64,000 bases of DNA, taken from positions 1,798,001 to 1,862,000 of the forward strand of contig NZ_BCUT01000001.1 of assembly GCF_001591365.1 (NCBI RefSeq), in the 5' to 3' direction. Source of the DNA: Variovorax paradoxus NBRC 15149. GTDB taxonomy: Bacteria; Pseudomonadota; Gammaproteobacteria; Burkholderiales; Burkholderiaceae_C. Shown piece by piece: positions 1 through 64,000 of the stretch (position 1 is the first letter of the stretch; every line of letters begins with the position of its first letter). The notes beneath the pieces are model-generated. The model did not search any database and was not told the DNA's origin. It saw only the letters and a program-made list of their open reading frames with translations. A program made the translations under genes and the position numbers.

Positions 1-107
1 TGAACCGCGCCGTGCTCGGCCAGGGTCCGCTGCACGGCCTGCTCGATCACGTCGGCTGAGACGTTGTCGGCATCGATCAGCAGCATCACCCGCAGCGCGG
101 GCGTCAT
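1..107 (-). CDS. NYN-domain protein (partial, N-terminal fragment)
   Basis: Only the first 35 codons lie in the window; the gene runs off the left edge. The start ATG (107-105) overlaps the pyrC stop as ATGA, so the two genes are translationally coupled. The N-terminus reads [20 protein letters not shown]. The hydrophobic strand ending in LLIDADN is the first strand and metal-binding aspartate of the NYN (PIN-like) nuclease fold of the LabA/DUF88 family. Members often carry a C-terminal OST-HTH/LOTUS RNA-binding domain, which cannot be checked here. A role in RNA processing is family knowledge, not something seen in this fragment. Confidence 0.7.
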
Positions 108-1135
108 GCGAGTCTCCAGCCGATGGTTTCACCACCGCGCAGCGGCTTGAGCGTGGCGTCGCCGTAGGGCACGGTCTCGGGCACGGTCCAGCTTTCGCGC
201 TTCAGCGTGATGGTGCCGCTGTTGCGCGGCAGGCCGTAGAAGTCGGGGCCATGGAAGCTTGCGAAGCCCTCGAGCTTGTCGAGCGCGTCCACGCTGTCGA
301 AGGCCTCGGCATAGAGCTCGATGGCGGTCAGCGCGGTGTAGCAGCCGGCGCAGCCGAGCGCATGTTCCTTCAGGTGGGCCGGGTGCGGCGCGCTGTCGGT
401 GCCCAGGAAGAAGCGGTCGCTGCCGCTCGTGGCCGCCTGGACCAGCGCCACGCGGTGCGTCTCGCGCTTGAGCACGGGCAGGCAGTAGTAGTGCGGGCGG
501 ATGCCGCCGGTGAAGATGGCGTTGCGGTTGTACAGCAGGTGGTGCGCGGTGATGGTGGCGGCCGTGAAGCGGTTGGCATCGCGCACGTAGTGGGCGCCCT
601 CCCGGGTGGTGAGGTGCTCGAACACCACCTTGAGCTCGGGGAAGTCGCGGCGCAGCGGGATCATCACGCGGTCGATGAAGACGGCCTCGCGGTCGAACAG
701 GTCGACGGCCGGGTCGGTGACCTCGCCGTGCACCAGCAGCAGCAGGCCGTGCTTCTGCATGGCTTCGAGCGTCTTGTAGGTGTGGCGGATGTCGGTCACG
801 CCGGCATCGCTGTTGGTGGTGGCGCCGGCCGGGTAGAGCTTGAGCGCGCGCACGCCGGCTTCCGCGGCCAGCGCGATTTCCTCGGGCGGCAGCTTGTCGG
901 TCAGGTAGAGCGACATCACGGGCTCGAAGGCCGTGCCCGGCGGCACCGCCGCGCGGATGCGGTCGCGGTAGGCGATGGCCTGCGCCGCGGTGGTCACAGG
1001 GGGGCGCAGGTTGGGCATGACCAGCGCGCGGCCGAACTGGCGCGCGCTGTGCGGCACCACGGCTTCGAGGGCGGCGCCGTCGCGCACATGCAGGTGCCAG
1101 TCGTCCGGGCGGGTGATGGTGAGGGTGTCTGTCAT
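104..1135 (-). CDS. pyrC: Dihydroorotase (class II)
   Basis: Zinc amidohydrolase of pyrimidine synthesis that cyclises N-carbamoyl-L-aspartate to dihydroorotate in the cytoplasm. The 343-residue length fits PyrC class II. The metal-binding HxH sits in WHLHVRDG near residue 15. The carboxylated lysine is in [13 protein letters not shown] near residue 100, later histidines are in LLVHGEVTD and FEHLTT, and the catalytic aspartate is in LGTDSAPHP. The frame stays open upstream, but ATG 1135 is chosen because the family begins a few residues before the HxH strand. The stop overlaps the next gene as ATGA. Confidence 0.95.
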
Positions 1136-1230
1136 GGGAGGGCCATTGTCGCATCGCGGCCTTGCGGCTGGCACACGTCGTGCTTCACCACCGGTTCGAT
1201 CCCTTTGCCCTTTCACCCCTAGGAGCTCCT

Positions 1231-2889
1231 GTGAAGCGTGCCGTTCCTGCCTCGATCCTGAAACCCCTGGCCGCCTGCGCGGCGCTCGCCACCCTGGCCT
1301 TCGCAACGCCGGCGCTGGCCCAGGAGAAGACGCTGCGCATCGCCATGACCGCGGCCGACATTCCGCGCACGCTCGGCCAGCCCGACCAGGGCTTCGAAGG
1401 CAACCGCTTCACCGGCATCCCGATCTACGACTCGCTCACGCAGTGGGACCTGTCCAAGGCCGACGCGCCGAGCGTGCTGATCCCGGCGCTGGCCAGTTCC
1501 TGGGCCGTCGACGCCAAGGACAAGACCAGGTGGGTCTTCAAGCTGCGCCCCGGCGTCAAGTTCCATGACGGCTCGGCCTTCAATGCCGACGCGGTGGTGT
1601 GGAACGTGCAGAAGGTGCTCGACAAGGACGCGCCGCAGTTCGACCCCAGCCAGGTCGGCGTGACCGCTTCGCGCATGCCCACGCTGCGCACCGCGCGCAA
1701 GATCGACGACATGACGGTCGAGCTCACCACGAGCGAGCCCGACGCCTTCCTGCCGATCAACCTGAGCAACCTGTTCATGGCCTCGCCCGCGCAGTGGCAG
1801 AAGAAGTTCGACGCCGCGGCCGGCGCCACGCCCGCCGACAAGTCCAAGGCCGCATGGACCGCCTTCGCCGCCGACCCCGCGGGATCGGGCCCGTTCAAGG
1901 TCACGCGCTTCGTGGCGCGCGAACGCCTGGAGCTGGCCGCCAACAAGACCTACTGGGACGCGAAGCGCGTACCCAAGATCGACAAGGTCGTGATGCTGCC
2001 GATGCCCGAGGCCAATGCGCGCACCGCCGCGCTGCTGGGCGGCCAGGTCGACTGGATCGAGGCGCCCGCGCCCGATGCCATGGCGCAGATCACGCAGCGC
2101 GGCTTCAAGATCTATTCCAACGCGCAGCCGCATGTGTGGCCGTGGCAGCTGTCTTTTGCCGAGGGCTCGCCCTGGCTCGACAAGCGCGTGCGCCAGGCCG
2201 CCAACCTGTGCATCGACCGCGGCGGCATGAAGCAGCTGCTCGGCGGCATGATGGCCGAGCCCAAGGGCACGGTGCCGCCGGGCCATCCGTGGTTCGGCAC
2301 GCCGGGTTTCGACATCAAGTACGACGTGAAGGCCGCGCAGGCGCTGATGACGCAGGCCGGCTACTCGGCCGCCAAGCCGATCAAGGTGAAGGTGCAGATC
2401 TCGGCCTCGGGCTCGGGCCAGATGCAGCCGCTGCCGATGAACGAGTTCGCGCAGCAGTCGCTCAAGCAGTGCTTCTTCGACGTGCAGTTCGACGTGATCG
2501 AATGGAACACGCTCTTCACCAACTGGCGCAAGGGCGCGAAGGACCCCTCGGCCAACGGTGCCAACGCGGTCAACATCAGCTTCGCGGCGATGGACCCGTT
2601 CTTCGCGATGGTGCGCTTCGTGAGCACCAAGGCCTTTCCGCCGGTGTCCAACAACTGGGGCTACTACGGCAACGCCGAAGTCGACAAGCTCGTGGCCGAT
2701 GCGCGCACCAGCTTCGACGACAAGGCGCGCGACGCTGCGCTGGCCAGGCTGCATACGCACATCGTGGACGACGCGCCCTTCGTCTGGATCGCGCATGACG
2801 TGGGTCCGCGCGCGATGTCGGCCAAGGTGAAGAACGTGGTGCAGCCGAAAAGCTGGTTCATCGACATTGCAACCATGACGATGGACTGA
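1231..2889 (+). CDS. ABC transporter substrate-binding protein, peptide/oligopeptide type (SBP_bac_5)
   Basis: Periplasmic solute receptor for a DppA/OppA-class importer, 552 residues. A GTG start at 1231 is preferred over upstream in-frame options because AGGAG (1221-1225) sits 5 nt before it. The protein then opens with a clean Sec signal peptide: positive MKR-like start, an Ala/Leu-rich core, and cleavage after ATPALAQ. Typical cluster-C features follow ([15 protein letters not shown] start, [14 protein letters not shown] near residue 110). The stop overlaps the permease start as TGATG, which makes it the first gene of the operon. The substrate is unknown; peptides, glutathione or amides are possible, and the downstream amidase favours an amide or peptide. 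Confidence 0.9.
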
Positions 2890-3842
2890 TGCTGGCCTAC
2901 CTCCTGCGCCGCGTCGTCTACGCCGTGCCGATCATGGTCGGCGTGGCGCTGGTGTGTTTTCTGCTCGTGCACATTGCGCCCGGCGATCCGCTGGTGTCGA
3001 TCCTGCCGCCCGACGCCTCGGCCGACCTGCAGGCGCAGCTGCGCGAGCTCTACGGCTTCAACCGTTCGCTGCCGGAGCAGTTCGCGATGTGGGTCTGGCG
3101 CGCGCTGCATGGCGACCTGGGCGTCTCGATCGCGAGCAACCGCGCCGTGGCGGGCGAGGTGTTCACGGCCGTGGGCAACACGCTGCGACTGGCGGTGGTG
3201 GCGACCTTCATCGGCTTCGTGCTGGGCTGTCTGTTCGGCTTCGTGGCCGGCTACTTCCGCAACTCATGGCTCGACCGCCTTGCCTCGATGCTGTCGGTGC
3301 TGGGCGTGAGCGTGCCGCACTACTGGCTGGGCATGGTGATGGTGATCGTGTTCTCGTCGCAGCTCATGTGGCTGCCCGCCACCGGCGCGGGCCCGGGCGG
3401 CTCGAGCGACTGGGCCTGGGACTGGGCGCACCTGCAGTTCCTGATCCTGCCGGCCCTCACGATGTCGGTGATCCCGATGGGCATCATCGCGCGCACCGTG
3501 CGCGCGCTGGTGGCCGACATCCTCGACCAGGAATTCATCGTCGGCCTGCGCGCCAAGGGCCTCACGCACTTCGGCGTGTTCCGCCACATGGTGAAGAACG
3601 CGGCGCCCACCGCGCTCGCGGTGATGGGCCTGCAGCTGGGCTACCTGCTGGGCGGCTCGATCCTGATCGAGACCGTGTTCTCGTGGCCCGGCACCGGCTT
3701 TCTGTTGAACTCCGCGATCTTCCAGCGCGACCTGCCGCTGCTGCAGGGAACCATCCTGGTGCTGGCGCTGTTCTTCGTGTTGCTCAACCTGCTGGTCGAT
3801 GTGCTGCAGACCATGCTCGACCCGCGGATCGCGCGGGCATGA
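2889..3842 (+). CDS. ABC transporter permease, DppB type
   Basis: First inner-membrane subunit of the importer, 317 residues. It starts with the DppB/OppB-type LAYLLRRVVYAVPIMVGVAL helix. The usual periplasmic loop with APGDPL follows, then five further hydrophobic segments. The cytoplasmic EAA-type loop lies around residues 210-235 (GLRAKGLTHFGVFRHMVKNA) and docks the ATPases. The DppB hallmark FSWPGTGFLL is present near residue 265. It overlaps the genes on both sides, so it is co-translated with them. Confidence 0.92.
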   Translation: MLAYLLRRVVYAVPIMVGVALVCFLLVHIAPGDPLVSILPPDASADLQAQLRELYGFNRSLPEQFAMWVWRALHGDLGVSIASNRAVAGEVFTAVGNTLRLAVVATFIGFVLGCLFGFVAGYFRNSWLDRLASMLSVLGVSVPHYWLGMVMVIVFSSQLMWLPATGAGPGGSSDWAWDWAHLQFLILPALTMSVIPMGIIARTVRALVADILDQEFIVGLRAKGLTHFGVFRHMVKNAAPTALAVMGLQLGYLLGGSILIETVFSWPGTGFLLNSAIFQRDLPLLQGTILVLALFFVLLNLLVDVLQTMLDPRIARA

Positions 3843-4759
3843 CCACCATGAGCGCACTGCCCATCCCCTCTTCTTCCTCCGCCGCCGCCGACGTGAAGCC
3901 GCTGCCGCCGATGCAGCGCTCGCGCGGCTACTGGACCTCGGCGCTGCTGCGCTTCACGCGCGATCCGGTCGCCATGGGTGCCGCCTTGGTGGTTCTGCTG
4001 CTGATCGGCCTGGCCGTGTTCGGCCCGTGGCTCGCGCCGGCCGATCCTTATGCCTCGTCGATGCTCAAGCGGCTCAAGCCGATCGGCACCGAGGGCCTGC
4101 CGCTGGGCAGCGACGAACTGGGCCGCGACATGCTGTCGCGCCTGATCGTCGGCGCGCGGCTGTCGCTGTTCATCGGCATCACGCCGGTGATCTGCGCCTT
4201 CGTGCTCGGCACAGTGATCGGCATCGTTGCGGGCTATGCGGGCGGCTTCACCAACACGCTGATCATGCGCACCATCGACGTGTTCTACGCCTTTCCCTCG
4301 GTGCTGCTGGCCATTGCGCTGTCGGGCACGCTGGGCGCGGGCGTGGTCAATTCGCTGATCTCGCTGACCATCGTCTTCATTCCGCAGATCGCGCGCGTGG
4401 CCGAGAGCGTGACGACGCAGGTGCGCACGCGCGACTATGTGGAGGCGGCGCGCGCCTCGGGCGCGAACCCGTTCACGATCGTGCGGGTGCATGTGCTGGG
4501 CAATGTGCTCGGCCCGATCTTCGTGTACGCGACGAGCCTGATCGCGGTGTCGATGATCCTGGCCTCGGGCCTGTCGTTCCTGGGCCTGGGCGTGAAGCCG
4601 CCGGAGCCGGAGTGGGGCCTGATGCTCAACACGCTGCGCACCGCGATCTATGTGCAGCCGTGGGTCGCTGCGCTGCCGGGCGCGATGATCTTCATCACAT
4701 CGATCTCCTTCAATCTTCTGTCCGATGGGTTGCGGTCGGCGATGGACAACAAGGGTTAG
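3839..4759 (+). CDS. ABC transporter permease, DppC type
   Basis: Second membrane subunit, 306 residues, starting at ATG 3839 within the stop codon of the DppB-like gene (ATGA). The N-terminal cytoplasmic segment is rich in Ser/Ala/Pro, followed by the OppC_N-type helix. The DppC landmark LGSDELGRDMLSRLIVGAR is at about residues 92-110 and the EAA loop is near residue 205 (VEAARASGANPFTIVRVHVL). The C-terminal segment SGLSFLGLGVKPPEPEWGLM is typical. The gene is followed not by the ATPase genes directly but by a 260-bp repeat, which is unusual inside such an operon. Confidence 0.92.
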   Translation: MTTMSALPIPSSSSAAADVKPLPPMQRSRGYWTSALLRFTRDPVAMGAALVVLLLIGLAVFGPWLAPADPYASSMLKRLKPIGTEGLPLGSDELGRDMLSRLIVGARLSLFIGITPVICAFVLGTVIGIVAGYAGGFTNTLIMRTIDVFYAFPSVLLAIALSGTLGAGVVNSLISLTIVFIPQIARVAESVTTQVRTRDYVEAARASGANPFTIVRVHVLGNVLGPIFVYATSLIAVSMILASGLSFLGLGVKPPEPEWGLMLNTLRTAIYVQPWVAALPGAMIFITSISFNLLSDGLRSAMDNKG

Positions 4760-4804
4760 GAATGGGATCTCTTCTTGTTCGCCGCTTTGTGTTTGAGGTT
4801 CTTT

Positions 4805-5064
4805 GTTCGGGGCGCGCTCCCGCCGATGGGGTACCTTGCTCCGCGAATGTCCTCCGGCCTTCGGCCTCCCCCTTGATTTCGCTGCGCAAGGCACCCCATC
4901 GACGGGAGCGTTGGACAGAGCAGTTGTTGATCGGCGGTACACCAGCAGCGTGTCCAGGTGCACAGGGCATCGGGTGCTCCCCGCAGCGAAATCAAGGAGG
5001 AGGCCGCAGGCCGGGGGACATTCGCGGAGGGGAGTACCCGGTGGCCTGTGCACGCGCCCCGAAC
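4805..5064 (+). repeat. 260-bp interspersed inverted-repeat element, copy A
   Basis: This fills most of the 339-bp gap (4760-5098) between the DppC-like and the first ATPase gene; no gene is seen in it. It is bounded by 12-bp terminal inverted repeats of the form GTTCRGGGCGYG. Inside are two long hairpins. Hairpin 1 has arms starting GCTCCCGCCGATGGGGT and ending ACCCCATCGACGGGAGC. Hairpin 2 has arms based on GTGCACAGG and CCTGTGCAC. The tips share a roughly 40-bp core in opposite orientations (GCGAATGTC... against ...GACATTCGC). The same element, of 260 and 259 bp, recurs at 24471-24730 and 40642-40900. Small frames through it are not credible genes. Confidence 0.93.
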
Positions 5065-5098
5065 AACAGCAACAAGAGCAACAAAGGAGCGTGAAAAC

Positions 5099-6136
5099 AT
5101 GGACGCACTGAAAGACATCGGCGGCCCCGCACAACCGCTTCTCACCATCACCGGCCTGGTCAAGCACTTTCCGCTCAAGAAAGATCCGCTGGGCCGCGGC
5201 GGTGGCGTGGTGCGCGCGGTCGACGGAGTGGACTTCGAAGTGCTCAAGGGCGAAACGCTCGGCGTGGTCGGCGAATCGGGCTGCGGCAAGTCGACCACCG
5301 CGCGGCTGCTGATGCAGCTGATTGCACCAACGCGGGGCGAAGTGATCTTCGACGGCCGCGAAGTCGGCGGGCGCGAACTGCCGCTCAAGGAGTTCAGGCG
5401 CCAGGTGCAGATGGTGTTCCAGGACAGCTACGCCTCGCTCAACCCGCGCCTGACCATCGAAGACTCCGTCGCCTTCGGCCCGCAGGTGCACGGCGTCGGG
5501 CGGCGCGAGGCCGTGGCGCGTGCGCGCGACCTGCTCGCGCGCGTCGGGCTCGAGCCGCAGCGCTTTGCCGAACGCTATCCGCATGAGCTTTCGGGCGGGC
5601 AACGCCAGCGCGTCAACATCGCGCGCGCGCTCGCGCTGCAGCCGCGCATGGTGATCCTCGACGAGGCCGTGTCGGCGCTCGACAAGTCGGTGGAAGCGCA
5701 GGTCATCAACCTGCTGCTCGACCTCAAGGCCGAATTTGGCCTCACCTATCTTTTCATCAGCCACGACCTCAACGTGGTGCGCTACGTGAGCGACCGCGTG
5801 ATGGTCATGTACCTGGGCCAGGTGGCCGAGATCGGGCCGGCCGACGCGCTCTACGATGCGCCGGCGCATCCCTACACCCGCGCGCTGCTCTCGTCGATGC
5901 CCTCGATGGACCCCGACCACCGCACCGAGGAAGCGGCACTGGCCGGCGACCCGCCGAACCCGATCAACCCGCCCTCGGGCTGCCGCTTCCATCCGCGCTG
6001 CGCGCTGGCCGCGCCGGTGTGCAGCCAGGTGGTGCCGGAGCCCATCGCCACCGGCGCGCGACATGCGGCGAGCTGCCTGGTCCACGAGACCGGCAGCGGA
6101 CATCCGATGGCCGTGCCGCTGGCCCGGGCGGCGTGA
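5099..6136 (+). CDS. ABC transporter ATP-binding protein, DppF/OppF type
   Basis: Cytoplasmic ATPase of the peptide-type importer, 345 residues. ATG 5099 is preceded by AAAGGAG. Walker A is GESGCGKST (about residue 60), the signature is LSGGQRQR, and Walker B is MVILDEAVSALD, followed by a switch His in FISHDLNV. The C-terminal oligopeptide-transporter domain has the cysteine pattern GCRFHPRCALAAPVC, which binds an iron-sulfur cluster in some relatives. It lies downstream of the 260-bp element, so its expression may depend on read-through across that structure. It precedes the DppD-like gene, whereas most relatives have D before F. Confidence 0.93.
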   Translation: MDALKDIGGPAQPLLTITGLVKHFPLKKDPLGRGGGVVRAVDGVDFEVLKGETLGVVGESGCGKSTTARLLMQLIAPTRGEVIFDGREVGGRELPLKEFRRQVQMVFQDSYASLNPRLTIEDSVAFGPQVHGVGRREAVARARDLLARVGLEPQRFAERYPHELSGGQRQRVNIARALALQPRMVILDEAVSALDKSVEAQVINLLLDLKAEFGLTYLFISHDLNVVRYVSDRVMVMYLGQVAEIGPADALYDAPAHPYTRALLSSMPSMDPDHRTEEAALAGDPPNPINPPSGCRFHPRCALAAPVCSQVVPEPIATGARHAASCLVHETGSGHPMAVPLARAA

Positions 6137-6140
6137 ACGC

Positions 6141-7187
6141 ATGACGACCACGACGACAACGATGAACAACCCGAGCTCTTCTTCCCCCGAGCCGATGGTC
6201 CGCCTGCGCGACCTCAGCGTCAGCTTCAGCGGCGGCCGCAAGCCCGTGCATGCGGTCAGCGGCGTGAGCCTGGAGGTGCAGCGCGGCGAGGTGGTCGCGC
6301 TGATCGGCGAATCGGGCTCCGGCAAGAGCGTGACCCTGCGCACGCTGCTGCGCCTGCATCCCGAGCGCCGCACGCGCATCGGCGGGCAGGTGCAGGTGGC
6401 CGGGCGCGACGTGCTCGCGATGCCCGCGCGCGAGCTCGACGACTTCCGCGGCAAGGTCGCCTCGATGATCTTCCAGGAGCCGCTGCTTGCGCTCGATCCG
6501 GTGTATTCGGTCGGCGCGCAGATCGTCGAGTCGATCCGCCGGCACGACAGGAAGGCCACGGCGGCCGAGGCGCAGCAGCGTGCGCTTGCGCTGTTCGAGC
6601 GCGTGCGCATCCCGAGCCCCGAGCGGCGCCTGGCGGCCTATCCGCACGAGATGTCGGGCGGCATGCGGCAGCGCGCGATGATCGCGCTGGCGCTGGCATG
6701 CAAACCCCAGCTGCTGCTGGCCGACGAGCCGACCACCGCGCTCGACGCCACGGTGCAGATCCAGATCCTTTTGCTGCTGCGCGAACTGCAGCGCGACCTC
6801 GGCCTGTCGGTGATCTTCGTCACGCACGACATCGGCGCCGCGGTCGAGGTGGCCGACCGCATCGCTGTGATGTATGCGGGCCGCATCGTCGAGGAAGGCA
6901 CGGCGCGCGAGCTGATCCGCTCGCCGCGCCACCCCTACACCATCGCGCTGCTCAAGAGCCGCGCGCACGGCGCTCTGGCGCGCGGCGCGCGGCTCGAGAC
7001 CATCGGCGGCACGCCGCCCGACCTGTCGGCGCTGCCGCCCGGCTGCGCCTTTGCCGAACGCTGCACGCTCGCCACCGATGCCTGCCGCGCCGCGCAGCCG
7101 CCGGTGGTCGAACTCGCGCCGAAGCATCGCGCGCGCTGCATCCATACCGATGCCGCCGCCGCCATCGCGCCCACGCTGGCCGCCTGA
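6141..7187 (+). CDS. ABC transporter ATP-binding protein, DppD/OppD type
   Basis: Second ATPase, 348 residues, starting 4 nt after the previous stop. The N-terminus is an unusual low-complexity run (six Thr after Met, then Asn and Ser) and probably disordered. The ABC domain follows: Walker [10 protein letters not shown] (near residue 57), signature [12 protein letters not shown], Walker [13 protein letters not shown], switch VTHDIG. The C-terminal domain has [15 protein letters not shown], again with the spaced cysteines. It forms a heterodimer with the DppF-like subunit in this transporter class. ATG 6149 or later in the run is also a possible start. Confidence 0.92.
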
Positions 7188-7219
7188 CCCGCCCCTGCAC
7201 ACACACACCACGACACGCC

Positions 7220-8401
7220 ATGCCCCTGCACGACCCCGCCCACGCCTTCGTTCCGTACCCCGACGCGCCGGTGCCGCATGCGCCCACCGGCCCGCTGGCC
7301 GACCTGCGCTTTGCAGCCAAGGACCTGTTCGACGTGGCCGGCTATCCCACCGGCGGCGGCAGCCCGATCGTGCTTGCGATGTCGGGCATCAAGACCCGCA
7401 CCGCGCCCACCGTGCAGAAGCTGCTCGATGCGGGCGCGCGCTTCGCGGGCAAGACCGTGACCGACGAACTCGCGTTCTCGATGAACGGCAACAACGCGCA
7501 CTTCGGGGCGCCGATCAACGGCGCCGCAAAAGACCGCATCACCGGCGGCTCGTCGTCGGGCTCGGCCTCGGCCGTGTCATCGGGCCTGTGCGACTTCGCG
7601 CTCGGCACCGACACCGGCGGCTCGGTGCGCGCGCCGGCCAACCACTGCGGCCTGTACGGCCTGCGTCCCACGCATGGCCGCGTGAGCCTCGAAGGCGCGC
7701 TCGACCTTGCGCCCAGCCTCGACACCTGCGGCTGGTTCGCACGCGACATCGGCACCTTTGCGCGCGTGGCCGACGTGCTGCTGGGCGCTGACACGGCCGC
7801 GCTGCCCGCGCGCGTGCGGCTGCTGCGGCCCGAGGACGTGTGGTCGCTGGCCGTGCCGGCCGCGGCCGACGCGCTGGCGGATGCGGCCGCGCGCGTGCAG
7901 CGCGTGCTCGGCGATGCGGCGGGCATCGAGGTCGCGCTCGACTCCTTCGACGCGATGTACTGGAACTTCCGCTACGTGCAGTCGCACGAGGCCTGGCTCA
8001 CCGATGGCCCGCTGATCGAGCGCTACGCGCCGCCGCTGGGCCCGGGCGTGGCCGAGCGCTTTGCCTGGTCGCGCGGCGTGACCGATGCGCAGATCGTCGC
8101 GGGCCGCGCCTTCCGCATCGCTTTCCGCAGCCACCTGGCCAAGCTGCTCGGCAGCGACAGCGTGCTGCTGATGCCGACCATGCCCGACATCGCGCCGCTG
8201 CGCAGCGAAGGCGAGGCCGGCCTGGAGGACTACCGCAACCGCGCGATCCGGATGCTGTGCATTGCGGGCCTTGCCGGCTTTCCGCAATTGTCGATGCCGC
8301 TCGCGCAGCGCCATGGTGCGCCGCTCGGCATTTCGCTGCTCGGGCCGGCGGGGTCGGACCGGTCGTTGATCGGGTTGGCGGAGCGCATTGCCGGCGGCTG
8401 A
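7220..8401 (+). CDS. Amidase (amidase-signature family)
   Basis: Serine hydrolase of the amidase-signature superfamily, 393 residues, so on the short side for the family. The Ser-cisSer-Lys triad is visible: Lys34 in FAAKDLFD, the Gly/Ser-rich GGSSSGSA stretch at 109-116, and the nucleophile Ser135 in GTDTGGSVR. It hydrolyses a linear amide to acid plus ammonia; the substrate cannot be read from sequence. It starts 32 nt after the DppD-like gene on the same strand, so it probably acts on whatever the transporter imports. No signal peptide, so cytoplasmic. Confidence 0.9.
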   Translation: MPLHDPAHAFVPYPDAPVPHAPTGPLADLRFAAKDLFDVAGYPTGGGSPIVLAMSGIKTRTAPTVQKLLDAGARFAGKTVTDELAFSMNGNNAHFGAPINGAAKDRITGGSSSGSASAVSSGLCDFALGTDTGGSVRAPANHCGLYGLRPTHGRVSLEGALDLAPSLDTCGWFARDIGTFARVADVLLGADTAALPARVRLLRPEDVWSLAVPAAADALADAAARVQRVLGDAAGIEVALDSFDAMYWNFRYVQSHEAWLTDGPLIERYAPPLGPGVAERFAWSRGVTDAQIVAGRAFRIAFRSHLAKLLGSDSVLLMPTMPDIAPLRSEGEAGLEDYRNRAIRMLCIAGLAGFPQLSMPLAQRHGAPLGISLLGPAGSDRSLIGLAERIAGG

Positions 8402-8477
8402 CGCGGCCATCGCGCCCTGGCCCTGACTTGGGCGACACTGCGGCCTTCCATCATGCATTGAGCGCAGGAACAGCAAC

Positions 8478-8840
8478 ATGTCGCAGGCCTCGCCGCAATT
8501 CGTGGATTTCATCGTCGACCGGCTCTCTGGAATCGACGGCATCACGACCAACCGCTTCTTCGGCGGCACCGGCCTCTCGGCCCACGCCACGCAGTTCGCG
8601 ATGGTCATGGGCGGCAGCCTCTACTTCGTCGTGGACAAGGACACCCGGCCCAGGTACGAGAAGCTGGGCAGCACCTGCTTTGCCTATGACACGAAGGCGC
8701 GGCGGGTCCAGGTGCGCAAGTATTTCGAGGTTCCCATCGAGATCATCGAGGACCATGAGGCGCTGGCGGCCTTGGCAAGGGAAGCCGTTCTCGCGGCGCA
8801 AGGCCTGAAGACAAAGAAGCCGGCCGGCAAGCGCGCCTAG
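8478..8840 (+). CDS. TfoX N-terminal domain family protein
   Basis: Small cytoplasmic protein of 120 residues. The pattern FVDFIVDRLSGIDGITTNRF, then FGGTGLSAHATQFAMV and YFVVDKDTRPRYEKLG, matches the TfoX/Sxy N-terminal domain. In gamma-proteobacteria TfoX/Sxy activates competence together with CRP. Stand-alone N-domain proteins such as this one lack the C-terminal helix-hairpin domain and have no proven role. The tail is Lys/Ala-rich. It is convergent with the next gene: its TAG stop at 8840 directly abuts the other's stop at 8841. Confidence 0.75.
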   Translation: MSQASPQFVDFIVDRLSGIDGITTNRFFGGTGLSAHATQFAMVMGGSLYFVVDKDTRPRYEKLGSTCFAYDTKARRVQVRKYFEVPIEIIEDHEALAALAREAVLAAQGLKTKKPAGKRA

Positions 8841-9362
8841 TTAGTCGCGCCAATCGACGACCACCCGCGCCGCCAGCGCGCAGGTATCGCAATCGACACT
8901 CGCCGCGGCCCGCTCCACCACCACGAAGTCGCCCGCATCCACCGCCAGCAGCGCGTGGTGCCAGGTGCCGGGCGCGAGTGTCACGCCCTGCAGCCCGTCG
9001 GTCACGAACGCAGCGAGCGCAGCGGGCGCGGGCGCCTCGCCGGCCGGCGCCACGACGATGACGAAGCGCCTTTCTCCCAAGGGCACGAAAGTCTGGCTGC
9101 CGAGCGCGTGGCGCTCCATCTCCGTGACTTCATGCGGAAAACGCCGCGCCTGCGCACGGAACAGCGCGAGCATCGGCCGGCCGCCCTGCGCGCCGAGCTG
9201 CAGGTCGCCGACAAGGTCGAAGCGTTCGGCATTGCCGCCATTGATCGGGCGGCCCTTCTTGCCGGCGGGCGCGGCCAGCACCGTGCCGTAGGGCGCGAAA
9301 GCCTGGGGTGTCAGCGGTTGCACCGCGAGCGGCATCGGGGCGAGGAAAGCTGCATCGTTCAT
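8841..9362 (-). CDS. allA: Ureidoglycolate lyase
   Basis: Releases urea and glyoxylate from ureidoglycolate, the last step of allantoin breakdown in purine catabolism. The 173-residue protein shows the AllA cupin pattern: PLTPQAFAPYGTVL, then ERFDLVGDL, the METMERHALGSQ-like segment (here TEMERHALGSQTFVPLG), and APGTWHHALLAV with the active-site histidines. ATG 9362 is preferred; an upstream in-frame start would add 12 residues absent from the family. The LysR gene lies just upstream on the same strand (54-nt gap) and may control it. No other allantoin genes are in the window. Confidence 0.85.
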   Translation of the reverse strand: MNDAAFLAPMPLAVQPLTPQAFAPYGTVLAAPAGKKGRPINGGNAERFDLVGDLQLGAQGGRPMLALFRAQARRFPHEVTEMERHALGSQTFVPLGERRFVIVVAPAGEAPAPAALAAFVTDGLQGVTLAPGTWHHALLAVDAGDFVVVERAAASVDCDTCALAARVVVDWRD

Positions 9363-9416
9363 GCGGCGGAGTACAGCAGAAAACATGCCGATGGTCACCG
9401 GGCCTGCGTGCGCTTC

Positions 9417-10349
9417 CTACCGCTGCGACTGATCAACCGATTCAGCGCCGGGCACCCGCACCCGCTCCAGGATGAAATCGATGAAGGTGCGGATCGCCCG
9501 CGTGTGCTGCCGGTTGGGCATGTAGAGCATGAACATCTGCGTGCCGAAGATGCTGAGGCGCCAGTCGTCCAGCGTGGTCACCACGTCGCCCTTGCGCACG
9601 TCCTCCTGCACCACGTAGTCGGGCACCAGGCCGATGCCCAGGCCCGCGAGGATAGCCTGGCGCAGGAACAAGAAGTTCTCCGAGATCAGCGTCGGCTCCA
9701 GGATCACCTCGCGCCGCACCTCTCCCAGATTCTGGCCCTGGTAGGCCGACACGCGCAGCTGCCGGCCGATGACGGCGGCCGTCACTACCGGCGCGCCCTG
9801 CAGTTCGTCGAGCTGCACCGGCAGCGGATGCTTCTGCGCATAGCCGCTTGAAGCGCAGGCCACGTAGCGCACCGGCCCCATCTCGCGCGCCACCAGGTTC
9901 TGCGGCGGCTCTGGAATCACGCGGATCGCGATGTCGACCTCGTCGCGCAGCAGGTCCTCGATGCGGTTCTCGAACACCACGTCGAGCACGATGCCGGGGT
10001 ACTGCCGCTTGAAGTCGATCAGCCAGCCGGCCATCACCAGCTGGCCGTAGCCGCTGGGCACGCTCAGGCGCACGCGGCCCTGCAGGCCCTGGCCCAGCGT
10101 GGTGACCGATTCCTTCGCGGCCAGCAGTTCGGCCTGGATCGCCACGCCGTGCTGGTACAGGCGCAGGCCGATCTCGGTCGGTTCGGCGCGGCGCGTGGTG
10201 CGGCGCACCAGCTGGGCGCCGACCGAGCGCTCCAGCTGGTTCAGGTGGTAGCTGACGTTGGCGCGGCTCATCTTGAGCCGGCGCGCGGCCGCGCTCAGGT
10301 TGCCGGCGTCAAGGATTTCCACCAGCAGGGTCAGCGATTGGAGATCCAT
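9417..10349 (-). CDS. LysR-family transcriptional regulator
   Basis: 310 residues with an N-terminal winged helix-turn-helix (residues 1-60, LSAAARRLKMSRANVSYHLN) and a LysR substrate-binding domain (about 90-300). It lies between allA, which it may be cotranscribed with, and the divergent pim-like operon starting at 10504. Direct and inverted TGTCAA motifs occur in the 154-bp divergent gap. LysR proteins usually act on the divergent neighbour, so the beta-oxidation operon is the likeliest target. The effector, perhaps an acyl-CoA or dicarboxylate, is inferred only. Confidence 0.88.
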   Translation of the reverse strand: MDLQSLTLLVEILDAGNLSAAARRLKMSRANVSYHLNQLERSVGAQLVRRTTRRAEPTEIGLRLYQHGVAIQAELLAAKESVTTLGQGLQGRVRLSVPSGYGQLVMAGWLIDFKRQYPGIVLDVVFENRIEDLLRDEVDIAIRVIPEPPQNLVAREMGPVRYVACASSGYAQKHPLPVQLDELQGAPVVTAAVIGRQLRVSAYQGQNLGEVRREVILEPTLISENFLFLRQAILAGLGIGLVPDYVVQEDVRKGDVVTTLDDWRLSIFGTQMFMLYMPNRQHTRAIRTFIDFILERVRVPGAESVDQSQR

Positions 10350-10359
10350 GAGCGGATTG

Positions 10360-10406
10360 TGTCAAAAATTCTTTGACAGTCTGTCAATGGTCTATGCAAT
10401 TGTCAA
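10360..10406. promoter_or_regulatory. Candidate LysR operator: cluster of TGTCAA half-sites
   Basis: In the gap between the divergent LysR gene and the pim-like operon. TGTCAAAAATTCTTTGACA (10360-10378) is a perfect 7-bp inverted repeat. It overlaps TTGACAGTCTGTCAA (10373-10387), a second perfect inverted repeat whose inner 13 bp fit the LysR T-N11-A box. A fourth TGTCAA lies at 10401-10406. The sites sit 11 bp from the regulator start and about 100 bp before the operon start, the usual arrangement for LysR autoregulation plus activation. Confidence 0.6.
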
Positions 10407-10503
10407 AGCACCGGCACCGGCCAAGAATGCGGGGTTCACCCCCAGAGCCTCGGGCCCCTCGCGTTTGCAGCAGGGCTCGCCACGCAAGAGACAAGACAAG
10501 CAC

Positions 10504-12639
10504 ATGGCCACCACACCCTCCAGCCCTTCCACGTCTTCCGGTCCCGTCAGCTTCGAGCGTCTTGGCGACGTGTTCGTGGTGACCATCGACAACCCGCCCG
10601 TCAACGCCCTGGGCGTGGATGTGCGCCGCGGCCTCGTGGCCGCCATCGAGGCGGCCGAGGCCGACGGCGCCGCGGCCGCGGTGCTTCTCGTCGGCGCGGG
10701 CCGCAACTTCATCGCGGGCGCCGACATCCGCGAATTCGGCAAGACGCCGCAGCCGCCCTCGCTGCCCGAGGTGTGCCTTGCTATCGAGAACTGCAGCAAG
10801 CCGGTGGTTGCCGCCATCCACGGCGCCGCGCTCGGCGGCGGGCTCGAAGTGGCGCTGTCGGCGCACTACCGCCTGGCCGCACCGTCGGCCAAGCTCGGCC
10901 TGCCCGAAGTGCAGCTCGGCCTCTTGCCCGGCTCGGGCGGCACGCAGCGCGCGCCGCGCCTGATCGGCGTGAAGCCCGCACTCGAACTGATGCTCAGCGG
11001 CCGCCACGCGGGCGCGAAGGAAGCGCTGTCGCTCGGCCTCGTGGACCGGCTCGGCAACGAGGCCGATGCGCGCGCTGAAGGCCTGGCCTATGCGCAGGAA
11101 CTGGTGGCCGCCAAGGCGCCGGTGCGCCGCACGCGCGAGGCCGGCGGCCTGGCCGACAAGGAAGCCAGCCGCGCCGCGCTCGAAGCCGCGCGCGCCGACA
11201 CCGCGAAGAAGAGCCGCGGCCTGTTCTCGCCGATGAAGATCATCGAAGCCGTCGAGGCCGCGCTCACGCTGCCCTTCGACGAAGGCATGGCGCTGGAGCG
11301 CAAGCTGTTCCTGCAGTGCATCGACAGCCCGCAGCGCGCCGGCCTGATCCACGCCTTCTTCGCCGAGCGCGAAGTGCTGAAGGCGCCCGAGACCCGGTCC
11401 GCCGCGCCGCGCGCGCTCGCGTCGGCCGGCATCGTCGGCGGCGGCACCATGGGCGCAGGCATCGCGGTGGCGATGCTCGACGCGGGCCTGCCCGTGACCA
11501 TGATCGAGCGCGACGAGCCCAGCCTCGCGCGCGGCCGCCAGCATGTCGAGAAGGTGTACGACGGCCTCATCAAGAAGGGCCGCATGACGCCCGAGGCCAA
11601 GACCGCCGTGATGGCGCGCTTCTCGGGTTCCACGTCTTATGACGCGCTCGCGCAGGTCGACATCGTGGTCGAAGCGGTGTTCGAGGACATGGGCGTGAAG
11701 AAGGCCGTGTTCGCCGAGCTCGACCGCGTGTGCAAGCGTGGCGCGGTGCTCGCCACCAATACCTCCTACCTGGACATCGACGAGATCGCCGAGAGCATTT
11801 CGCGTCCGCAGGACGTGGTGGGCCTGCACTTCTTCTCGCCGGCCAACATCATGAAGCTGCTGGAGATCGTGGTGCCCGCCAAGGTCAGCGCCGACGTGGT
11901 CGCGACCGGCTTCGAGCTTGCGAAGAAATTGAAGAAGGTGCCAGTGCGCGCCGGCGTGTGCGACGGCTTCATCGGCAACCGCATCCTCGCGGTGTATCGC
12001 CAGGCCGCCGACCACATGATGGAAGACGGCGCGTCGCCCTACCAGATCGACGAGGCCGTGCGCAACTTCGGCTACCCGATGGGCCCGTTCCAGGTGTCCG
12101 ACCTCGCGGGCGGCGACATCGGCTGGGCCACGCGCAAGCGCAAGGCCGCCACGCGCGATCCGCAGGCGCGCTACGTGCAGATTGCCGACCGCATCTGCGA
12201 GCGCGGCTGGTTCGGCCAGAAGACGCAGCGCGGCTACTACCTGTACCCCGAGGGCGCCCGCACCGGCCAGCCCGACCCCGAGGTGCTGGCCATCATCGAC
12301 GCCGAGCGCGAGCGCGCAGGCATCACGCCGCGCACCTTCACCGAGGAAGAAATCATGCGCCGCTACATGGCCGCGATGATCAACGAGGGCGCCAACGTCG
12401 TGCTCCAGCGCATCGCGCTGCGCCCGCTCGACGTGGACGTGACCTTCCTCTACGGCTACGGCTTTCCGCGGCACCGCGGCGGCCCGATGAAGTACGCCGA
12501 CACCGTGGGCCTGCCGAAGGTGCTGGCCGACATCCGCGAATTCGCGAAAGAGGACCCGATCTTCTGGAAGCCCTCGCCGCTGCTGGTGGAGCTGGTCGAG
12601 CGCGGTGCCGACTTCGCCAGCCTGAACCAATCCGAGTAA
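10504..12639 (+). CDS. Enoyl-CoA hydratase / 3-hydroxyacyl-CoA dehydrogenase fusion (PimF/FadJ-like)
   Basis: Bifunctional beta-oxidation enzyme, 711 residues: hydration of 2-enoyl-CoA, then NAD-dependent oxidation of 3-hydroxyacyl-CoA. The hydratase domain comes first (about 15-190), with both catalytic glutamates in place (GGGLEVALS and LPEVQLGLLPGSGGTQR). The Rossmann domain starts near residue 300 (AGIVGGGTMGAGIAVAML), and the HCDH C-terminal domains follow (GFIGNRILAVYRQAADHM and GFPRHRGGPM). ATG 10504 is used; upstream in-frame codons run into the operator region. First gene of an operon whose order resembles pimFABCDE of Rhodopseudomonas palustris (dicarboxylate degradation). Confidence 0.9.
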   Translation: MATTPSSPSTSSGPVSFERLGDVFVVTIDNPPVNALGVDVRRGLVAAIEAAEADGAAAAVLLVGAGRNFIAGADIREFGKTPQPPSLPEVCLAIENCSKPVVAAIHGAALGGGLEVALSAHYRLAAPSAKLGLPEVQLGLLPGSGGTQRAPRLIGVKPALELMLSGRHAGAKEALSLGLVDRLGNEADARAEGLAYAQELVAAKAPVRRTREAGGLADKEASRAALEAARADTAKKSRGLFSPMKIIEAVEAALTLPFDEGMALERKLFLQCIDSPQRAGLIHAFFAEREVLKAPETRSAAPRALASAGIVGGGTMGAGIAVAMLDAGLPVTMIERDEPSLARGRQHVEKVYDGLIKKGRMTPEAKTAVMARFSGSTSYDALAQVDIVVEAVFEDMGVKKAVFAELDRVCKRGAVLATNTSYLDIDEIAESISRPQDVVGLHFFSPANIMKLLEIVVPAKVSADVVATGFELAKKLKKVPVRAGVCDGFIGNRILAVYRQAADHMMEDGASPYQIDEAVRNFGYPMGPFQVSDLAGGDIGWATRKRKAATRDPQARYVQIADRICERGWFGQKTQRGYYLYPEGARTGQPDPEVLAIIDAERERAGITPRTFTEEEIMRRYMAAMINEGANVVLQRIALRPLDVDVTFLYGYGFPRHRGGPMKYADTVGLPKVLADIREFAKEDPIFWKPSPLLVELVERGADFASLNQSE

Positions 12640-12669
12640 CCAGAGCCAGCCGTCCAGGAGACATCCCCC

Positions 12670-13860
12670 ATGCGCGAAGCCGTCATCGTTTCCACCGCCC
12701 GCACCCCGCTCACCAAGGCGCACCGCGGCGAATTCAACATCACGCCGGGCCCCACGCTCGCGGCCTTTGCGGTCAAGGCCGCTGTCGAGCGCTCGGGCCT
12801 GGATCCCGCGCTGATCGAGGACGCGATCCTCGGCTGCGGCTACCCCGAAGGCACGACCGGGCGCAACATCGCGCGCCAGAGCATCATCCGCGCAGGGCTG
12901 CCGATCAGCATCGCCGGCACCACGGTCAACCGCTTCTGCGCCTCGGGCCTGCAGGCGATCGCGATGGCCGCGGGCCGCATCGTGGTGGACGGCGCGCCGG
13001 CCATGATCGCGGGCGGCGTCGAGAGCATCTCGCAGATCCGCGGACGTAGCCCCGGCGACGGTGGCGACCTCAGCCTGGACCCGTGGATCGTCGAGCACAA
13101 GCCCGCGCTCTACATGGCGATGATCGAGACCGCCGACATCGTGGCCCAGCGCTACGGCATCAGCCGCGAGGCGCAGGACCGCTTCTCGGCCGAGAGCCAG
13201 CGCAAGACTGAAGAAGCGCAGCTCGCCGGCCGCTACAGGGACGAGATCGTCGCCTGCACCACCACCATGGCCGTGACCGACAAGGAGACCAAGGAAGTCA
13301 GCTACCGCGAAGTCACCGCCACCGAAGACAACTGCAACCGCCGCGGCACCACCTACGAGGCGCTCGCCAAGCTGAAGCCCGTGATGGGCGACGACAAGTT
13401 CATCACGGCCGGCAACGCCTCGCAGCTGTCCGACGGCGCCTCGGCCTGCGTGCTGATGGAAGCGAAGGACGCGGAGCGTGCCAACCTCAAGCCGCTCGGC
13501 GCCTTCCGCGGCCTTGCGGTGGCCGGCTGCGAGCCCGACGAGATGGGCATCGGCCCGGTGTTCGCGGTGCCCAAGCTGCTCGCGCGCCATGGCCTCAAGG
13601 TCGAGGACATCGGCCTCTGGGAACTCAACGAAGCCTTCGCCTCGCAATCGATCTACTGCCAGGAGAAGCTGGGCATTCCGTCGGAACTGCTCAACGTGAA
13701 CGGTGGCGCGATCTCCATCGGCCACCCCTTCGGCATGACCGGCGCGCGCCTCACGGGCCACGTGCTGATCGAAGGCAAGCGCCGCGGCGCGAAGTACGCG
13801 GTGGTCACGATGTGCATTGCCGGCGGCATGGGCGCGGCGGGCCTGTTCGAAATCTATTGA
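12670..13860 (+). CDS. Acetyl-CoA C-acyltransferase (thiolase, PimB-like)
   Basis: Thiolytic cleavage of 3-ketoacyl-CoA to acetyl-CoA and a shortened acyl-CoA. 396 residues, standard for degradative thiolases. The acyl-accepting Cys90 is in VNRFCASG, the base histidine is in [16 protein letters not shown], and the second cysteine is in [16 protein letters not shown]. It follows the fusion enzyme by 30 nt, with CAGGAGACATC-type ribosome binding sequence before the ATG. With the fusion protein it completes the last three steps of a beta-oxidation round. Confidence 0.93.
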
Positions 13861-13870
13861 GGAGCGCACG

Positions 13871-15079
13871 ATGGACCTGAACTTCACCCCTGAAGAAGAA
13901 GCCTTCCGCGCGGAAGTGCGCGCCTTCCTCGCCGACAAGCTGCCGGTGCGGCTGTCCGAGAAAGTACGCGGCGGCAGGATCCTTGCCAAGGCCGACATGG
14001 AGGAATGGCACGCCATCCTCAACGCGCGCGGCTGGCTCGCCAACCACTGGCCCGAGCAGTACGGCGGCCCGGGCTGGACGGCGGTGGAAAAATTCATCTT
14101 CGAACACGAATGCGCGCTGGCCTTCGCGCCGCGCATCGTGCCCTTCGGCGTGAACATGCTCGGCCCGGTGCTCATCAAGTACGGCAACGAGGCGCAGAAG
14201 CAGCGCTGGCTCCCGCGCATCCTCGATGGCTCCGACTGGTGGTGCCAGGGCTACTCGGAACCCGGCGCGGGCTCCGACCTGGCGGCCGTGAAGACCTCAG
14301 CCGTGCGCGGCATCGACGCCCAGGGCGACCACTACATCGTGAACGGCCAGAAGACCTGGACCACGCTGGGCCAGCACGCCAACATGATCTTCTGCCTGGT
14401 GCGCACCAACCGCGAGGCGAAGAAGCAGGAAGGCATCAGCTTCCTCCTGATCGACATGACCTCGCCCGGCGTCGAAGTGCGCCCGATCATCACGCTCGAC
14501 GGCGAGCATGAAGTCAACGAAGTGTTCTTCTCCGACGTGCGCGTGCCGGCCGAAAACCTCGTGGGCGAAGAGAACAAGGGCTGGACCTGCGCCAAGTATC
14601 TTTTGACCTACGAGCGCACCAACATCGCGGGCGTGGGCTTCTCGGTGGCGGCGCTCGAGCAGCTCAAGGGCATTGCGGCCACGCAGACGAAGAACGGCAA
14701 GCCGCTGGCCGAAGACCCGGCGTTTGCCGCACGCATGGCGCGCGTCGAGATCGATCTGGAGAACATGAAGACCACCAACCTGCGCGTGATCGCTGCCGTG
14801 GCCGGTGGCGGCGTGCCGGGCGCGGAAAGCTCGATGCTCAAGATCCGCGGCACCGAGATCCGGCAGGAGATCTCGTCGCTCGCGCGCCGCGCGATGGGCG
14901 TTTACGGCCGGCCCTTCGTCGAGGAAGCGCTGCACGACGGCTTCGACGGCGAGACCTTCGGCCCGCCCTACGCATCGGCCGCAGCCGCGCGCTACTTCAA
15001 CAACCGCAAGCTGTCGATCTTCGGCGGCTCGAACGAAATCCAGAAGAACATCATCTCCAAGATGATCCTGGGCCTCTAA
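13871..15079 (+). CDS. pimC: Acyl-CoA dehydrogenase, pimeloyl-CoA dehydrogenase large-subunit type
   Basis: FAD enzyme making the 2,3-double bond of acyl-CoA, 402 residues. N-terminal helical domain (MDLNFTPEEEAFRAEVRAFL), central beta domain with WCQGYSEPGAGSDLA (about residues 118-132) and GQKTWTTLGQHA, and C-terminal helices ending FGGSNEIQKNIISKMILGL. A second, smaller dehydrogenase follows after 12 nt. A 402/380-residue pair is characteristic of pimC/pimD, whose products are thought to form a heteromer on dicarboxylyl-CoAs. The symbol rests on this pairing and operon order, so it is tentative. Confidence 0.8.
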   Translation: MDLNFTPEEEAFRAEVRAFLADKLPVRLSEKVRGGRILAKADMEEWHAILNARGWLANHWPEQYGGPGWTAVEKFIFEHECALAFAPRIVPFGVNMLGPVLIKYGNEAQKQRWLPRILDGSDWWCQGYSEPGAGSDLAAVKTSAVRGIDAQGDHYIVNGQKTWTTLGQHANMIFCLVRTNREAKKQEGISFLLIDMTSPGVEVRPIITLDGEHEVNEVFFSDVRVPAENLVGEENKGWTCAKYLLTYERTNIAGVGFSVAALEQLKGIAATQTKNGKPLAEDPAFAARMARVEIDLENMKTTNLRVIAAVAGGGVPGAESSMLKIRGTEIRQEISSLARRAMGVYGRPFVEEALHDGFDGETFGPPYASAAAARYFNNRKLSIFGGSNEIQKNIISKMILGL

Positions 15080-15091
15080 AGGAGACATGCA

Positions 15092-16234
15092 GTGAACTTC
15101 GAACACACCGAAGACCGGCGCATGCTCGCCGACAGCCTGAACCGCTTCATCGCCGAGCAGTACGCCTTCGATGCGCGCGACCGCATCGCAAAATCCGCGC
15201 ACGGTTTCAGCAAGGAGATCTTCCAGAATTTCGCCGAACTGGGCGTGATCGGCGCGCTGTTCAGCGAGGCCGACGGCGGCTTCGGCGGCGGCGGCTTCGA
15301 CATTGCCGTGGTCTTCGAGGCGCTGGGCCGCGGGCTCGTGGTCGAGCCGCTGCTGGGCGCCGTGATGGTCGGCGAGGCGCTCAGCGCGGCCGGCAGCGAT
15401 GCGCAGAAGCAAACGCTTGGCGACATCATCAACGGCGTGACCGTCGCAGCCTTTGCGCATGACGAAGCCGACACGCACTACGAACGCACGCGCGTGGCGA
15501 CCCGCGCCGAACGCAGCGGCGACGGCTGGGTGCTCCACGGCGCCAAGGCCGTGGTGCCGCAAGGCGAGCAGGCCGACCTGTTCCTGGTTTCGGCCCGCAG
15601 CTCGGGCAAGGTCGACGATGAAGCCGGCATCTCGCTGTTCCTGGTGCCCGCAAAGACCGCAGGCCTTTCGGTGCGCGGCTGCCCCGCCATCGACGGCGGC
15701 CGCGTCGCCGAACTCGCGCTCGACGGCGTGAAGCTCGGCGCCGACGCGCTGCTGGGCACCGAAGGCCAGGGCCACGCGACGCTGGAACGCGCCATCGGCC
15801 GCGGTGTGCTCGCGCTGTGCGCCGAGGCACTCGGCGCGATGGAAGCCGCCAAGACCGCGACGCTCGATTACCTGCGCACGCGCAAGCAGTTCGGCATGCT
15901 GATCGGCAGCTTCCAGGCGCTGCAGCACCGCATGGCCGACCTGCTGCTCGAGATCGAGCAGGCCCGCTCGGCCGTGATCAACGCCGCGGCCGCCATCGAC
16001 GGCAGCGACCGCGTGGCGCGCGAGCGTGCGCTGTCGGCCGCCAAGTTCAGCGTCGGCCGCATCGGCGCGCTGGTGGCCGAAGAAAGCATCCAGATGCACG
16101 GCGGCATCGGCATGACCTGGGAGCTGCCGCTGCCGCACTACGCCAAGCGGCTCGTGATGATCGACCACCAGCTCGGCGACGAAGACCACCATCTGCAGCG
16201 CTACATCGCGCTGGGCCAGGAGGTGGCCGCATGA
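15092..16234 (+). CDS. pimD: Acyl-CoA dehydrogenase, pimeloyl-CoA dehydrogenase small-subunit type
   Basis: 380 residues, partner of the preceding dehydrogenase. It starts at GTG 15092, chosen because AAAGGAG lies 7 nt before it and the nearby ATG is in a frame closed at once by a stop. The acyl-CoA dehydrogenase fold is recognisable (FQNFAELGVIGALFSEADGG, ADLLLEIEQARSAVINAAAA, MHGGIGMTWELPLPHYAKRL). The central domain is poor in the usual FAD/substrate motif (HGAKAVVPQGEQADLFLVSA instead of a WITN-type strand), as expected of the less active subunit. The stop overlaps the next start as ATGA. Confidence 0.8.
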   Translation: MNFEHTEDRRMLADSLNRFIAEQYAFDARDRIAKSAHGFSKEIFQNFAELGVIGALFSEADGGFGGGGFDIAVVFEALGRGLVVEPLLGAVMVGEALSAAGSDAQKQTLGDIINGVTVAAFAHDEADTHYERTRVATRAERSGDGWVLHGAKAVVPQGEQADLFLVSARSSGKVDDEAGISLFLVPAKTAGLSVRGCPAIDGGRVAELALDGVKLGADALLGTEGQGHATLERAIGRGVLALCAEALGAMEAAKTATLDYLRTRKQFGMLIGSFQALQHRMADLLLEIEQARSAVINAAAAIDGSDRVARERALSAAKFSVGRIGALVAEESIQMHGGIGMTWELPLPHYAKRLVMIDHQLGDEDHHLQRYIALGQEVAA

Positions 16235-17046
16235 CCGAAAAGACCGTTTTGATTTCGCAGCAGGGCGCGGTCCGAATCCTGACCAACAGCAATCCGGGCG
16301 CACGCAATGCGATCACGCCGACGCTGTATGCGGAGCTGAGCGCCGCGCTCGCCGATGCGCAAAACGACCCCGAAGTCGGCGCCGTCGTCTTCACCGGCGC
16401 GGGCGATTTCTTCTGCTCGGGCGGCGATCTCAACCTGCTGGCCAAGCGCCGCGAGCTGCCCGCCTCCGAGCGCCGCGAAAAGCTCGAAGGCCTGCACGAC
16501 CTGATCCGCGGCATCCGCGATTGCGGCAAGCCGGTGATCGCGGCCGTCGAAGGCGGCGCGGCGGGCGCGGGCCTCTCGATGGCGCTGGCCTGCGACATGC
16601 TGGTGTCGGCGCGCGACGCGTTCTACACGGTGGCCTACGTCAAGGTCGGCCTCACGCCGGACGGCGGCGCCACGGCCTTCCTTGCGGAATTCGTCTCGCG
16701 CCAGGTGCTGACCGAGATGTGCCTGACCGGCGACCGCATGACGGCCGAGCGCCTGCATGCGCTGGGCGCGGTCAACCGGCTGACCGACAAGGGCGCCGCG
16801 CTGGCCGAGGCCATCGCGCTCGCGGCCAAGGTGGCCGATGGCCCGCAGCGCGCGATCGCACGCATCAAGACCTTGTGCCGCCAGGCGCACCGCGCCACGC
16901 TCGAGCAGCAGCTCGATGCCGAGGCCGTGTACATGGTCGAGTCGCAGGCCGATGCCGAGGCGGCCGAAGGCATCGGTGCCTTCCTCGGCAAGCGGCGCGC
17001 GGATTTCAACGCGCTGCGCCGCAAGGCAAAGCCGGACGCGTCCTGA
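16231..17046 (+). CDS. Enoyl-CoA hydratase/isomerase family protein
   Basis: Crotonase-fold protein of 271 residues. The oxyanion-hole segments are present (FFCSGGDLNLL near residue 68 and EGGAAGAGLSMALACDML near 112). At the first glutamate position of hydratases, the motif is AGAGLSMAL rather than GGGCELAL, and at the second it is LTPDGGATAFL, with Asp in place of Glu. It may therefore be an isomerase or another crotonase rather than a classical hydratase. Translationally coupled to pimD (ATGA), in the position of pimE in the R. palustris operon. Confidence 0.82.
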   Translation: MTEKTVLISQQGAVRILTNSNPGARNAITPTLYAELSAALADAQNDPEVGAVVFTGAGDFFCSGGDLNLLAKRRELPASERREKLEGLHDLIRGIRDCGKPVIAAVEGGAAGAGLSMALACDMLVSARDAFYTVAYVKVGLTPDGGATAFLAEFVSRQVLTEMCLTGDRMTAERLHALGAVNRLTDKGAALAEAIALAAKVADGPQRAIARIKTLCRQAHRATLEQQLDAEAVYMVESQADAEAAEGIGAFLGKRRADFNALRRKAKPDAS

Positions 17047-17110
17047 CGCGCGTCGTGCCCCGCCCTCGCATTCGGACGCGGGGGTTGTTCGTTTTCCTGG
17101 AGTTGCCCTC

Positions 17111-18319
17111 ATGCCCATGCTGAATTCCTCGCTGCCGCTGGCCGGCGTGCGCGTCCTCGATCTGTCCCGCATCCTCGCGGGCCCCTGGTGCGGCATGGTG
17201 CTGGCCGACATGGGCGCCGAAGTCATCAAGGTCGAGCACCCGGGCCGCGGCGACGACACGCGCGACTGGGGCCTGCGCGTCGGCAACACCGAGACCGCCT
17301 ATTTCAACAGCGTGAACCGCAACAAGCGCTCGGTCACGCTCGACCTGCAGACGCCCGAGGGCCAGCAGATCGCGCGCGACCTCGCGAAGCAGTGCGACGT
17401 GGTGATCCAGAACTTCAAGTTCGGCGGCATCGACAAGCTGGGCCTGGGCTACGAACAGCTCAGCAAGGAGCATCCGGGGCTCATCTACTGCTCGATCTCG
17501 GGCTACGACCGCACCGGCCCCGAGGCCGCGCGCCCCGGCTACGACCTCGTGGTGCAGGGCGAGGCCGGGCTGATGGCGCTCAACGGCGAAGCCAGCCAGC
17601 CGCCGCTGAAGTTCGGCGTGGCCATGGTCGACTTGTTCACCGGCATGTACTCGGCGCAGGCCGTGCTTGCGGCGCTCTACCAGCGCGAGAAGACCGGCAA
17701 GGGCCGGCATGTGGAGATGGCTCTCTTCGACTGCGGCCTGATGATCACCGCCTACTACGGCCTCGAGGCGCTGCTGATGGGCGAGGACCCGCCGCGCTAC
17801 GGCAACTCGCATCCGTCGATCGTGCCCTACGGCGTGTTCGACGCGGCCGACGGCCCGCTCGTGATCACCGTGGGCAACAACGCGCAGTTCGCGCGCTTCT
17901 GCACCGAAGTGATCGAGCGGCCTGACCTCGCGGCCGACGAGCGCTTCAAGACCAACATCCTGCGTTCGGCGAACCGCGCGGTGCTGCTGCCCGAGCTGCA
18001 CGCCGAGCTCGCCAAGCGCCAGCGCGCCGACCTGCTGGCCAGGCTCAGCGCCTCGGGCATTCCCTGCGGCGAAGTGCTGGGCCTGCTCGAAGCGCTCAAC
18101 TCCAGGCGCGCGGCCGATGCCGGCCTGGTGACCGAGCAGCCGCATCCGGTGGCCGGCAAGGTCAACGTGCTGGCCCCGCCCTACCGCTTCGACGGCGAGC
18201 GCCTGCCCGTGCGCAGCGCGCCGCCGCAACTGGGCGAAGGCACGCACGAGGTGCTGCAGTCCCTGCTCGGCCTGTCGGACGACCGGCTCGCGCAACTGAA
18301 AACCAGCGGCGTCGTCTGA
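17111..18319 (+). CDS. CaiB/BaiF-type (class III) CoA-transferase
   Basis: Moves CoA between carboxylic acids, 402 residues. The N-terminus LAGVRVLDLSRILAGPWCGM is the standard Rossmann-like start. The catalytic aspartate is Asp174 in FGVAMVDLFTGMYSA. The central KTGKGRHVEMALFDC and the C-terminal DRLAQLKTSGVV complete the family pattern. In this operon it could activate an imported dicarboxylate using succinyl-CoA or acetyl-CoA, in parallel with the CoA ligase at 19408. Substrate not determinable. Confidence 0.9.
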   Translation: MPMLNSSLPLAGVRVLDLSRILAGPWCGMVLADMGAEVIKVEHPGRGDDTRDWGLRVGNTETAYFNSVNRNKRSVTLDLQTPEGQQIARDLAKQCDVVIQNFKFGGIDKLGLGYEQLSKEHPGLIYCSISGYDRTGPEAARPGYDLVVQGEAGLMALNGEASQPPLKFGVAMVDLFTGMYSAQAVLAALYQREKTGKGRHVEMALFDCGLMITAYYGLEALLMGEDPPRYGNSHPSIVPYGVFDAADGPLVITVGNNAQFARFCTEVIERPDLAADERFKTNILRSANRAVLLPELHAELAKRQRADLLARLSASGIPCGEVLGLLEALNSRRAADAGLVTEQPHPVAGKVNVLAPPYRFDGERLPVRSAPPQLGEGTHEVLQSLLGLSDDRLAQLKTSGVV

Positions 18320-18356
18320 AGGCGCCCGTCCTTTCCGATTCCTCCTGAACAAGTCC

Positions 18357-19355
18357 ATGGCCTTTTCTTCTTCCCGCTCCCTTCGCAATCCCGCACGCCG
18401 CGCACTCCTCGCGCTGGCCCTTCCGCTCGTGGCCGGCACCGCCTTCGCGCAGGCCTGGCCCGCCAAGCCGATCACCTTCGTGGTGCCCTTTCCGCCCGGC
18501 GGCCCGACCGACGTCGCCACGCGCATCGTGGCGCAGAAGATGTCGCAGGGCCTGAAGCAGAACATCCTCATCGACAACCGCAGCGGCGCCTCGGGCACCA
18601 TCGGCGCGGCGGCGGCTGCCAAGGCCGCGCCCGACGGCTACACCTTCGTGATGCTGGCCACGCCCACGCTGCTGGCCGCGCACCTGTACGGCCAGACGCC
18701 CTACGACATCTTCAAGAGCTTCACGCCCGTGGGCACGGTGTACGACCTGCCGATCGTGATGGTGGTGAACCCCAAGGTACTGCCCGGCGTGAACGGCCTG
18801 CAGGACCTGATCGCCAAGGCCAAGGCCGAGGGCGGCAAGCTCAACTACACGACGGCCGGCGCAGGCAGCTTCGGCCACCTGACGACCGAGCAGCTCAAGA
18901 ACATCGGCAAGTTCGAGATGCAGCACGTGCCCTACCGCGGCAGCGCACCGGCCGTGACCGACCTGATCGGCGGGCAGGTGCCCGCGATGTTCTCGGACCT
19001 GGTGGCGGTGATGCCGCACATCCGCTCGGGTACGCTGCGCGCGATCGCGGTCGGCTCGGGCCAGCGCGTGAGCCTGCTGCCCGACGTGAAGACGGTCGCC
19101 GAGCAGGGCTTCCCGGGTTTCGATGCCACGTCCTGGGGCGGCCTGCTGGCACCGGCCGGCACGCCCAAGGACGTGGTCGAGCGCATGAGCGCCGAGCTCA
19201 AGACCGCGCTCGCCGACAAGGAAGTGCAGGACAAGCTCGAGGGCGTCGGCTCCTTCGCGGCCTATCGCACGGCCGAGCAGACCGGCGTGCGCATGCGCCA
19301 GGATTTCGAGCGCTGGGGCAAGGTCATTCGCGACAACAAGATCACGAACCAGTAG
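18357..19355 (+). CDS. Bug/TctC-family periplasmic substrate-binding protein
   Basis: Periplasmic receptor of the tripartite tricarboxylate transporter class, 332 residues. A twin-basic leader (RNPARRALLALALPL) with cleavage after GTAFAQ is followed by the TctC hallmark WPAKPITFVVPFPPGGPTD, then ANPDG-like AAPDGYTFVM and TAGAGSFGHLTTEQL. Bug proteins bind carboxylates, including dicarboxylates and aromatic acids. No tctA/tctB membrane genes occur here, so it must use a shared membrane partner or act in sensing. Placed within the degradation operon, so it probably captures the operon's substrate. Confidence 0.9.
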   Translation: MAFSSSRSLRNPARRALLALALPLVAGTAFAQAWPAKPITFVVPFPPGGPTDVATRIVAQKMSQGLKQNILIDNRSGASGTIGAAAAAKAAPDGYTFVMLATPTLLAAHLYGQTPYDIFKSFTPVGTVYDLPIVMVVNPKVLPGVNGLQDLIAKAKAEGGKLNYTTAGAGSFGHLTTEQLKNIGKFEMQHVPYRGSAPAVTDLIGGQVPAMFSDLVAVMPHIRSGTLRAIAVGSGQRVSLLPDVKTVAEQGFPGFDATSWGGLLAPAGTPKDVVERMSAELKTALADKEVQDKLEGVGSFAAYRTAEQTGVRMRQDFERWGKVIRDNKITNQ

Positions 19356-19407
19356 AACAGCGCTTTGCGCGCGGCCGGCACCACAACAAATATCCAGGAG
19401 ACATGCC

Positions 19408-21351
19408 ATGGCAGACAGCAAGAAGACGAACCCGGCCGGCGTACCCTTTCGCCCGACGCTCCCGGTCCGCAGCCTCGCCGACATCCGCAGGCTCGAGGAG
19501 ACGCCGCTCGAAGAGGCGCTGACGGTCCGCAGCACCTACGAGATCTTCCGCAACGCGGGCGCGGCCTTCGGCGGCAAGACCGCGCTGACCTTCCTGCGCA
19601 CCGGCAACCCGGCCGACGCGCCGATCCGCTGGTCGTACGCCGAACTGCTCGCGCGCATCCACCAGACCGCGAACATGCTGCACGCGCTGGGCGTGGGTCC
19701 GCAGGATGCGGTGGCGGTGCTGCTGCCGGGCTGCCTCGAGTACCACCTCGCGCTCTGGGGCGGCGAGGCGGCGGGCATCGTGCAGCCGCTCAACCCGCTG
19801 CTCACCGACGAGAAGCTGGTGGCGCTGATGACCGCGGGCCGCGCCAAGGTGCTGATCGCCTACGGCTCGGACAGCGAATCGGGCATGTGGTCGAAGGCGA
19901 TGCGCCTGCGCGGCCAGGTGCCCACGCTCACCACGGTGCTGCGCGTGGCACCGCATGACGAAGCACCGGGCGCGGCCGGCGCCTTGCCCGAGGGCGTGGC
20001 CGATTTCGACGTGCTGCGTTCGGCACAGCCGTCCGATCGCCTCGTGAGCGGCCGCGACATTGCGCCCAGCGACATCGCCGCCTACTTCCACACCGGCGGC
20101 ACCACCGGCGCGCCGAAGCTCGCGCGCCACAGCCACGGCGCGCAGGTGTTCACGGCCTGGGCCAGCGTGCAGGTCGCGGGCATGAACGACCAGGGCATCT
20201 CGATCAACGGCTACCCGCTGTTCCACGTGGCGGGCGTGCTACCGGCCTCGCTGGCCTCGCTCTCGGCGGGCATGGAAGTGATCATCCCGACGACCTCGCT
20301 GCTGCGCAACAAGGAGGTGCTCGCCAACTACTGGAAGCTGGTCGAGAAGTACCGGCCGACCTCGCTCTCGGCCGTGCCCACGGTGCTGGCGGCGCTCGCG
20401 AACGTGCCGCTCAACGGCGCCGACATCTCGTCGATCGGCTACTGCCGCACGGGCGCCGCCGTGCTCTCGCCCGAGCTGGCCGCGCGCTTCGAGCGCCTGT
20501 TCGGCCTGCATGTGCACGAGAGCCTGGGCATGACCGAGATGGCCGGCATCTCGACCATCACGCCGCCGGGCGTGGACGGGCCCGCGGGCTGCGTCGGCTT
20601 TGCGCTGCCCCACATGCGGATGCGCATCGTGGCGCTCGACGAGAACGGCAACGCCAGCGACCGCGAGCTGCCGCCCGGCGAGCAGGGCATGGTGCTGTTC
20701 AAGTCGCCCAACCTGTTCTCGGGCTTCGTCGATCCGGCCGACAACGCCAAGGCCTTCACCGCCGACGGCTGGCTCGCGACCGGCGACCTGGGCTGGATCG
20801 ACGGCGACGGCAGGCTCAACCTCAGCGGCCGCTCGAAGGACCTGATCATCCGCAGCGGCCACAACATCGACCCCAAGGTGATCGAGGACGCGCTGGGTGC
20901 GCATCCCGCGGTGCAGCTGTGCGCGGCCGTGGGTGCGCCCGATGCCTATGCGGGCGAGCTGCCGGTGGTCTTTGCCACGCTGGTGCCGGGCGCCTCGGCC
21001 AGCGAGGAGGAGCTGCTGGCCTTCACCGCCGCGCGCGTCGACGAGGCGCCCGCCAAGCCCCGCTCGGTGAGCATCATCGAGCACATGCCGATGACCAACG
21101 TCGGCAAGATCTACAAGCCCGAGCTTCGCGCCATGGCCGCGAGCCGCGTGGTGGCGGCCACGGTGGCGCAGGTGTGCGGGGAGCTTGGCGCGCCGCCGGC
21201 CGCCTGGCCGCGCGTGCGCAGCGAGGGCGAAAGCCTGGTGCAGGTGCGCATCGATGCCGCGGCCGCGGGCGCGCTCGCGGCGCCGCTGCAGGCTCGGATC
21301 CGCACGGCGCTCGAGGCGCTTCCCTTCAAGACGCAGGTGCTGGCCGAATAG
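19408..21351 (+). CDS. Acyl-CoA synthetase (AMP-forming ligase)
   Basis: ATP-dependent activation of a carboxylic acid to its CoA thioester, 647 residues. AGGAG (19396-19400) precedes ATG 19408. ATP P-loop-like motif HTGGTTGAPKLARHSH is near residue 230, ESLGMTEMAG near 372, DGWLATGDLGWIDGDGRLNL near 450, and the adenylation lysine is in NVGKIYKPELR near 568. About 65 extra C-terminal residues follow, longer than most short/medium-chain ligases. It would prime the substrate for the dehydrogenase, hydratase and thiolase genes upstream, like PimA. Confidence 0.9.
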   Translation: MADSKKTNPAGVPFRPTLPVRSLADIRRLEETPLEEALTVRSTYEIFRNAGAAFGGKTALTFLRTGNPADAPIRWSYAELLARIHQTANMLHALGVGPQDAVAVLLPGCLEYHLALWGGEAAGIVQPLNPLLTDEKLVALMTAGRAKVLIAYGSDSESGMWSKAMRLRGQVPTLTTVLRVAPHDEAPGAAGALPEGVADFDVLRSAQPSDRLVSGRDIAPSDIAAYFHTGGTTGAPKLARHSHGAQVFTAWASVQVAGMNDQGISINGYPLFHVAGVLPASLASLSAGMEVIIPTTSLLRNKEVLANYWKLVEKYRPTSLSAVPTVLAALANVPLNGADISSIGYCRTGAAVLSPELAARFERLFGLHVHESLGMTEMAGISTITPPGVDGPAGCVGFALPHMRMRIVALDENGNASDRELPPGEQGMVLFKSPNLFSGFVDPADNAKAFTADGWLATGDLGWIDGDGRLNLSGRSKDLIIRSGHNIDPKVIEDALGAHPAVQLCAAVGAPDAYAGELPVVFATLVPGASASEEELLAFTAARVDEAPAKPRSVSIIEHMPMTNVGKIYKPELRAMAASRVVAATVAQVCGELGAPPAAWPRVRSEGESLVQVRIDAAAAGALAAPLQARIRTALEALPFKTQVLAE

Positions 21352-21409
21352 CCACCGCGTGCCGGTTTCTTTTTTCGACAGACAACAACGACCGCCGGAG
21401 ACATCGGAC

Positions 21410-22429
21410 ATGAGCGCAACCTTCACCACCACCAACACCGCGCACGGCATCACCCGCCGCGCCCTGCACTGCGGCATTGCTTCGCTCGCGCTCGCGGCCA
21501 CCACCCCGGCCGCCTGGGCGCAGGCCTATCCGGGCAAGCCGATCCGCATGGTGGTGCCCTTTGCCGCGGGCGGCGCCACCGACGTGCTGGCCCGCGTGGT
21601 CGGCGAGAAGATGGCGGCGGGCCTGGGCCAGCCCGTGATCATCGACAACAAGCCCGGCGCTGCCGGCATCATCGGCACCGATGCGGTGGCCAAGGCGCCG
21701 CCCGACGGCTACACCCTGGTGCTGGCGCTGAGCAATTCGCTGCTGACCAACCAGTTCCTCTACCAGAAGCTGCCCTACGACACGCAGCGCGACCTCACGC
21801 TGGTCTACCAGATCGCCACCGCGCCGCTGGTGCTGGTGGTGCACCCCAGCGTGCCGGTGAAGAGCGGGCCCGAGCTCTTGAAGTACGTGGCCGCCAACAA
21901 GGGCAAGGTGGCCTACGGCTCGTACGGCGTGGGCGCCTACCCGCACCTGGCCGGCGCACACATGAGCCTCACGCAGAAGGCCGAGATGAACCACGTCGCC
22001 TACAAGGGCGAGGCGCCGATGCTGCAGGACCTGATCGGCGGCCAGATCCAGATGGCCTTTGCGAGCGCGCTGGTGGCCAAGCCGCACATCGAGGCCGGCA
22101 AGCTCCGGGCCATCGGCGTGAGCGGCGAGCGCCGCATGGCCACGCTGCCCAACGTGCCCACCTTGGCCGAGCAGGGCCTGGACGACGAGGCCTACCGCGT
22201 GGCCGGCTGGCTCGCGATTGCCATGCCGGCCGGCACGCCCAAGCCGATCGTGCAGCGCATTGCCGAAGAGGTGGGCAAGGCCACGCGCCAGCCCGACGTG
22301 CAGGCACGCGTGGCGGCAATGGGCTTCGACCTGAAGGAGAGCTCACCCGAGGCCTTTGCCGCCGTCTACAAGAAGGAAAGCCCGGTCTGGGAGCGCCTGA
22401 TCAAGGATTCGGGCGCCAAGCTCGAGTAG
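21410..22429 (+). CDS. Bug/TctC-family periplasmic substrate-binding protein
   Basis: Second Bug protein of the operon, 339 residues. The leader has a twin-Arg (HGITRRALHCGIASLAL) and ends AAWAQ. The mature part begins YPGKPIRMVVPFAAGGATD, with PPDGYTLVLALSN and IDNKPGAAG. It differs clearly from the copy at 18357, so it is a paralogue with possibly different ligand range rather than a recent duplication. Last gene of the rightward dicarboxylate operon; 114 bp follow before the TRAP genes. Confidence 0.9.
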   Translation: MSATFTTTNTAHGITRRALHCGIASLALAATTPAAWAQAYPGKPIRMVVPFAAGGATDVLARVVGEKMAAGLGQPVIIDNKPGAAGIIGTDAVAKAPPDGYTLVLALSNSLLTNQFLYQKLPYDTQRDLTLVYQIATAPLVLVVHPSVPVKSGPELLKYVAANKGKVAYGSYGVGAYPHLAGAHMSLTQKAEMNHVAYKGEAPMLQDLIGGQIQMAFASALVAKPHIEAGKLRAIGVSGERRMATLPNVPTLAEQGLDDEAYRVAGWLAIAMPAGTPKPIVQRIAEEVGKATRQPDVQARVAAMGFDLKESSPEAFAAVYKKESPVWERLIKDSGAKLE

Positions 22430-22501
22430 CCCGCTTCGAGAGAGCCGGGAGGGGCGTGCAACGGGGCCGCAGCTTAGGAAAACCCCGATGAACGGATGGA
22501 C

Positions 22502-22520
22502 ATGGATCGTTACCATCCAT
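22502..22520. promoter_or_regulatory. Candidate operator upstream of TRAP genes
   Basis: ATGGAT and ATCCAT flank a 7-nt spacer, forming a perfect inverted repeat 23 bp before the start of the TRAP small-permease gene. GGATGG/CCATCC at 22494-22518 extends the symmetry. Short spaced palindromes of this kind are typical of GntR/FCD regulators of TRAP operons, but no such regulator gene is in the window, so the assignment is a guess. Confidence 0.35.
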
Positions 22521-22543
22521 AGCTGCTTTCCCCCTCCCTCTCG

Positions 22544-23128
22544 ATGACCACTCCCAACGAGTCCGGCCCCTTGCTGGACGCCGCCAGCCCCCTTCCCCCA
22601 GACATCGAAGCCGCCGACGAGCCCACCCGGGTGCCGCTCGCCATCGAAGACTGGCTCACCGTCATCATCATGGGCGCGCTGGCGCTCATCACCTTTGCCA
22701 ACGTGCTGGTGCGCTACTTCACCGACTCTTCGTTCGCGTGGACCGAAGAGTTCTCGGTCTTCCTGATGATCATGCTGGCGCTGGTGGCTGGCTCGGCCGC
22801 GGTGGCGCGCGACCGCCACATCCGCATCGAATATTTTTCCGAAAGCGGCTCCATGGCGCGGCGCAAGCGGCTCGCGCAGTTCGGCGCGCTCATGATCGCC
22901 ATCCTGTTCACGCTGATCGGCGCGCTCAGCATCCGCATGGTGTGGGACGACTACCGCTTCGACGAGACCACGCCGGGCATCGGCCTGCCGGCGTGGTGGT
23001 ATTCGGTCTGGCTGCCGATCGTGTCGTTTGCCATCGCGCTGCGCGCGGTGGGCCTCATGATCCGCCGCGGCCGCAAGGCATACCGCAGCGACACGAAGAG
23101 CTCCGGCGGCAAGGGCGACGCATCGTGA
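22544..23128 (+). CDS. TRAP transporter small permease (DctQ family)
   Basis: Small membrane subunit of a sodium-coupled TRAP carboxylate transporter, 194 residues. After a 35-residue acidic, Pro-rich cytoplasmic stretch come four hydrophobic segments (about 40-60, 75-92, 115-135, 150-172). The DctQ motif FAWTEEFSVFLMIMLAL sits in the second. It starts at ATG 22544 and its stop overlaps the GTG start of the large permease (GTGA), so translation is coupled. Confidence 0.88.
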   Translation: MTTPNESGPLLDAASPLPPDIEAADEPTRVPLAIEDWLTVIIMGALALITFANVLVRYFTDSSFAWTEEFSVFLMIMLALVAGSAAVARDRHIRIEYFSESGSMARRKRLAQFGALMIAILFTLIGALSIRMVWDDYRFDETTPGIGLPAWWYSVWLPIVSFAIALRAVGLMIRRGRKAYRSDTKSSGGKGDAS

Positions 23129-24423
23129 TCCCCACCCTGCTCTTCGTCGCCTTCGTCGCGATGATGCTGGCGGGCGTGCCCATCGGCGCCGCGCTGGGCC
23201 TGGCCGGCGCCGCCTGCATCGCGCTGGCCAACAGCGACGCCCAGTGGTTCGGCCTGCTGGCCGTGCCGCAGAACTTCTATGCCGGCCTCGGCAAGTACCC
23301 GCTGCTGGCCATCCCGATGTTCGTGCTGGTGGGCTCCATCTTCGACCGCTCGGGCGTGGCGCTGCGGCTCGTGAACTTTGCGGTGGCCATCGTCGGGCGC
23401 GGGCCCGGCATGCTGCCGCTGGTGGCGATTGCGGTGGCGATGTTCCTCGGCGGCATCTCGGGCTCGGGCCCGGCCAATGCCGCCGCCGTGGGCGCGGTGA
23501 TGATCGCGGCCATGTCGCGCGCGGGCTACCCGGCCGCCTTCTCGGCCAGCGTGGTGGGCGCCGCAGCGGCCACCGACATCCTGATTCCGCCCTCGGTCGC
23601 GTTCATCGTCTACTCGGTGCTGGTGCCCGGCGCCTCGGTGCCGGCGCTCTTTGCAGCCGGCATGATCCCGGGCGTGATGGCCGGCCTGGCGCTGATGATC
23701 CCGGCCGTGCTGCTGGCCCGCCAGCACAAGATGGGCGCGCTCGAAGCGACGCTGCCGCGCCCGCCGTTCTGGAAGAGCCTGCGCGAAGCGATCTGGGGCC
23801 TGGCGGCGCCGGTGCTCATCCTGGGCGGCATGCGCGCGGGCTGGTTCACGCCCACCGAGGCCGCGGTGGTGGCGGTGTTCTACGGCCTGTTCGTGGGCAT
23901 GTGCGTGCACCGGACCATCAAGGTGCGCGACCTGTTCGTCATCCTGCGCGAATCGGGCGAGCTCTCGGCCGTGATTTTGCTGGTGGTGTCGCTCGCGGGC
24001 ATCTTCGCGTACTCGCTTTCCACGCTGGGCATCATCGACCCGGTGACGCGCGCCATCGTGAATTCGGGCCTCGGCGAATACGGCATCCTGGCGCTCCTGA
24101 TCCTGCTGCTCATCACGGTGGGCATGTTCCTGGACGGTGTGTCGATCTTCCTGATCTTCGTGCCGCTGCTGCTGCCGATCGTGCAGTACTACAAATGGGA
24201 TCCGGTGTGGTTCGGCGTGATCCTCACGCTCAAGGTCGCATTGGGCCAGTTCACGCCGCCGCTTGCGGTCAACCTGATGGTGTCCTGCCGCATCGCGAAG
24301 GTTCGCATGGAAGAAACCGTGCGCTGGGTCGGCTGGATGCTGTTCTCGATGTTCGTGGTGATGGTGCTGGTGATCGTGTTTCCGGAACTTGCGCTCTGGT
24401 TGCCGCGCAAGCTGGGGTATTGA
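23125..24423 (+). CDS. TRAP transporter large permease (DctM family)
   Basis: Main translocating subunit, 432 residues, starting at GTG 23125 inside the dctQ stop. Twelve or so hydrophobic segments are visible. The DctM signatures are FLGGISGSGPANAAAVGAVM near residue 110, ATDILIPPSVAFIVYSVL near residue 155 and GQFTPPLAVNLMVSCRIAKV near residue 377. It is followed by a 375-bp gap holding the 260-bp repeat before the binding-protein gene, so the receptor may be expressed at a different level from the permeases. Confidence 0.92.
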   Translation: MIPTLLFVAFVAMMLAGVPIGAALGLAGAACIALANSDAQWFGLLAVPQNFYAGLGKYPLLAIPMFVLVGSIFDRSGVALRLVNFAVAIVGRGPGMLPLVAIAVAMFLGGISGSGPANAAAVGAVMIAAMSRAGYPAAFSASVVGAAAATDILIPPSVAFIVYSVLVPGASVPALFAAGMIPGVMAGLALMIPAVLLARQHKMGALEATLPRPPFWKSLREAIWGLAAPVLILGGMRAGWFTPTEAAVVAVFYGLFVGMCVHRTIKVRDLFVILRESGELSAVILLVVSLAGIFAYSLSTLGIIDPVTRAIVNSGLGEYGILALLILLLITVGMFLDGVSIFLIFVPLLLPIVQYYKWDPVWFGVILTLKVALGQFTPPLAVNLMVSCRIAKVRMEETVRWVGWMLFSMFVVMVLVIVFPELALWLPRKLGY

Positions 24424-24470
24424 AGTGCGGCGCTGCTTTTCCTTGCGCCGCGTTGTGTTCAAGGCTTGCT

Positions 24471-24730
24471 GTTCAGGGCGCGCTCCCGCCGACGGGGTAC
24501 CTTGCTCCGCGAATGTCCTCCGGCCTGCGGCCTCCCCCTTGATTTCGCTGCGCAAGGCACCCCATCAGCGGGAGCGTTATGCGGAGCGGTGGTTGATCAG
24601 CGATGCACAACGAGCGTGCCCTCGTGCACAGAGCATCGGGTGCTCCCCGCAGCGAAATCAAGGAGGAGGCCGCAGGCCGGGGGACATTCGCGGAGGGGAG
24701 TACCCGGTGATCTGTGCACACGCCCCGAAC
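24471..24730 (+). repeat. 260-bp interspersed inverted-repeat element, copy B
   Basis: Occupies the 375-bp gap 24424-24798 between dctM and the TRAP binding-protein gene; the rest of the gap shows no gene. Termini are GTTCAGGGCGCG (24471) and CACGCCCCGAAC (ending 24730), the same 12-bp inverted repeats as copy A and the same length to the base. Both internal hairpins and the shared roughly 40-bp core are intact. It starts about 47 bp after the upstream stop and ends about 68 bp before the next ATG. No target-site duplication is evident. Confidence 0.93.
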
Positions 24731-24798
24731 AGCATCGCCCCGAACGCTCCCAAAAACATCCATCGCTTAGTTGTGTTCAGAAAACAAGGAGACCTCTC

Positions 24799-25836
24799 AT
24801 GAAATTCCGCCGCACCCTGCTCGGCCTTGCCGCCGCAGCAACCGCCCTGTGCATGTTCTCGACCGGCGCCATGGCGCAGGCCGCCTACAAGCCCGAGTAC
24901 AAGATGTCCCTGGTGCTCGGCCCGCCCACCCCCTGGGGCCAGGCCGGAAAGATCTGGGCCGACCTCGTCAAGGAGCGCACCCAGGGCCGCATCAACATCA
25001 AGCTGTACCCCGGCGTGTCCCTCATCCAGGGCGACCAGACCCGCGAATTCAGCGCGCTGCGCCAGGGCGTGATCGACATGGCCGTCGGCTCGACCATCAA
25101 CTGGTCGCCGCAGGTCAAGCAGCTCAACCTTTTTTCCATGCCCTTCCTGATGCCCGACTACGCGGCCATCGACGCCCTCACCCAGGGCGAGGTCGGCAAG
25201 GACATGTTCAAGACCCTCGACAAGGCCGGTGTCGTGCCGCTCGCCTGGGGCGAGAACGGCTACCGCGAGATCACCAACTCGAAGAAGCCGATCAAGTCGC
25301 CTGCCGACCTCAAGGGCATGAAGATCCGCGTCGTCGGCTCGCCGATCTACTCCGACATGTTCACCGCGCTCGGCGCCAATCCCACGCAGATGAGTTGGGC
25401 CGACGCGCAGCCCGCGCTCGCCAGCGGCGCCGTCGACGGCCAGGAGAACCCGCTCTTCCTGTTCACCGTGCTCAAGATGCACACCGTGGGCCAGAAGTTC
25501 GTGACCACCTGGGGCTACGTGGCCGACCCGCTGGTGTTCGTGGTCAACAAGGAAATCTGGGCCTCGTGGACGCCGGCCGACCAGGCCATCGTGCGCCAGG
25601 CCGCCGTCGATGCCGGCAAGCAGGAAATCGCGCTCGCGCGCAAGGGCCTGGTGGAAGCCGACAAGCCGGTGCTCAAGGACATTGCCGCCATGGGCGTCAC
25701 CGTGACCCAGCTCACGCCCGACGAGCGCGAAGCCTTCGTGAAGGCCACGCGGCCGGTGTACGACAAGTGGAAGTCGACCGTGGGCGCGGACCTCGTGGCC
25801 AAGGCCGAGAAGGCGATCGCGGCGCGCCAGAAGTAA
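24799..25836 (+). CDS. TRAP transporter substrate-binding protein (DctP family)
   Basis: Periplasmic receptor for the TRAP permeases at 22544-24423, 345 residues. AAGGAG (24786-24791) precedes ATG 24799. Signal peptide MKFRRTLLGLAAAATALCMF... ends near GAMAQA. The DctP pattern is clear: LVKERTQGRINIKLYPGVSL, LKGMKIRVVGSPIYSDMFTA with the ligand-carboxylate arginine in KIRV near residue 175, and GAVDGQENPL. Lies downstream of copy B of the repeat. The ligand is probably a C4-dicarboxylate or related organic acid. Confidence 0.92.
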   Translation: MKFRRTLLGLAAAATALCMFSTGAMAQAAYKPEYKMSLVLGPPTPWGQAGKIWADLVKERTQGRINIKLYPGVSLIQGDQTREFSALRQGVIDMAVGSTINWSPQVKQLNLFSMPFLMPDYAAIDALTQGEVGKDMFKTLDKAGVVPLAWGENGYREITNSKKPIKSPADLKGMKIRVVGSPIYSDMFTALGANPTQMSWADAQPALASGAVDGQENPLFLFTVLKMHTVGQKFVTTWGYVADPLVFVVNKEIWASWTPADQAIVRQAAVDAGKQEIALARKGLVEADKPVLKDIAAMGVTVTQLTPDEREAFVKATRPVYDKWKSTVGADLVAKAEKAIAARQK

Positions 25837-25882
25837 AGCTCGCGTTCCTGCAGATCGGGGTGGAGGCCGCGACAATGCGGCC

Positions 25883-26824
25883 ATGCACCACACCCTGATC
25901 ATCGACACGGACCCCGGCGCGGACGACGTGATCGCGCTGCTGTTCGCCCTGGCGGCACCCGAATCGCTCGCGGTCCAGGCGCTGACCACGGTGGCCGGCA
26001 ACGTGCCGCTGGCCAAGACCTCGCGCAATGCGCGCCTCGCCTGCGAATGGGCCGGGCGGCCCGGCATTCCGGTGTACGCGGGCGCCGAACGGCCGCTGCT
26101 GCGCACGCCGATCTACGCGGCCAACATCCATGGCCGCGAAGGCATCACCGGCGTGAAGGTGCACGAGCCCGCCGCGCCGCTGGCTGAAGGCCATGCGGTC
26201 GACTACCTGGTCCGCACGCTGCGCGCCGCGCCTGAAAAAAGCATCACGCTCGCAATGCTCGGCCCGCAGACCAACCTGGCGCTCGCGCTCGAGCAGGCGC
26301 CCGACATCGTGCGCGGCCTGCGCGAACTGGTGCTCATGGCCGGCGCGCACTTCAATGGCGGCAACATCACGCCCACGGCGGAGTTCAACGTGTTCGCGGA
26401 TCCGCATGCGGCCGAGGCCGTGCTGAAGTGCGGCGTGCCGATCACCATGCTGCCGCTCGACGTGACGCACAAGATCCTCACGAGCGACGAGCGCATCGCG
26501 CGGCTGCGCGGCCTGGGCAACCGGGCCGGCGCGATCGTCGCCGACATCCTCGACGCCTATGCGCCGCAGGAGATGCAGCACTACGGCATGCCCGGCGGGC
26601 CGGTGCATGACGCGACCGTCACGGCCTATCTGCTGCGGCCCTCGCTCTTCCGGGGCAGGCGCATCCACGTCGAGGTCGACAGCCGCGAAGGCATGGGCTT
26701 CGGCCAGACCGCGGCCGACTGGCACGGCAGCCTGCACCGCCCACCCAACGTGAACTGGATCGTCGATGGCGATGCGCAGGGCTTCTTCGACCTGCTGACG
26801 GAGCACATCGCGCGGCTGCCGTAG
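25883..26824 (+). CDS. Nucleoside hydrolase (inosine-uridine preferring family)
   Basis: Cleaves the N-glycosidic bond of nucleosides to base and ribose, 313 residues. The calcium-binding motif DTDPGADDVIALL is at residues 8-20. MLGPQTNLALAL, the NVFADPHAA stretch and the catalytic-type histidine in GGPVHDATVTAYLL complete the family signature. No signal peptide, so cytoplasmic. It starts 46 nt after the TRAP binding-protein gene and ends at a bidirectional terminator. Its placement with the TRAP genes could mean the transporter carries a nucleoside-like solute, but this is inference. Confidence 0.9.
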   Translation: MHHTLIIDTDPGADDVIALLFALAAPESLAVQALTTVAGNVPLAKTSRNARLACEWAGRPGIPVYAGAERPLLRTPIYAANIHGREGITGVKVHEPAAPLAEGHAVDYLVRTLRAAPEKSITLAMLGPQTNLALALEQAPDIVRGLRELVLMAGAHFNGGNITPTAEFNVFADPHAAEAVLKCGVPITMLPLDVTHKILTSDERIARLRGLGNRAGAIVADILDAYAPQEMQHYGMPGGPVHDATVTAYLLRPSLFRGRRIHVEVDSREGMGFGQTAADWHGSLHRPPNVNWIVDGDAQGFFDLLTEHIARLP

Positions 26825-26839
26825 GCTCCGGGCAAATAA

Positions 26840-26869
26840 AAAAGCCACGCTGCGAACAGCGTGGCTTTT
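26840..26869. terminator. Bidirectional intrinsic terminator
   Basis: A 13-bp perfect stem (AAAAGCCACGCTG with CAGCGTGGCTTTT) around a CGAA tetraloop, with A-runs on the left and T-runs on the right. It sits between the convergent nucleoside hydrolase and gltL genes, and can end transcription in both directions. Confidence 0.92.
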
Positions 26870-26887
26870 GGTGCCGCAGCGAATCGA

Positions 26888-27637
<750 letters not shown>

Positions 27638-27662
27638 TTCTTTCTCCGGTTCAGCCACTCGG

Positions 27663-28352
27663 CTAGCGAATGATGGCGATCTTCTTGTGGAGGCGCTTGA
27701 CGAGCCACGACAAGGCATAGCACATGATGAAGTAAACCACGGCCGCGAGCAGGTAGGCCTCGATCGGGCGGCCGAAGTTCTTGCCCGCGGTCTCGAAGCC
27801 CTTGAGCATGTCGTAGGCGCCGATGGCGTAGACCAGCGAGGTGTCCTGGAACAGGATGATGGTCTGCGTGAGCAGCACCGGCAGCATGTTGCGGAAGGCC
27901 TGCGGCAGCACCACGAGGCGCATGTTCTGGCCGTAGGTCATGCCGACCGCCTGGCCCGCATTCACCTGGCCGCGCGGAATCGACTGGATGCCCGCGCGCA
28001 TGATCTCGCTGAAGTAGGCCGCCTCGAACGCGATGAAGGTGATCACGGCCGAGATTTCCGAGCGGTAGTTCGAGCCGATGGAGCCGAAGGCCGCGTAGAA
28101 CGAGGCCGGCACCAAGAGGAAGAACCACAGGATCACCATCACCAGCGGAATGCTGCGCATGCCGTTGACGTAGATGGCGGCCGGCGCGTCGAGCCACTTC
28201 TTGCCCGACAGCCGCATCAGCGCCAGCACGGTGCCGAAGAGCACGCCGCCAATGGTGGCGACGATCGTCAGCATGATGCTGAAATAGAAGCCCTTGACGA
28301 CGAAGTTGCTGATGACGTCCCAGTTGTAGAACGACAGGTCGAGATTCATCAT
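27663..28352 (-). CDS. gltK: Glutamate/aspartate ABC transporter permease
   Basis: Inner-membrane subunit, 229 residues with about five hydrophobic helices. The EAA-type loop is near residues 125-150 ([19 protein letters not shown]), as in HisM/GltK proteins. It starts at ATG 28352 (or 28349, two Met in tandem), one base after the gltJ stop, so translation is coupled. Forms the channel with GltJ. Confidence 0.92.
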
Positions 28353-28353
28353 G

Positions 28354-29088
28354 TCAATGCCCCCCGCCGCCGGCGCTGGCCGAGACGATGAAGCCCGGCA
28401 CGCGCGTCTTCTTCTCGATGTACGCCATGATGCGGTTGATCGCAAAGGCCGAGATCACGTAGAGCCCCGTCACCGCCAGGTACACCTCGATGCCGCGCGA
28501 GGTTTCTTCCTGCGCCTGCATCGCGAACATCGTGAGCTCGGTCACCGACACGGCAAACGCCACCGACGAGTTCTTGAAGATGTTCATCGTTTCGCTCGTG
28601 AGCGGCGGAATGATGATGCGGTAGGCCATCGGCAGGATGACGTAGCGGTAGTACTGCGGCGTTGTGAAGCCCACCGCCATGCCCGCGTAGCGCTGGCCCT
28701 TGGGCAGCGCCTGGATGCCCGAGCGCACCTGCTCGGCAATCCGCGCCGAGGTGAAGAAGCCCAGCGCCAGCACCACCAGCACGAAGCTCGGCACGCCCTT
28801 CATGACCGGCACCAGCGCCGGAATCACGTGGTACCAGAGGAAGATCTGCACCAGGAGCGGAATGTTGCGGAACAGCTCGACCCAGGCATTGCCCAGGCGT
28901 ATGAGCCACGGGCTGTTGGGCAGGGTGCGGATGATGCCGACCAGCGAACCCAGCACCAGCGCAACGACGAGCGCCAGCAGGGCCACGGACACGGTCCAGC
29001 CCCATGCGGACAGCATCCATTGCCAATAGGTCGGGTACTTCCCGCCCGGGTCTTGCAAGAAGACCTGCCAATCCCAGTTTGATCCCAT
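28354..29088 (-). CDS. gltJ: Glutamate/aspartate ABC transporter permease
   Basis: Membrane subunit of 244 residues. Starts MGSNWDWQVFLQDP with GGAG upstream (around 29100). Typical features are the ELFRNIPLLVQIFLWYHVIP helix near residue 72 and the EAA loop (SGIQALPKGQRYAGMAVGFT) near residue 125. The C-terminus is Gly-rich. A stem-loop lies between gltI and this gene, which would let the binding protein be made in excess over the membrane subunits. Confidence 0.92.
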   Translation of the reverse strand: MGSNWDWQVFLQDPGGKYPTYWQWMLSAWGWTVSVALLALVVALVLGSLVGIIRTLPNSPWLIRLGNAWVELFRNIPLLVQIFLWYHVIPALVPVMKGVPSFVLVVLALGFFTSARIAEQVRSGIQALPKGQRYAGMAVGFTTPQYYRYVILPMAYRIIIPPLTSETMNIFKNSSVAFAVSVTELTMFAMQAQEETSRGIEVYLAVTGLYVISAFAINRIMAYIEKKTRVPGFIVSASAGGGGH

Positions 29089-29165
29089 CGGGGACTCTCC
29101 TTCTTTCAGATTTCCAGACTGCTAGCTTGCAGAGGCCGTGCCCGCGCGCCGCATTTGCGAAAACA

Positions 29166-29191
29166 AACGCCCGCCGGGGGCGGCGGGCGTT
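29166..29191 (-). terminator. Intercistronic stem-loop between gltI and gltJ
   Basis: AACGCCCGCC and GGCGGGCGTT form a perfect 10-bp GC-rich stem with a 6-nt loop in the 124-bp gap after the gltI stop. There is no long T-tract, so it is more likely a partial terminator or 3' mRNA-stabilising structure than a strong terminator. Such structures commonly raise the binding protein relative to the permeases. Confidence 0.6.
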
Positions 29192-29212
29192 GCGCGGATG
29201 GCCTTGCCGTGT

Positions 29213-30115
29213 TTACTTCTTGGCCGCGTAGTCTTCCATCGGCTTGTCGTTCGGGTTGGCCCAGGCGGCCTTCGTGGCGTCGGACAGCGGCAGGTTCACC
29301 GTGACGTTGGCCGGCGGGATCGGCTTCAGGAACCACTTGTCCCAGAGCTTGGCGAGGTCGCCGTTCTTGATCTGTGCCTTGATGCTGTCGTCCACCACCT
29401 TCTTGAAGGCGGGGTCGTCCTTGCGGATCATGATGGCGATGGGCTCGACGCTGAGCACTTCGCCGACGATCTTGAAGTCGGCGGGCGACTTCGACTTGGC
29501 GATATTCGAGGCCAGGATGGAGCCGTCCATCACGAAGGCGTCGGCGCGACCCGATTCGAGCAGCAGGAAGCTGTCGGAGTGGTCCTTGCCGTAGAGCTCC
29601 TTGAAGTCGATGCCGCCGGCGCGCTCGTTCTTGCGCAGGGTCTGCACCGAGGTGGTGCCGGTGGTGGTGGCCACGGTCTTGCCGTTGAGGTCCTTGATGC
29701 TGTTGATGCCCGAGTTGGCCTTGACCGCGATGCGCACTTCTTCCACGTAGGTGGTCACGGCAAAGGAAACATCCTTCTGGCGCGTGGCGTTGTTGGTGGT
29801 GGAGCCGCACTCCAGGTCGACGGTGCCGTTCTGCACCAGGGGCACGCGGTTTTGCGAGGTGACGGGCTGGTACTTGGTTTCCAGCTTGGCAAGGCCCAGG
29901 TGCTTCTGGATGTCCTTGATGATGTTGGCGCAGATGTCGTAGTGGAAGCCGGTGTACTGGCCGTTGCCCAGCGTGTACGACAGGCCGGAAGATTCCCGCA
30001 CGCCTTCGGTGATGCTGCCCGAGGCCTTGATCTTGGCCAGGGTGTCATTGGCTTGGGCAAAAGCGCTGCCGGCAGCCAGGGCTGCAATTGCCAATGCCAA
30101 TACTTGCTTGTTCAT
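29213..30115 (-). CDS. gltI: Glutamate/aspartate periplasmic binding protein
   Basis: Receptor for the GltJKL importer, 300 residues. ATG 30115 is chosen because AGGAG (30128-30124) precedes it and it opens a clean signal peptide (MNKQVLALAIAALAAGSAFA, cut before QANDTL). SBP_bac_3 landmarks: ITEGVRESSGLSYTLGNGQY, YDICANIIKDIQKHLG, VPLVQNGTVDLECGSTTNN, and ATTTGTTSVQTLRKNE, all close to GltI of Gram-negatives. Directly downstream of aspartase on the same strand, so uptake and deamination of aspartate are linked. Confidence 0.93.
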   Translation of the reverse strand: MNKQVLALAIAALAAGSAFAQANDTLAKIKASGSITEGVRESSGLSYTLGNGQYTGFHYDICANIIKDIQKHLGLAKLETKYQPVTSQNRVPLVQNGTVDLECGSTTNNATRQKDVSFAVTTYVEEVRIAVKANSGINSIKDLNGKTVATTTGTTSVQTLRKNERAGGIDFKELYGKDHSDSFLLLESGRADAFVMDGSILASNIAKSKSPADFKIVGEVLSVEPIAIMIRKDDPAFKKVVDDSIKAQIKNGDLAKLWDKWFLKPIPPANVTVNLPLSDATKAAWANPNDKPMEDYAAKK

Positions 30116-30287
30116 ACGGAAAACTCCTGAGGTGACTGGAAGATACAGATACAACGAAATTCTAGACATTCACGTGATGGGGAATACCCGGACCAACCCG
30201 GTGCATTCTCGGCGACGGCCGCACCGGCCGCGCGCATCCGGGCGCCGCCTTGGTGCAGGTGGACCCATTGGCATTGTCCGACTTTCA

Positions 30288-31739
30288 CTAAGCAGCCTTT
30301 GTGCCCGAGGGCTCGGCAGCCGGCGGCACCGGCGCGGACAGGCGCACCGGCTGGGTCAGGTTCTCGGGCACGAGCAGCGCCTCCATCTCGGCGCGCGTCA
30401 TGATGCCGAGCGATTCGGCCACCAGGTCGATGGGCCCGCCGGTGGCCAGCGCGGTCTTGGCGATCAGCGCCGCCTTCTCGTAGCCGATCAGCGGATTGAG
30501 CGCGGTGACCAGCGTGACCGATTCGCGCACCCGCTTGGCCAGGAACTCCCGGTTCGCCTCGATGCCTTCGACGCAGTTGAGCTGCAGCGTGTTGCAGGCG
30601 TTGCTCAGGTGCTTGATGCTCTTGAACAGGCTCCATCCCATGATCGGCTCAAAGGCGTTGAGCTGCAGCTGGCCGGCCTCGGACGCCATGGTCACGGTGA
30701 TGTCGTTGCCGATGACCTCGAAGGCCACCTGGTTCATCACTTCCGGGATCACCGGGTTCACCTTGCCCGGCATGATCGACGAGCCGGCCTGGCGCGCGGG
30801 CAGCCGGATCTCGCCGAAGCCCGCCTGCGGGCCGCTGGAGAGCAGGCGCAGGTCGTTGCAGGTCTTGCTGAGCTTGGTGGCCACGCGCTTGAGCACGCCC
30901 GACAGCTGCACGAAGGCGCCGGTGTCCTGCGTGGCCTCGATCAGGTTGGCCGACTGCTTGAGCGGCACGCCGGTCTGCTCGGCCAGGTACTGGCAGGCCA
31001 GGTTGGCATAGCCGTGCGGCGCGTTGATGCCGGTGCCGATGGCGGTGGCGCCCAGGTTGATTTCCTCGATGAGCGCGCGCGCCTCGCCCAGGCGGGCCTC
31101 GTCCTCGCCGATCATGACGGCGTAGGTCAGGAACTCCTGGCCCAGCGTCATGGGCACGGCGTCCTGCAGCTGGGTGCGGCCGATCTTCAGGATGTCCTTG
31201 AACTCGAGCGCCTTGGCTTCGAAGCTCTTGCGCAGCGCCGCCATGGATTCGAGCAGCCGGCCGATGGCAAACCACAGCGCGAGCCGCACCGCCGTCGGAT
31301 AGACGTCGTTGGTGCTTTGCGAGGCGTTGACGTGGTCGTTGGGATGCAGCACGTCGTAGCGGCCCTTTTCGTGGCCGAGCTTCTCGAGCGCGAGGTTGCA
31401 GATCACCTCGTTGGCGTTCATGTTGGTGGAGGTGCCGGCGCCGCCCTGGATCACGTCGACCACGAATTCGTCGAGCAATTTGCCTTCGATCAGGTCCTCG
31501 CAGGCCAGGATGATGGCGGCCGCGCGGTCGCGGTCGATGGCGCCGAGGTCGGCATTGGCGCGGGTGGCGGCCTTCTTCACGAAGGCCAGCGCGCGCACCA
31601 GGTCGGGCATGGCCGACACGCGGGTGCCGGAGATGGCGAAGTTCTCGACCGCGCGCGCCGTGTGCACGCCCCAGTAGGCAAAGGCAGGAATCTGCTTTTC
31701 GCCGAGAAAGTCGTGTTCGGTCCTGAAATTCGGGCTCAT
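30288..31739 (-). CDS. aspA: Aspartate ammonia-lyase
   Basis: Converts L-aspartate to fumarate plus ammonia, 483 residues. ATG 31739 has AGGA 6 nt upstream. Superfamily signatures are present: GGAGTSTNMNANEVI (about residue 100), SQSTNDVYPTA, and the loop GSSIMPGKVNPV near residue 320 that carries the catalytic serine. It heads the group aspA-gltI-gltJ-gltK-gltL. Its leader contains a promoter-like palindrome, a hairpin and an intrinsic terminator just before the ribosome binding site, which suggests regulated read-through. A fumarase C identity is unlikely given the aspartase-like NMNANEV and EIRLPARQAGSSIM segments. Confidence 0.9.
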   Translation of the reverse strand: MSPNFRTEHDFLGEKQIPAFAYWGVHTARAVENFAISGTRVSAMPDLVRALAFVKKAATRANADLGAIDRDRAAAIILACEDLIEGKLLDEFVVDVIQGGAGTSTNMNANEVICNLALEKLGHEKGRYDVLHPNDHVNASQSTNDVYPTAVRLALWFAIGRLLESMAALRKSFEAKALEFKDILKIGRTQLQDAVPMTLGQEFLTYAVMIGEDEARLGEARALIEEINLGATAIGTGINAPHGYANLACQYLAEQTGVPLKQSANLIEATQDTGAFVQLSGVLKRVATKLSKTCNDLRLLSSGPQAGFGEIRLPARQAGSSIMPGKVNPVIPEVMNQVAFEVIGNDITVTMASEAGQLQLNAFEPIMGWSLFKSIKHLSNACNTLQLNCVEGIEANREFLAKRVRESVTLVTALNPLIGYEKAALIAKTALATGGPIDLVAESLGIMTRAEMEALLVPENLTQPVRLSAPVPPAAEPSGTKAA

Positions 31740-31754
31740 ACAGGTTCCTCGGCT

Positions 31755-31781
31755 AAAAAAAAGCACGCGGATGGCGCGTGC
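31755..31781 (-). terminator. Intrinsic terminator in the aspA leader (possible attenuator)
   Basis: Read leftward: CGCGTGC/GCACGCG-type 7-bp stem with a 5-nt loop (GCACGCG at 31763-31769, CGCGTGC at 31775-31781), followed at once by eight T (the A-run 31755-31762 on the plus strand). It ends 15 nt before the aspA start and abuts the ribosome binding site. It could simply end the LysR transcript, but any aspA mRNA starting at the palindromic promoter upstream must pass through it. Confidence 0.75.
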
Positions 31782-31802
31782 CCTGAAGATTGCTGTGTGA
31801 CA

Positions 31803-31820
31803 GCGGCAAAAAACTGCCGC
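31803..31820 (-). other. Leader hairpin upstream of the aspA terminator
   Basis: GCGGCA and TGCCGC flank a 6-nt A/T loop, a perfect 6-bp stem located 22 nt upstream of the terminator stem. It could be part of an alternative leader fold. No mutually exclusive pairing was proven by eye. Confidence 0.4.
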
Positions 31821-31881
31821 GACTGTAGTGGCCGCGGACCTGCGGCGCCAATGCCGTTTGCGGGGAGGCTTATGCGCGGCA

Positions 31882-31904
31882 TTTATAGATTGTGCAGCGC
31901 ACAA
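31882..31904 (-). promoter_or_regulatory. Candidate aspA promoter and operator
   Basis: On the minus strand a -10-like TATAAA (plus-strand 31882-31887) lies next to the perfect palindrome TTGTGCAGCGCACAA (31890-31904), whose inner 13 bp fit the LysR T-N11-A box. It is 30 bp beyond the LysR stop and about 145 bp before the aspA start. The -35 hexamer is poor, consistent with an activated promoter. Confidence 0.5.
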
Positions 31905-31933
31905 ATTCCGCGCGTCGATCGGCCGGGTGGCGG

Positions 31934-32923
31934 TCAGCGGCCCGGCGGCTGGGCACCGACCAGGTACGACCACAGCGCATCGGCCGTGCGCTTGGGCTGC
32001 AGGCCTTCGGACACCGGCACCTTGGCGGCGCGGCCGCTGCCGGCCTTCACCGGCGCCGGCGCGCTCGGCCGCTCGCGGTAGGCCCGGATCTCCATCGTCG
32101 CCTCCAGGCTGTCGATCTCGGGCGGCAGCGCGCTCACGAGCTTGCGCGCCTTGATTTCCTTGCGCACCGCGCTCTGCGGCAAAAAGGCGATGCCGTGGCC
32201 TTCGAGCGCCATGACCTTGAGGCCTTCGGCCATATCGGTTTCATAGACCCGGTCGAGGTGGATGGCGGTGCCCGACTCCTTCAGCAGCTGGTCGACCACG
32301 CGCCCCAGGTAGGCACCCGGCGCATAGCCCAGGTAGGGCAGCGGCTGGCCCGGCCGGCCGGGCAGCCGGAAGCGCGGCGCGCCGTCGGCGTCGGCCTTGA
32401 CCCAGGGCGCCACGGTTTCCTCGCCCAGGCTGACCATCTCGTACTTGTTGGCGTCCAGCTGCAGCGGCTGGGAAGGATGGTGGTAGGCGATCAGCAGGTC
32501 GCAGCTGCCCTCGACCAGGCGCAGCACGGCGTCGTGCACATTGAGCGCGATCAGCCGGCTCTTGATGGGGCCGAAGTGCTCGCGCAGGCTGGTCACCCAG
32601 GAGGGAAAGAAGGTGAAGGCCAGCGTGTGCGGCACCGCGATCTCGATCACGTCCTGCCCGGCGGCCGAGTGGCCGCGCAGCATGGCGCGGGTGCTCTGCA
32701 GCGACTGCAGCATCTCGATGGCCTGGCTATAGAGCGTCTGGCCCGCAGGCGTGAGGCGCGTCGGGTAGGAACTGCGGTCCACCAGGTCGGTGCCGGCCCA
32801 GCCTTCGAGCGCCTGGATGCGGCGCGAGAACGCGGGCTGGGTCACGTGCCTCAACTGGGCCGAGCGGCTGAAGCTGCGCGTTTCCGCCAAGCTGATGAAG
32901 TCTTCGAGCCACTTTGTTTCCAT
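31934..32923 (-). CDS. LysR-family regulator, HypT/YjiE-like
   Basis: 329 residues. The N-terminus METKWLEDFISLAETRSFSR with VTQPAFSRRIQALE and the SSYPTRLTPAG segment is the pattern of the HypT (YjiE) branch of LysR proteins, known in E. coli for the hypochlorite response. The effector domain spans about 95-300. The tail is basic and Pro/Ala-rich. It lies upstream of aspA on the same strand, with a T-N11-A palindrome in between, and diverges from the amidase at 32985. Control of aspA-glt is likely from position; the stimulus is unknown. Confidence 0.85.
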   Translation of the reverse strand: METKWLEDFISLAETRSFSRSAQLRHVTQPAFSRRIQALEGWAGTDLVDRSSYPTRLTPAGQTLYSQAIEMLQSLQSTRAMLRGHSAAGQDVIEIAVPHTLAFTFFPSWVTSLREHFGPIKSRLIALNVHDAVLRLVEGSCDLLIAYHHPSQPLQLDANKYEMVSLGEETVAPWVKADADGAPRFRLPGRPGQPLPYLGYAPGAYLGRVVDQLLKESGTAIHLDRVYETDMAEGLKVMALEGHGIAFLPQSAVRKEIKARKLVSALPPEIDSLEATMEIRAYRERPSAPAPVKAGSGRAAKVPVSEGLQPKRTADALWSYLVGAQPPGR

Positions 32924-32984
32924 ACGCGGCGATTATGCGAGCGCCGCGCCATACTGGGCTCCCCCTCCTTTTCCCGCATTCGCC

Positions 32985-34427
32985 ATGCCTCCAGCCGATC
33001 TGCTCGACCTCAGCGCCACCGAACTCTCGCGCCGCATCGCGGCCCGCAGCGTGTCCTGCCATGAGCTGATGCAGGCCTCGCTGGCCCGCATCGAGGCGCT
33101 CAACCCGCGCTTCAACGCGATCGTCTCGCTGCGCGAACCCGGGGTGCTGCTGGCCGAAGCCCGCGAGCGCGATGCCGAACTGGCGCGCGGCGAACGGCGC
33201 GGCTGGATGCATGGCTTTCCCTTGGCGGTGAAGGACCTGAGCCATGCGGCCGGCCTGCCGACCTCCATGGGCTCGCCGCTGCCACCGCGCTCGCCGGCGT
33301 GCACCGACAGCCTGCACGTCGCGCGCATGCGCGCAGCCGGCGCCATCGTGATCGGCAAGACCAACACGCCCGAATTCGGCCTGGGCTCGCACACCTACAA
33401 CACGGTGTTCGGCATCACGCGCAACGCCTATGCGCCGGAGCGCAGCGCCGGCGGCAGCAGCGGCGGCGCGGCCGTGGCGCTGGCCCTGGGCATGCTGCCG
33501 GTGGCCGACGGCAGCGACATGATGGGCTCGCTGCGCAACCCGGCCGCCTTCAACAACGTGATCGGCATGCGGCCCTCGCGCGGACGCGTGCCCGGCGACC
33601 CCGAGCAGGAACTCTTCTTCCAGCAGCTGGGCACCGAAGGCCCGATGGGCCGCACGGTGGAAGACACCGCGCGGCTGCTCGCGGTGCAGGCGGGCTTCGA
33701 TGCGCGCGTGCCGCTGTCGTCGCCGCAGGCGCTGCCCTCGGCCGATGCCATCGCGCTCGACGGCGACGGAAAAGGCCTGCGCATCGGCTGGCTCGGCAGC
33801 CTCTGGCCCGAACTGCCGCTCGCGCCCGGCATCCGCGAACTGGGGGAGCAGGCGCTCGGCACCTTCCGCGCCATCGGCTGCGAGGTCGAGCCCTGCACGC
33901 TCGACGTGCCGCGCGAGCACAACTGGAGCGCCTGGCTGCGGCTGCGCCAGCTGCTGGTGGGCGGCAAGCTCGGCGCGTATCTCAGCGACCCCCAGCTGTT
34001 CGCGCAGCTCAAGCCGGAAGCGCAATGGGAAATCGAGCAGAGCCGGCACCTCGATGCGGCCTCGCTCTACCAGGCTTCGCTCTACCGCTCGAACGTGTAC
34101 CGCGCGTTCTTCAGGCTGTTCGAGCGCTTCGATTTCGTGCTGGCGCCGACGGCGCAGGTGTTCCCCTTCGAGGCCGAGCTGCACTGGCCCGCCGAAGTGG
34201 CCGGCGTGCCGAGCGACACCTACCACCGCTGGATGGAGATCGTGACGCCGTTCACGCTGGCGGGCCTGCCGACGCTCAACGTGCGCGCGGGTTTCGGCGA
34301 AGGCGGGCTGCCGATGGGCCTGCAGCTGGCCGGGCCGATCCATGCGGACCTGGACGTGCTGCGGCTCGGGCATGCCTATGACCAGGCCTGCGGCTGGGGA
34401 CGTCAACGCCCGTCGATCCTGGCTTGA
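32985..34427 (+). CDS. Amidase (amidase-signature family)
   Basis: 480-residue amidohydrolase. Typical N-terminal part (DLSATELSRRIAARSVSCHE), catalytic lysine in FPLAVKDLSHAAG near residue 81, the GGSSGGAAVALALGM stretch near residue 153, and the nucleophile serine in GSDMMGSLRNPA. It resembles the family of glutamyl-amidotransferase-A-like hydrolases used in amide catabolism, but no GatB/GatC genes are near. Divergent from the LysR gene (62-bp gap). Only distantly similar to the shorter amidase at 7220. Confidence 0.9.
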   Translation: MPPADLLDLSATELSRRIAARSVSCHELMQASLARIEALNPRFNAIVSLREPGVLLAEARERDAELARGERRGWMHGFPLAVKDLSHAAGLPTSMGSPLPPRSPACTDSLHVARMRAAGAIVIGKTNTPEFGLGSHTYNTVFGITRNAYAPERSAGGSSGGAAVALALGMLPVADGSDMMGSLRNPAAFNNVIGMRPSRGRVPGDPEQELFFQQLGTEGPMGRTVEDTARLLAVQAGFDARVPLSSPQALPSADAIALDGDGKGLRIGWLGSLWPELPLAPGIRELGEQALGTFRAIGCEVEPCTLDVPREHNWSAWLRLRQLLVGGKLGAYLSDPQLFAQLKPEAQWEIEQSRHLDAASLYQASLYRSNVYRAFFRLFERFDFVLAPTAQVFPFEAELHWPAEVAGVPSDTYHRWMEIVTPFTLAGLPTLNVRAGFGEGGLPMGLQLAGPIHADLDVLRLGHAYDQACGWGRQRPSILA

Positions 34428-34430
34428 CTC

Positions 34431-34467
34431 TCTCCCTCCCCTCCCGGGGGAGGGCAGGGGTGGGGGC
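34431..34467 (+). repeat. REP-like palindrome R1
   Basis: 37-bp unit of consensus GCTCCYTCYCCC-N-CCGGGRGARGG followed by a YYGGGRTGRGGGC tail. Lies between the convergent amidase and dehydrogenase genes and forms an inverted pair with R2, separated by 29 bp, so the transcript can fold into a long hairpin. Confidence 0.85.
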
Positions 34468-34496
34468 AAGCGGCGCATCCATTGGGCGCCCTGCCC

Positions 34497-34533
34497 GCCC
34501 CCATCCCAGCCTTCCCCCGGCGGGGGAAGGAGC
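34497..34533 (-). repeat. REP-like palindrome R2 (inverted partner of R1)
   Basis: Same 37-bp unit as R1 in opposite orientation (GCCCCCATCCC at the left end, GGGGGAAGGAGC at the right end). The R1-R2 pair has the layout of a bacterial interspersed mosaic element between 3' ends of convergent genes. It may double as a bidirectional terminator. Confidence 0.85.
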
Positions 34534-34540
34534 AAGACCT

Positions 34541-35479
34541 TCAGACTGGCGTCAACACACCGCGCCCCGCAAAATGCCCTTCGGCATTCGCAAGAAAATG
34601 GTCGACCGACTTCTGCGTGGCCTCGGGCGACCAGCCCGCCATGTGCGGCGTCAGCAGCACGTTGTCGAGGCCGATGAGCGGCTCCGGCCGCTTGGGCTCG
34701 CTCTCGTACACATCGAGTCCCGCGCCTGCAATGCGGTGCTCGCGCAGCGCCGCCGCCAGCGCCTCGGTATCGACCACGCTGCCGCGGCCGATGCTGACCA
34801 GGTAGCCCTGCGGCCCGAGCGCATCGAGCACTTCGGCGTTCACGAGATGGCGCGTGGCCGGCCCGCCCGGCGCGGCCAGCACCAGGAAATCGGCCCAGGC
34901 CGCCAGCGACTTCAGGTCGCCGAAGTAGCGGTGCGCCGCGCCTTCGCGCGGCTTGCGGTTGTGATAGCCGATCTCCATGTCGAAGGCGGCCGCGCGCTTG
35001 GCGATCTTCTGGCCGATGGTGCCGAGCCCCAGGATGCCGAGCTTCTTGCCCGACACGTTCGGCGGCTGCGGAATGGCTTCGCGCCACACGCCTTCGCGGC
35101 ACAGCCGGTCGAGCTTGCGGAACTCGCGCACGATGCCAATCAAGAGGCCGAAGGCATGGTCGGCCACGCAGTCGTCGTTGGTGCCGGCGCCATTGGCGGT
35201 GGCAATGCCGCGCGCACGCGTCACTTCGAGCGGCACGCCTTCGTAGCCCGCGCCCAGGCAGCAGATCAGCTCGAGCGCGGGCATGGCCGCAATTTCTTCG
35301 GGCGTGATGCCGATCACGCCGATGGTCAGCACCGCGCGGAATTTCTTGCCGTGCTCGGCAATCGCGGCGGCGCGCGCGGCGGGGTCGAAGGCATAGGTCA
35401 TGTCATAGACCTCGGCAATCTGGGCCTGGTGGGCGCTCGAAAGGCTGTTGAGCACCAGCAGGGGAATCTTGGTCGACAC
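34541..35479 (-). CDS. D-isomer-specific 2-hydroxyacid dehydrogenase
   Basis: NAD(P)-dependent reductase of 2-oxo acids such as glyoxylate or hydroxypyruvate, 312 residues. GTG start at 35479 is supported by AGGAGT 7 nt before it. The Rossmann motif is LGILGLGTIGQKIAKRA (near residue 148). Catalytic residues are visible as Arg in SIGRGSVVDTEAL, Glu in GLDVYESEP and His in LTPHMAGWSPEA. Follows the Atm1-type gene by 39 nt on the same strand. Confidence 0.9.
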   Translation of the reverse strand: MSTKIPLLVLNSLSSAHQAQIAEVYDMTYAFDPAARAAAIAEHGKKFRAVLTIGVIGITPEEIAAMPALELICCLGAGYEGVPLEVTRARGIATANGAGTNDDCVADHAFGLLIGIVREFRKLDRLCREGVWREAIPQPPNVSGKKLGILGLGTIGQKIAKRAAAFDMEIGYHNRKPREGAAHRYFGDLKSLAAWADFLVLAAPGGPATRHLVNAEVLDALGPQGYLVSIGRGSVVDTEALAAALREHRIAGAGLDVYESEPKRPEPLIGLDNVLLTPHMAGWSPEATQKSVDHFLANAEGHFAGRGVLTPV

Positions 35480-35518
35480 GTCTGAACTCCTGGATCGATG
35501 TAAAAAAGAATGATCGGG

Positions 35519-37396
35519 CTACATCAGCGGCGTGGCTTCGCTCTTTTGCAAAGCCCACATCTGCGCATAACGTCCCTGCTTCGCAAGCAGCTCGGCATGC
35601 GTGCCGCGCTCGACGATCACGCCCGCCTCGAGCACCAGGATCTCGTGCGCATCGACCACCGTCGAGAGGCGGTGCGCGATCACCAGCGTGGTCTTGTCCT
35701 GCGCGGCGCTCCTGAGCTCCGACTGGATGGCGCGCTCGTTGGCCGAATCGAGCGCCGAGGTGGCCTCGTCGAAGATCACGATCGGCGGGTTCTTCAGCAG
35801 CGTGCGCGCAATGGCCACGCGCTGCTTCTCGCCGCCCGACAGCTTGAGGCCGCGCTCGCCCACGGTGGTTTCATAGCCCCTGGGCGTGGCGGCGATGAAA
35901 TCGTGGATGCGCGCGGCGCGGGCTGCGCCTTCCACCTCTTCGCGCGTGGCGCCGGGGCGGCCGTAGGCGATGTTGTATTCGACCGTGTCGTTGAACAGCA
36001 CCGTGTCCTGCGGCACGATGCCGATTGCGCGCCGCACGCTGGACTGCTGCACTTCGCGGATGTCCTGCCCGCCGATGGTGATGCGGCCCTGCTGCACGTC
36101 GTAGAAGCGGTAGAGCAGCCGCGCGAGCGTCGACTTGCCCGAGCCCGAGGGGCCGACCACAGCCACCGTCTTGCCGGCCGGGATCTCGAAGCTCACGTGC
36201 TTGAGGATCGGCCGGTCGGGCTCGTAGGCGAAGCTCACGTCCTCGAAACGGATGGTGGAGTCGACGCCGCCGCCCTCACCCCGGCCCTCTCCCGGAGGGA
36301 GAGGGAGCAAAGACAGCGGCTGCGCGCCGGGCGCGTCGCGCACTTCGCGCTCCTTCTCCATCAGCACGAACATCTTGTCCAGGTCGGTCAGGCTCTGCTT
36401 GATCTCGCGGTAGATCACGCCCAGGAAGTTGAGCGGAATGTAGAGCTGGATCATGAAGGCGTTGACCATCACCAGGTCGCCCAGCGTCATGCGCCCTTCG
36501 ACCACGCCCGAGGTGGCGCGCCAGAGCATCAGCACCAGGCTGGTCGCGATGATCAGCTGCTGGCCGGTGTTGAGCATGCTCAGCGTGCGCTGGCTCTTGA
36601 TGGCGGCCTTGCGGTAGCGGTCCAGGCTGGCGTCGTAGCGTTTCGCCTCGAATTCCTCGTTGTTGAAGTACTTGACGGTTTCGTAGTTCAGCAGCGAATC
36701 GACCGCGCGGCTCTGGGCCATGGAGTCGAGCTCGTTCATGGTCTTGCGGAACTGGGTGCGCCACTCGGTCACGGTGACCGTGAAGGTGATGTAGAGCACC
36801 AGCGCCGCGCCCGTGATCCAGACGAACAGCGAATCGAACTTCACGCCCAGGATGGTGAGCACCAGCGCCAGCTCGATGATGGTGGGCACGATGCTGTAGA
36901 GCGACATCGAGATGAGCGAATGCACGCCGCGCGTGCCGCGCTCGATGTCGCGCGTCATGCCGCCGGTCTGGCGCTCCAGGTGGAAGCGCAGGCTCAGCGA
37001 ATGCAGGTGGCCGAACACCTCCAGCGCGATCTGCCGCGCCGTGCCCTCGGTGGCCTTGGCGAAGATCAGCTCGCGCAGCTCGCCGAAGAGCGCGGTCGAA
37101 AAGCGCAGCAGCCCGTAGGCCAGCAGGAGCCCGATGGGCACGATCAGCAGCGCCTGCGCCATGTCCGGCCTGGGCGTCATCGTGTCGATCAGGTTCTTGA
37201 GCAGCACCGGCACGCCCACGTTGGCCACCTTGGCGCCCACCATGAAGCCGAGCGCGGCGATCACCCGCCACTTGTACTGCCAGAGATAGGGGAAAAGGCG
37301 GCGCAGCGTCGCCCAGTCGGAGCGGTCGCTGCGCGCCGGCGCATGGCCGGTGGCGCTGTGGGGGGGAGGAGGTAGGGCTTCGCCGCTGCGGCGCAT
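35519..37396 (-). CDS. ABC exporter, Atm1/HMT1 type, with an in-frame REP insertion
   Basis: Fused half-transporter of 625 residues: six-helix membrane domain (about 35-340) and ATPase domain (about 380-620). Walker [10 protein letters not shown] at 415-423, signature LSGGEKQRVAIAR, Walker B PPIVIFDEATSALD. The segments FNNEEFEAKRYD, LNTGQQLIIATSL and QLYIPLNFLGVIYREI are typical of the Atm1/ABCB7 branch, which exports glutathione-linked metal or iron-sulfur precursors. ATG 37396 is taken; TTG 37405 is possible. Residues about 360-377, the linker between domains, are encoded by a 37-bp REP palindrome and absent from most relatives. Confidence 0.9.
   Translation of the reverse strand: MRRSGEALPPPPHSATGHAPARSDRSDWATLRRLFPYLWQYKWRVIAALGFMVGAKVANVGVPVLLKNLIDTMTPRPDMAQALLIVPIGLLLAYGLLRFSTALFGELRELIFAKATEGTARQIALEVFGHLHSLSLRFHLERQTGGMTRDIERGTRGVHSLISMSLYSIVPTIIELALVLTILGVKFDSLFVWITGAALVLYITFTVTVTEWRTQFRKTMNELDSMAQSRAVDSLLNYETVKYFNNEEFEAKRYDASLDRYRKAAIKSQRTLSMLNTGQQLIIATSLVLMLWRATSGVVEGRMTLGDLVMVNAFMIQLYIPLNFLGVIYREIKQSLTDLDKMFVLMEKEREVRDAPGAQPLSLLPLPPGEGRGEGGGVDSTIRFEDVSFAYEPDRPILKHVSFEIPAGKTVAVVGPSGSGKSTLARLLYRFYDVQQGRITIGGQDIREVQQSSVRRAIGIVPQDTVLFNDTVEYNIAYGRPGATREEVEGAARAARIHDFIAATPRGYETTVGERGLKLSGGEKQRVAIARTLLKNPPIVIFDEATSALDSANERAIQSELRSAAQDKTTLVIAHRLSTVVDAHEILVLEAGVIVERGTHAELLAKQGRYAQMWALQKSEATPLM
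36272..36308 (-). repeat. REP-like palindrome R3, inside the exporter gene
   Basis: 37-bp unit matching R1, R2, R4 and R5 (GCCCTCACCCCGG on the plus strand, then the palindrome around CCCGGAGGG). It is read in frame as LLPLPPGEGRGEGG in the Atm1-type exporter, in the flexible linker before the ATPase domain. Confidence 0.85.
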
Positions 37397-37437
37397 GAGG
37401 GACAATCGTGGTTGCTTAGTTTGTCCAGATTGTGCCC

Positions 37438-37863
37438 ATGTCCGATATTTCCAGCACCGCCGCCGCCGCGACCCTCAAGAGCCTGCCCACCGACATGGAG
37501 CTGGTGCTCAAGGTCATTCCGATGCCGGCGGACTGCAACGCCAACGGCGACATCTTCGGCGGCTGGGTCATGGCGCAGTGCGACCTGGCCGGCTCGGTCA
37601 TTCCGGCGCGCTACGCCAAGGGCCGCCAAGCCACGGTGGCGGTCAACGAATTCATCTTCAAGCAGCCGGTGCGGCTGGGCGACATCCTCTCGTTCTATTC
37701 GAAGCTGGTGCGCATCGGCCGCACCTCGGTCACGGTCACGGTCGAGGTCTTTGCCGAGCGCTTCCGCGCCCAGGGCGAATACATCAAGGTGACGCAGGCC
37801 ACCTTCACCTACGTGGCCATCGACGACAACGGCCGGCCCCGGCCGATCGAGCAGCAACCCTGA
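37438..37863 (+). CDS. Acyl-CoA thioesterase, YciA family
   Basis: Hot-dog-fold hydrolase of 141 residues cutting short to long acyl-CoAs. Typical YciA pattern: MPADCNANGDIFGGWVMAQC with the catalytic aspartate in GDIFGGW near residue 39, then VAVNEFIFKQPVRLGDILSF and TVEVFAE. ATG 37438 is preferred over a GTG two codons upstream. Divergent from the Atm1-type exporter (41-bp gap) and convergent with the binding protein at 37870 with a 6-bp gap. Confidence 0.9.
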   Translation: MSDISSTAAAATLKSLPTDMELVLKVIPMPADCNANGDIFGGWVMAQCDLAGSVIPARYAKGRQATVAVNEFIFKQPVRLGDILSFYSKLVRIGRTSVTVTVEVFAERFRAQGEYIKVTQATFTYVAIDDNGRPRPIEQQP

Positions 37864-37869
37864 GCGCGC

Positions 37870-39123
37870 TCACAGCGCCGGCTCGCGCACCCGCTCGAAG
37901 CGTTCGAACTCGCGGTTGACCCAGCGCCCGTCGAGCCGCTCGGTGCGGCGGATGTAGACGGCCTGCACGATGTCGCGCGTGTGGGCATCGATCTCGATCG
38001 GGCCGCGCGGGCTCTCGAGCTGGAGGCCCCGGAAAGCGTCCACCAGCCGTTCGCCATTCAGGCCGCCGCGCGCGGCCGGCGAGCTCATCGCGGCATCGGC
38101 CGCCGCGAGCGCATCGTGCGCCGCCACCGCGAAATAGCCGGGCCGCAGGTGGCTGCCGTACTCGGTCTCGAAGGCGGCCGTGAAGCGGCGGTTGGCCGCC
38201 GATTCGTGGGCAAACGAATAGTGGTGGCTGGTCACGAGGCCCTCGGCCAGCTCGCCGATGCCTTCGAGGTAGTGGTCGTCGGTGGCGTCGCCGGTCGCGA
38301 GCAGGCGGATGCCGGTGTCGGCCATGCCGCGGTCGCGCCAGAACTTGAGGAAGGTGGCGGGCATCTGGCCCGAAGGCAGGAAGAAGAACACCGCCTGCGG
38401 CCTGAGCTCGCGCAGCCGCAGCATGTAGGCCGAATAGTCCAGCGTGTTGAGCGGCACGCGCAGCATCGCGCCGATGCGGCCGCCGCCGGCGGTGACGGCC
38501 GAGACGAAGGCGCTTTCGGCATCGACGCCCGAGGCATAGTCGGCCACCACGGTGCAGACATCGCGCAGCCCTTGCTGGATCGCCCAGCGCGCCAGCGGCA
38601 TCGTGACCTGCGCGATGGTGAAGGACACGCGCACCGCGAACGGGCAGCGCGCCGTGATGCCCGAGGAAGCCGCATTCATCACCAGCAGCGGCACCTTGGC
38701 CTGCGTGGCCACGGCGCCGACGGCGTAGGCGTTGGAGCTGAAGTCCAGCCCCGCGAGCAGGTCGACACGCTCGCTCTCCACCAGGTCCTGCGCATGGCGC
38801 CGCGCCTGCTCGGGCGCGCTGCCGGGCACGTCGCGGCGCAGCAGTTCGACCGGGCGTCCCGCGATGCGCTGGTTGTGGGCCGCGAGCCAGACCGACATGC
38901 CGGCATCGAACTGGCGCCCGCCCGCCGCATAAGGGCCCGACCAGGAACCGATGATGCCGATGCGCAGCGGCCGCACGCGGGCCAGGGCCAGCGAAGGCGC
39001 GGCCAGGGTGCCCGCGAGCAGGCCTAAAGTACGCCTGCGCGTGGTGCCGATTGCTACTTTTTCAGTAGCATCATTCGCACGCTGGGTGGGCGTTGCCGAC
39101 GATCGTGTCTCGAAAACTTGCAC
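37870..39123 (-). CDS. Branched-chain amino acid/amide-type ABC substrate-binding protein (Peripla_BP_6)
   Basis: 417-residue receptor of the LivJ/AmiC/UrtA class. A Tat-like leader (TTRRRTLGLLAGTLAAPSLALA) precedes LRIGIIGSWSGPYAAGGRQ and GRPVELLRRDVPGSAPEQ. The GTG at 39123 gives about 28 residues before the leader, which is long; a later start is possible but no ATG precedes the Tat motif. No liv permease or ATPase genes are near, so it is an orphan receptor. A short hairpin GCTACT/AGTAGC overlaps its first codons (39050-39066) and might restrain translation. Confidence 0.82.
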   Translation of the reverse strand: MQVFETRSSATPTQRANDATEKVAIGTTRRRTLGLLAGTLAAPSLALARVRPLRIGIIGSWSGPYAAGGRQFDAGMSVWLAAHNQRIAGRPVELLRRDVPGSAPEQARRHAQDLVESERVDLLAGLDFSSNAYAVGAVATQAKVPLLVMNAASSGITARCPFAVRVSFTIAQVTMPLARWAIQQGLRDVCTVVADYASGVDAESAFVSAVTAGGGRIGAMLRVPLNTLDYSAYMLRLRELRPQAVFFFLPSGQMPATFLKFWRDRGMADTGIRLLATGDATDDHYLEGIGELAEGLVTSHHYSFAHESAANRRFTAAFETEYGSHLRPGYFAVAAHDALAAADAAMSSPAARGGLNGERLVDAFRGLQLESPRGPIEIDAHTRDIVQAVYIRRTERLDGRWVNREFERFERVREPAL

Positions 39124-39171
39124 GGCAGCAGTGTACGCATGCGCCGCGGGCCGGCAAGCGTGGAAACGCGC

Positions 39172-39936
39172 TCAGACTTTGGAGAAATCGGGCTTGCGCT
39201 TCTCCATGAAGGCGCCGAAAGCCTCGCGCGCGGCGGGTTCGCGCAGCATGCGGCCGAAGCTCGCGCCTTCTTCGTCCATGCGTTCGAGCACGGCCGGCAT
39301 CTGCGCCTTCTTCAGCAGGCGCTTGGTCTCGACCAGCGCGCTCAGCGGCTTGGCCGCGAGCTTGCGGGCCTGCACCTGCGCGATGGCATTGGCTTCGGTC
39401 GGCGGCACGATGCGGTTGACCAGGCCGACTTCGAGCGCGGCCTCGGCCATGAAGGGCTCGCCCAGCAGCAGCGCCTCGGCCGCGCGGTGGTAGCCCAGCA
39501 TCTGCGGCACCAGCAGGCTCGACGCCGCCTCGGGGCACAGGCCCAGGTTCACGAAGGGCATCGAGAACGCCGCGTTGTCGCCCGCGTAGACCAGGTCGCA
39601 GTGGAACAGCATCGTGGTGCCGATGCCCACGGCCGGGCCGCAGACCGCCGCCACGATGGGCTTGGGAAAGGCCGCGATGCCGCGCAAAAAGCGGAACACC
39701 GGCGAATCCTTGCCGGCGGGCGGCGCGTTGAGGAAGTCGCCGATGTCGTTGCCCGCGCTGAAGATGGTGGGGTCGCCCTGGATCAGCACGCAGCGCACGG
39801 CCGCATCACCCTCGGCCGCGGCCAGTGCATCGGCGAGCTCGCCGTACATGCTGCCGGTGATGGAGTTCTTCTTGTCGACGCGGTTGAAGGTGAGGGTCAT
39901 CACACCGGCTTCGGTGTGGACGAGGATGTCGCTCAT
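39172..39936 (-). CDS. Enoyl-CoA hydratase family protein
   Basis: Crotonase of 254 residues. The oxyanion segments are FSAGNDIGDFL (near residue 60) and CGPAVGIGTTMLFHCDLVY (near residue 98). The second catalytic position is conserved as LGLCPEAASSLL (Glu), while the first glutamate is replaced by Thr. This pattern is usual for enoyl-CoA isomerase/hydratase paralogues of the PaaG/YfcX type. Last gene of the leftward beta-oxidation operon, 56 nt after the isomerase gene. Confidence 0.88.
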   Translation of the reverse strand: MSDILVHTEAGVMTLTFNRVDKKNSITGSMYGELADALAAAEGDAAVRCVLIQGDPTIFSAGNDIGDFLNAPPAGKDSPVFRFLRGIAAFPKPIVAAVCGPAVGIGTTMLFHCDLVYAGDNAAFSMPFVNLGLCPEAASSLLVPQMLGYHRAAEALLLGEPFMAEAALEVGLVNRIVPPTEANAIAQVQARKLAAKPLSALVETKRLLKKAQMPAVLERMDEEGASFGRMLREPAAREAFGAFMEKRKPDFSKV

Positions 39937-39992
39937 GGGAATGGTCCTTGGATAAAACGGTTTGTCTGTTTGTCTGGAGGGTGGCGCAGTGG

Positions 39993-40586
39993 TCAGGCGT
40001 CGAGGGCTTCGCGCACAAAATCCAGGCGGTCCTGGCCCCAGAACATCTGGTCGCCGACGAACATGGTGGGCGCGCCGAACACGCCGCGCGCCACCGCTTC
40101 CTGCGTGACGGCCTTCAGGCGGTCCTTCACTTCCTGCGTGCCGGCCAGCGCGAGCAAGGCGGTGGCGTCGAAGCCCGCATTCTGAAGCACGGCGCCGACG
40201 GTGGCGGGGTCGTTCATGTTCTTCGGCTCGACCCACATCGCGTGGAAGACGGCATCGACATACGCGCCGAAGCGTGCCGGCTCCTTCATCTGGAGGCCTG
40301 TCGCGCCGCGCATCAGCAGCAGCGTGTTGATGGGAAAGTGCGGGTTGTGCACGAAGGGCACGCCGTAGCGTCTGGCAAAGCGCTGCAGGTCGATGGTCAT
40401 GTACGGCGCCTTGGGCACGACCTCGGCCGGCGACCGGTTGCCGGTGGCCTGGAACACGCCGCCCAGCAGCATGGGCTTCCACACCAACTCGGCGCCGGTG
40501 TCGGCGCAGACGTGCGGCAGCTGCGTGGCGGCGAGGTAGGCGGCGGGGCTGCCGAAGTCGAAATAGAACTCGACGGTCTTTGTCAT
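39993..40586 (-). CDS. 2-hydroxychromene-2-carboxylate isomerase family protein (DsbA-like, GST kappa class)
   Basis: Glutathione-dependent isomerase family of naphthalene catabolism, 197 residues. Thioredoxin-like start VEFYFDFGSPAAYLAATQLP with the active-site serine near residue 13, cis-Pro region VPFVHNPHFPINT, and GVFGAPTMFVGDQMFWGQDRL at the end. Many homologues sit in fatty-acid rather than aromatic operons, as here, where the real substrate is unknown. Immediately preceded by copy C of the 260-bp element; AAGGAG lies just before the ATG. Confidence 0.88.
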   Translation of the reverse strand: MTKTVEFYFDFGSPAAYLAATQLPHVCADTGAELVWKPMLLGGVFQATGNRSPAEVVPKAPYMTIDLQRFARRYGVPFVHNPHFPINTLLLMRGATGLQMKEPARFGAYVDAVFHAMWVEPKNMNDPATVGAVLQNAGFDATALLALAGTQEVKDRLKAVTQEAVARGVFGAPTMFVGDQMFWGQDRLDFVREALDA

Positions 40587-40641
40587 TGGGATCTCCTTAT
40601 GGGGTGCGCTCGTTTTTGGCGCTGTTGTTCGGGACGCCGTT

Positions 40642-40900
40642 GTTCAGGGCGTGTGCACAGGCCACCGGGTACTCCCCTCCGCGAATGTCCTCCGGCCTAC
40701 GGCCTCCCCCTTGATTTCGCTGCGGGGAGCACCCGATGCCCTGTGCACTGGGCACGCTCGTGGTGTACCACTGATCAACGACCGCTCCGCATAACGCTCC
40801 CGCTGATGGGGTGCCTTGCGCAGCGAAATCAAGGAGGAGGCCGCAGGCCGGGGGACATTCGCTTCGCCGCGTACCCCGTCGGCGGGAGCGCGCCCTGAAC
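40642..40900 (-). repeat. 260-bp interspersed inverted-repeat element, copy C
   Basis: Fills the 352-bp gap 40587-40938 between the SDR and isomerase genes; no gene is seen there. 259 bp, inverted on the chromosome relative to copies A and B but in the same orientation relative to transcription of the flanking genes. Termini are GTTCAGGGCGTG (40642) and CGCGCCCTGAAC (ending 40900). Outer stems follow the reversed orientation, yet the two roughly 40-bp cores keep the plus-strand order found in A and B. The inner stem next to one core has diverged (GCTTCGCCGCGTACC). Confidence 0.92.
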
Positions 40901-40938
40901 GACATCCAACTCGATGAATCGAAGCGCCCGAAATCATC

Positions 40939-41685
40939 TCAGAACTTCTCCGACCAAGGCCGCAGATCGAGCTCGTGCGTCCAGGCGTCGCGCGGCTGCG
41001 AGTGCAGCATCCAGTAGCTGTCGGCGATGTGCTCGGGGTTCAGGATGCCGTCGCTCTGCTTCAGCGCATAGCGCTCGGGAAAATTGCTGCGGATGAACTC
41101 GGTGTCGATGGCGCCATCGACCACCACGTGCGCGACGTGAATGCCTTCTGGCCCGAGTTCGCGCGCCATCGACTGGGCCAGCGCGCGCAGCGCCATCTTC
41201 GCGCCCGAGAAGGCGCCGAAGTTGGCCGCGCCGCGCAGCGACGCCGTGGCGCCCGTGAAGATGATCGTGCCGCGGTGCCCGCTCTTCGGCATCTCGCGCG
41301 CCACCATGCGCCTGGCCACCTCGCGTCCGTTCAGAAAGCCCGAGAAGCAGGCCATCTCCCACACCTTGAAATACTTGCGCGCGGTCTCGGCCAGGATGCT
41401 CTCGGGCACGTTGGCACCGATGTTGAACACCATCACCTCGATCGGCCCGATCGTCGATTCGATCTGCTCGACGAGCGCCACCACTTCCTCTTCCTTGCGA
41501 GCGTCGCACGCAAAGGCGTGGGCACGGCCGCCCGCGGCCTCGATCTGCGCGACCAGCGGCTGCAGCTTGTCGAGGCTGCGGCGCGTGACGCAGGCGGCAT
41601 AGCCTTCGCGCGCGAAACGGCGCGCGATGGCGCCGCCGGTGGCGTCGCCGGCGCCGACGATGAGCGCGGCTTTGGTGAGTGCCAT
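40939..41685 (-). CDS. SDR-family oxidoreductase with Tyr-to-Phe active-site change
   Basis: Rossmann-fold protein of 248 residues. The cofactor loop is the non-standard GAGDATGGAIARRFA, and the usual NNAG is FNIGANVP. At the catalytic YxxxK the sequence is FSGAK, Phe in place of Tyr, preceded by FTGATASLRG. A typical C-terminal part follows (ALAQSMARELGPEGIHVAHV). A subfamily with this change exists in beta-oxidation loci, but such a protein cannot use standard SDR chemistry. In the leftward operon after the thioesterase, upstream of copy C. Confidence 0.85.
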   Translation of the reverse strand: MALTKAALIVGAGDATGGAIARRFAREGYAACVTRRSLDKLQPLVAQIEAAGGRAHAFACDARKEEEVVALVEQIESTIGPIEVMVFNIGANVPESILAETARKYFKVWEMACFSGFLNGREVARRMVAREMPKSGHRGTIIFTGATASLRGAANFGAFSGAKMALRALAQSMARELGPEGIHVAHVVVDGAIDTEFIRSNFPERYALKQSDGILNPEHIADSYWMLHSQPRDAWTHELDLRPWSEKF

Positions 41686-41776
41686 GGTCACGAGCGCCGC
41701 GCCGGGCCGCCCCAAGCAAGCGAGCGCCCCCTCGGGAGGCAGAGAGGACACGAAGTGCCGAACGTGGGGGTCATAT

Positions 41777-42610
41777 TCACTCCTTGTAGTAGACGATCTG
41801 GTTCGAGGTGGCGAGCAGCACGCCCTGCTCGCTCCACAGATGCGCCTTCTGGTCGAAGAAGCCGTTGAAGAACTGCTGCCCCACCGCGCGGCCCAGCAGG
41901 TAGCCCGTGCCGACCTCGGCCAGCTGCGCCGGGCCGGCATGGAAATACGTGGTGATCGACACCGTGCCGGCCGGCACATGCCTGGCGCGGCGCAGCCAGA
42001 CGCGCGGATAGAACACGTCGCTCATCGCGGCCAGCGAGGCAAAGTCCAGCGGCCGCGCCCGCGCGTCGCGCAGCCAGAGCCGGCTTTCGCTGTGATGCAG
42101 GCTCTCGTCCCACTTCGAAGGAATGCTGCCGCTGAACAGGCGCATCTCGTACTGGTCGAGCCAGGCCACGCCGGACGGGCCGACGCTCAGGCGCTCGACC
42201 GTCTCGGGCCTGGGCGCCTCGGGCATCGGCAGGTCGCTCTGGCCCCAGGTCTCGCGGCGCGCGGCCGTCACGACGGTGGCGGTGGTGGTCATGTTCGGCG
42301 CACCGCTGGCGCCAGGCTGCGTGATCTGCACGGTCCAGTGCTGGGTCGAGCGGTTGGTGCGCACCGCCGTGGCCTGCACGTCGAATGCGCGGGCCTCCAG
42401 CGCGGCCGCAAAGTTGACGGTCAGCGCGATCGGCGTGCCCAGCACATCCGGATGCTGCATCACCGACTGCAGCGCAATGGCCGCGGTGGCGCCGCCGAAG
42501 GGGCCGACCATGTTCCAGTAGTCCGGACTCGTGGCGCCGGTGAAGTGGCCCACGCGGATGTCGCTGTGCTGCAGGGCCAGGGCCTTGTCGAAGGGGTGTT
42601 GCATGCTCAT
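41777..42610 (-). CDS. Acyl-CoA thioesterase, TesB-like double hot-dog
   Basis: 277 residues. Start region MSMQHPFDKALAL (ATG 42610, or 42604 two codons later), then WNMVGPFGGATAAIALQSVM, the helix of the first hot-dog. The second hot-dog spans about 150-275 (ARPLDFASLAAMSDVFYPRV, ending EQGVLLATSNQIVYY). Release of CoA from acyl intermediates is the expected function. The hydrolase gene upstream ends only 33 nt before it. No strong Shine-Dalgarno sequence is visible. Confidence 0.82.
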   Translation of the reverse strand: MSMQHPFDKALALQHSDIRVGHFTGATSPDYWNMVGPFGGATAAIALQSVMQHPDVLGTPIALTVNFAAALEARAFDVQATAVRTNRSTQHWTVQITQPGASGAPNMTTTATVVTAARRETWGQSDLPMPEAPRPETVERLSVGPSGVAWLDQYEMRLFSGSIPSKWDESLHHSESRLWLRDARARPLDFASLAAMSDVFYPRVWLRRARHVPAGTVSITTYFHAGPAQLAEVGTGYLLGRAVGQQFFNGFFDQKAHLWSEQGVLLATSNQIVYYKE

Positions 42611-42642
42611 GATGATTTGCAGTGTGCCTCCGGTGGGTGGCG

Positions 42643-43539
42643 TCACGCAGTCGTGTGCGGGACGCCGGCTTGCTGCACTGCGGTAAGCGCGGCCAGCCGG
42701 TGCAGCTTGTCGACCGTGCTCGGCCACAGGCTCTGGCTGAACTGTTCGCGGAAGAAGCCGAAGTGCCCGATGCGCCGTGCCTGCACGTCGGCCGGTGCAA
42801 TGCGCTCCATGGCGCGCGGCGCGCCGGCATAGAAGCTCAGCAGGCTTTCGGTGCCGGCGAGCGTCATGAGCTCGTCGTCGGTGATCGACAGCGCAAGCAC
42901 CGGGAAGCGCACGCGCCCGTAGCTCTGCCGCGCCAGGTCGCCTTCGGCGCCCACGCTGTAGCGCGGGTGGAGGCACCAGCGCCGCCACTGCAGGATCACG
43001 CCGCGCGGCAGGTCGCCCACCTTCTTCAGCCGGCGGCCCGGAAAGTAGCCGCACAGCCGCGTGGCCAGCGGCACGAGCACGAACCAGAAATAGAGGATGC
43101 TGCGCTTGAGCTTCGGCGCGTTCTCACGCCAGTAGCCGCTGCCGGCCGCAATGCTGACGAGGCCGTCGACCTGCCCGGGCCGCTGCAGGAAACCCGGCAG
43201 CTGTGCGCCGAGGCTGTGGCCGAGAAGATAGAGCGGCTGTTCGGGCAGCGCGGCCTTGGCGGCGTCGATCACCGCTTCGTAGTCGCGCGCCCAGTCGAAC
43301 AGGTCGGCCTCGAAGCCACGCAGCGAGGCGCCGTTGCGCGAATCGCCCGAGCCGCGGTAGTCGAAGGTCCAGACGCGCAAGCCCTGCTGCGCGAGCCACT
43401 GCGCGAAGGGTTCGTAGAACGACTGGCGCACGCCCATCGCGCCGCCGATCACGATGCTGGCGCGCGGTGCGCCCGCGGGCTCGTAGCGGCGGACGGCCAC
43501 TTGCACGCCGTTGTCGACCGGGATCTGCTGCGTCTGCAT
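42643..43539 (-). CDS. Alpha/beta hydrolase (COG4757-like)
   Basis: 298-residue serine hydrolase. ATG 43539 is chosen for the GGAG around 43552-43549; an upstream in-frame start would add 24 residues without homology. The oxyanion/strand region is ASIVIGGAMGVRQSFYEPFA, DYRGSGDSRNG follows, and the nucleophile serine is in LLGHSLGAQLPGFL near residue 105. The acid is in LSITDDELM and the final His in RRIGHFGFFRE. It sits between thiolase and thioesterase in the fatty-acid operon, so an acyl ester or thioester substrate is likely. Confidence 0.85.
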   Translation of the reverse strand: MQTQQIPVDNGVQVAVRRYEPAGAPRASIVIGGAMGVRQSFYEPFAQWLAQQGLRVWTFDYRGSGDSRNGASLRGFEADLFDWARDYEAVIDAAKAALPEQPLYLLGHSLGAQLPGFLQRPGQVDGLVSIAAGSGYWRENAPKLKRSILYFWFVLVPLATRLCGYFPGRRLKKVGDLPRGVILQWRRWCLHPRYSVGAEGDLARQSYGRVRFPVLALSITDDELMTLAGTESLLSFYAGAPRAMERIAPADVQARRIGHFGFFREQFSQSLWPSTVDKLHRLAALTAVQQAGVPHTTA

Positions 43540-43706
43540 GAAGTTGTCTCCTTCGTTTTCTTGAACCATCGACCGCAACCTTGCCGGCGTAGCGAGCGGG
43601 ATGAGATGCAAGGCGCGGGTGGCGGGAAACCGGAGCGACCTTCAGGGTCGTGAGGATTTCCCGACGGGCCCCGCAACGCCGCAGATCGCCCGCGCAGTAG
43701 CCGCCG

Positions 43707-44909
43707 CTAGACGCGTTCGAAGATGCCTGCGGCGCCCTGCCCCATGCCTACGCACATCGTGACCATGCCGTACTTCAGGTTCTCGCGCCGCAGCGCATGC
43801 ACCACCGTGGCCGCGCGGATCGCGCCGGTCGCGCCGAGCGGATGGCCGAGCGCAATGGCGCCGCCCATCGGGTTGACCTTGCTCGGGTCGAGCCCCAGCG
43901 TGTTGATCACCGCGAGCGATTGCGCCGCGAAGGCTTCGTTGAGCTCGAACCAGTCGATGTCCTCGTGCTTGAGGCCGGCATAGCGCAGCGCGGCCGGAAT
44001 GGCCTCGATCGGGCCGATGCCCATGATGTGCGGCGGCACGCCCTTGCTCGCAAAGCTCACGAAGCGCGCGAGCGGCGTGAGGCCGTACTGCTTCACGGCC
44101 TTCTCGCTCGCGAGGATCAGCGCGCCTGCGCCGTCGGAAGTCTGCGAGCTGTTGCCCGCCGTGACGGTGCCGCGCGCGGCGAACACAGTGCGCAGCTTGG
44201 CCAGGCCTGCGAGGCTGGTGTCGGGGCGCGCGCCTTCGTCGAGGTTCACGGTGCGGGTCTTCGCGATCGATTCGCCGGCTTCAAGGTCCGGCGTGCGGTC
44301 GGTCACCTCGATCGGCGTGATCTCGTCGGCGAATTTGCCGGCCTTCTGCGCGGCCAGCGCCTTCTGGTGCGAGGCGAGCGCGAATTCGTCCTGCGCCTCG
44401 CGGCTCACTTTCCACTGCTGCGCCACCTTCTCGGCCGTGAGGCCCATGCCGTAGGCAATGCCGACATCGCCCTCGCGCTCGAAGATGGAAGGCGACAGCG
44501 ACGGCGAGTTGCCCATCATCGGCACCATGCTCATGCTCTCGACGCCCGCCGCGATCATCACGTCGGCCTCGCCCACGCGGATGCGGTCCGCAGCCATCTG
44601 CACCGCCGACAGGCCCGATGCGCAGAAGCGGTTCACGGTGATGCCGCCGATGCTGGTCGGCAGGCCCGCAAGCACCGCGCCGATGCGCGCGACGTTCAGG
44701 CCCTGCTGCGATTCGGGAATCGCGCAGCCGCAGATGATGTCCTCGATGGCCTTGGGGTCCAGGCCCGGCACTGCGGCAAGCGCCGCCTTGAGCGTGGTCG
44801 CGAGCAGGTCGTCGGGCCGGTAGTTGCGGAAGTAGCCGCGGTGCGACTTGCCGATGGGGGTGCGGGTGGCGGAGACGATGTAGGCGTCTTGGACTTGTTT
44901 GCTGCTCAT
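43707..44909 (-). CDS. fadA: Acetyl-CoA C-acyltransferase (thiolase, FadA/FadI-like)
   Basis: Thiolase of 400 residues, partner of the FadN-like enzyme at 45389. Catalytic Cys96 in [14 protein letters not shown], His in GGAIALGHPLGATGA and Cys in VTMCVGMGQGAAG. The start at 44909 overlaps the stop of the DUF559 gene (ATGA). AGGAGC sits just upstream, inside the DUF559 tail. In relatives the thiolase directly follows the 3-hydroxyacyl-CoA dehydrogenase gene; here a nuclease-like gene has come between. Confidence 0.92.
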   Translation of the reverse strand: MSSKQVQDAYIVSATRTPIGKSHRGYFRNYRPDDLLATTLKAALAAVPGLDPKAIEDIICGCAIPESQQGLNVARIGAVLAGLPTSIGGITVNRFCASGLSAVQMAADRIRVGEADVMIAAGVESMSMVPMMGNSPSLSPSIFEREGDVGIAYGMGLTAEKVAQQWKVSREAQDEFALASHQKALAAQKAGKFADEITPIEVTDRTPDLEAGESIAKTRTVNLDEGARPDTSLAGLAKLRTVFAARGTVTAGNSSQTSDGAGALILASEKAVKQYGLTPLARFVSFASKGVPPHIMGIGPIEAIPAALRYAGLKHEDIDWFELNEAFAAQSLAVINTLGLDPSKVNPMGGAIALGHPLGATGAIRAATVVHALRRENLKYGMVTMCVGMGQGAAGIFERV

Positions 44910-45325
44910 GAAGAAGCTCCTGGATTTTCTTGCTCCTTCCCCCGCCGGGGGAAGGTTGGGATGGGGGCCGGCGGCGTCAATTCGGCAAGCCGGCTGGCAA
45001 TCGCCTGGCGAACCCCATCAAGATTGGTGAACGGATCGTTCGATGCAAAGCGCAGCACATCGAAACCCTGCGCGCGGAAGAATGCCTCACGTCGCGCGTC
45101 GTAGCCCTGCTGCAGCTGGTGCTGCGATCCGTCGAGTTCGACGATCAGCTTGGGCGCAAGGCACGCGAAATCAGCGATGTAATTGCCCAGCGGATGCTGG
45201 CGCCGAAATTTCACGCCCAGTTGCTCAGCGCGCAGTCCACCCCAGAGCTTTCGCTCCGAATCGGTCATCTCGCGGCGAAGCACCTGCGCGTTTGCGCGAG
45301 CGTTGGGCGTGGACTGATTTCGCAT
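44906..45325 (-). CDS. DUF559 (PD-(D/E)XK nuclease-like) protein bracketed by REP palindromes
   Basis: 139-residue protein of the DUF559 family, which shares the Vsr/PD-(D/E)XK endonuclease-like fold. Landmarks: MTDSERKLWGGLRAEQLG, KFRRQHPLGNYIADFACL with the fold aspartate, LIVELDGSQHQLQ with the ELDG...H core, and FDVLRFASNDPFTN. The C-terminal tail PPAPIPTFPRRGKEQ is encoded by REP copy R4; the inverted copy R5 lies 19 bp before the start. It interrupts the fadN-thiolase pair. Function unproven; the layout suggests a REP-linked nuclease that inserted and was fixed. Confidence 0.85.
   Translation of the reverse strand: MRNQSTPNARANAQVLRREMTDSERKLWGGLRAEQLGVKFRRQHPLGNYIADFACLAPKLIVELDGSQHQLQQGYDARREAFFRAQGFDVLRFASNDPFTNLDGVRQAIASRLAELTPPAPIPTFPRRGKEQENPGASS
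44932..44968 (+). repeat. REP-like palindrome R4, forming the 3' end of the DUF559 gene
   Basis: 37-bp unit GCTCCTTCCCCC...GGGGGAAGG with the TTGGGATGGGGGC tail. Same family as R1-R3 and R5 and inverted with respect to R5, so R4 and R5 bracket the DUF559 gene. Confidence 0.85.
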
Positions 45326-45343
45326 CGTGCTTGGTTGGAGGTG

Positions 45344-45380
45344 GCCCCCATCCCTGCCTTCCCCCGGAGGGGGAAGGAGA
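45344..45380 (-). repeat. REP-like palindrome R5, upstream of the DUF559 gene
   Basis: 37-bp unit, opposite in orientation to R4, located in the 63-bp gap between the fadN stop (45389) and the DUF559 start (45325). Together with R4 it delimits a segment of about 450 bp that contains nothing but the DUF559 gene. Confidence 0.85.
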
Positions 45381-45388
45381 AATGCAGG

Positions 45389-47812
45389 TCAGTTGCGCAC
45401 CGGCTTCCCCGTGCTCAGCATCCCCATGATCCGCTCCTGCGTCTTCGGGTGCACGATCAGCGAGCAGAACGCCTTGCGTTCCAGCGCCATCAGGTATTCC
45501 TCGGTCACGAGCGAGCCTGCGTCCACGTCGCCGCCGGTCACCACGTTCGCGATCAGGCTCGCGATGTGGAAATCGTGCGCGCTGATGAAGCCGCCGTCGC
45601 GCATGTTCACGAGCTGGCCCTTGATCGTCGCGGCGCCGCTTCGGCCCGCCACGCGGAAGCTGCGGCGCAGCGGCGCGCGGTAGCCGGCGTCGGCCATGGC
45701 CCTGGCCTGCTGCAGCGCCACGTAGAGCAGCTCGTCCTTGTTCGGCACGATGATGTCGCTGTCCAGCAGGTAGCCAAGCTTCTTCGAATCGAGCGCGCCG
45801 GTGCCGACCTTGGCCATCGCGGCGGCCGTGAAGCCTTCGGTCAGGAAGGGCAGCAGGTCGGTGCCTGTGGAGGCCGATGCGTTCTCGGCCGCGCGGCGCG
45901 CAATGTAGGTCAGGCCGCCCGCGCCGGGGATCAGGCCCACGCCCACTTCGACCAGGCCGATGTAGCTTTCCATCGCGGCCACGCGCCTGGCCGAGTACAC
46001 AGCCAGCTCGCAGCCGCCGCCCAGCGCCATGCCGCGCACGGCGGAGACCACCGGCACGCTCGCGTAGCGGATCTTGAGCATCACGTTCTGCAGCTCTTCT
46101 TCCGCGCCTTCGACCGCGCCGATGCCCGCGACCACGAAGGCCGGCAGCATCGCCTGCAGGTCGGCGCCGACCGAGAACATCTCGTCGGGCGACCAGATCA
46201 CCAGGCCCTTGTATTCAGCCTCTGCGAGCTCGACCGCGGCGCCCAGCGCCTCGGCCACGTCGGGGCTGATGGCGTGCATCTTCGAATGGATGCTGGCAAT
46301 CAGCACTTCGCCGTCGAGCGTCCACACGCGCACATCGCCTTCGTCGGTGATCGTCGTGCCGGCGGTGTTGGCATCGGCTGCGTTCGCGCCGAGCACGCTC
46401 TCCGGGAACAGCTGGCGGTCGTGCACCGGCAGCTTGCGCTGCGGCACGAACTGGCCCTGCGATGCGCTCCACGAGCCTTCAGGCGTGTGCACGCCGCCGG
46501 CCTTGGCCACGGCGCCTTCGAACACCCACTGGGGCAGCGGCGCCGTGCTCAGCGCCTTGCCGGCATCGATGTCTTCCTGCACCCACTTGGCGACCTGCGC
46601 CCATCCTGCCTCCTGCCACAGCTCGAACGGCCCCTGCTTCATGCCGAAGCCCCAGCGCATCGCAAGGTCGATGTCGCGCGCGCTCTCGGCAATGTCGGCC
46701 AGGTGCACCGCGGCGTAGTGGAAGCCGTCGCGCAGGATGGCCCAGAGGAACTGCCCCTGCGGCCCTTCGCTCTCGCGCAAGAGCTTCAGGCGTTCGCCCG
46801 CAGGCTTCTTGAGCATGCGGCCGTACACCTCGTCGGCCTTCGCGCCGGCGGGCACGTACTCGCCGCTCTGCAGGTCGAAGCGCAGGATGTCGCGGCCCAC
46901 CTTCTTGAAGAAGCCGGCCTTGGTCTTCTGGCCCAGGTTGCCGAGTTCGAGCAGCTTGGCGAGCACCGCCGGCGTCGAAAAGTTGGCATAGAACGGATCG
47001 GTCTCGGCGTTCAGGTTGTCCTGCAGCGTCTTCACGACATGGGCCATGGTGTCCAGGCCCACCACGTCGGCCGTGCGGAAGGTACCCGAGCTCGCGCGGC
47101 CCAGCTTCTTGCCCGTGAGATCGTCCACCACGTCGGGCGTGAGGCCGAACTTCTCGACCTCCTTCAGCGTGGCCAGCATGCCGGCGATGCCGACGCGGTT
47201 GGCAATGAAGTTGGGCGTGTCGTGCGCGCGCACCACGCCCTTGCCGAGCGTGCTGGTGACGAAGGCCTCGAGGTCGTCGAGCACCTGCGGCTCGGTGGTG
47301 GGCGTGTTGATCAGCTCCACCAGGAACATGTAGCGCGGCGGGTTGAAGAAGTGAATGCCGCAGAAGCGCGGCTTCAGCGCTTCAGGCAGCGCCTCGCTGA
47401 GCTTGGTGATCGACAGGCCCGAGGTGTTCGAGGCCAGGATCGAATGCTTGGCGACGTGCGGCGCGATCTTCTTGTACAGGTCGAGCTTCCAGTCCATGCG
47501 CTCGGCAATGGCTTCGATAACGAGGTCGCACTCGCCGAGCTTGGCGAGGTCGTCCTCATAGTTGGCCTGCTCGATGAGCACCGCATCGGCCACGTCGCCG
47601 AGCGGCGCGGGCTTGAGCTTCTTGAGGTTGTCGATGGCGCGCGAGACGATGCCGTTCTTTGCTGCACCTTGAGCGACAGCTCCGGTCGCGTCCTTCGCGG
47701 CCAGATCGAACAGCACCACAGGCACGCGCACATTGACGAGGTGGGCCGCAATCTGCGCACCCATCACGCCGGCGCCGAGCACGGCGACTTTCTTCACTTG
47801 GAATCGGGACAT
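45389..47812 (-). CDS. fadN: 3-hydroxyacyl-CoA dehydrogenase / enoyl-CoA hydratase, FadN-like
   Basis: Large bifunctional beta-oxidation enzyme, 807 residues, with the domain order reversed compared with the fusion at 10504. The dehydrogenase comes first (VKKVAVLGAGVMGAQIAAHL at residues 7-26; FCGIHFFNPPRYMFLVELI; NFIANRVGIAGML). The hydratase-like domain follows near 500-700 (FSVGADLQAMLPAF, GGGCELAVYSARRVAAMES, LVEVGVGLIPGAGGL, so both glutamates are present). This order matches FadN/YusL-type proteins. Follows the DUF2147 gene on the same strand. Confidence 0.92.
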   Translation of the reverse strand: MSRFQVKKVAVLGAGVMGAQIAAHLVNVRVPVVLFDLAAKDATGAVAQGAAKNGIVSRAIDNLKKLKPAPLGDVADAVLIEQANYEDDLAKLGECDLVIEAIAERMDWKLDLYKKIAPHVAKHSILASNTSGLSITKLSEALPEALKPRFCGIHFFNPPRYMFLVELINTPTTEPQVLDDLEAFVTSTLGKGVVRAHDTPNFIANRVGIAGMLATLKEVEKFGLTPDVVDDLTGKKLGRASSGTFRTADVVGLDTMAHVVKTLQDNLNAETDPFYANFSTPAVLAKLLELGNLGQKTKAGFFKKVGRDILRFDLQSGEYVPAGAKADEVYGRMLKKPAGERLKLLRESEGPQGQFLWAILRDGFHYAAVHLADIAESARDIDLAMRWGFGMKQGPFELWQEAGWAQVAKWVQEDIDAGKALSTAPLPQWVFEGAVAKAGGVHTPEGSWSASQGQFVPQRKLPVHDRQLFPESVLGANAADANTAGTTITDEGDVRVWTLDGEVLIASIHSKMHAISPDVAEALGAAVELAEAEYKGLVIWSPDEMFSVGADLQAMLPAFVVAGIGAVEGAEEELQNVMLKIRYASVPVVSAVRGMALGGGCELAVYSARRVAAMESYIGLVEVGVGLIPGAGGLTYIARRAAENASASTGTDLLPFLTEGFTAAAMAKVGTGALDSKKLGYLLDSDIIVPNKDELLYVALQQARAMADAGYRAPLRRSFRVAGRSGAATIKGQLVNMRDGGFISAHDFHIASLIANVVTGGDVDAGSLVTEEYLMALERKAFCSLIVHPKTQERIMGMLSTGKPVRN

Positions 47813-47848
47813 GTTGATTGGTATTTCTTGGATTGAAAACGCGGCGGT

Positions 47849-48283
47849 CTACTGGACACGGTTCCAGGTCTGGGTGCGCCAGAAAGGGCCGAGGTAGCCA
47901 CGGACCTCGAGCTTTTTTCCACCGTCGATCGGCGTGAAGCTCGCGCGGTATTCCTTGCCGTTCTCGGGGTCGAGGATCTTTCCGCCTTCCCAGACGTCCT
48001 TGCCTTCGGCCTTCTTGCCACCGCGGATGATGTCGAGCCCGGTGATGGGCTTGCCCTTGCGGTCGTCGCTGCATTCATCGCAGATCGCATCGGGCTTGCT
48101 GTCCTTCTTGAGCGACTTCTCGATGCGGCCGATGAGCGCGCCGTTCGCTTCGCCGATGCGGATCTCGGCCTTGGCTTCGCCGGTCTTGTCGTCGACGTTG
48201 CGCCACAGGCCCACGGGCGTGTTCTGGGCCATGGCCGTGAAGGATGTGGCGGCAAGAACGATGGCTGCAAGCGTCGATTTCAT
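47849..48283 (-). CDS. DUF2147 secreted protein
   Basis: 144 residues with a clear Sec signal peptide (MKSTLAAIVLAATSFTAMAQ). The mature part starts TPVGLWRNVDDKTGEAKAEI, the DUF2147 pattern, includes a CDECSDDRKGKPI motif and ends GYLGPFWRTQTWNRV. DUF2147 proteins are periplasmic or surface-exposed, of unknown function. It sits between the large acyl-CoA dehydrogenase and fadN on the same strand, suggesting a link with fatty-acid use, perhaps lipid or surfactant handling (inference). Confidence 0.85.
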   Translation of the reverse strand: MKSTLAAIVLAATSFTAMAQNTPVGLWRNVDDKTGEAKAEIRIGEANGALIGRIEKSLKKDSKPDAICDECSDDRKGKPITGLDIIRGGKKAEGKDVWEGGKILDPENGKEYRASFTPIDGGKKLEVRGYLGPFWRTQTWNRVQ

Positions 48284-48325
48284 GAACGGCTCCGGGTCGG
48301 ACGATGAGAAGAAGGGACGACGGCC

Positions 48326-50122
48326 TCAGGCCAGCGCCGCGTCGGTGTCCATCAGCACCTTGCTGCCGGCGCGTGCAGTGCGCATCAGCGTCGCGGTTTC
48401 GGGGAACAGCTTGGCGAAGTAGAAGCGCGCGGTCTGCAGCTTGGCAACGTAGAACGGATCGGTGTTGCCCGACGCGATCTGGCGCAGCGCGACCTGCGCC
48501 ATGCGCGCGAACAGGTAGCCGAACACGAAGTGGCCGGCCACGCGCAGGTAGTCGACCGCGGCGGCGCCCACTTCGTCGGGGTTCTGGAAACCCTTGAAGC
48601 CGATCTCGGTGGTGAACTTGGTGAGCTGGTCGCCCAGGCCCGCGATCGGGTTGATGAACTCGGCCATCTTCTCGTTCACGCCCTCTTCCTCCACCAGCTT
48701 CGCAACCAGCTTGCCGAACTTCTTGAGCGAGGCGCCGTTGTTGCCCAGCACCTTGCGGCCCAAGAGGTCCAGCGACTGGATGGTGTTGGTGCCTTCGTAG
48801 ATCATGTTGATGCGGTTGTCCCGCACGAACTGCTCCATGCCCCATTCCTTGATGAAGCCGTGGCCGCCGAACACCTGCATGCAGGCGTTGGTCGCGATGT
48901 GGCCGTTGTCGGTGATGAAGGCCTTGACGATGGGCGTGAGCAGCGCCACCAGTTCGCCCGAGTCCTTGCGCACCTTCTCGTCCGGGTGGTGGTGCTCCTT
49001 GTCTAGCAGCATCGTGCAGAAGATCTGCAGTGCGCGGCCGCCTTCGGCGTAGGCCTTGGCGGTGAGCAGCATCTTGCGCACGTCGGGGTGCACGATGATG
49101 GGGTCGGCTTCCTTGTCCTTGGCCTTCACGCCCGAGAGCGAGCGCATCTGGATGCGGTCCTTGGCGTAGGCCAGCGCATTCTGGTAGGCCACCTCGGTCA
49201 GGCCGAGCGACTGGTTGCCCACGCCCAGGCGCGCGGCGTTCATCATCACGAACATGGCCTGCAGGCCCTTGTTGGGCTCGCCCACCAGCGAACCGGTGGC
49301 GCCTTCGATCACGATCTGCGCGGTGGCGTTGCCGTGGATGCCCATCTTGTGCTCGAGGCCCGCGCAGAAGATCGGGTTGCGCTCGCCGAGCGAGCCGTCG
49401 GCCTTGACCTTGTACTTGGGCACCACGAACAGGCTGATGCCCTTGCTGCCCTTGGGCGCATCGGGCAGGCGGGCCAGCACCAGGTGGATGATGTTGTCGG
49501 CCATGTCGTGCTCGCCGGCCGAGATGAAGATCTTGCTGCCGGTGATGCGGTAGCTGCCGTCGGCCTGCGGCTCGGCCTTGGTGCGCAAGAGGCCCAGGTC
49601 GGTGCCGCAGTGCGGCTCGGTCAGGCACATGGTGCCGGTCCATTCGCCGCTCGTGAGCTTGGGCAGGTAGGTCTTCTTCTGCTCTTCGGTGCCGTGGGCC
49701 ACCAGCGCTTCGTAGGCGCCGTGCGAGAGGCCCGGGTACATGGTCCAGGCCTGGTTGGCGCTGTTGAGCATCTCGAACAGGCACTGGTTCACCACGAAGG
49801 GCAGGCCCTGGCCGCCGAAGGCCGGGTCGCACGACAGCGCGGGCCAGCCGCCTTCGACGTACTTGGCGTAGGCGTCCTTGAAGCCCTTGGGCGTCTTCAC
49901 TTCATGCGTGGCCTTGTCGAGCGTGCAGCCCTCTTCGTCGCCGCTGATGTTGAGCGGGAACGTGACTTCGGCGGCAAACTTGCCGGCCTCCTCGATCACC
50001 GCGTTGATGGTGTCGGCATCGGTCTCGGCATGGGCCGGAAGCGCCTTGAGTTCCTCGGCGACGTTGAGCACTTCGTGCAGCACGAACTGCATGTCGCGTA
50101 CGGGTGGGTTGTAGCTGGGCAT
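48326..50122 (-). CDS. Acyl-CoA dehydrogenase with C-terminal extension (long form)
   Basis: 598 residues, longer than the classical 380-400 form. Central motifs are MCLTEPHCGTDLGLLRTKAE and KIFISAGEHDM; the catalytic glutamate lies in MIYEGTNTIQSLDLLGRKVL near residue 435. The last 130 residues are the extra helical domain found in FadE-like and DmdC-like enzymes. GGAGAGTCCC precedes ATG 50122. It follows the TetR gene by 60 nt and opens the structural part of the leftward beta-oxidation operon. Confidence 0.92.
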   Translation of the reverse strand: MPSYNPPVRDMQFVLHEVLNVAEELKALPAHAETDADTINAVIEEAGKFAAEVTFPLNISGDEEGCTLDKATHEVKTPKGFKDAYAKYVEGGWPALSCDPAFGGQGLPFVVNQCLFEMLNSANQAWTMYPGLSHGAYEALVAHGTEEQKKTYLPKLTSGEWTGTMCLTEPHCGTDLGLLRTKAEPQADGSYRITGSKIFISAGEHDMADNIIHLVLARLPDAPKGSKGISLFVVPKYKVKADGSLGERNPIFCAGLEHKMGIHGNATAQIVIEGATGSLVGEPNKGLQAMFVMMNAARLGVGNQSLGLTEVAYQNALAYAKDRIQMRSLSGVKAKDKEADPIIVHPDVRKMLLTAKAYAEGGRALQIFCTMLLDKEHHHPDEKVRKDSGELVALLTPIVKAFITDNGHIATNACMQVFGGHGFIKEWGMEQFVRDNRINMIYEGTNTIQSLDLLGRKVLGNNGASLKKFGKLVAKLVEEEGVNEKMAEFINPIAGLGDQLTKFTTEIGFKGFQNPDEVGAAAVDYLRVAGHFVFGYLFARMAQVALRQIASGNTDPFYVAKLQTARFYFAKLFPETATLMRTARAGSKVLMDTDAALA

Positions 50123-50182
50123 CCGGGACTCTCCTGGTCGAAAACTGAAAGGGAAAAAGAAAGAAAGCGAAAAAGGGGCCGC

Positions 50183-50884
50183 TCAGCGCACCGGCTTGAG
50201 CCGGCGGGAGGCCGCGGGCTTGGCCGCCGATGCCGCGGCTTCGGCGGGCGGCGCATCGGGCGTGGCGCTGCGCGCAAGGATGTTGTCGAAGCCGACGTTC
50301 GCGCGGCCGATGGAGCCCGGCACCTGCAGGAAGCGCGCTTCGTAGTGCAGCGCGAGGATCAGGCCGTGGATCTCGAAGGCCAGCTGCCGCTCGTCGGCAT
50401 CGGCGCGCAGATGGCCTTCGCTCTTGGCCTGCACGATGGCGCGCAGCACGGCCGCCTGCCAGATGCTGACCGACTCCACCAGCGCATCGCGCACCGGGCC
50501 GGGACGGTCGTCGAATTCGGAAGCGCCGCTGATGTAGATGCAGCCCGAGTCGATCTCGGCCGAGGTGCGCTTCATCCAGTTGGCGAACATGGCGCGCAGG
50601 CGCGGCAGGCCGCGCGGCGCCTCGAGCGCGGGAAAAAACACTTCCTGCTCGAAACGTGCGTGATACTCGCGCACCACGGAAATCTGCAGTTCCTCGCGCG
50701 AGCCGAAATGGGCGAACACGCCCGACTTGCTCATCTTGGTGAGCTCGGCCACCGCGCCGATCGACAGGCCCTCGAGCCCGATCTGCGCCGCCAGCGCCAG
50801 CGCCGCGTCGACGATCACGGCCTTGGTCTGCTGGCCCTTCTGGGCAGCGCGGGCCGGTTTGGCGGGAACGGCATTGACAGGCAT
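50183..50884 (-). CDS. TetR-family transcriptional regulator of the beta-oxidation operon
   Basis: 233 residues. N-terminal helix-turn-helix near residues 25-65 (VDAALALAAQIGLEGLSIGA, then MSKSGVFAHFGSREEL). The ligand domain is of the type found near fatty-acid operons (ANWMKRTSAEIDSGCIYISG). The C-terminus is Ala/Arg-rich and probably disordered. A perfect GAACG/CGTTC palindrome lies 23 bp upstream, a likely autoregulatory operator. An acyl-CoA inducer is probable from context, not shown by sequence. Confidence 0.9.
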   Translation of the reverse strand: MPVNAVPAKPARAAQKGQQTKAVIVDAALALAAQIGLEGLSIGAVAELTKMSKSGVFAHFGSREELQISVVREYHARFEQEVFFPALEAPRGLPRLRAMFANWMKRTSAEIDSGCIYISGASEFDDRPGPVRDALVESVSIWQAAVLRAIVQAKSEGHLRADADERQLAFEIHGLILALHYEARFLQVPGSIGRANVGFDNILARSATPDAPPAEAAASAAKPAASRRLKPVR

Positions 50885-50906
50885 CGTGGAAGCTCCGGAA
50901 TAAAAC

Positions 50907-50918
50907 GAACGGTCGTTC
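50907..50918. promoter_or_regulatory. TetR operator upstream of the beta-oxidation operon
   Basis: GAACGGTCGTTC is a perfect 5-bp inverted repeat with a 2-nt spacer, flanked by near-symmetric A/T runs (AAAAC and TATTTT). Spaced palindromes of this kind are typical TetR-family sites. It lies 23 bp before the TetR start with a GGAG ribosome binding site between, so the regulator would control itself and the genes behind it. Confidence 0.75.
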
Positions 50919-51016
50919 TATTTTGCAGGGGCTTTGCACTTTTGGCTGTCAATGACCTTCCGTGGTTGAAGGTTAATGGGCGGGAAGCGGGGCCGCCATG
51001 CCCCGCCCTCCCCGGA

Positions 51017-51775
51017 TCAGAACTCCTGCGAGACCGGCCGAAGCACCACCTCGTTGATGTCCACGTCCGCCGGCTGCTCCACGGCATAGACCACCGCGCG
51101 CGCCACCGAATCGGCGGGAATCTGGTTGGCCTCGTAGAACGCCTTCACGCCGGCCGCGCTCTCGGCGTCGGTGCTGCCGAACTTCAGCTCCGACTCCACC
51201 GCGCCGGGCGAGACGATGGTCACGCGCACGCCGCTGTTGCCCATTTCGACGCGCAGCCCTTCGGAGATCGCGCGCACCGCATGCTTGGTTGCGCTGTAGA
51301 CCGTGCCGATCGGCGTGAACACCTTGAGCCCCGCGATCGACGCCACGTTGACGATGTGGCCGCTGCCTTGAGCCTGCATGCGCGGCAGCACCGCGGCAAT
51401 GCCGTAGAGCACGCCCTTGATGTTGACGTCGATGGTGCGGTCCCACTCGTCGACCTTGAGCTTCTCGAGTGGCGACAACGGCATCACGCCCGCGTTGTTG
51501 ACCAGCACGTCGATGCGGCCGAAGGCCTCGACGGTGGCGGCCGCGAGCTTGTCGAGATCGGCGCGCTTCGCCACGTCGGTGGCCACGGCGATGGCCTCGC
51601 CGCCGGCCTCGCGGATCTCGGCGACCACCTTGTCGAGCCGGTCGGTGCGGCGCGCCGCGAGCACCACCTTGGCGCCGCGCGCGGCCAGGTGGCGCGCGGT
51701 CGATTCGCCGAGCCCGCTGCTCGCGCCGGTGACGATGGCGACCTTGCCTTGGATGTTGTCTTGAACGGATGCCAT
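51017..51775 (-). CDS. SDR-family NAD(P)-dependent oxidoreductase
   Basis: Classical short-chain dehydrogenase of 252 residues with all canonical elements: VTGASSGLGESTA cofactor loop, LVNNAGVMPL, active-site serine in NVASIAG, and YSATK with the catalytic Tyr-Lys. ARR after the second strand (VVLAARRTDRLD) suggests NADP preference. Close to the COG4221/YdfG class acting on small hydroxy compounds. Divergent from the LysR gene at 51906, which is the likely regulator. Confidence 0.92.
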   Translation of the reverse strand: MASVQDNIQGKVAIVTGASSGLGESTARHLAARGAKVVLAARRTDRLDKVVAEIREAGGEAIAVATDVAKRADLDKLAAATVEAFGRIDVLVNNAGVMPLSPLEKLKVDEWDRTIDVNIKGVLYGIAAVLPRMQAQGSGHIVNVASIAGLKVFTPIGTVYSATKHAVRAISEGLRVEMGNSGVRVTIVSPGAVESELKFGSTDAESAAGVKAFYEANQIPADSVARAVVYAVEQPADVDINEVVLRPVSQEF

Positions 51776-51846
51776 GGGAATTCCTTTCGGGTGTGTGGAA
51801 GAAGAAGTGCATGCAGTGTGGAAAATCCATGCGTTCCCGTAAATGA

Positions 51847-51860
51847 AACTCTTGCGAGTT
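51847..51860. promoter_or_regulatory. Inverted repeat between divergent SDR and LysR genes
   Basis: AACTC and GAGTT around TTGC give a perfect 5-bp inverted repeat in the 130-bp divergent gap, 46 bp before the LysR start. Position fits a LysR operator acting on both genes. Short, so chance is possible. Confidence 0.4.
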
Positions 51861-51905
51861 CACAATTCCTCAATCTGGAACACACCGCCTCTTGAAAGCA
51901 CCACC

Positions 51906-52790
51906 ATGGCCAACCGTCTTGAAGCCCTGCGCGTGTTCTGCACCGCCGCCGCTGCCGCCAACTTCCGCGAGGCCGCCGCGCGCCTGTCCGTCTCGCCGCA
52001 GGTCGTGACGCGCGCGGTTCGCGAGCTGGAAGAAGAACTGGGCGAGCCGCTGTTCCACCGCAGCACGCGCGGCGTGCAGCTCACCGACTTCGGCCGGCAG
52101 CTGGCCGAGCGTGCCCGCGTGGCGGTGGGCAGCGTCGACGAGCTGTTCCACCAGATCGACCGGCGCACGCTGTCGCAGCATGCGGGCACGGTGCGGGTCA
52201 CGGCGCCGCACGTGTACGCCCGGCTCATCCCGCAGGCGCTGGCGCCGCTGCTGGCGGCGCACCCCGGGCTGGTGCTCGACCTGCGCCTGTCGGAGCAGCA
52301 TGCCGACGTGGTCGACGAGCAGATCGACATCGGCGTGCGCGTGGGGCCGATGCGCGACGCGCGCTTCGTGGCACGCGCCGTCGGCAAGATGGCGCTGCAT
52401 GTGGTGGCGGCGCCGGCGCTCATCGAAAGAGTGGGCCGCCCGCAGGGCCTCGATGCGCTTGCGGCGCTGCCGCTCACCGCGCTGATCGACCGCAGCTCGG
52501 GCCGCCCCTGGCCGTGGACCTTCAGCAGGCGGCGGGTGGTGACGGTGTCCTCGCCCGCCTTCGTGACCGACAGCATCGATGCCGAATGCGCCGCTGTGCT
52601 CGCGGGCGTGGGCTTCGGGCAACTGATCGGGCCGCTGGCCGAGCCGTGGCTGCGCACCGGCGCGATGCTGCCCGTGCTGGAGGCCGAGGCGCCCGAGCCC
52701 TGGCCGATCCACGTCTACCGCCCGCAGCGTGCGCCGGTGCCCGCGCGCGTGCGGCTGGTGTACGACGAACTGATCCGCGTGCTGCGTTGA
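51906..52790 (+). CDS. LysR-family transcriptional regulator (CrgA-like)
   Basis: 294 residues. ATG 51906 is preferred because the family begins with MANRLEALRVFCTAAAAANF; an upstream in-frame ATG at 51843 would read through the inverted repeat. Helix-turn-helix at about 17-40 (REAAARLSVSPQVVTRAVRE), effector domain of the AaeR/CrgA-type (GTVRVTAPHVYARLIPQALA, DIGVRVGPMRDARFVAR). This branch commonly controls a divergent oxidoreductase gene, here the SDR. Confidence 0.9.
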   Translation: MANRLEALRVFCTAAAAANFREAAARLSVSPQVVTRAVRELEEELGEPLFHRSTRGVQLTDFGRQLAERARVAVGSVDELFHQIDRRTLSQHAGTVRVTAPHVYARLIPQALAPLLAAHPGLVLDLRLSEQHADVVDEQIDIGVRVGPMRDARFVARAVGKMALHVVAAPALIERVGRPQGLDALAALPLTALIDRSSGRPWPWTFSRRRVVTVSSPAFVTDSIDAECAAVLAGVGFGQLIGPLAEPWLRTGAMLPVLEAEAPEPWPIHVYRPQRAPVPARVRLVYDELIRVLR

Positions 52791-52802
52791 AGACGCAGCG
52801 GG

Positions 52803-53666
52803 TCAGTCGTACTTCTGGCCGGTGCGCATCAGCTCCGGCGTGCCGATCACCTCGTTGAGCGCATCGAAGTCCAGCATCTGTGGCCGCCACGGCTGCGTGG
52901 TGCGGTGCCGGTGCAGGCTCGCGTAGTAGCCCTGCAGCGTGTGCACCACGGCGCGCGCCGTGCCGCCCGGAAAGATCGCGATGCGAAAGCCATGGGCCTG
53001 CAGCGCATCGGCGTCCTGGATCGGCGTCTTGCCGCCTTCGACCATGTTGGCCAGCAGCGGCACGCGGTCGCCGAAGCGCCGGCAGGCGGCGTCCATCTGC
53101 TCGGGCGAGCGCAGCGCCTCGATGAAGAGCGCATCGACGCCGCAGGCCAGGTACGCCTCGGCGCGATCGAGCGCGGCTTCCAGCCCTTCGACCGCCACCG
53201 CATCGGTGCGCGCGAGGATCAGCGTGTTGCTCGAGGTGCGCGCGTCGAGCGCGGCCTTGAGCTTGCCGACCATCTCGCGCTCGGGCACCACGGCCTTGCC
53301 GTCGAGGTGGCCGCAGCGCTTGGGAAAGGTCTGGTCCTCGATCTGCACCATCGCCGCGCCCGCACGCTCGAAGCCGCGCACGGTGCGCTGGGTGTTGAGC
53401 GCGTTGCCGAAGCCGGTGTCGGCATCGACGATCACGGGCAGGCGCACGCGTTCGGTGATGCGCGCGAGCGTGTCCTCCACCTCGGTGAAGGTGGTGAGGC
53501 CGATGTCGGAGCGGCCCAGGCGCGTGTAGGCGATGGAGGCGCCCGAGAGGTACAGCGCCTCGAAGCCGGCCTGCTCGGCCACCAGCGCGCTGAGCGCGTC
53601 GTACACGCCGGGCGCGAGCACGATGTCCTTGCGCGCGAGCCGGGTCTTGAAGGAGGGGTTCGTCAT
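52803..53666 (-). CDS. Isocitrate lyase/PEP mutase family lyase (2,3-dimethylmalate lyase-like)
   Basis: Mg-dependent C-C lyase of 287 residues. Conserved elements: VLAPGVYDALSALVAEQAGF, SGASIAYTRLGRSDIG, metal-binding PVIVDADTGFGNA, VQIEDQTFPKRCGHLDGK with the catalytic cysteine in KRCGH near residue 116, and RTDAVAVEGLEAAL. Relatives cleave methylisocitrate, 2,3-dimethylmalate or other substituted malates, or decarboxylate oxaloacetate. The start overlaps the flavoprotein stop (ATGA), making this the last gene of an operon that also has an aconitase-type hydratase, which would supply such a malate. Confidence 0.85.
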   Translation of the reverse strand: MTNPSFKTRLARKDIVLAPGVYDALSALVAEQAGFEALYLSGASIAYTRLGRSDIGLTTFTEVEDTLARITERVRLPVIVDADTGFGNALNTQRTVRGFERAGAAMVQIEDQTFPKRCGHLDGKAVVPEREMVGKLKAALDARTSSNTLILARTDAVAVEGLEAALDRAEAYLACGVDALFIEALRSPEQMDAACRRFGDRVPLLANMVEGGKTPIQDADALQAHGFRIAIFPGGTARAVVHTLQGYYASLHRHRTTQPWRPQMLDFDALNEVIGTPELMRTGQKYD

Positions 53667-55078
53667 TGGGACGCTTTCGTCGATGGGATCAGTGCGGCCG
53701 CCGTGCGCGCCGCGATGTAGCCGCCGGCCACCGCGCTCAGCAGGCCGTTGCCGGAAAGATAGCCCCACACCGCATCGCCCGAGACGCCGCCCGCCGCGCC
53801 ACCGGCGGCAAACAGGTTGGCGAAGGGCGTGCCGTCCTGCCGCAGCACGCGCATGTCGGGCGCGGTGTCGAGGCCACCCTGGGTGTGGAACAAGGCGCCC
53901 GTGACCTTGACTGCGAAGTACGGCGCCTGGAGTGCGCGTGCGAACACGCGGCCATCGGGCGGTGGCGTGCGGGCGCGCATGGCGTCGAGCGTGGCTTGCA
54001 GCACCGAAGGCTCGCAGCCGATGCAATCCGCCAGCGCAGCCACCGATTCGCAGCGGCGCAGCGCACCTGCCGCTTCGGCCTCGCAGAAGTCGGGAAAGCC
54101 CCGCGCCAGTGCAAGCAGCGGCGCATCGAACACGTTCCACGCAATGCCGCCCGGCTGCGCGAGCACATGCACGGCGGCTTCCGAGTAGCCCTCAGTCTCG
54201 TCGTGGAAGCGCCGGCCTTCGCGGTTGAGCTGCACGCCGCCTTCCATCATCACGGCCCACGACATCAGCGCGCCCTGCGGCGTGACCCACGAGCCATGGC
54301 CCTGGTAGCCGCCCAGGTCGCGCAGGCGTGCGCCCAGCGCTTCGCCCCAGAGGATCGCGCTGCCGTCGTTGCCGGCGTGGCCGCCGAAGCTGGCTTCGGC
54401 CATCTCGGGCAGCAGCGTGCGCACCATCTCCGGATTGCCGCCGAAACCGTTGCAGGCGAGCAGCAGCGCGTCGCAGGCCAGCGTTTCGCGGCTGCCATCG
54501 GGGCGCGAGTAGTCGACGCCGATCACGCGGTCTTCGGCGTCGAGCACCAGCGTGTCGACCAGCGCCTGTGTCAGCACCGGAATGCCCGCTGCCGCTGCGG
54601 CCGCCTGCAGCGCCGCCATCAGCGACGCGCCGGTCTTCTGCGGCAGCGAATGCATGCGATGCACGCTGTGGCCCGGATAGAGAAAGCCGTCGAGCAGCAT
54701 CCACCGCAGCCCATGCCGCTCCTGCAGCGCATCGAGCGCCGGTCCGATGGAAGCTGCATAGGCATCGACCAGCGCAGGCGCCGCTTGGCCGTGCGCCTTG
54801 GCCTGGATGTCGGCGGCAAAGCGCTCGGCACTGTCGCCCAGGACGCCATGCGCCCGCTGCGTGCGCGTGCCGGGCGCGGGGATGAAGCCCGAGGACAGCG
54901 CAGTCGAGCCGCTCGGCAGCGCGTCGCGCTCGAGCACCACGCAGTCCACGCCCGCATCGGCCAGCATCAGCGCGGCCGTGAGCCCGCAGGCGCCGCCGCC
55001 GACGATGGCCACCGGCACGTGCACATCGGCCTCGACCTGCGCCGCGCGGCGGATGTGGCGCGAAGGGCCTGCCGTCAT
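53663..55078 (-). CDS. FAD-dependent oxidoreductase (FAD_binding_2 / fumarate reductase flavoprotein-like)
   Basis: 471 residues. Dinucleotide-binding start VAIVGGGACGLTAALMLADA near residue 22, ACDALLLACNGFGGNPEMV in the middle, and the C-terminal FAD motif FANLFAAGGAAGGVSGDAVW followed by GYLSGNGLL. The capping domain holds HDETEGYSEAAVHVLAQ. Enzymes of this class reduce or form C=C bonds next to carbonyl or carboxyl groups (fumarate, urocanate, ketosteroids, tricarballylate). Coupled by ATGA overlaps on both sides. It may desaturate or reduce an intermediate in the operon's pathway. Confidence 0.85.
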   Translation of the reverse strand: MTAGPSRHIRRAAQVEADVHVPVAIVGGGACGLTAALMLADAGVDCVVLERDALPSGSTALSSGFIPAPGTRTQRAHGVLGDSAERFAADIQAKAHGQAAPALVDAYAASIGPALDALQERHGLRWMLLDGFLYPGHSVHRMHSLPQKTGASLMAALQAAAAAAGIPVLTQALVDTLVLDAEDRVIGVDYSRPDGSRETLACDALLLACNGFGGNPEMVRTLLPEMAEASFGGHAGNDGSAILWGEALGARLRDLGGYQGHGSWVTPQGALMSWAVMMEGGVQLNREGRRFHDETEGYSEAAVHVLAQPGGIAWNVFDAPLLALARGFPDFCEAEAAGALRRCESVAALADCIGCEPSVLQATLDAMRARTPPPDGRVFARALQAPYFAVKVTGALFHTQGGLDTAPDMRVLRQDGTPFANLFAAGGAAGGVSGDAVWGYLSGNGLLSAVAGGYIAARTAAALIPSTKASQ

Positions 55079-55689
55079 GCGAGCGAAGCGGTGAAGGCCG
55101 CGCAGTCGGTCACCTCGGCCACGTTGCGCATGTCGGCCAGCGAGGTCTGGTGGCGCTCCTCGCCGAAGGCCGCGCAGCCGTCGGCCAGCACCAGCGTGCG
55201 GTAGTCGCGCATGTGGGCATCGCGCACCGTGCTGGCCACGCCGCCGTTGGTCACGATGCCGCACACGGCCACGGTGTCGATGCCCGCGCGGCGCAGCACC
55301 CAGTCGAGCTGGGTGTTGAAGAAGGCCGAATAGGCAACCTTGCTGACCGCCACGTCGACCAGCCCGGCCAGCGCATCGACGTTGGCCTGGCCCCAGCTGC
55401 CGGGCGCGAAGTCGCCCTTCTTCAGGTAGGGGCGCAGCGCCTTCAGGTGCGGCGACACCATCGGCTCGCCGGCCGCGTCGGGCCACAGCGTGAACTGGCT
55501 GGCGACCACGAGGCCGCCCGCGGCCTTGAGCGCGCGCGCCACCGCGGCCACGCGCGCCGGCAGCAGCAGCGCGGGCGGGTTGGTGTCGCCGCCGCGCGCA
55601 TAGGCGCCCTTGGCGTCGAGAAAGTCGTTCTGCAGGTCGACGATGAGCAGCGCCGTCTTCGCCGCAACAGGTTTCGTTTCCGCGCTCAT
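55075..55689 (-). CDS. Isochorismatase-like hydrolase lacking the nucleophilic Cys
   Basis: 204 residues of the isochorismatase/cysteine-hydrolase fold. Asp18 (LLIVDLQNDF) and Lys117 (VSKVAYSAFFNT) of the triad are present, but where amidases have TNxCV the sequence is TNGGV, so Cys is replaced by Gly150. True isochorismatases (EntB, PhzD) also have Gly at this place and cleave a vinyl ether without a covalent intermediate. It is therefore not a standard N-carbamoyl-sarcosine or maleamate amidase, despite its place after the HyuA gene (ATGA overlap). Confidence 0.85.
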   Translation of the reverse strand: MSAETKPVAAKTALLIVDLQNDFLDAKGAYARGGDTNPPALLLPARVAAVARALKAAGGLVVASQFTLWPDAAGEPMVSPHLKALRPYLKKGDFAPGSWGQANVDALAGLVDVAVSKVAYSAFFNTQLDWVLRRAGIDTVAVCGIVTNGGVASTVRDAHMRDYRTLVLADGCAAFGEERHQTSLADMRNVAEVTDCAAFTASLA

Positions 55690-57740
55690 GACAGCCTCAC
55701 CAGCAGGTTGCCGTGCGCGTCGACCTCGGCGTGGAAGCCGGGTTCGAGCCACACGGTGGTGTCGGCCTGCTCGAGGATCGCAGGCCCTTCGATGCGCGCG
55801 GCCACCGGCAGTTCGAGCCGTGCATGGCGCGCGGCCTCGTGCCACCGGCCGTGGTGGAACACGCGCTGCGTGCCCAGCGGCGCGGTGCTGCCCTGCCCTT
55901 CGGGCGCGAGCACCTTCAGGTCGAACTTGGGCCGCACGCCGATGCGCGCATAGCGCAGGTTCATCACGCGGATGGGGATGCCGTCGAGCACGCGGCCGAA
56001 GGCGGCCGTGTAGGCGGCCTCGAACGCGGTGCGGATCGACGCGGCCGTGACCGGCGCCTGGCCCGCATCGGCCAGCACCACGGGCAGCGTGTGCGTCTGG
56101 CCCGCATAGAGCATGTCGAGCGCGACCACCTCGCGCACTTCGTCGAAGCGCACGCCCGAGGAGTCGAGGCGCTGCTGGCAGGCCGCCGAGAGTTCGTCGA
56201 TGCGGCGCTGCAGGTCGGCCACGTCGAGTTCGGCGAGCGGCCTGTTGAGGGTCTGCACCGCGTCGTGCCGCATGTCGGCGATCACGCAGCCAAGGGCGGA
56301 GGTCACGCCGGGATAGCGCGGCACGATGCCGGTGGCCACGCCCACCTCGCGCATCATCGCGCACACATGCAGCGCACCGCCGCCGCCGAAGGGCATGTAG
56401 GCAAAGCGGCGCGGATCGTGCCCGCGCTCGATCGACACGAGGCGAATGGCGCCCGCCATGCGTGCATTGGCTACCGTGAGAATGGCTTCCGCAGCCGCAT
56501 GCACGTCGAGCCCGAGCGGGCGTGCAACGTGCTCTTCGATGGCCTGCTGCGACTTCTCTGCGTCCAACGCCGCAAGCAGCCCGCCGCCCAGCGGCCGGTC
56601 GGCGGCGATGCGGCCCAGCAGCACGTTCGCATCGGTCACGGTCGGCCTCATGTTGCCGCGCCCGTAGCACGCCGGTCCCGGCACACTGCCGGCCGACTCC
56701 GGGCCGACCTGCAGCATGCCGCTCGCATCCACGGAAGCGATGGAGCCGCCGCCGGCGCCGATGGTCTCGATCTGGATCATCGGCGAGCGGATCACCATGC
56801 CGAACTCGATGGCGGTCTGCGCCGCCAGCGCGGCCTCGCCGTTGGCCACCAGCGACACGTCGAACGAGGTGCCGCCCATGTCGCCGGTGATCACGTTCGG
56901 GAAACCCGCCGCGCGCGCGATGGCCGCGCAGGCGATCACGCCGGCCGCCGGGCCCGAGAGCGCGGTGCGCACGGGCAGGTCGCTCGCGGTCTGGCGCGAC
57001 ATCACGCCGCCGTTGCTCTGCACCACCAGCAGTTCGCCCGCGAAGCCCTGCGCGCGCAGGTCGGCTTCGAGGCGGCCGAGGTAGCTGCCGACCACCGGCT
57101 GCAGCGCCGCATTGAGCGTGGCGGTCGAGCAGCGTTCGAACTCGCGGATCTCGGGCAGCACCTCGCTGGCCGAGGTGACGTGCGGGTTGGGCCAGAGTTC
57201 GCGCACGGCCGCCACAGCAAGCCGTTCGTTCTCGGGGTTGGCGTAGGTGTTGATGAAGAACACGCACACCGCTTCGCAGCCCGCTTCGAGCAGCGAGTGC
57301 GCCTCGGCGCGCACCTGGTCGAGGTCGACCGGCGTGTGCAGCGTGCCGTCGGCCAGCACGCGCTCGTCGACTTCGCGGCGCAGGTGACGCGGCACCACGG
57401 GCACGAAACTGCCGCGCAGGCCCCAGGTCTCGGGCCGGTCGCGGCGGCGCATCTCGAGCACGTCACGGAAACCGCGCGTGGTGATGATGCCGGTGCGCGC
57501 CACCTTGCGTTCGAGCAGCGCATTGGTGCCGACCGTGGTGCCGTGCACGATGGTGGCAATGGCCGCGGCCGAATCGGCCACGCGCGCCACGCCGTTCATG
57601 AAGCCGCGCGCTTCCTCGCCGCGCGTGGAGGGCACCTTGACGATGCGCGCGCTGCCGTTGGCCTCGTCGAGCACGAACAGGTCGGTGAAGGTGCCGCCGA
57701 CATCGACACCGACGACAAGGGATTTGCTTGTGGAGCTCAT
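55686..57740 (-). CDS. hyuA: Hydantoinase/oxoprolinase subunit A
   Basis: ATP-dependent cyclic amide hydrolase subunit, 684 residues. ASKHA-type start LVVGVDVGGTFTDLFVLDE, phosphate motifs VHGTTVGTNALLERK and NVITGDMGGTSFDVSLV near residue 285, YMPFGGGGALHVCAMMREV near residue 440. Pairs with HyuB, whose gene is upstream and overlaps it (ATGA). Family members open hydantoin, 5-oxoproline or related lactams at the cost of ATP, and some (acetone carboxylase class) carboxylate instead. Residue-level specificity cannot be read. Confidence 0.92.
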   Translation of the reverse strand: MSSTSKSLVVGVDVGGTFTDLFVLDEANGSARIVKVPSTRGEEARGFMNGVARVADSAAAIATIVHGTTVGTNALLERKVARTGIITTRGFRDVLEMRRRDRPETWGLRGSFVPVVPRHLRREVDERVLADGTLHTPVDLDQVRAEAHSLLEAGCEAVCVFFINTYANPENERLAVAAVRELWPNPHVTSASEVLPEIREFERCSTATLNAALQPVVGSYLGRLEADLRAQGFAGELLVVQSNGGVMSRQTASDLPVRTALSGPAAGVIACAAIARAAGFPNVITGDMGGTSFDVSLVANGEAALAAQTAIEFGMVIRSPMIQIETIGAGGGSIASVDASGMLQVGPESAGSVPGPACYGRGNMRPTVTDANVLLGRIAADRPLGGGLLAALDAEKSQQAIEEHVARPLGLDVHAAAEAILTVANARMAGAIRLVSIERGHDPRRFAYMPFGGGGALHVCAMMREVGVATGIVPRYPGVTSALGCVIADMRHDAVQTLNRPLAELDVADLQRRIDELSAACQQRLDSSGVRFDEVREVVALDMLYAGQTHTLPVVLADAGQAPVTAASIRTAFEAAYTAAFGRVLDGIPIRVMNLRYARIGVRPKFDLKVLAPEGQGSTAPLGTQRVFHHGRWHEAARHARLELPVAARIEGPAILEQADTTVWLEPGFHAEVDAHGNLLVRLS

Positions 57741-59419
57741 TCGGATGCTTTCTTGCCGCTAGCGGCGGTGACGTAGCCCATCGCGGCATCGGCTTCGCGC
57801 TGCGAAGCGGGGCGCTCGGCGGCACGGCCCCAGCCGCCGCCGCCGGGCGTTTCGAGCCGCACGCGCTCACCGCGCGCAAGCTGGATGCCGCGCATCTTCG
57901 ACACCATGGGCGGCGTGTGCCACTCGCCCGCGTTCTCGTAGCGGAACACGTTGAGGGCGCCCGGGCCGCCGCCCGCAATGCCCTTGGGCGGCGAGGTGCC
58001 GCGCTCGCCGAAGACGAACACCTCGGCGTCCTTCTCGAGCAGTTCGATCTCGTAGACGGCGCCGAGGCCACCGCGGTGCCGGCCGTCGCCGCCCGAATCG
58101 GCGCGCAGCGACCACTCGGTGAAGCGCACGGGGTATGCGGCCTCGAGGATTTCGAGTGGTGGGATCGTCGCGGTCGAGATCGGCGCGTTGCCGTGCGACA
58201 GGCCGTCGCCGCCCGAATGGCCGCCATGCCCGCCGCCGAAGAAGCTGAACATCACCCAGCGCTGGCCTTCGCGGCCCTTGTCGCTGCGGTGGCCCGCAAT
58301 CGACAGCGCGTTGATGGTGCCGTAGGCCTGCGCCACGGCGCGCGTGGGGTCGGCCTGCGCGGCGGCGCTGAAGATCACGTCGATCATGCGCAGGATGGTC
58401 TCGGTGTAGCCGCCCACCGGGCGCGGGCGCTCGGCGCTGATCACCAGCTTGTCGGGAATCACGAAGTCGACCGCGTCGAGCACGCCGGCGTTCGCGGGCA
58501 CGTCGGGGAACAGGTGCTTGAGCGCGACGTAGCAGGCCGCGACCGCCGTGGCGCGCGAGATGTTCACCGGGCCGGCGCATTGCGGCGAGGTGCGCGAGAA
58601 GTCGAGCGAGAGCCGGTCGCCGGCCACCGTCATGTCGAGCGCGATGGTGAGCGGCTGGTTGACGATGCCGTCGTTGTCGAGCACGTCCTCGAAGCTGTAG
58701 CGGCCGTCGGGCAGCGAGGCGATGTGCGCGCGCATGAGGCGCAGCGCACGGCTGCGCAGCTCGCCGAGTGCATTCAGCACCAGGCCGTCGCCGTATTCGT
58801 CGAGCAGGCCGTGCAGGCGCTTGGCGCCGAGCTCCAGCGCGGCGAGCTGGCCGTTGAGGTCGCCCCAGAGACTGTCGGGCAGGCGCGTGTTGGCCTGCAG
58901 GATGGCGAGCACGTCGGCATCGAGCACGCCGCCCTGCACGATGCGCACCGGCGGAATCTGCACCGCCTCCTGCCAGCATTCGGTGGCGGCCGGGTTGTAG
59001 TTGCCGGGCACCGCGCCGCCCACGTCGTGCCAGTGCGCGGCCGAGGCCATGTAGCAATACAGCTTGCCGTTGCGGAAGAAGGGCTTGACCAGCTTGAAGT
59101 CGTTGGCGTGCGTGCCGCCGTCGTAGGCGTCGTTGCTGATCCAGATGTCGCCGTCCTTCATGCCGCCGCGCGGCGCGGCCGCCTTCGCCGTGGCGCGCAC
59201 CGCGAAGGCCATGGCGCCCACGAACACAGGCAGGCCCGACTTGCCCTGCACCAGCGTGTCGCCGGTGGTGGCGTCGTAGAGGCCGTGGCAGGCGTCGTGC
59301 GCCTCGGCAATGATGGGATTGAACGCGCTGCGGTAGAGCGTGGCGTCCATCTCGTCGGCCACCTGTTCGAGGCGGCCGCGCAGCACGGCGAGCGTGACGG
59401 GGTCGAGGGTGTCGTTCAT
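57737..59419 (-). CDS. hyuB: Hydantoinase/oxoprolinase subunit B
   Basis: Catalytic partner of HyuA, 560 residues. Opening MNDTLDPVTLAVLRGRLEQV with DATLYRSAFNPIIAEAHDAC is the family hallmark. Metal-binding and active-site motifs include NDAYDGGTHANDF, SAAHWHDVGGAVPGNYNP and SGGDGRHRGGLGAVYEIELL. ATG 59419 is the natural start; it lies 2 nt from the stop of the Bug gene. Together HyuAB would open a lactam or cyclic imide imported via the flanking Bug proteins. Confidence 0.92.
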   Translation of the reverse strand: MNDTLDPVTLAVLRGRLEQVADEMDATLYRSAFNPIIAEAHDACHGLYDATTGDTLVQGKSGLPVFVGAMAFAVRATAKAAAPRGGMKDGDIWISNDAYDGGTHANDFKLVKPFFRNGKLYCYMASAAHWHDVGGAVPGNYNPAATECWQEAVQIPPVRIVQGGVLDADVLAILQANTRLPDSLWGDLNGQLAALELGAKRLHGLLDEYGDGLVLNALGELRSRALRLMRAHIASLPDGRYSFEDVLDNDGIVNQPLTIALDMTVAGDRLSLDFSRTSPQCAGPVNISRATAVAACYVALKHLFPDVPANAGVLDAVDFVIPDKLVISAERPRPVGGYTETILRMIDVIFSAAAQADPTRAVAQAYGTINALSIAGHRSDKGREGQRWVMFSFFGGGHGGHSGGDGLSHGNAPISTATIPPLEILEAAYPVRFTEWSLRADSGGDGRHRGGLGAVYEIELLEKDAEVFVFGERGTSPPKGIAGGGPGALNVFRYENAGEWHTPPMVSKMRGIQLARGERVRLETPGGGGWGRAAERPASQREADAAMGYVTAASGKKASE

Positions 59420-59421
59420 GT

Positions 59422-60393
59422 TCAGTCCACTTTCGCGCCACTGGTCCTGACGACCTTGGCCCATTTGTCGATCTCGCGCTTCACGTGCGCGGTGAATTCG
59501 GCCTGGGTGGAGCCCACGGGCTCGGCGCCCAGCGCCGTCAGCTTCTCGCGCACGTCGGGCAGCTTCAGGATGCGCTGCACCTCGGCCGAGAGCTTGTCCA
59601 CCACGGGCTGCGGCGTGCCCCTGGGCGCGAACAGCCCCGACCATGCATCGGCGTAGAAGCCCGGGTAGGTCTCGGCGATGGTCGGCAAGCCGGGCAGCGA
59701 GGGCGCGCGGTGCAGGCTGGTGAGCGCGATGGCGCGCAGCTTGCCGGCCTTGACGTGCGGCAGTGCCGAGGGCAGGCCGTCGACCATCATCTGCACCTGC
59801 CCCGCGAGCAGGTCGGACACCGCCGGCGCGCTGCCCTTGTAGGGCACGTGCGTGATGTCGACGCCGGCCTCGGACTTGAGCATTTCCATGCCCAGGTGCG
59901 CGGCCGTGCCGTTGCCGAGCGAGGCGTAGTTGAGCTTGCCGGGCTCCTTCTTCGCGAGCGCCACGAGCTCGGCCAGGTTCTTCGCCGGCACCGAGGGGTG
60001 CACCACCAGCACGTTGGGCACCACCGCCACCTGGCTGATGGCGACGAAGTCGGCCACCGGGTCGTAGGGCATCCTGCTGTAGAGCGAGGTGTTGATCGCA
60101 TGCGAGCCGGTCACGCCCATCACCAGCGTGTAGCCGTCGGCCGGCGCCTTGGCGACGAGGTCGGAGCCGACGTTGCCGCCCGCGCCCGCGCGGTTGTCGA
60201 CCACCACCGGCTGGCCCCAGTGCTCGCCCATCTTCACGGCGACCAGCCGCGCCGCCGCATCGGTGGCGCCGCCCGGCGGGAACGGCACGACGATGCGGAT
60301 CGGCTTGTCCGGAAAGCCGTTCGCCTGTGCGGCGGCGGCGAGCGGCAGGCAGGCAAGGAGCAATGTGCTCGCAAGATGGCGCAGGAGTTTCAT
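59422..60393 (-). CDS. Bug/TctC-family periplasmic substrate-binding protein
   Basis: 323 residues. GGAG (just before ATG 60393) and signal peptide MKLLRHLASTLLLACLPLAA ending near AAAQA. Mature start FPDKPIRIVVPFPPGGATDA, then NRAGAGGNVGSDLVAKAPAD and TSGAKVD at the end. Lies between the MmgE/PrpD and HyuB genes in the leftward operon. No TctA/TctB partners are in the window. The operon has a second Bug gene at its head. Confidence 0.92.
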   Translation of the reverse strand: MKLLRHLASTLLLACLPLAAAAQANGFPDKPIRIVVPFPPGGATDAAARLVAVKMGEHWGQPVVVDNRAGAGGNVGSDLVAKAPADGYTLVMGVTGSHAINTSLYSRMPYDPVADFVAISQVAVVPNVLVVHPSVPAKNLAELVALAKKEPGKLNYASLGNGTAAHLGMEMLKSEAGVDITHVPYKGSAPAVSDLLAGQVQMMVDGLPSALPHVKAGKLRAIALTSLHRAPSLPGLPTIAETYPGFYADAWSGLFAPRGTPQPVVDKLSAEVQRILKLPDVREKLTALGAEPVGSTQAEFTAHVKREIDKWAKVVRTSGAKVD

Positions 60394-60421
60394 GGTGGTG
60401 GGCCTGTGAGGAATGAAGGAT

Positions 60422-61756
60422 TCAGGCGGCAAGCTGCTGCCACAGCGCACGAAGACGGGTACCGGCGGGCGCATCCAGCACGCCGTCGCAGAAGCGCGCG
60501 GCCTGCGGGGCCGGCACGCTGTGCGCGGCGTAGTGCGCGAACTTGGCGGCGAGCGCCGCGCGGTCGAGCGGATGGGCGGCATCGCCCGCGATGGTGCCGA
60601 CGGTCTGCGCGAGCGTGCCGCCCGCGTGCGACACCTGGAGCGTGGCGCCGCGCTGCTTGCGCGCCGTGAGGCCGGCATCGGTTTCGAGCACGACCAGGGC
60701 TTCGAGCCGCCGCAGCTCGGCATCGTCGAAGCGCGGCGCGGCATAGGCCGAGGGATCGACATCGCCGAAGCGCAGCATCGCCGCGACGCCGAAGGAGAGG
60801 CTGAACTGCGCCTGGATCGGCGTGCGCGGCGCGCGGTTGCCGCAGTAGACGATGGCCTCTTCGTATATCTTGAGCACGATGCCCTGGATGCCGGTGGTGT
60901 CCTGGGCCAGCTGCTCGCGGATGCGGCACGCGGCGGTCGCGCCGTAGTGCACGTGGCGCACGGCCGCGAAGGGCTTGAGGTAGGCATCGCGCAGCAGCAG
61001 GGTCGCCGCATCGGGCAGCGGCTGCGCGGTGGCGGCCGAATGCGCGTGCGCGTAGTGAGCCAGCGCACCGTCCGGCGCATCGATGCCCGCCGCGCTGGCA
61101 AAGGCCGCCTGCAGCCCCAGCGATGCGCTGTGGCCGAGGTAGGTATTGCGCGCGGTGCGGCCCTGCTGCACCGGCAGGTAGAGGCTGGTCGCGAGCTGGC
61201 AGGCCGCGATGTCGATGGCCTGCACGATGCCCGCCAGCGGCAGCGCGAGCAGGCGCGCCACGCCGGCCGCCACGCCCAGCGCGGGCCAGTTCGCATCGAC
61301 ATGCATGCCCGGCCGGATGCGCAGCCAGGCGCCGCAGCGCGCGCCGACCTCATAGCCGAGCACGAAGGCATCGATGAACTCGCCAAGGCTGGCGCCGCGC
61401 CGCAGTGCGAGCGGCAGCAGCGCCGCCACCAGCGGCACGCCGGGCCGGCCGTGCGCGAGAGCATGGCCTTCGCAGGCCTCGTCCCAGGTCGCGGCCATGG
61501 CCAGCACCTGCGCGGCGGCCTGCACCGCCATCGGCGGGCCGCCGGGAAAAGAAAAGTCGCCGGGTTCGCAGGCTGCGAGCGCGGCTTCGAGGCGCTGCAC
61601 CTCGCTCGCATGCCGGCCCGCGAGCGCGCAGCAGACGGTATCGGCCAGCAGGCGCCGCGCCTGCGATGCGGCCTCGGCGGTGGCCGGCTGCGCCGCGTGC
61701 AGCGCCACCGTGGCTTGCAGCACGGCGCGTTGCGGATCGTGTTCAGCGCCCTGCAT
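60422..61756 (-). CDS. MmgE/PrpD family protein
   Basis: 444 residues, of the family containing 2-methylcitrate dehydratase, cis-aconitate decarboxylase and iminodisuccinate epimerase. Recognisable parts: ARRLLADTVCCALAGRHA near residue 35, GHALAHGRPGVPLVAALLPL with a conserved His-Gly segment, FVLGYEVGARCGAWLRI, and WPALGVAAGVARLLALPL. It overlaps the LeuD-like gene by 14 nt. Dehydration, decarboxylation or isomerisation of a polycarboxylate is expected. The presence of both this and an aconitase pair suggests two successive (de)hydration-type steps. Confidence 0.85.
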   Translation of the reverse strand: MQGAEHDPQRAVLQATVALHAAQPATAEAASQARRLLADTVCCALAGRHASEVQRLEAALAACEPGDFSFPGGPPMAVQAAAQVLAMAATWDEACEGHALAHGRPGVPLVAALLPLALRRGASLGEFIDAFVLGYEVGARCGAWLRIRPGMHVDANWPALGVAAGVARLLALPLAGIVQAIDIAACQLATSLYLPVQQGRTARNTYLGHSASLGLQAAFASAAGIDAPDGALAHYAHAHSAATAQPLPDAATLLLRDAYLKPFAAVRHVHYGATAACRIREQLAQDTTGIQGIVLKIYEEAIVYCGNRAPRTPIQAQFSLSFGVAAMLRFGDVDPSAYAAPRFDDAELRRLEALVVLETDAGLTARKQRGATLQVSHAGGTLAQTVGTIAGDAAHPLDRAALAAKFAHYAAHSVPAPQAARFCDGVLDAPAGTRLRALWQQLAA

Positions 61757-62258
61757 CGGCTTCTTTCTTGGCGGCGATGCGCCGGCGCAGCAGCTGCAGC
61801 AGGCCGCCGGCATCGACCATGTCCATCAGGAAGCCTGGCACGGGCTCGCAGGCAAGCGTGCGCGCATCAGCGGTGCGCACGGCGGGCGTGCGGGTGTCGA
61901 GCACGATGCGTTCGCCGTCCTGCAGCGACTCGGCTTCGGCGCAGGTCAGGAGCAGCAGGCCCACGTTGAAGGCATTGCGGAAATACAGGCCGCTGTACGA
62001 AGGCGCGATCACCGCGGCCACGCCCAGCTGCACGAGCACGGCCGCGGCCTGCTCACGCGACGAGCCGATGCCGAAGTTCGGCCCGGCCACGATCACGTCG
62101 CCGGGGCGCACGCCGCGCGCGAAATCGGGGCGGACGGCTTCGAGGCAATGCTTTGCGATCACGTCGATGCCGTGCTTCATCGCATGGCCGGGCGCGAGCG
62201 CATCGGTGTCGATGTCGGCGCCCAGGCGCCACACCCGGTGCAGGGTTTCCGCAGTCAT
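61743..62258 (-). CDS. Aconitase-superfamily small (swivel) subunit, LeuD/DmdB-like
   Basis: 171 residues. The swivel domain carries ADIDTDALAPGHAMK and the key loop GPNFGIGSSREQAAAVL near residue 60. LeuD proteins have SSREH; here it is SSREQ, as in dimethylmaleate hydratase and archaeal homoaconitase-type subunits, so a role in leucine synthesis is unlikely. Pairs with the large subunit encoded upstream (ATGA overlap). Confidence 0.88.
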   Translation of the reverse strand: MTAETLHRVWRLGADIDTDALAPGHAMKHGIDVIAKHCLEAVRPDFARGVRPGDVIVAGPNFGIGSSREQAAAVLVQLGVAAVIAPSYSGLYFRNAFNVGLLLLTCAEAESLQDGERIVLDTRTPAVRTADARTLACEPVPGFLMDMVDAGGLLQLLRRRIAAKKEADAGR

Positions 62259-63544
62259 GCGAGCACCTCGCGCGGGTCGGTCACGCAGCCGCGCAGTGCG
62301 GCCGCCGCCACCGTGTAGGGCGAGCCCAGGTACACCTGCGCGGTCGGCGAGCCCATGCGGCCCTTGAAGTTGCGTGCCGTGGTCGAGATCACCGTGATGC
62401 CGTCGCCCATCGGATCGCCGTAGCCCGAGCAGGCGCCGCAGGCGGTCGGGAAGAGTTCGGCGCCGGCGTCCATCAGCACCTGCAGCACGCCCTCTTCGCG
62501 CGCCTGCTCCTGGTCGTGCAGGCTGGCCGGCGCCACGATCAGGCGGATGCCCGCCGCCACCTTGTGGCCGCGCAGCACCTGGGCCGCGGCGCGCAGGTCG
62601 TCGAGCTTGGCGCCGGTGCAGGCGCCGATGTAGGCCACGTCGACATGCGTGCCCAGGTAGCGGCTCACGCCGTGCGCGTTGGCCGGGCTGTGCGGCGCGG
62701 CGACGTAGGGCTCGAGCGCGGCGGCATCGAAGCGGTGGTGCGTGAGCGCGGCGCCTTCGTCGGTGAACCACGGCGCCATGTCGACCGGCGGGGCACCGGC
62801 TTGTGCGAGGAATGCGGCGGTGGTGGCATCGGGCGCGATCAGGCCGGCCTGCGCGCCCAGCTCGGCGCTCATGTTGGAGAGCGTCATGCGCTCCTGCATC
62901 GACAGCGCGGCGACGGCCGGGCCCGCGAACTCCACCGCCTGGTAGCGCCCGCCGTTCATGCCGAAGCGGCCGATCATGTGCAGCATCATGTCCTTGGCGG
63001 TCACGCCGGCGGGCAGCGCGCCGTCCCACCACATGCGGATGGTCTCCGGCACGCGCAGCCAGATCTCGCCGGTGACCATCACGCCCAGCATCTCGGTGCT
63101 GCCGATGCCGAACATGTAGGCGCCGAATGCGCCGCCCGTGGGCGAATGAGAATCGCCGCCCACGCACAGCATGCCGGGGCGGATGTGGCCGTGCTGCGGC
63201 ACCACCACGTGGCAGATGCCCTGGCTGTCGTACACGTGCGGCAGCTGCTGGTCGCGCGCCCAGTCGCGCGCAATGCGCACGATGCGGCGCGAATCGTCGT
63301 CGCGCTCGGGCACGTAGTGGTCCATCACGAGCACCACGCGCGAGCGGTCCCAGATCTGCGCGCCGAGCTCCTCGAGCATCGGCTGCAGCCGGCGCGGACC
63401 GGAGGAGTCGTGGAACATGGCCATGTCGACGCCGCAGGTCACGATCTCGCCCACCGCCACCTGCGCGCGGCCGCTGGCGCGCGCGATGAGCTTCTGCGCC
63501 AGCGTCTGTTGGGCCGGCGCGCGGTCTGGAGCGTTGGAGGTCAT
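62255..63544 (-). CDS. Aconitase-superfamily large subunit, LeuC/DmdA-like
   Basis: 429-residue 4Fe-4S hydro-lyase subunit. Iron-sulfur cysteines are in YIGACTGAKLDDLRAAA and TACGACSGYGDPMGDG (CxxC). Other motifs: SGRAQVAVGEIVTCGVDMAM at the start, VMDHYVPERDDDS, CVGGDSHSPTGGAFGAYMFG. The GACTGAKL variant instead of GSCTN and the length of about 430 place it with homoaconitase or dimethylmaleate hydratase large subunits rather than biosynthetic LeuC (about 470). It would hydrate a maleate-type substrate or isomerise a hydroxyacid. ATG 63544 overlaps the upstream Bug stop. Confidence 0.9.
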   Translation of the reverse strand: MTSNAPDRAPAQQTLAQKLIARASGRAQVAVGEIVTCGVDMAMFHDSSGPRRLQPMLEELGAQIWDRSRVVLVMDHYVPERDDDSRRIVRIARDWARDQQLPHVYDSQGICHVVVPQHGHIRPGMLCVGGDSHSPTGGAFGAYMFGIGSTEMLGVMVTGEIWLRVPETIRMWWDGALPAGVTAKDMMLHMIGRFGMNGGRYQAVEFAGPAVAALSMQERMTLSNMSAELGAQAGLIAPDATTAAFLAQAGAPPVDMAPWFTDEGAALTHHRFDAAALEPYVAAPHSPANAHGVSRYLGTHVDVAYIGACTGAKLDDLRAAAQVLRGHKVAAGIRLIVAPASLHDQEQAREEGVLQVLMDAGAELFPTACGACSGYGDPMGDGITVISTTARNFKGRMGSPTAQVYLGSPYTVAAAALRGCVTDPREVLA

Positions 63545-64000
63545 TCCGGCTTGGCTCCCGAGAACTTGACGACCTTGGCCCAGCGCGTGATCTCGCTCTG
63601 CACGAAGGCGGAGAACTGTTCGGACGAGTTGCCCACCGGTATCGCGCCCTCGGTTTCGAGCCGCTGGCGCATGTCGGCCTGCTGCAGTGCATGGCGTGCG
63701 GCATCGCCGACCTGCTTCACGCGCTCCGCCGGCATGCGGGCCGGGCCGAAGAGGCCGAACCATGCGCTCGACTCGTAGCCCGGCAGCGCCTCGGCAATGG
63801 CGGGCACGTCGGGAAAGGCCGGCAACCGCCTGGCCGTGGTCACGCCCAGCGCCCTGAGCTTGCCGGCCTGGATGTGCGCCTTGACGTTGCCCACGGCCGC
63901 GAACATCAGCTGCACCTGGCCGGCGAGCACGTCCTGCACGGCGGGCGAGGTGCCCTTGTAGGGGATGTTCACGATGTCGACGCCCGACTGCATCTTGAAG
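63541..64000 (-). CDS. Bug/TctC-family substrate-binding protein (partial, C-terminal part)
   Basis: Only the last 152 residues are in the window; the gene continues beyond the right edge. The fragment starts near IVNIPYKGTSPAVQDVLAGQ, a conserved Bug segment (YKGTSPAVQDVLAG...), and ends EITRWAKVVKFSGAKPE, the usual Bug C-terminus. It is coupled to the LeuC-like gene (ATGA), so it is the first visible gene of the leftward operon, and the promoter lies outside the window. Confidence 0.88.
   Translation of the reverse strand, partial: FKMQSGVDIVNIPYKGTSPAVQDVLAGQVQLMFAAVGNVKAHIQAGKLRALGVTTARRLPAFPDVPAIAEALPGYESSAWFGLFGPARMPAERVKQVGDAARHALQQADMRQRLETEGAIPVGNSSEQFSAFVQSEITRWAKVVKFSGAKPE

Follow-up and report, generated by a model that had tools for sequence, protein, structure and literature searches.

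The window analysed here is a stretch of 64,000 nucleotides from Variovorax paradoxus NBRC 15149, and it holds a DUF559 gene (44906..45325, minus strand) between two inverted REP palindromes. The gene encodes 139 aa and matches PF04480 in a Pfam scan with E=2.7e-36 and 124.2 bits against a cut-off of 20.6, covering profile positions 3-108 of 109. It is the sole DUF559 match in a profile search of its own genome. At E<=10 the Pfam scan of the 139 aa gave DUF559 and, below the cut-off, MTES_1575, with no Y1_Tnp and no second domain found. Both REPs are of subtype A with their tails facing the gene. R4 (44933..44967, minus strand) lies inside the open reading frame and codes for a stretch near the C-terminus, and R5 (45345..45379, plus strand) lies ~20 bp upstream of the ATG. 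The initial annotation had described this bracket around a 139-codon DUF559 gene whose C-terminus is encoded by R4, and the coordinates and the Pfam match agree with both points. The flanking genes are a thiolase gene (43707-44909, minus strand) and fadN (45389-47812, minus strand), names taken from the initial annotation and the conserved junction.

Our data indicate that the unit was inserted between fadN and thiolase, as had been claimed. The same locus without the insertion was sought in sister species, and an empty junction was found in a congener (G122), where only 11 bp separate the fadN stop from the thiolase ATG. The stretch of the window that differs from this junction (44904..45390, against ~16 bp in G122) holds the gene and both REPs. 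Most stretches that align between the two genomes are 85-92% identical at the nucleotide level. In 116 kb of G122 the REP pattern has no match, and the other three REPs of the window (R1, R2 and R3) are likewise missing there. No target-site duplication was seen in the comparison with G122, itself roughly 10% diverged. In four DUF559-less congeners (L264, L270, L279 and L287) the gap between fadN and thiolase is filled by a ~110-bp repeat-like stretch with a CCCCCTTGCAGGGGG-type hairpin or similar.

The DUF559 protein is predicted to have a Vsr-like nuclease fold of the PD-(D/E)XK type. Its structure model (pLDDT 79.7) has matches in 3hrl, a DUF559-type structure from Neisseria (Z 16.8), in the catalytic domain of the homing endonuclease I-Bth0305I (3r3p, Z 12.9) and in Vsr (1cw0, Z 10.3); Holliday-junction resolvases (Z at most 8.2) and TnsA (Z 6.2) match more weakly. 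Vsr itself nicks DNA at T:G mismatches and is associated with a cytosine methyltransferase. Cholera-toxin chains with E about 0.5-1 also appeared as matches and were taken as chance. Across 23 family members D52 is invariant and E63 and D65 are nearly so. The modelled fold and these putative catalytic Asp/Glu residues are consistent with the nuclease-like protein proposed at the outset, and a fold by itself shows no function.

The window and the rest of the genome carry further REPs. R1 (34432..34466, minus strand, subtype B) and R2 (34498..34532, plus strand, subtype A) form a gene-less pair, which is a hetero-pair since R1 is of subtype B. R3 (about 36272..36313, plus strand, CCCTCTCCC type) is a 42-bp in-frame insertion that adds 14 codons to an ABC-transporter-like ORF (35519-37405, minus strand). 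The initial annotation had placed R1-R2, as a lone pair, and R3, as a lone unit, in one REP family. All three are real but they are not of a single type, R1 being of subtype B and R3 of a third, related type located inside an ORF and not between genes. The CCCTCTCCC-type REPs such as R3 are without a resident cognate enzyme here, and sister species have such an enzyme at the fadN-thiolase site; these REPs could be traces of a former resident enzyme. By eye, no GTAG-type tag, as defined in PMC3733652, is present in the REP units of the window. A different repeat of ~280-300 bp occurs three times in the window (4781-5083, 24446-24745 and 40623-40900) and is made up of two halves in inverted orientation, with the core CCTTGATTTCGCTGCG. 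This core does not occur in 116 kb of G122, and 400 kb of another congener (G632) contain it.

The REP pattern has 70 matches in the genome against 0 for a reversed control, hence the matches are not due to chance. The pairing analysis used 69 of the 70, one overlapping match being dropped, and gave 30 inverted pairs (60 units) and 9 singletons, with the tails pointing inward in 30/30 pairs. The pairs are made up of 27 A/B, 2 B/B and 1 A/A. The pair around the DUF559 gene is the only A/A pair and also the only wide one, with 385 bp between its units against 10-54 bp in the other 29. A gene between inverted REPs, accompanied by dispersed gene-less pairs, is a REPtron-like trait, and here it is realised by 30 inverted pairs of which one holds the gene; with no Y1_Tnp in the protein, the reading of this locus as a REPtron plan built on a nuclease-like protein stands. 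In single-strand folding the R1-R2 pair is more stable than shuffles (z -4.2); R4 and R5 each form a hairpin, yet they are not stabler than shuffles (z -1.0 and -1.3). Nothing between 34000 and 46000 reaches the gathering score in Rfam, and weak microRNA matches on R1-R2 were taken as chance.

The bracket recurs at DUF559 loci in other genomes. We collected 236 loci, chosen by protein score and not by flank: 25 from the same family, 30 from the same genus (the best-scoring 30 of 50 DUF559-positive genomes), 30 from across the phylum, 75 for the most part from multi-copy genomes, and 76 from a set of named contigs (the best 80 loci less L135, L153, L170 and L188, whose flanks are too short). 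Because the phylum loci and the multi-copy genomes were picked by protein score, weak partial DUF559 domains are under-represented. A hairpin was counted if its stem has at least 7 bp and its purine arm points at the gene, and the same geometry slid along the loci served as control. Such oriented hairpins are found on both flanks at 152/236 loci, on one flank at 67/236 and on neither at 17/236, while the control gave both flanks in 2/2918 placements and one flank in 78/2918. REP units are thus enriched beside DUF559 genes, as the initial annotation had expected. It had also named orthologous loci that keep the gene but lack REPs as evidence against its proposal; this is not the rule, as 30/30 genus loci are REP-bracketed, and the 17 loci with no hairpin and the 67 with one are the exceptions.

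De novo inverted repeats with a score of at least 20 were found at 23/25 family, 15/30 phylum and 42/76 contig loci (one of the 42, L207, is an N-run artefact), against 0/104, 2/126 and 0/1897 in the respective controls. Hosts of loci with a score >16 include several Proteobacteria classes, a Rickettsiales bin and Chloroflexi, as well as a Nitrospirales bin (17.5), an FCPU426 bin and a Gastranaerophilales bin. At four loci, all perhaps enterobacterial (L186, labelled Enterobacter, and L108, L110 and L117), only the downstream REP is present. For five weak DUF559 domains that are only partial (L053-L057), the REP pattern gave no match within 1.5 kb. At L113, L328 and L173 the DUF559 units have terminal repeats of ~100-150 nt, with a hairpin and purine tail kept at the ends.

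The REPs of different types follow one plan, i.e. a pyrimidine arm, a loop, a purine arm, 2 bases or a second hairpin, and a G-rich tail. Using 235 of the 244 parsed REPs, we found that an 8-base window of the tail is a perfect mirror of the REP's own purine arm (T allowed on A) in 220/235, and the match falls to 33% when tails are swapped between genes. A plain direct repeat of tail and purine arm was rejected as the weaker description (131/235). A mirror tail is the sequence pattern of a putative intrastrand purine triplex, and at this level the REPs have the triplex-capable hairpin and tail that characterise TM/PIT. The second hairpin was sought in 155 genes with an inverted-repeat score of at least 20 and is present on both sides in 26. 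In 19 of these 26 its stem differs between the two sides with the pairing kept, and its loops are GNA in 35/52 cases. GNA triloops are unusually stable in single-stranded DNA. We infer that recognition may act on the single strand in its folded form.

The gene and its two REPs behave as one cognate unit. In multi-copy genomes, comparing a gene's upstream flank with its own downstream flank gives matches (score of at least 20) in 52/85 cases, against 35/178 with the downstream flank of another copy (p=3e-10), and DUF559 copies within one genome tend, by their flanking sequences, to carry different REPs. In all, 30/30 genus loci and, by the criteria of our script, 14/25 family loci are at the fadN-thiolase site, where two types of unit occur, one with CCTTCCCCC and one with CCCTCTCCCGC REPs. 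For 43 of these 55 loci we could compare the units (the other 12 are off-site, not recognised or too short). Within each unit type the proteins diverge in step with the genes on either side (Mantel r 0.75 and 0.89, p 0.001). When the two types are compared, the flanks are up to 94.6% identical and the proteins only 44-60%; therefore the gene and its REPs were replaced together. Two diverged gene-and-REP units thus alternate at one site among close relatives, and one genome (G060) has a gene-less REP pair there. In another genome (G394) two copies of a unit in unrelated flanks align over 589 columns (86%), approximately between the outer borders of the two REPs, and ~1 kb away this long REP occurs again as a gene-less pair. 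In two sets of genus sequences (13 and 18) dN/dS is about 0.10-0.12, which indicates purifying selection on the DUF559 gene.

The number of REPs in a genome goes with the presence of DUF559. We called a genome REP-rich if it has at least 10 REPs, and in the genus set DUF559-positive if it has a full-length match with E<1e-30. Among 100 congeners 47/50 DUF559-positive genomes are REP-rich compared with 15/50 negative ones, with medians of 78.5 and 1 REPs, respectively. The corresponding counts are 20/25 and 8/175 in 200 genomes of the family, and 33/95 and 9/303 in 398 genomes of Pseudomonadota. The association has p values of 8e-12, 8e-17 and 2e-15 for genus, family and phylum, relatedness not being corrected for. 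By comparison, REP-rich family genomes are 20/147 with and 8/53 without Y1_Tnp (OR 0.89, p 0.70), and Y1_Tnp is absent from 9/25 DUF559-positive family genomes. Few REPs of the searched form are found despite DUF559 in 3/50 genus, 5/25 family and 62/95 phylum genomes; the pattern used for these counts misses REPs with a second hairpin, and the one used for the phylum is slightly wider.

Some REP-rich genomes have no DUF559. The congeners G632 and G646 have 105 and 133 REPs, an empty fadN-thiolase junction and no DUF559 match or gene trace, and 400 kb of G632 hold gene-less REP pairs of two types. Among the other REP-rich genomes of this kind, G589 and G636 have decayed gene copies, G616 has a lone REP at the site, and G493 belongs to the same genus as the DUF559-positive G472. 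A genome of the same family (G015) has 57 REPs, 20 Y1_Tnp matches and no DUF559, possibly a case of another mover. No DUF559 match was found in a profile search of an E. coli control genome.

The repeat itself has been described before. Holder et al. 2015 reported it as the triplex motif TM/PIT, a hairpin CCCTCTCCC..GGGAGAGGG with the tail GGGGTGAGGG that forms some inverted pairs and is reported from >260 genomes, with 23 motifs in E. coli MG1655; in the available text of that paper its describers linked no enzyme or mobility function to the motif (PMC4666352). Enterobacter sp. 638 was reported to have one hundred palindromes of this kind (PMC2869309). In known REPtrons and REPINs, too, a small, usually single-copy gene lies between inverted REPs and gene-less inverted pairs are dispersed, but the RAYT enzyme is an HUH transposase and the one here a putative Vsr-like nuclease. 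Unlike in a REPtron, the REPs here have a mirror tail, lack the GTAG tag and vary in number independently of Y1_Tnp. Since the defining HUH transposase is absent, the DUF559 unit is not a REPtron. GTAG REPs go with RAYTs, whereas CGTC-tagged REPs were likewise reported without a known or dedicated transposase (Di Nocera et al. 2013), and their tag and loops, as described in that text, do not fit the DUF559-linked REPs (PMC3733652). Vsr and Caulobacter VsrA have the fold in common with our protein, and VsrA holds a DUF559 domain. Both are described or proposed as mismatch-repair enzymes, VsrA in a 2026 paper that finds it to drive the SOS response when the cytosine methyltransferase is missing and whose available text has no match for "palindrom" (PMC12907096). 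By structure the nearest enzyme of known action is the EDxHD homing endonuclease I-Bth0305I, a phage intron enzyme that has additional regions for DNA binding (PMC3943268), unlike the 139 aa with one domain found here. A literature search, which left out bioRxiv preprints and most subscription journals, yielded no paper tying DUF559 to these repeats. We know of no enzyme activity on REPs.

Because DUF559 is usually bracketed by a private REP pair in very different bacteria, our analysis suggests that the missing enzyme behind the spread of a common palindromic repeat family is probably DUF559. We think it rather likely that DUF559 recognises the REP cognate to it and disperses this REP, with single-stranded DNA as the most likely substrate, and we hold with similar confidence that the gene makes up one genetic unit with its two REPs, whose tails point inward, REPtron-like but built on a Vsr-like nuclease instead of an HUH transposase. 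REPs that become single-stranded, e.g. during replication, would take hairpin or triplex forms; the nuclease would bind an inverted pair and nick beside the hairpins, and the enclosed segment, either the gene or a short spacer, would be moved or copied elsewhere. Each nuclease would be dedicated to its own REP type, and the gene-less pairs would be its non-autonomous relatives, spread in trans. The initial annotation had suggested that DUF559 could spread this REP family, which the enrichment beside the gene supports, while catalysis and mobilisation by DUF559 we infer. Comparison of sequences gives the bracket, the cognate pairing, the co-occurrence with gene-less pairs, the fold-back design, the purifying selection and one duplicated unit. 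The weakest points of the proposal are this comparative basis and the REP-rich genomes without DUF559.

An alternative hypothesis could be that DUF559 is a homing-type endonuclease, which cuts empty alleles such as the fadN-thiolase junction so that repair copies the unit in, the REPs being mere borders spread by other means. The close structural relation to I-Bth0305I, the 30/30 genus loci at one site and the exchange of whole units there are in its favour. It is nevertheless unlikely, as it leaves unexplained both the cognate REP types and the genome-wide REP number that follows DUF559, and multi-copy genomes carry units at many unrelated sites; nor was an extra DNA-binding domain found in the 139 aa. 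Somewhat more doubtful still is a repair nuclease, Vsr-like or resolving hairpins and triplexes, beside which the REPs are regulatory or protective and are not spread by DUF559. The Vsr fold and the SOS link of Caulobacter VsrA (PMC12907096) agree with such a role, but private REP types for each gene copy, units swapped and duplicated whole, and the link between REP abundance and DUF559 do not.

A RAYT that spreads the REPs with DUF559 as a passenger is very improbable. The own genome does have one Y1_Tnp gene, and G015 has its 57 REPs and 20 Y1_Tnp matches without DUF559; however, the number of REPs is not linked to Y1_Tnp (OR 0.89, p 0.70) and the 3-kb locus of the own genome's Y1_Tnp gene has no such REP. 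For these two reasons we set RAYT aside as the mover, the co-occurrence counts having largely refuted it. That REPs merely fall in short gaps, with the fadN-thiolase gap as a hot spot, we consider hardly credible: other repeats do occupy this gap in the congeners G602, G637, G647 and G620, but the bracket turns up at unrelated sites across several phyla while the control rates are close to zero, and the slid controls refute a coincidence.

A dedicated enzyme of this kind would explain the origin of the REPs and give DUF559 a function. In its widest form, for which we see about even chances, the proposal is a new class of mobile elements in which a Vsr-like nuclease would read a hairpin-triplex in single-stranded DNA and disperse its own cognate repeat. 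Such elements would be the source of the TM/PIT palindromes in hundreds of genomes, among them orphan copies like those of E. coli, with enzyme-repeat pairs replacing each other at one site. Each enzyme is flanked by its predicted substrate and is thus directly testable, and the multi-copy genomes offer natural specificity swaps. To recognise DNA by reading a single-stranded hairpin-triplex would also be unusual for an enzyme. If this is true, the dispersal of REPs evolved more than once from unrelated enzymes.
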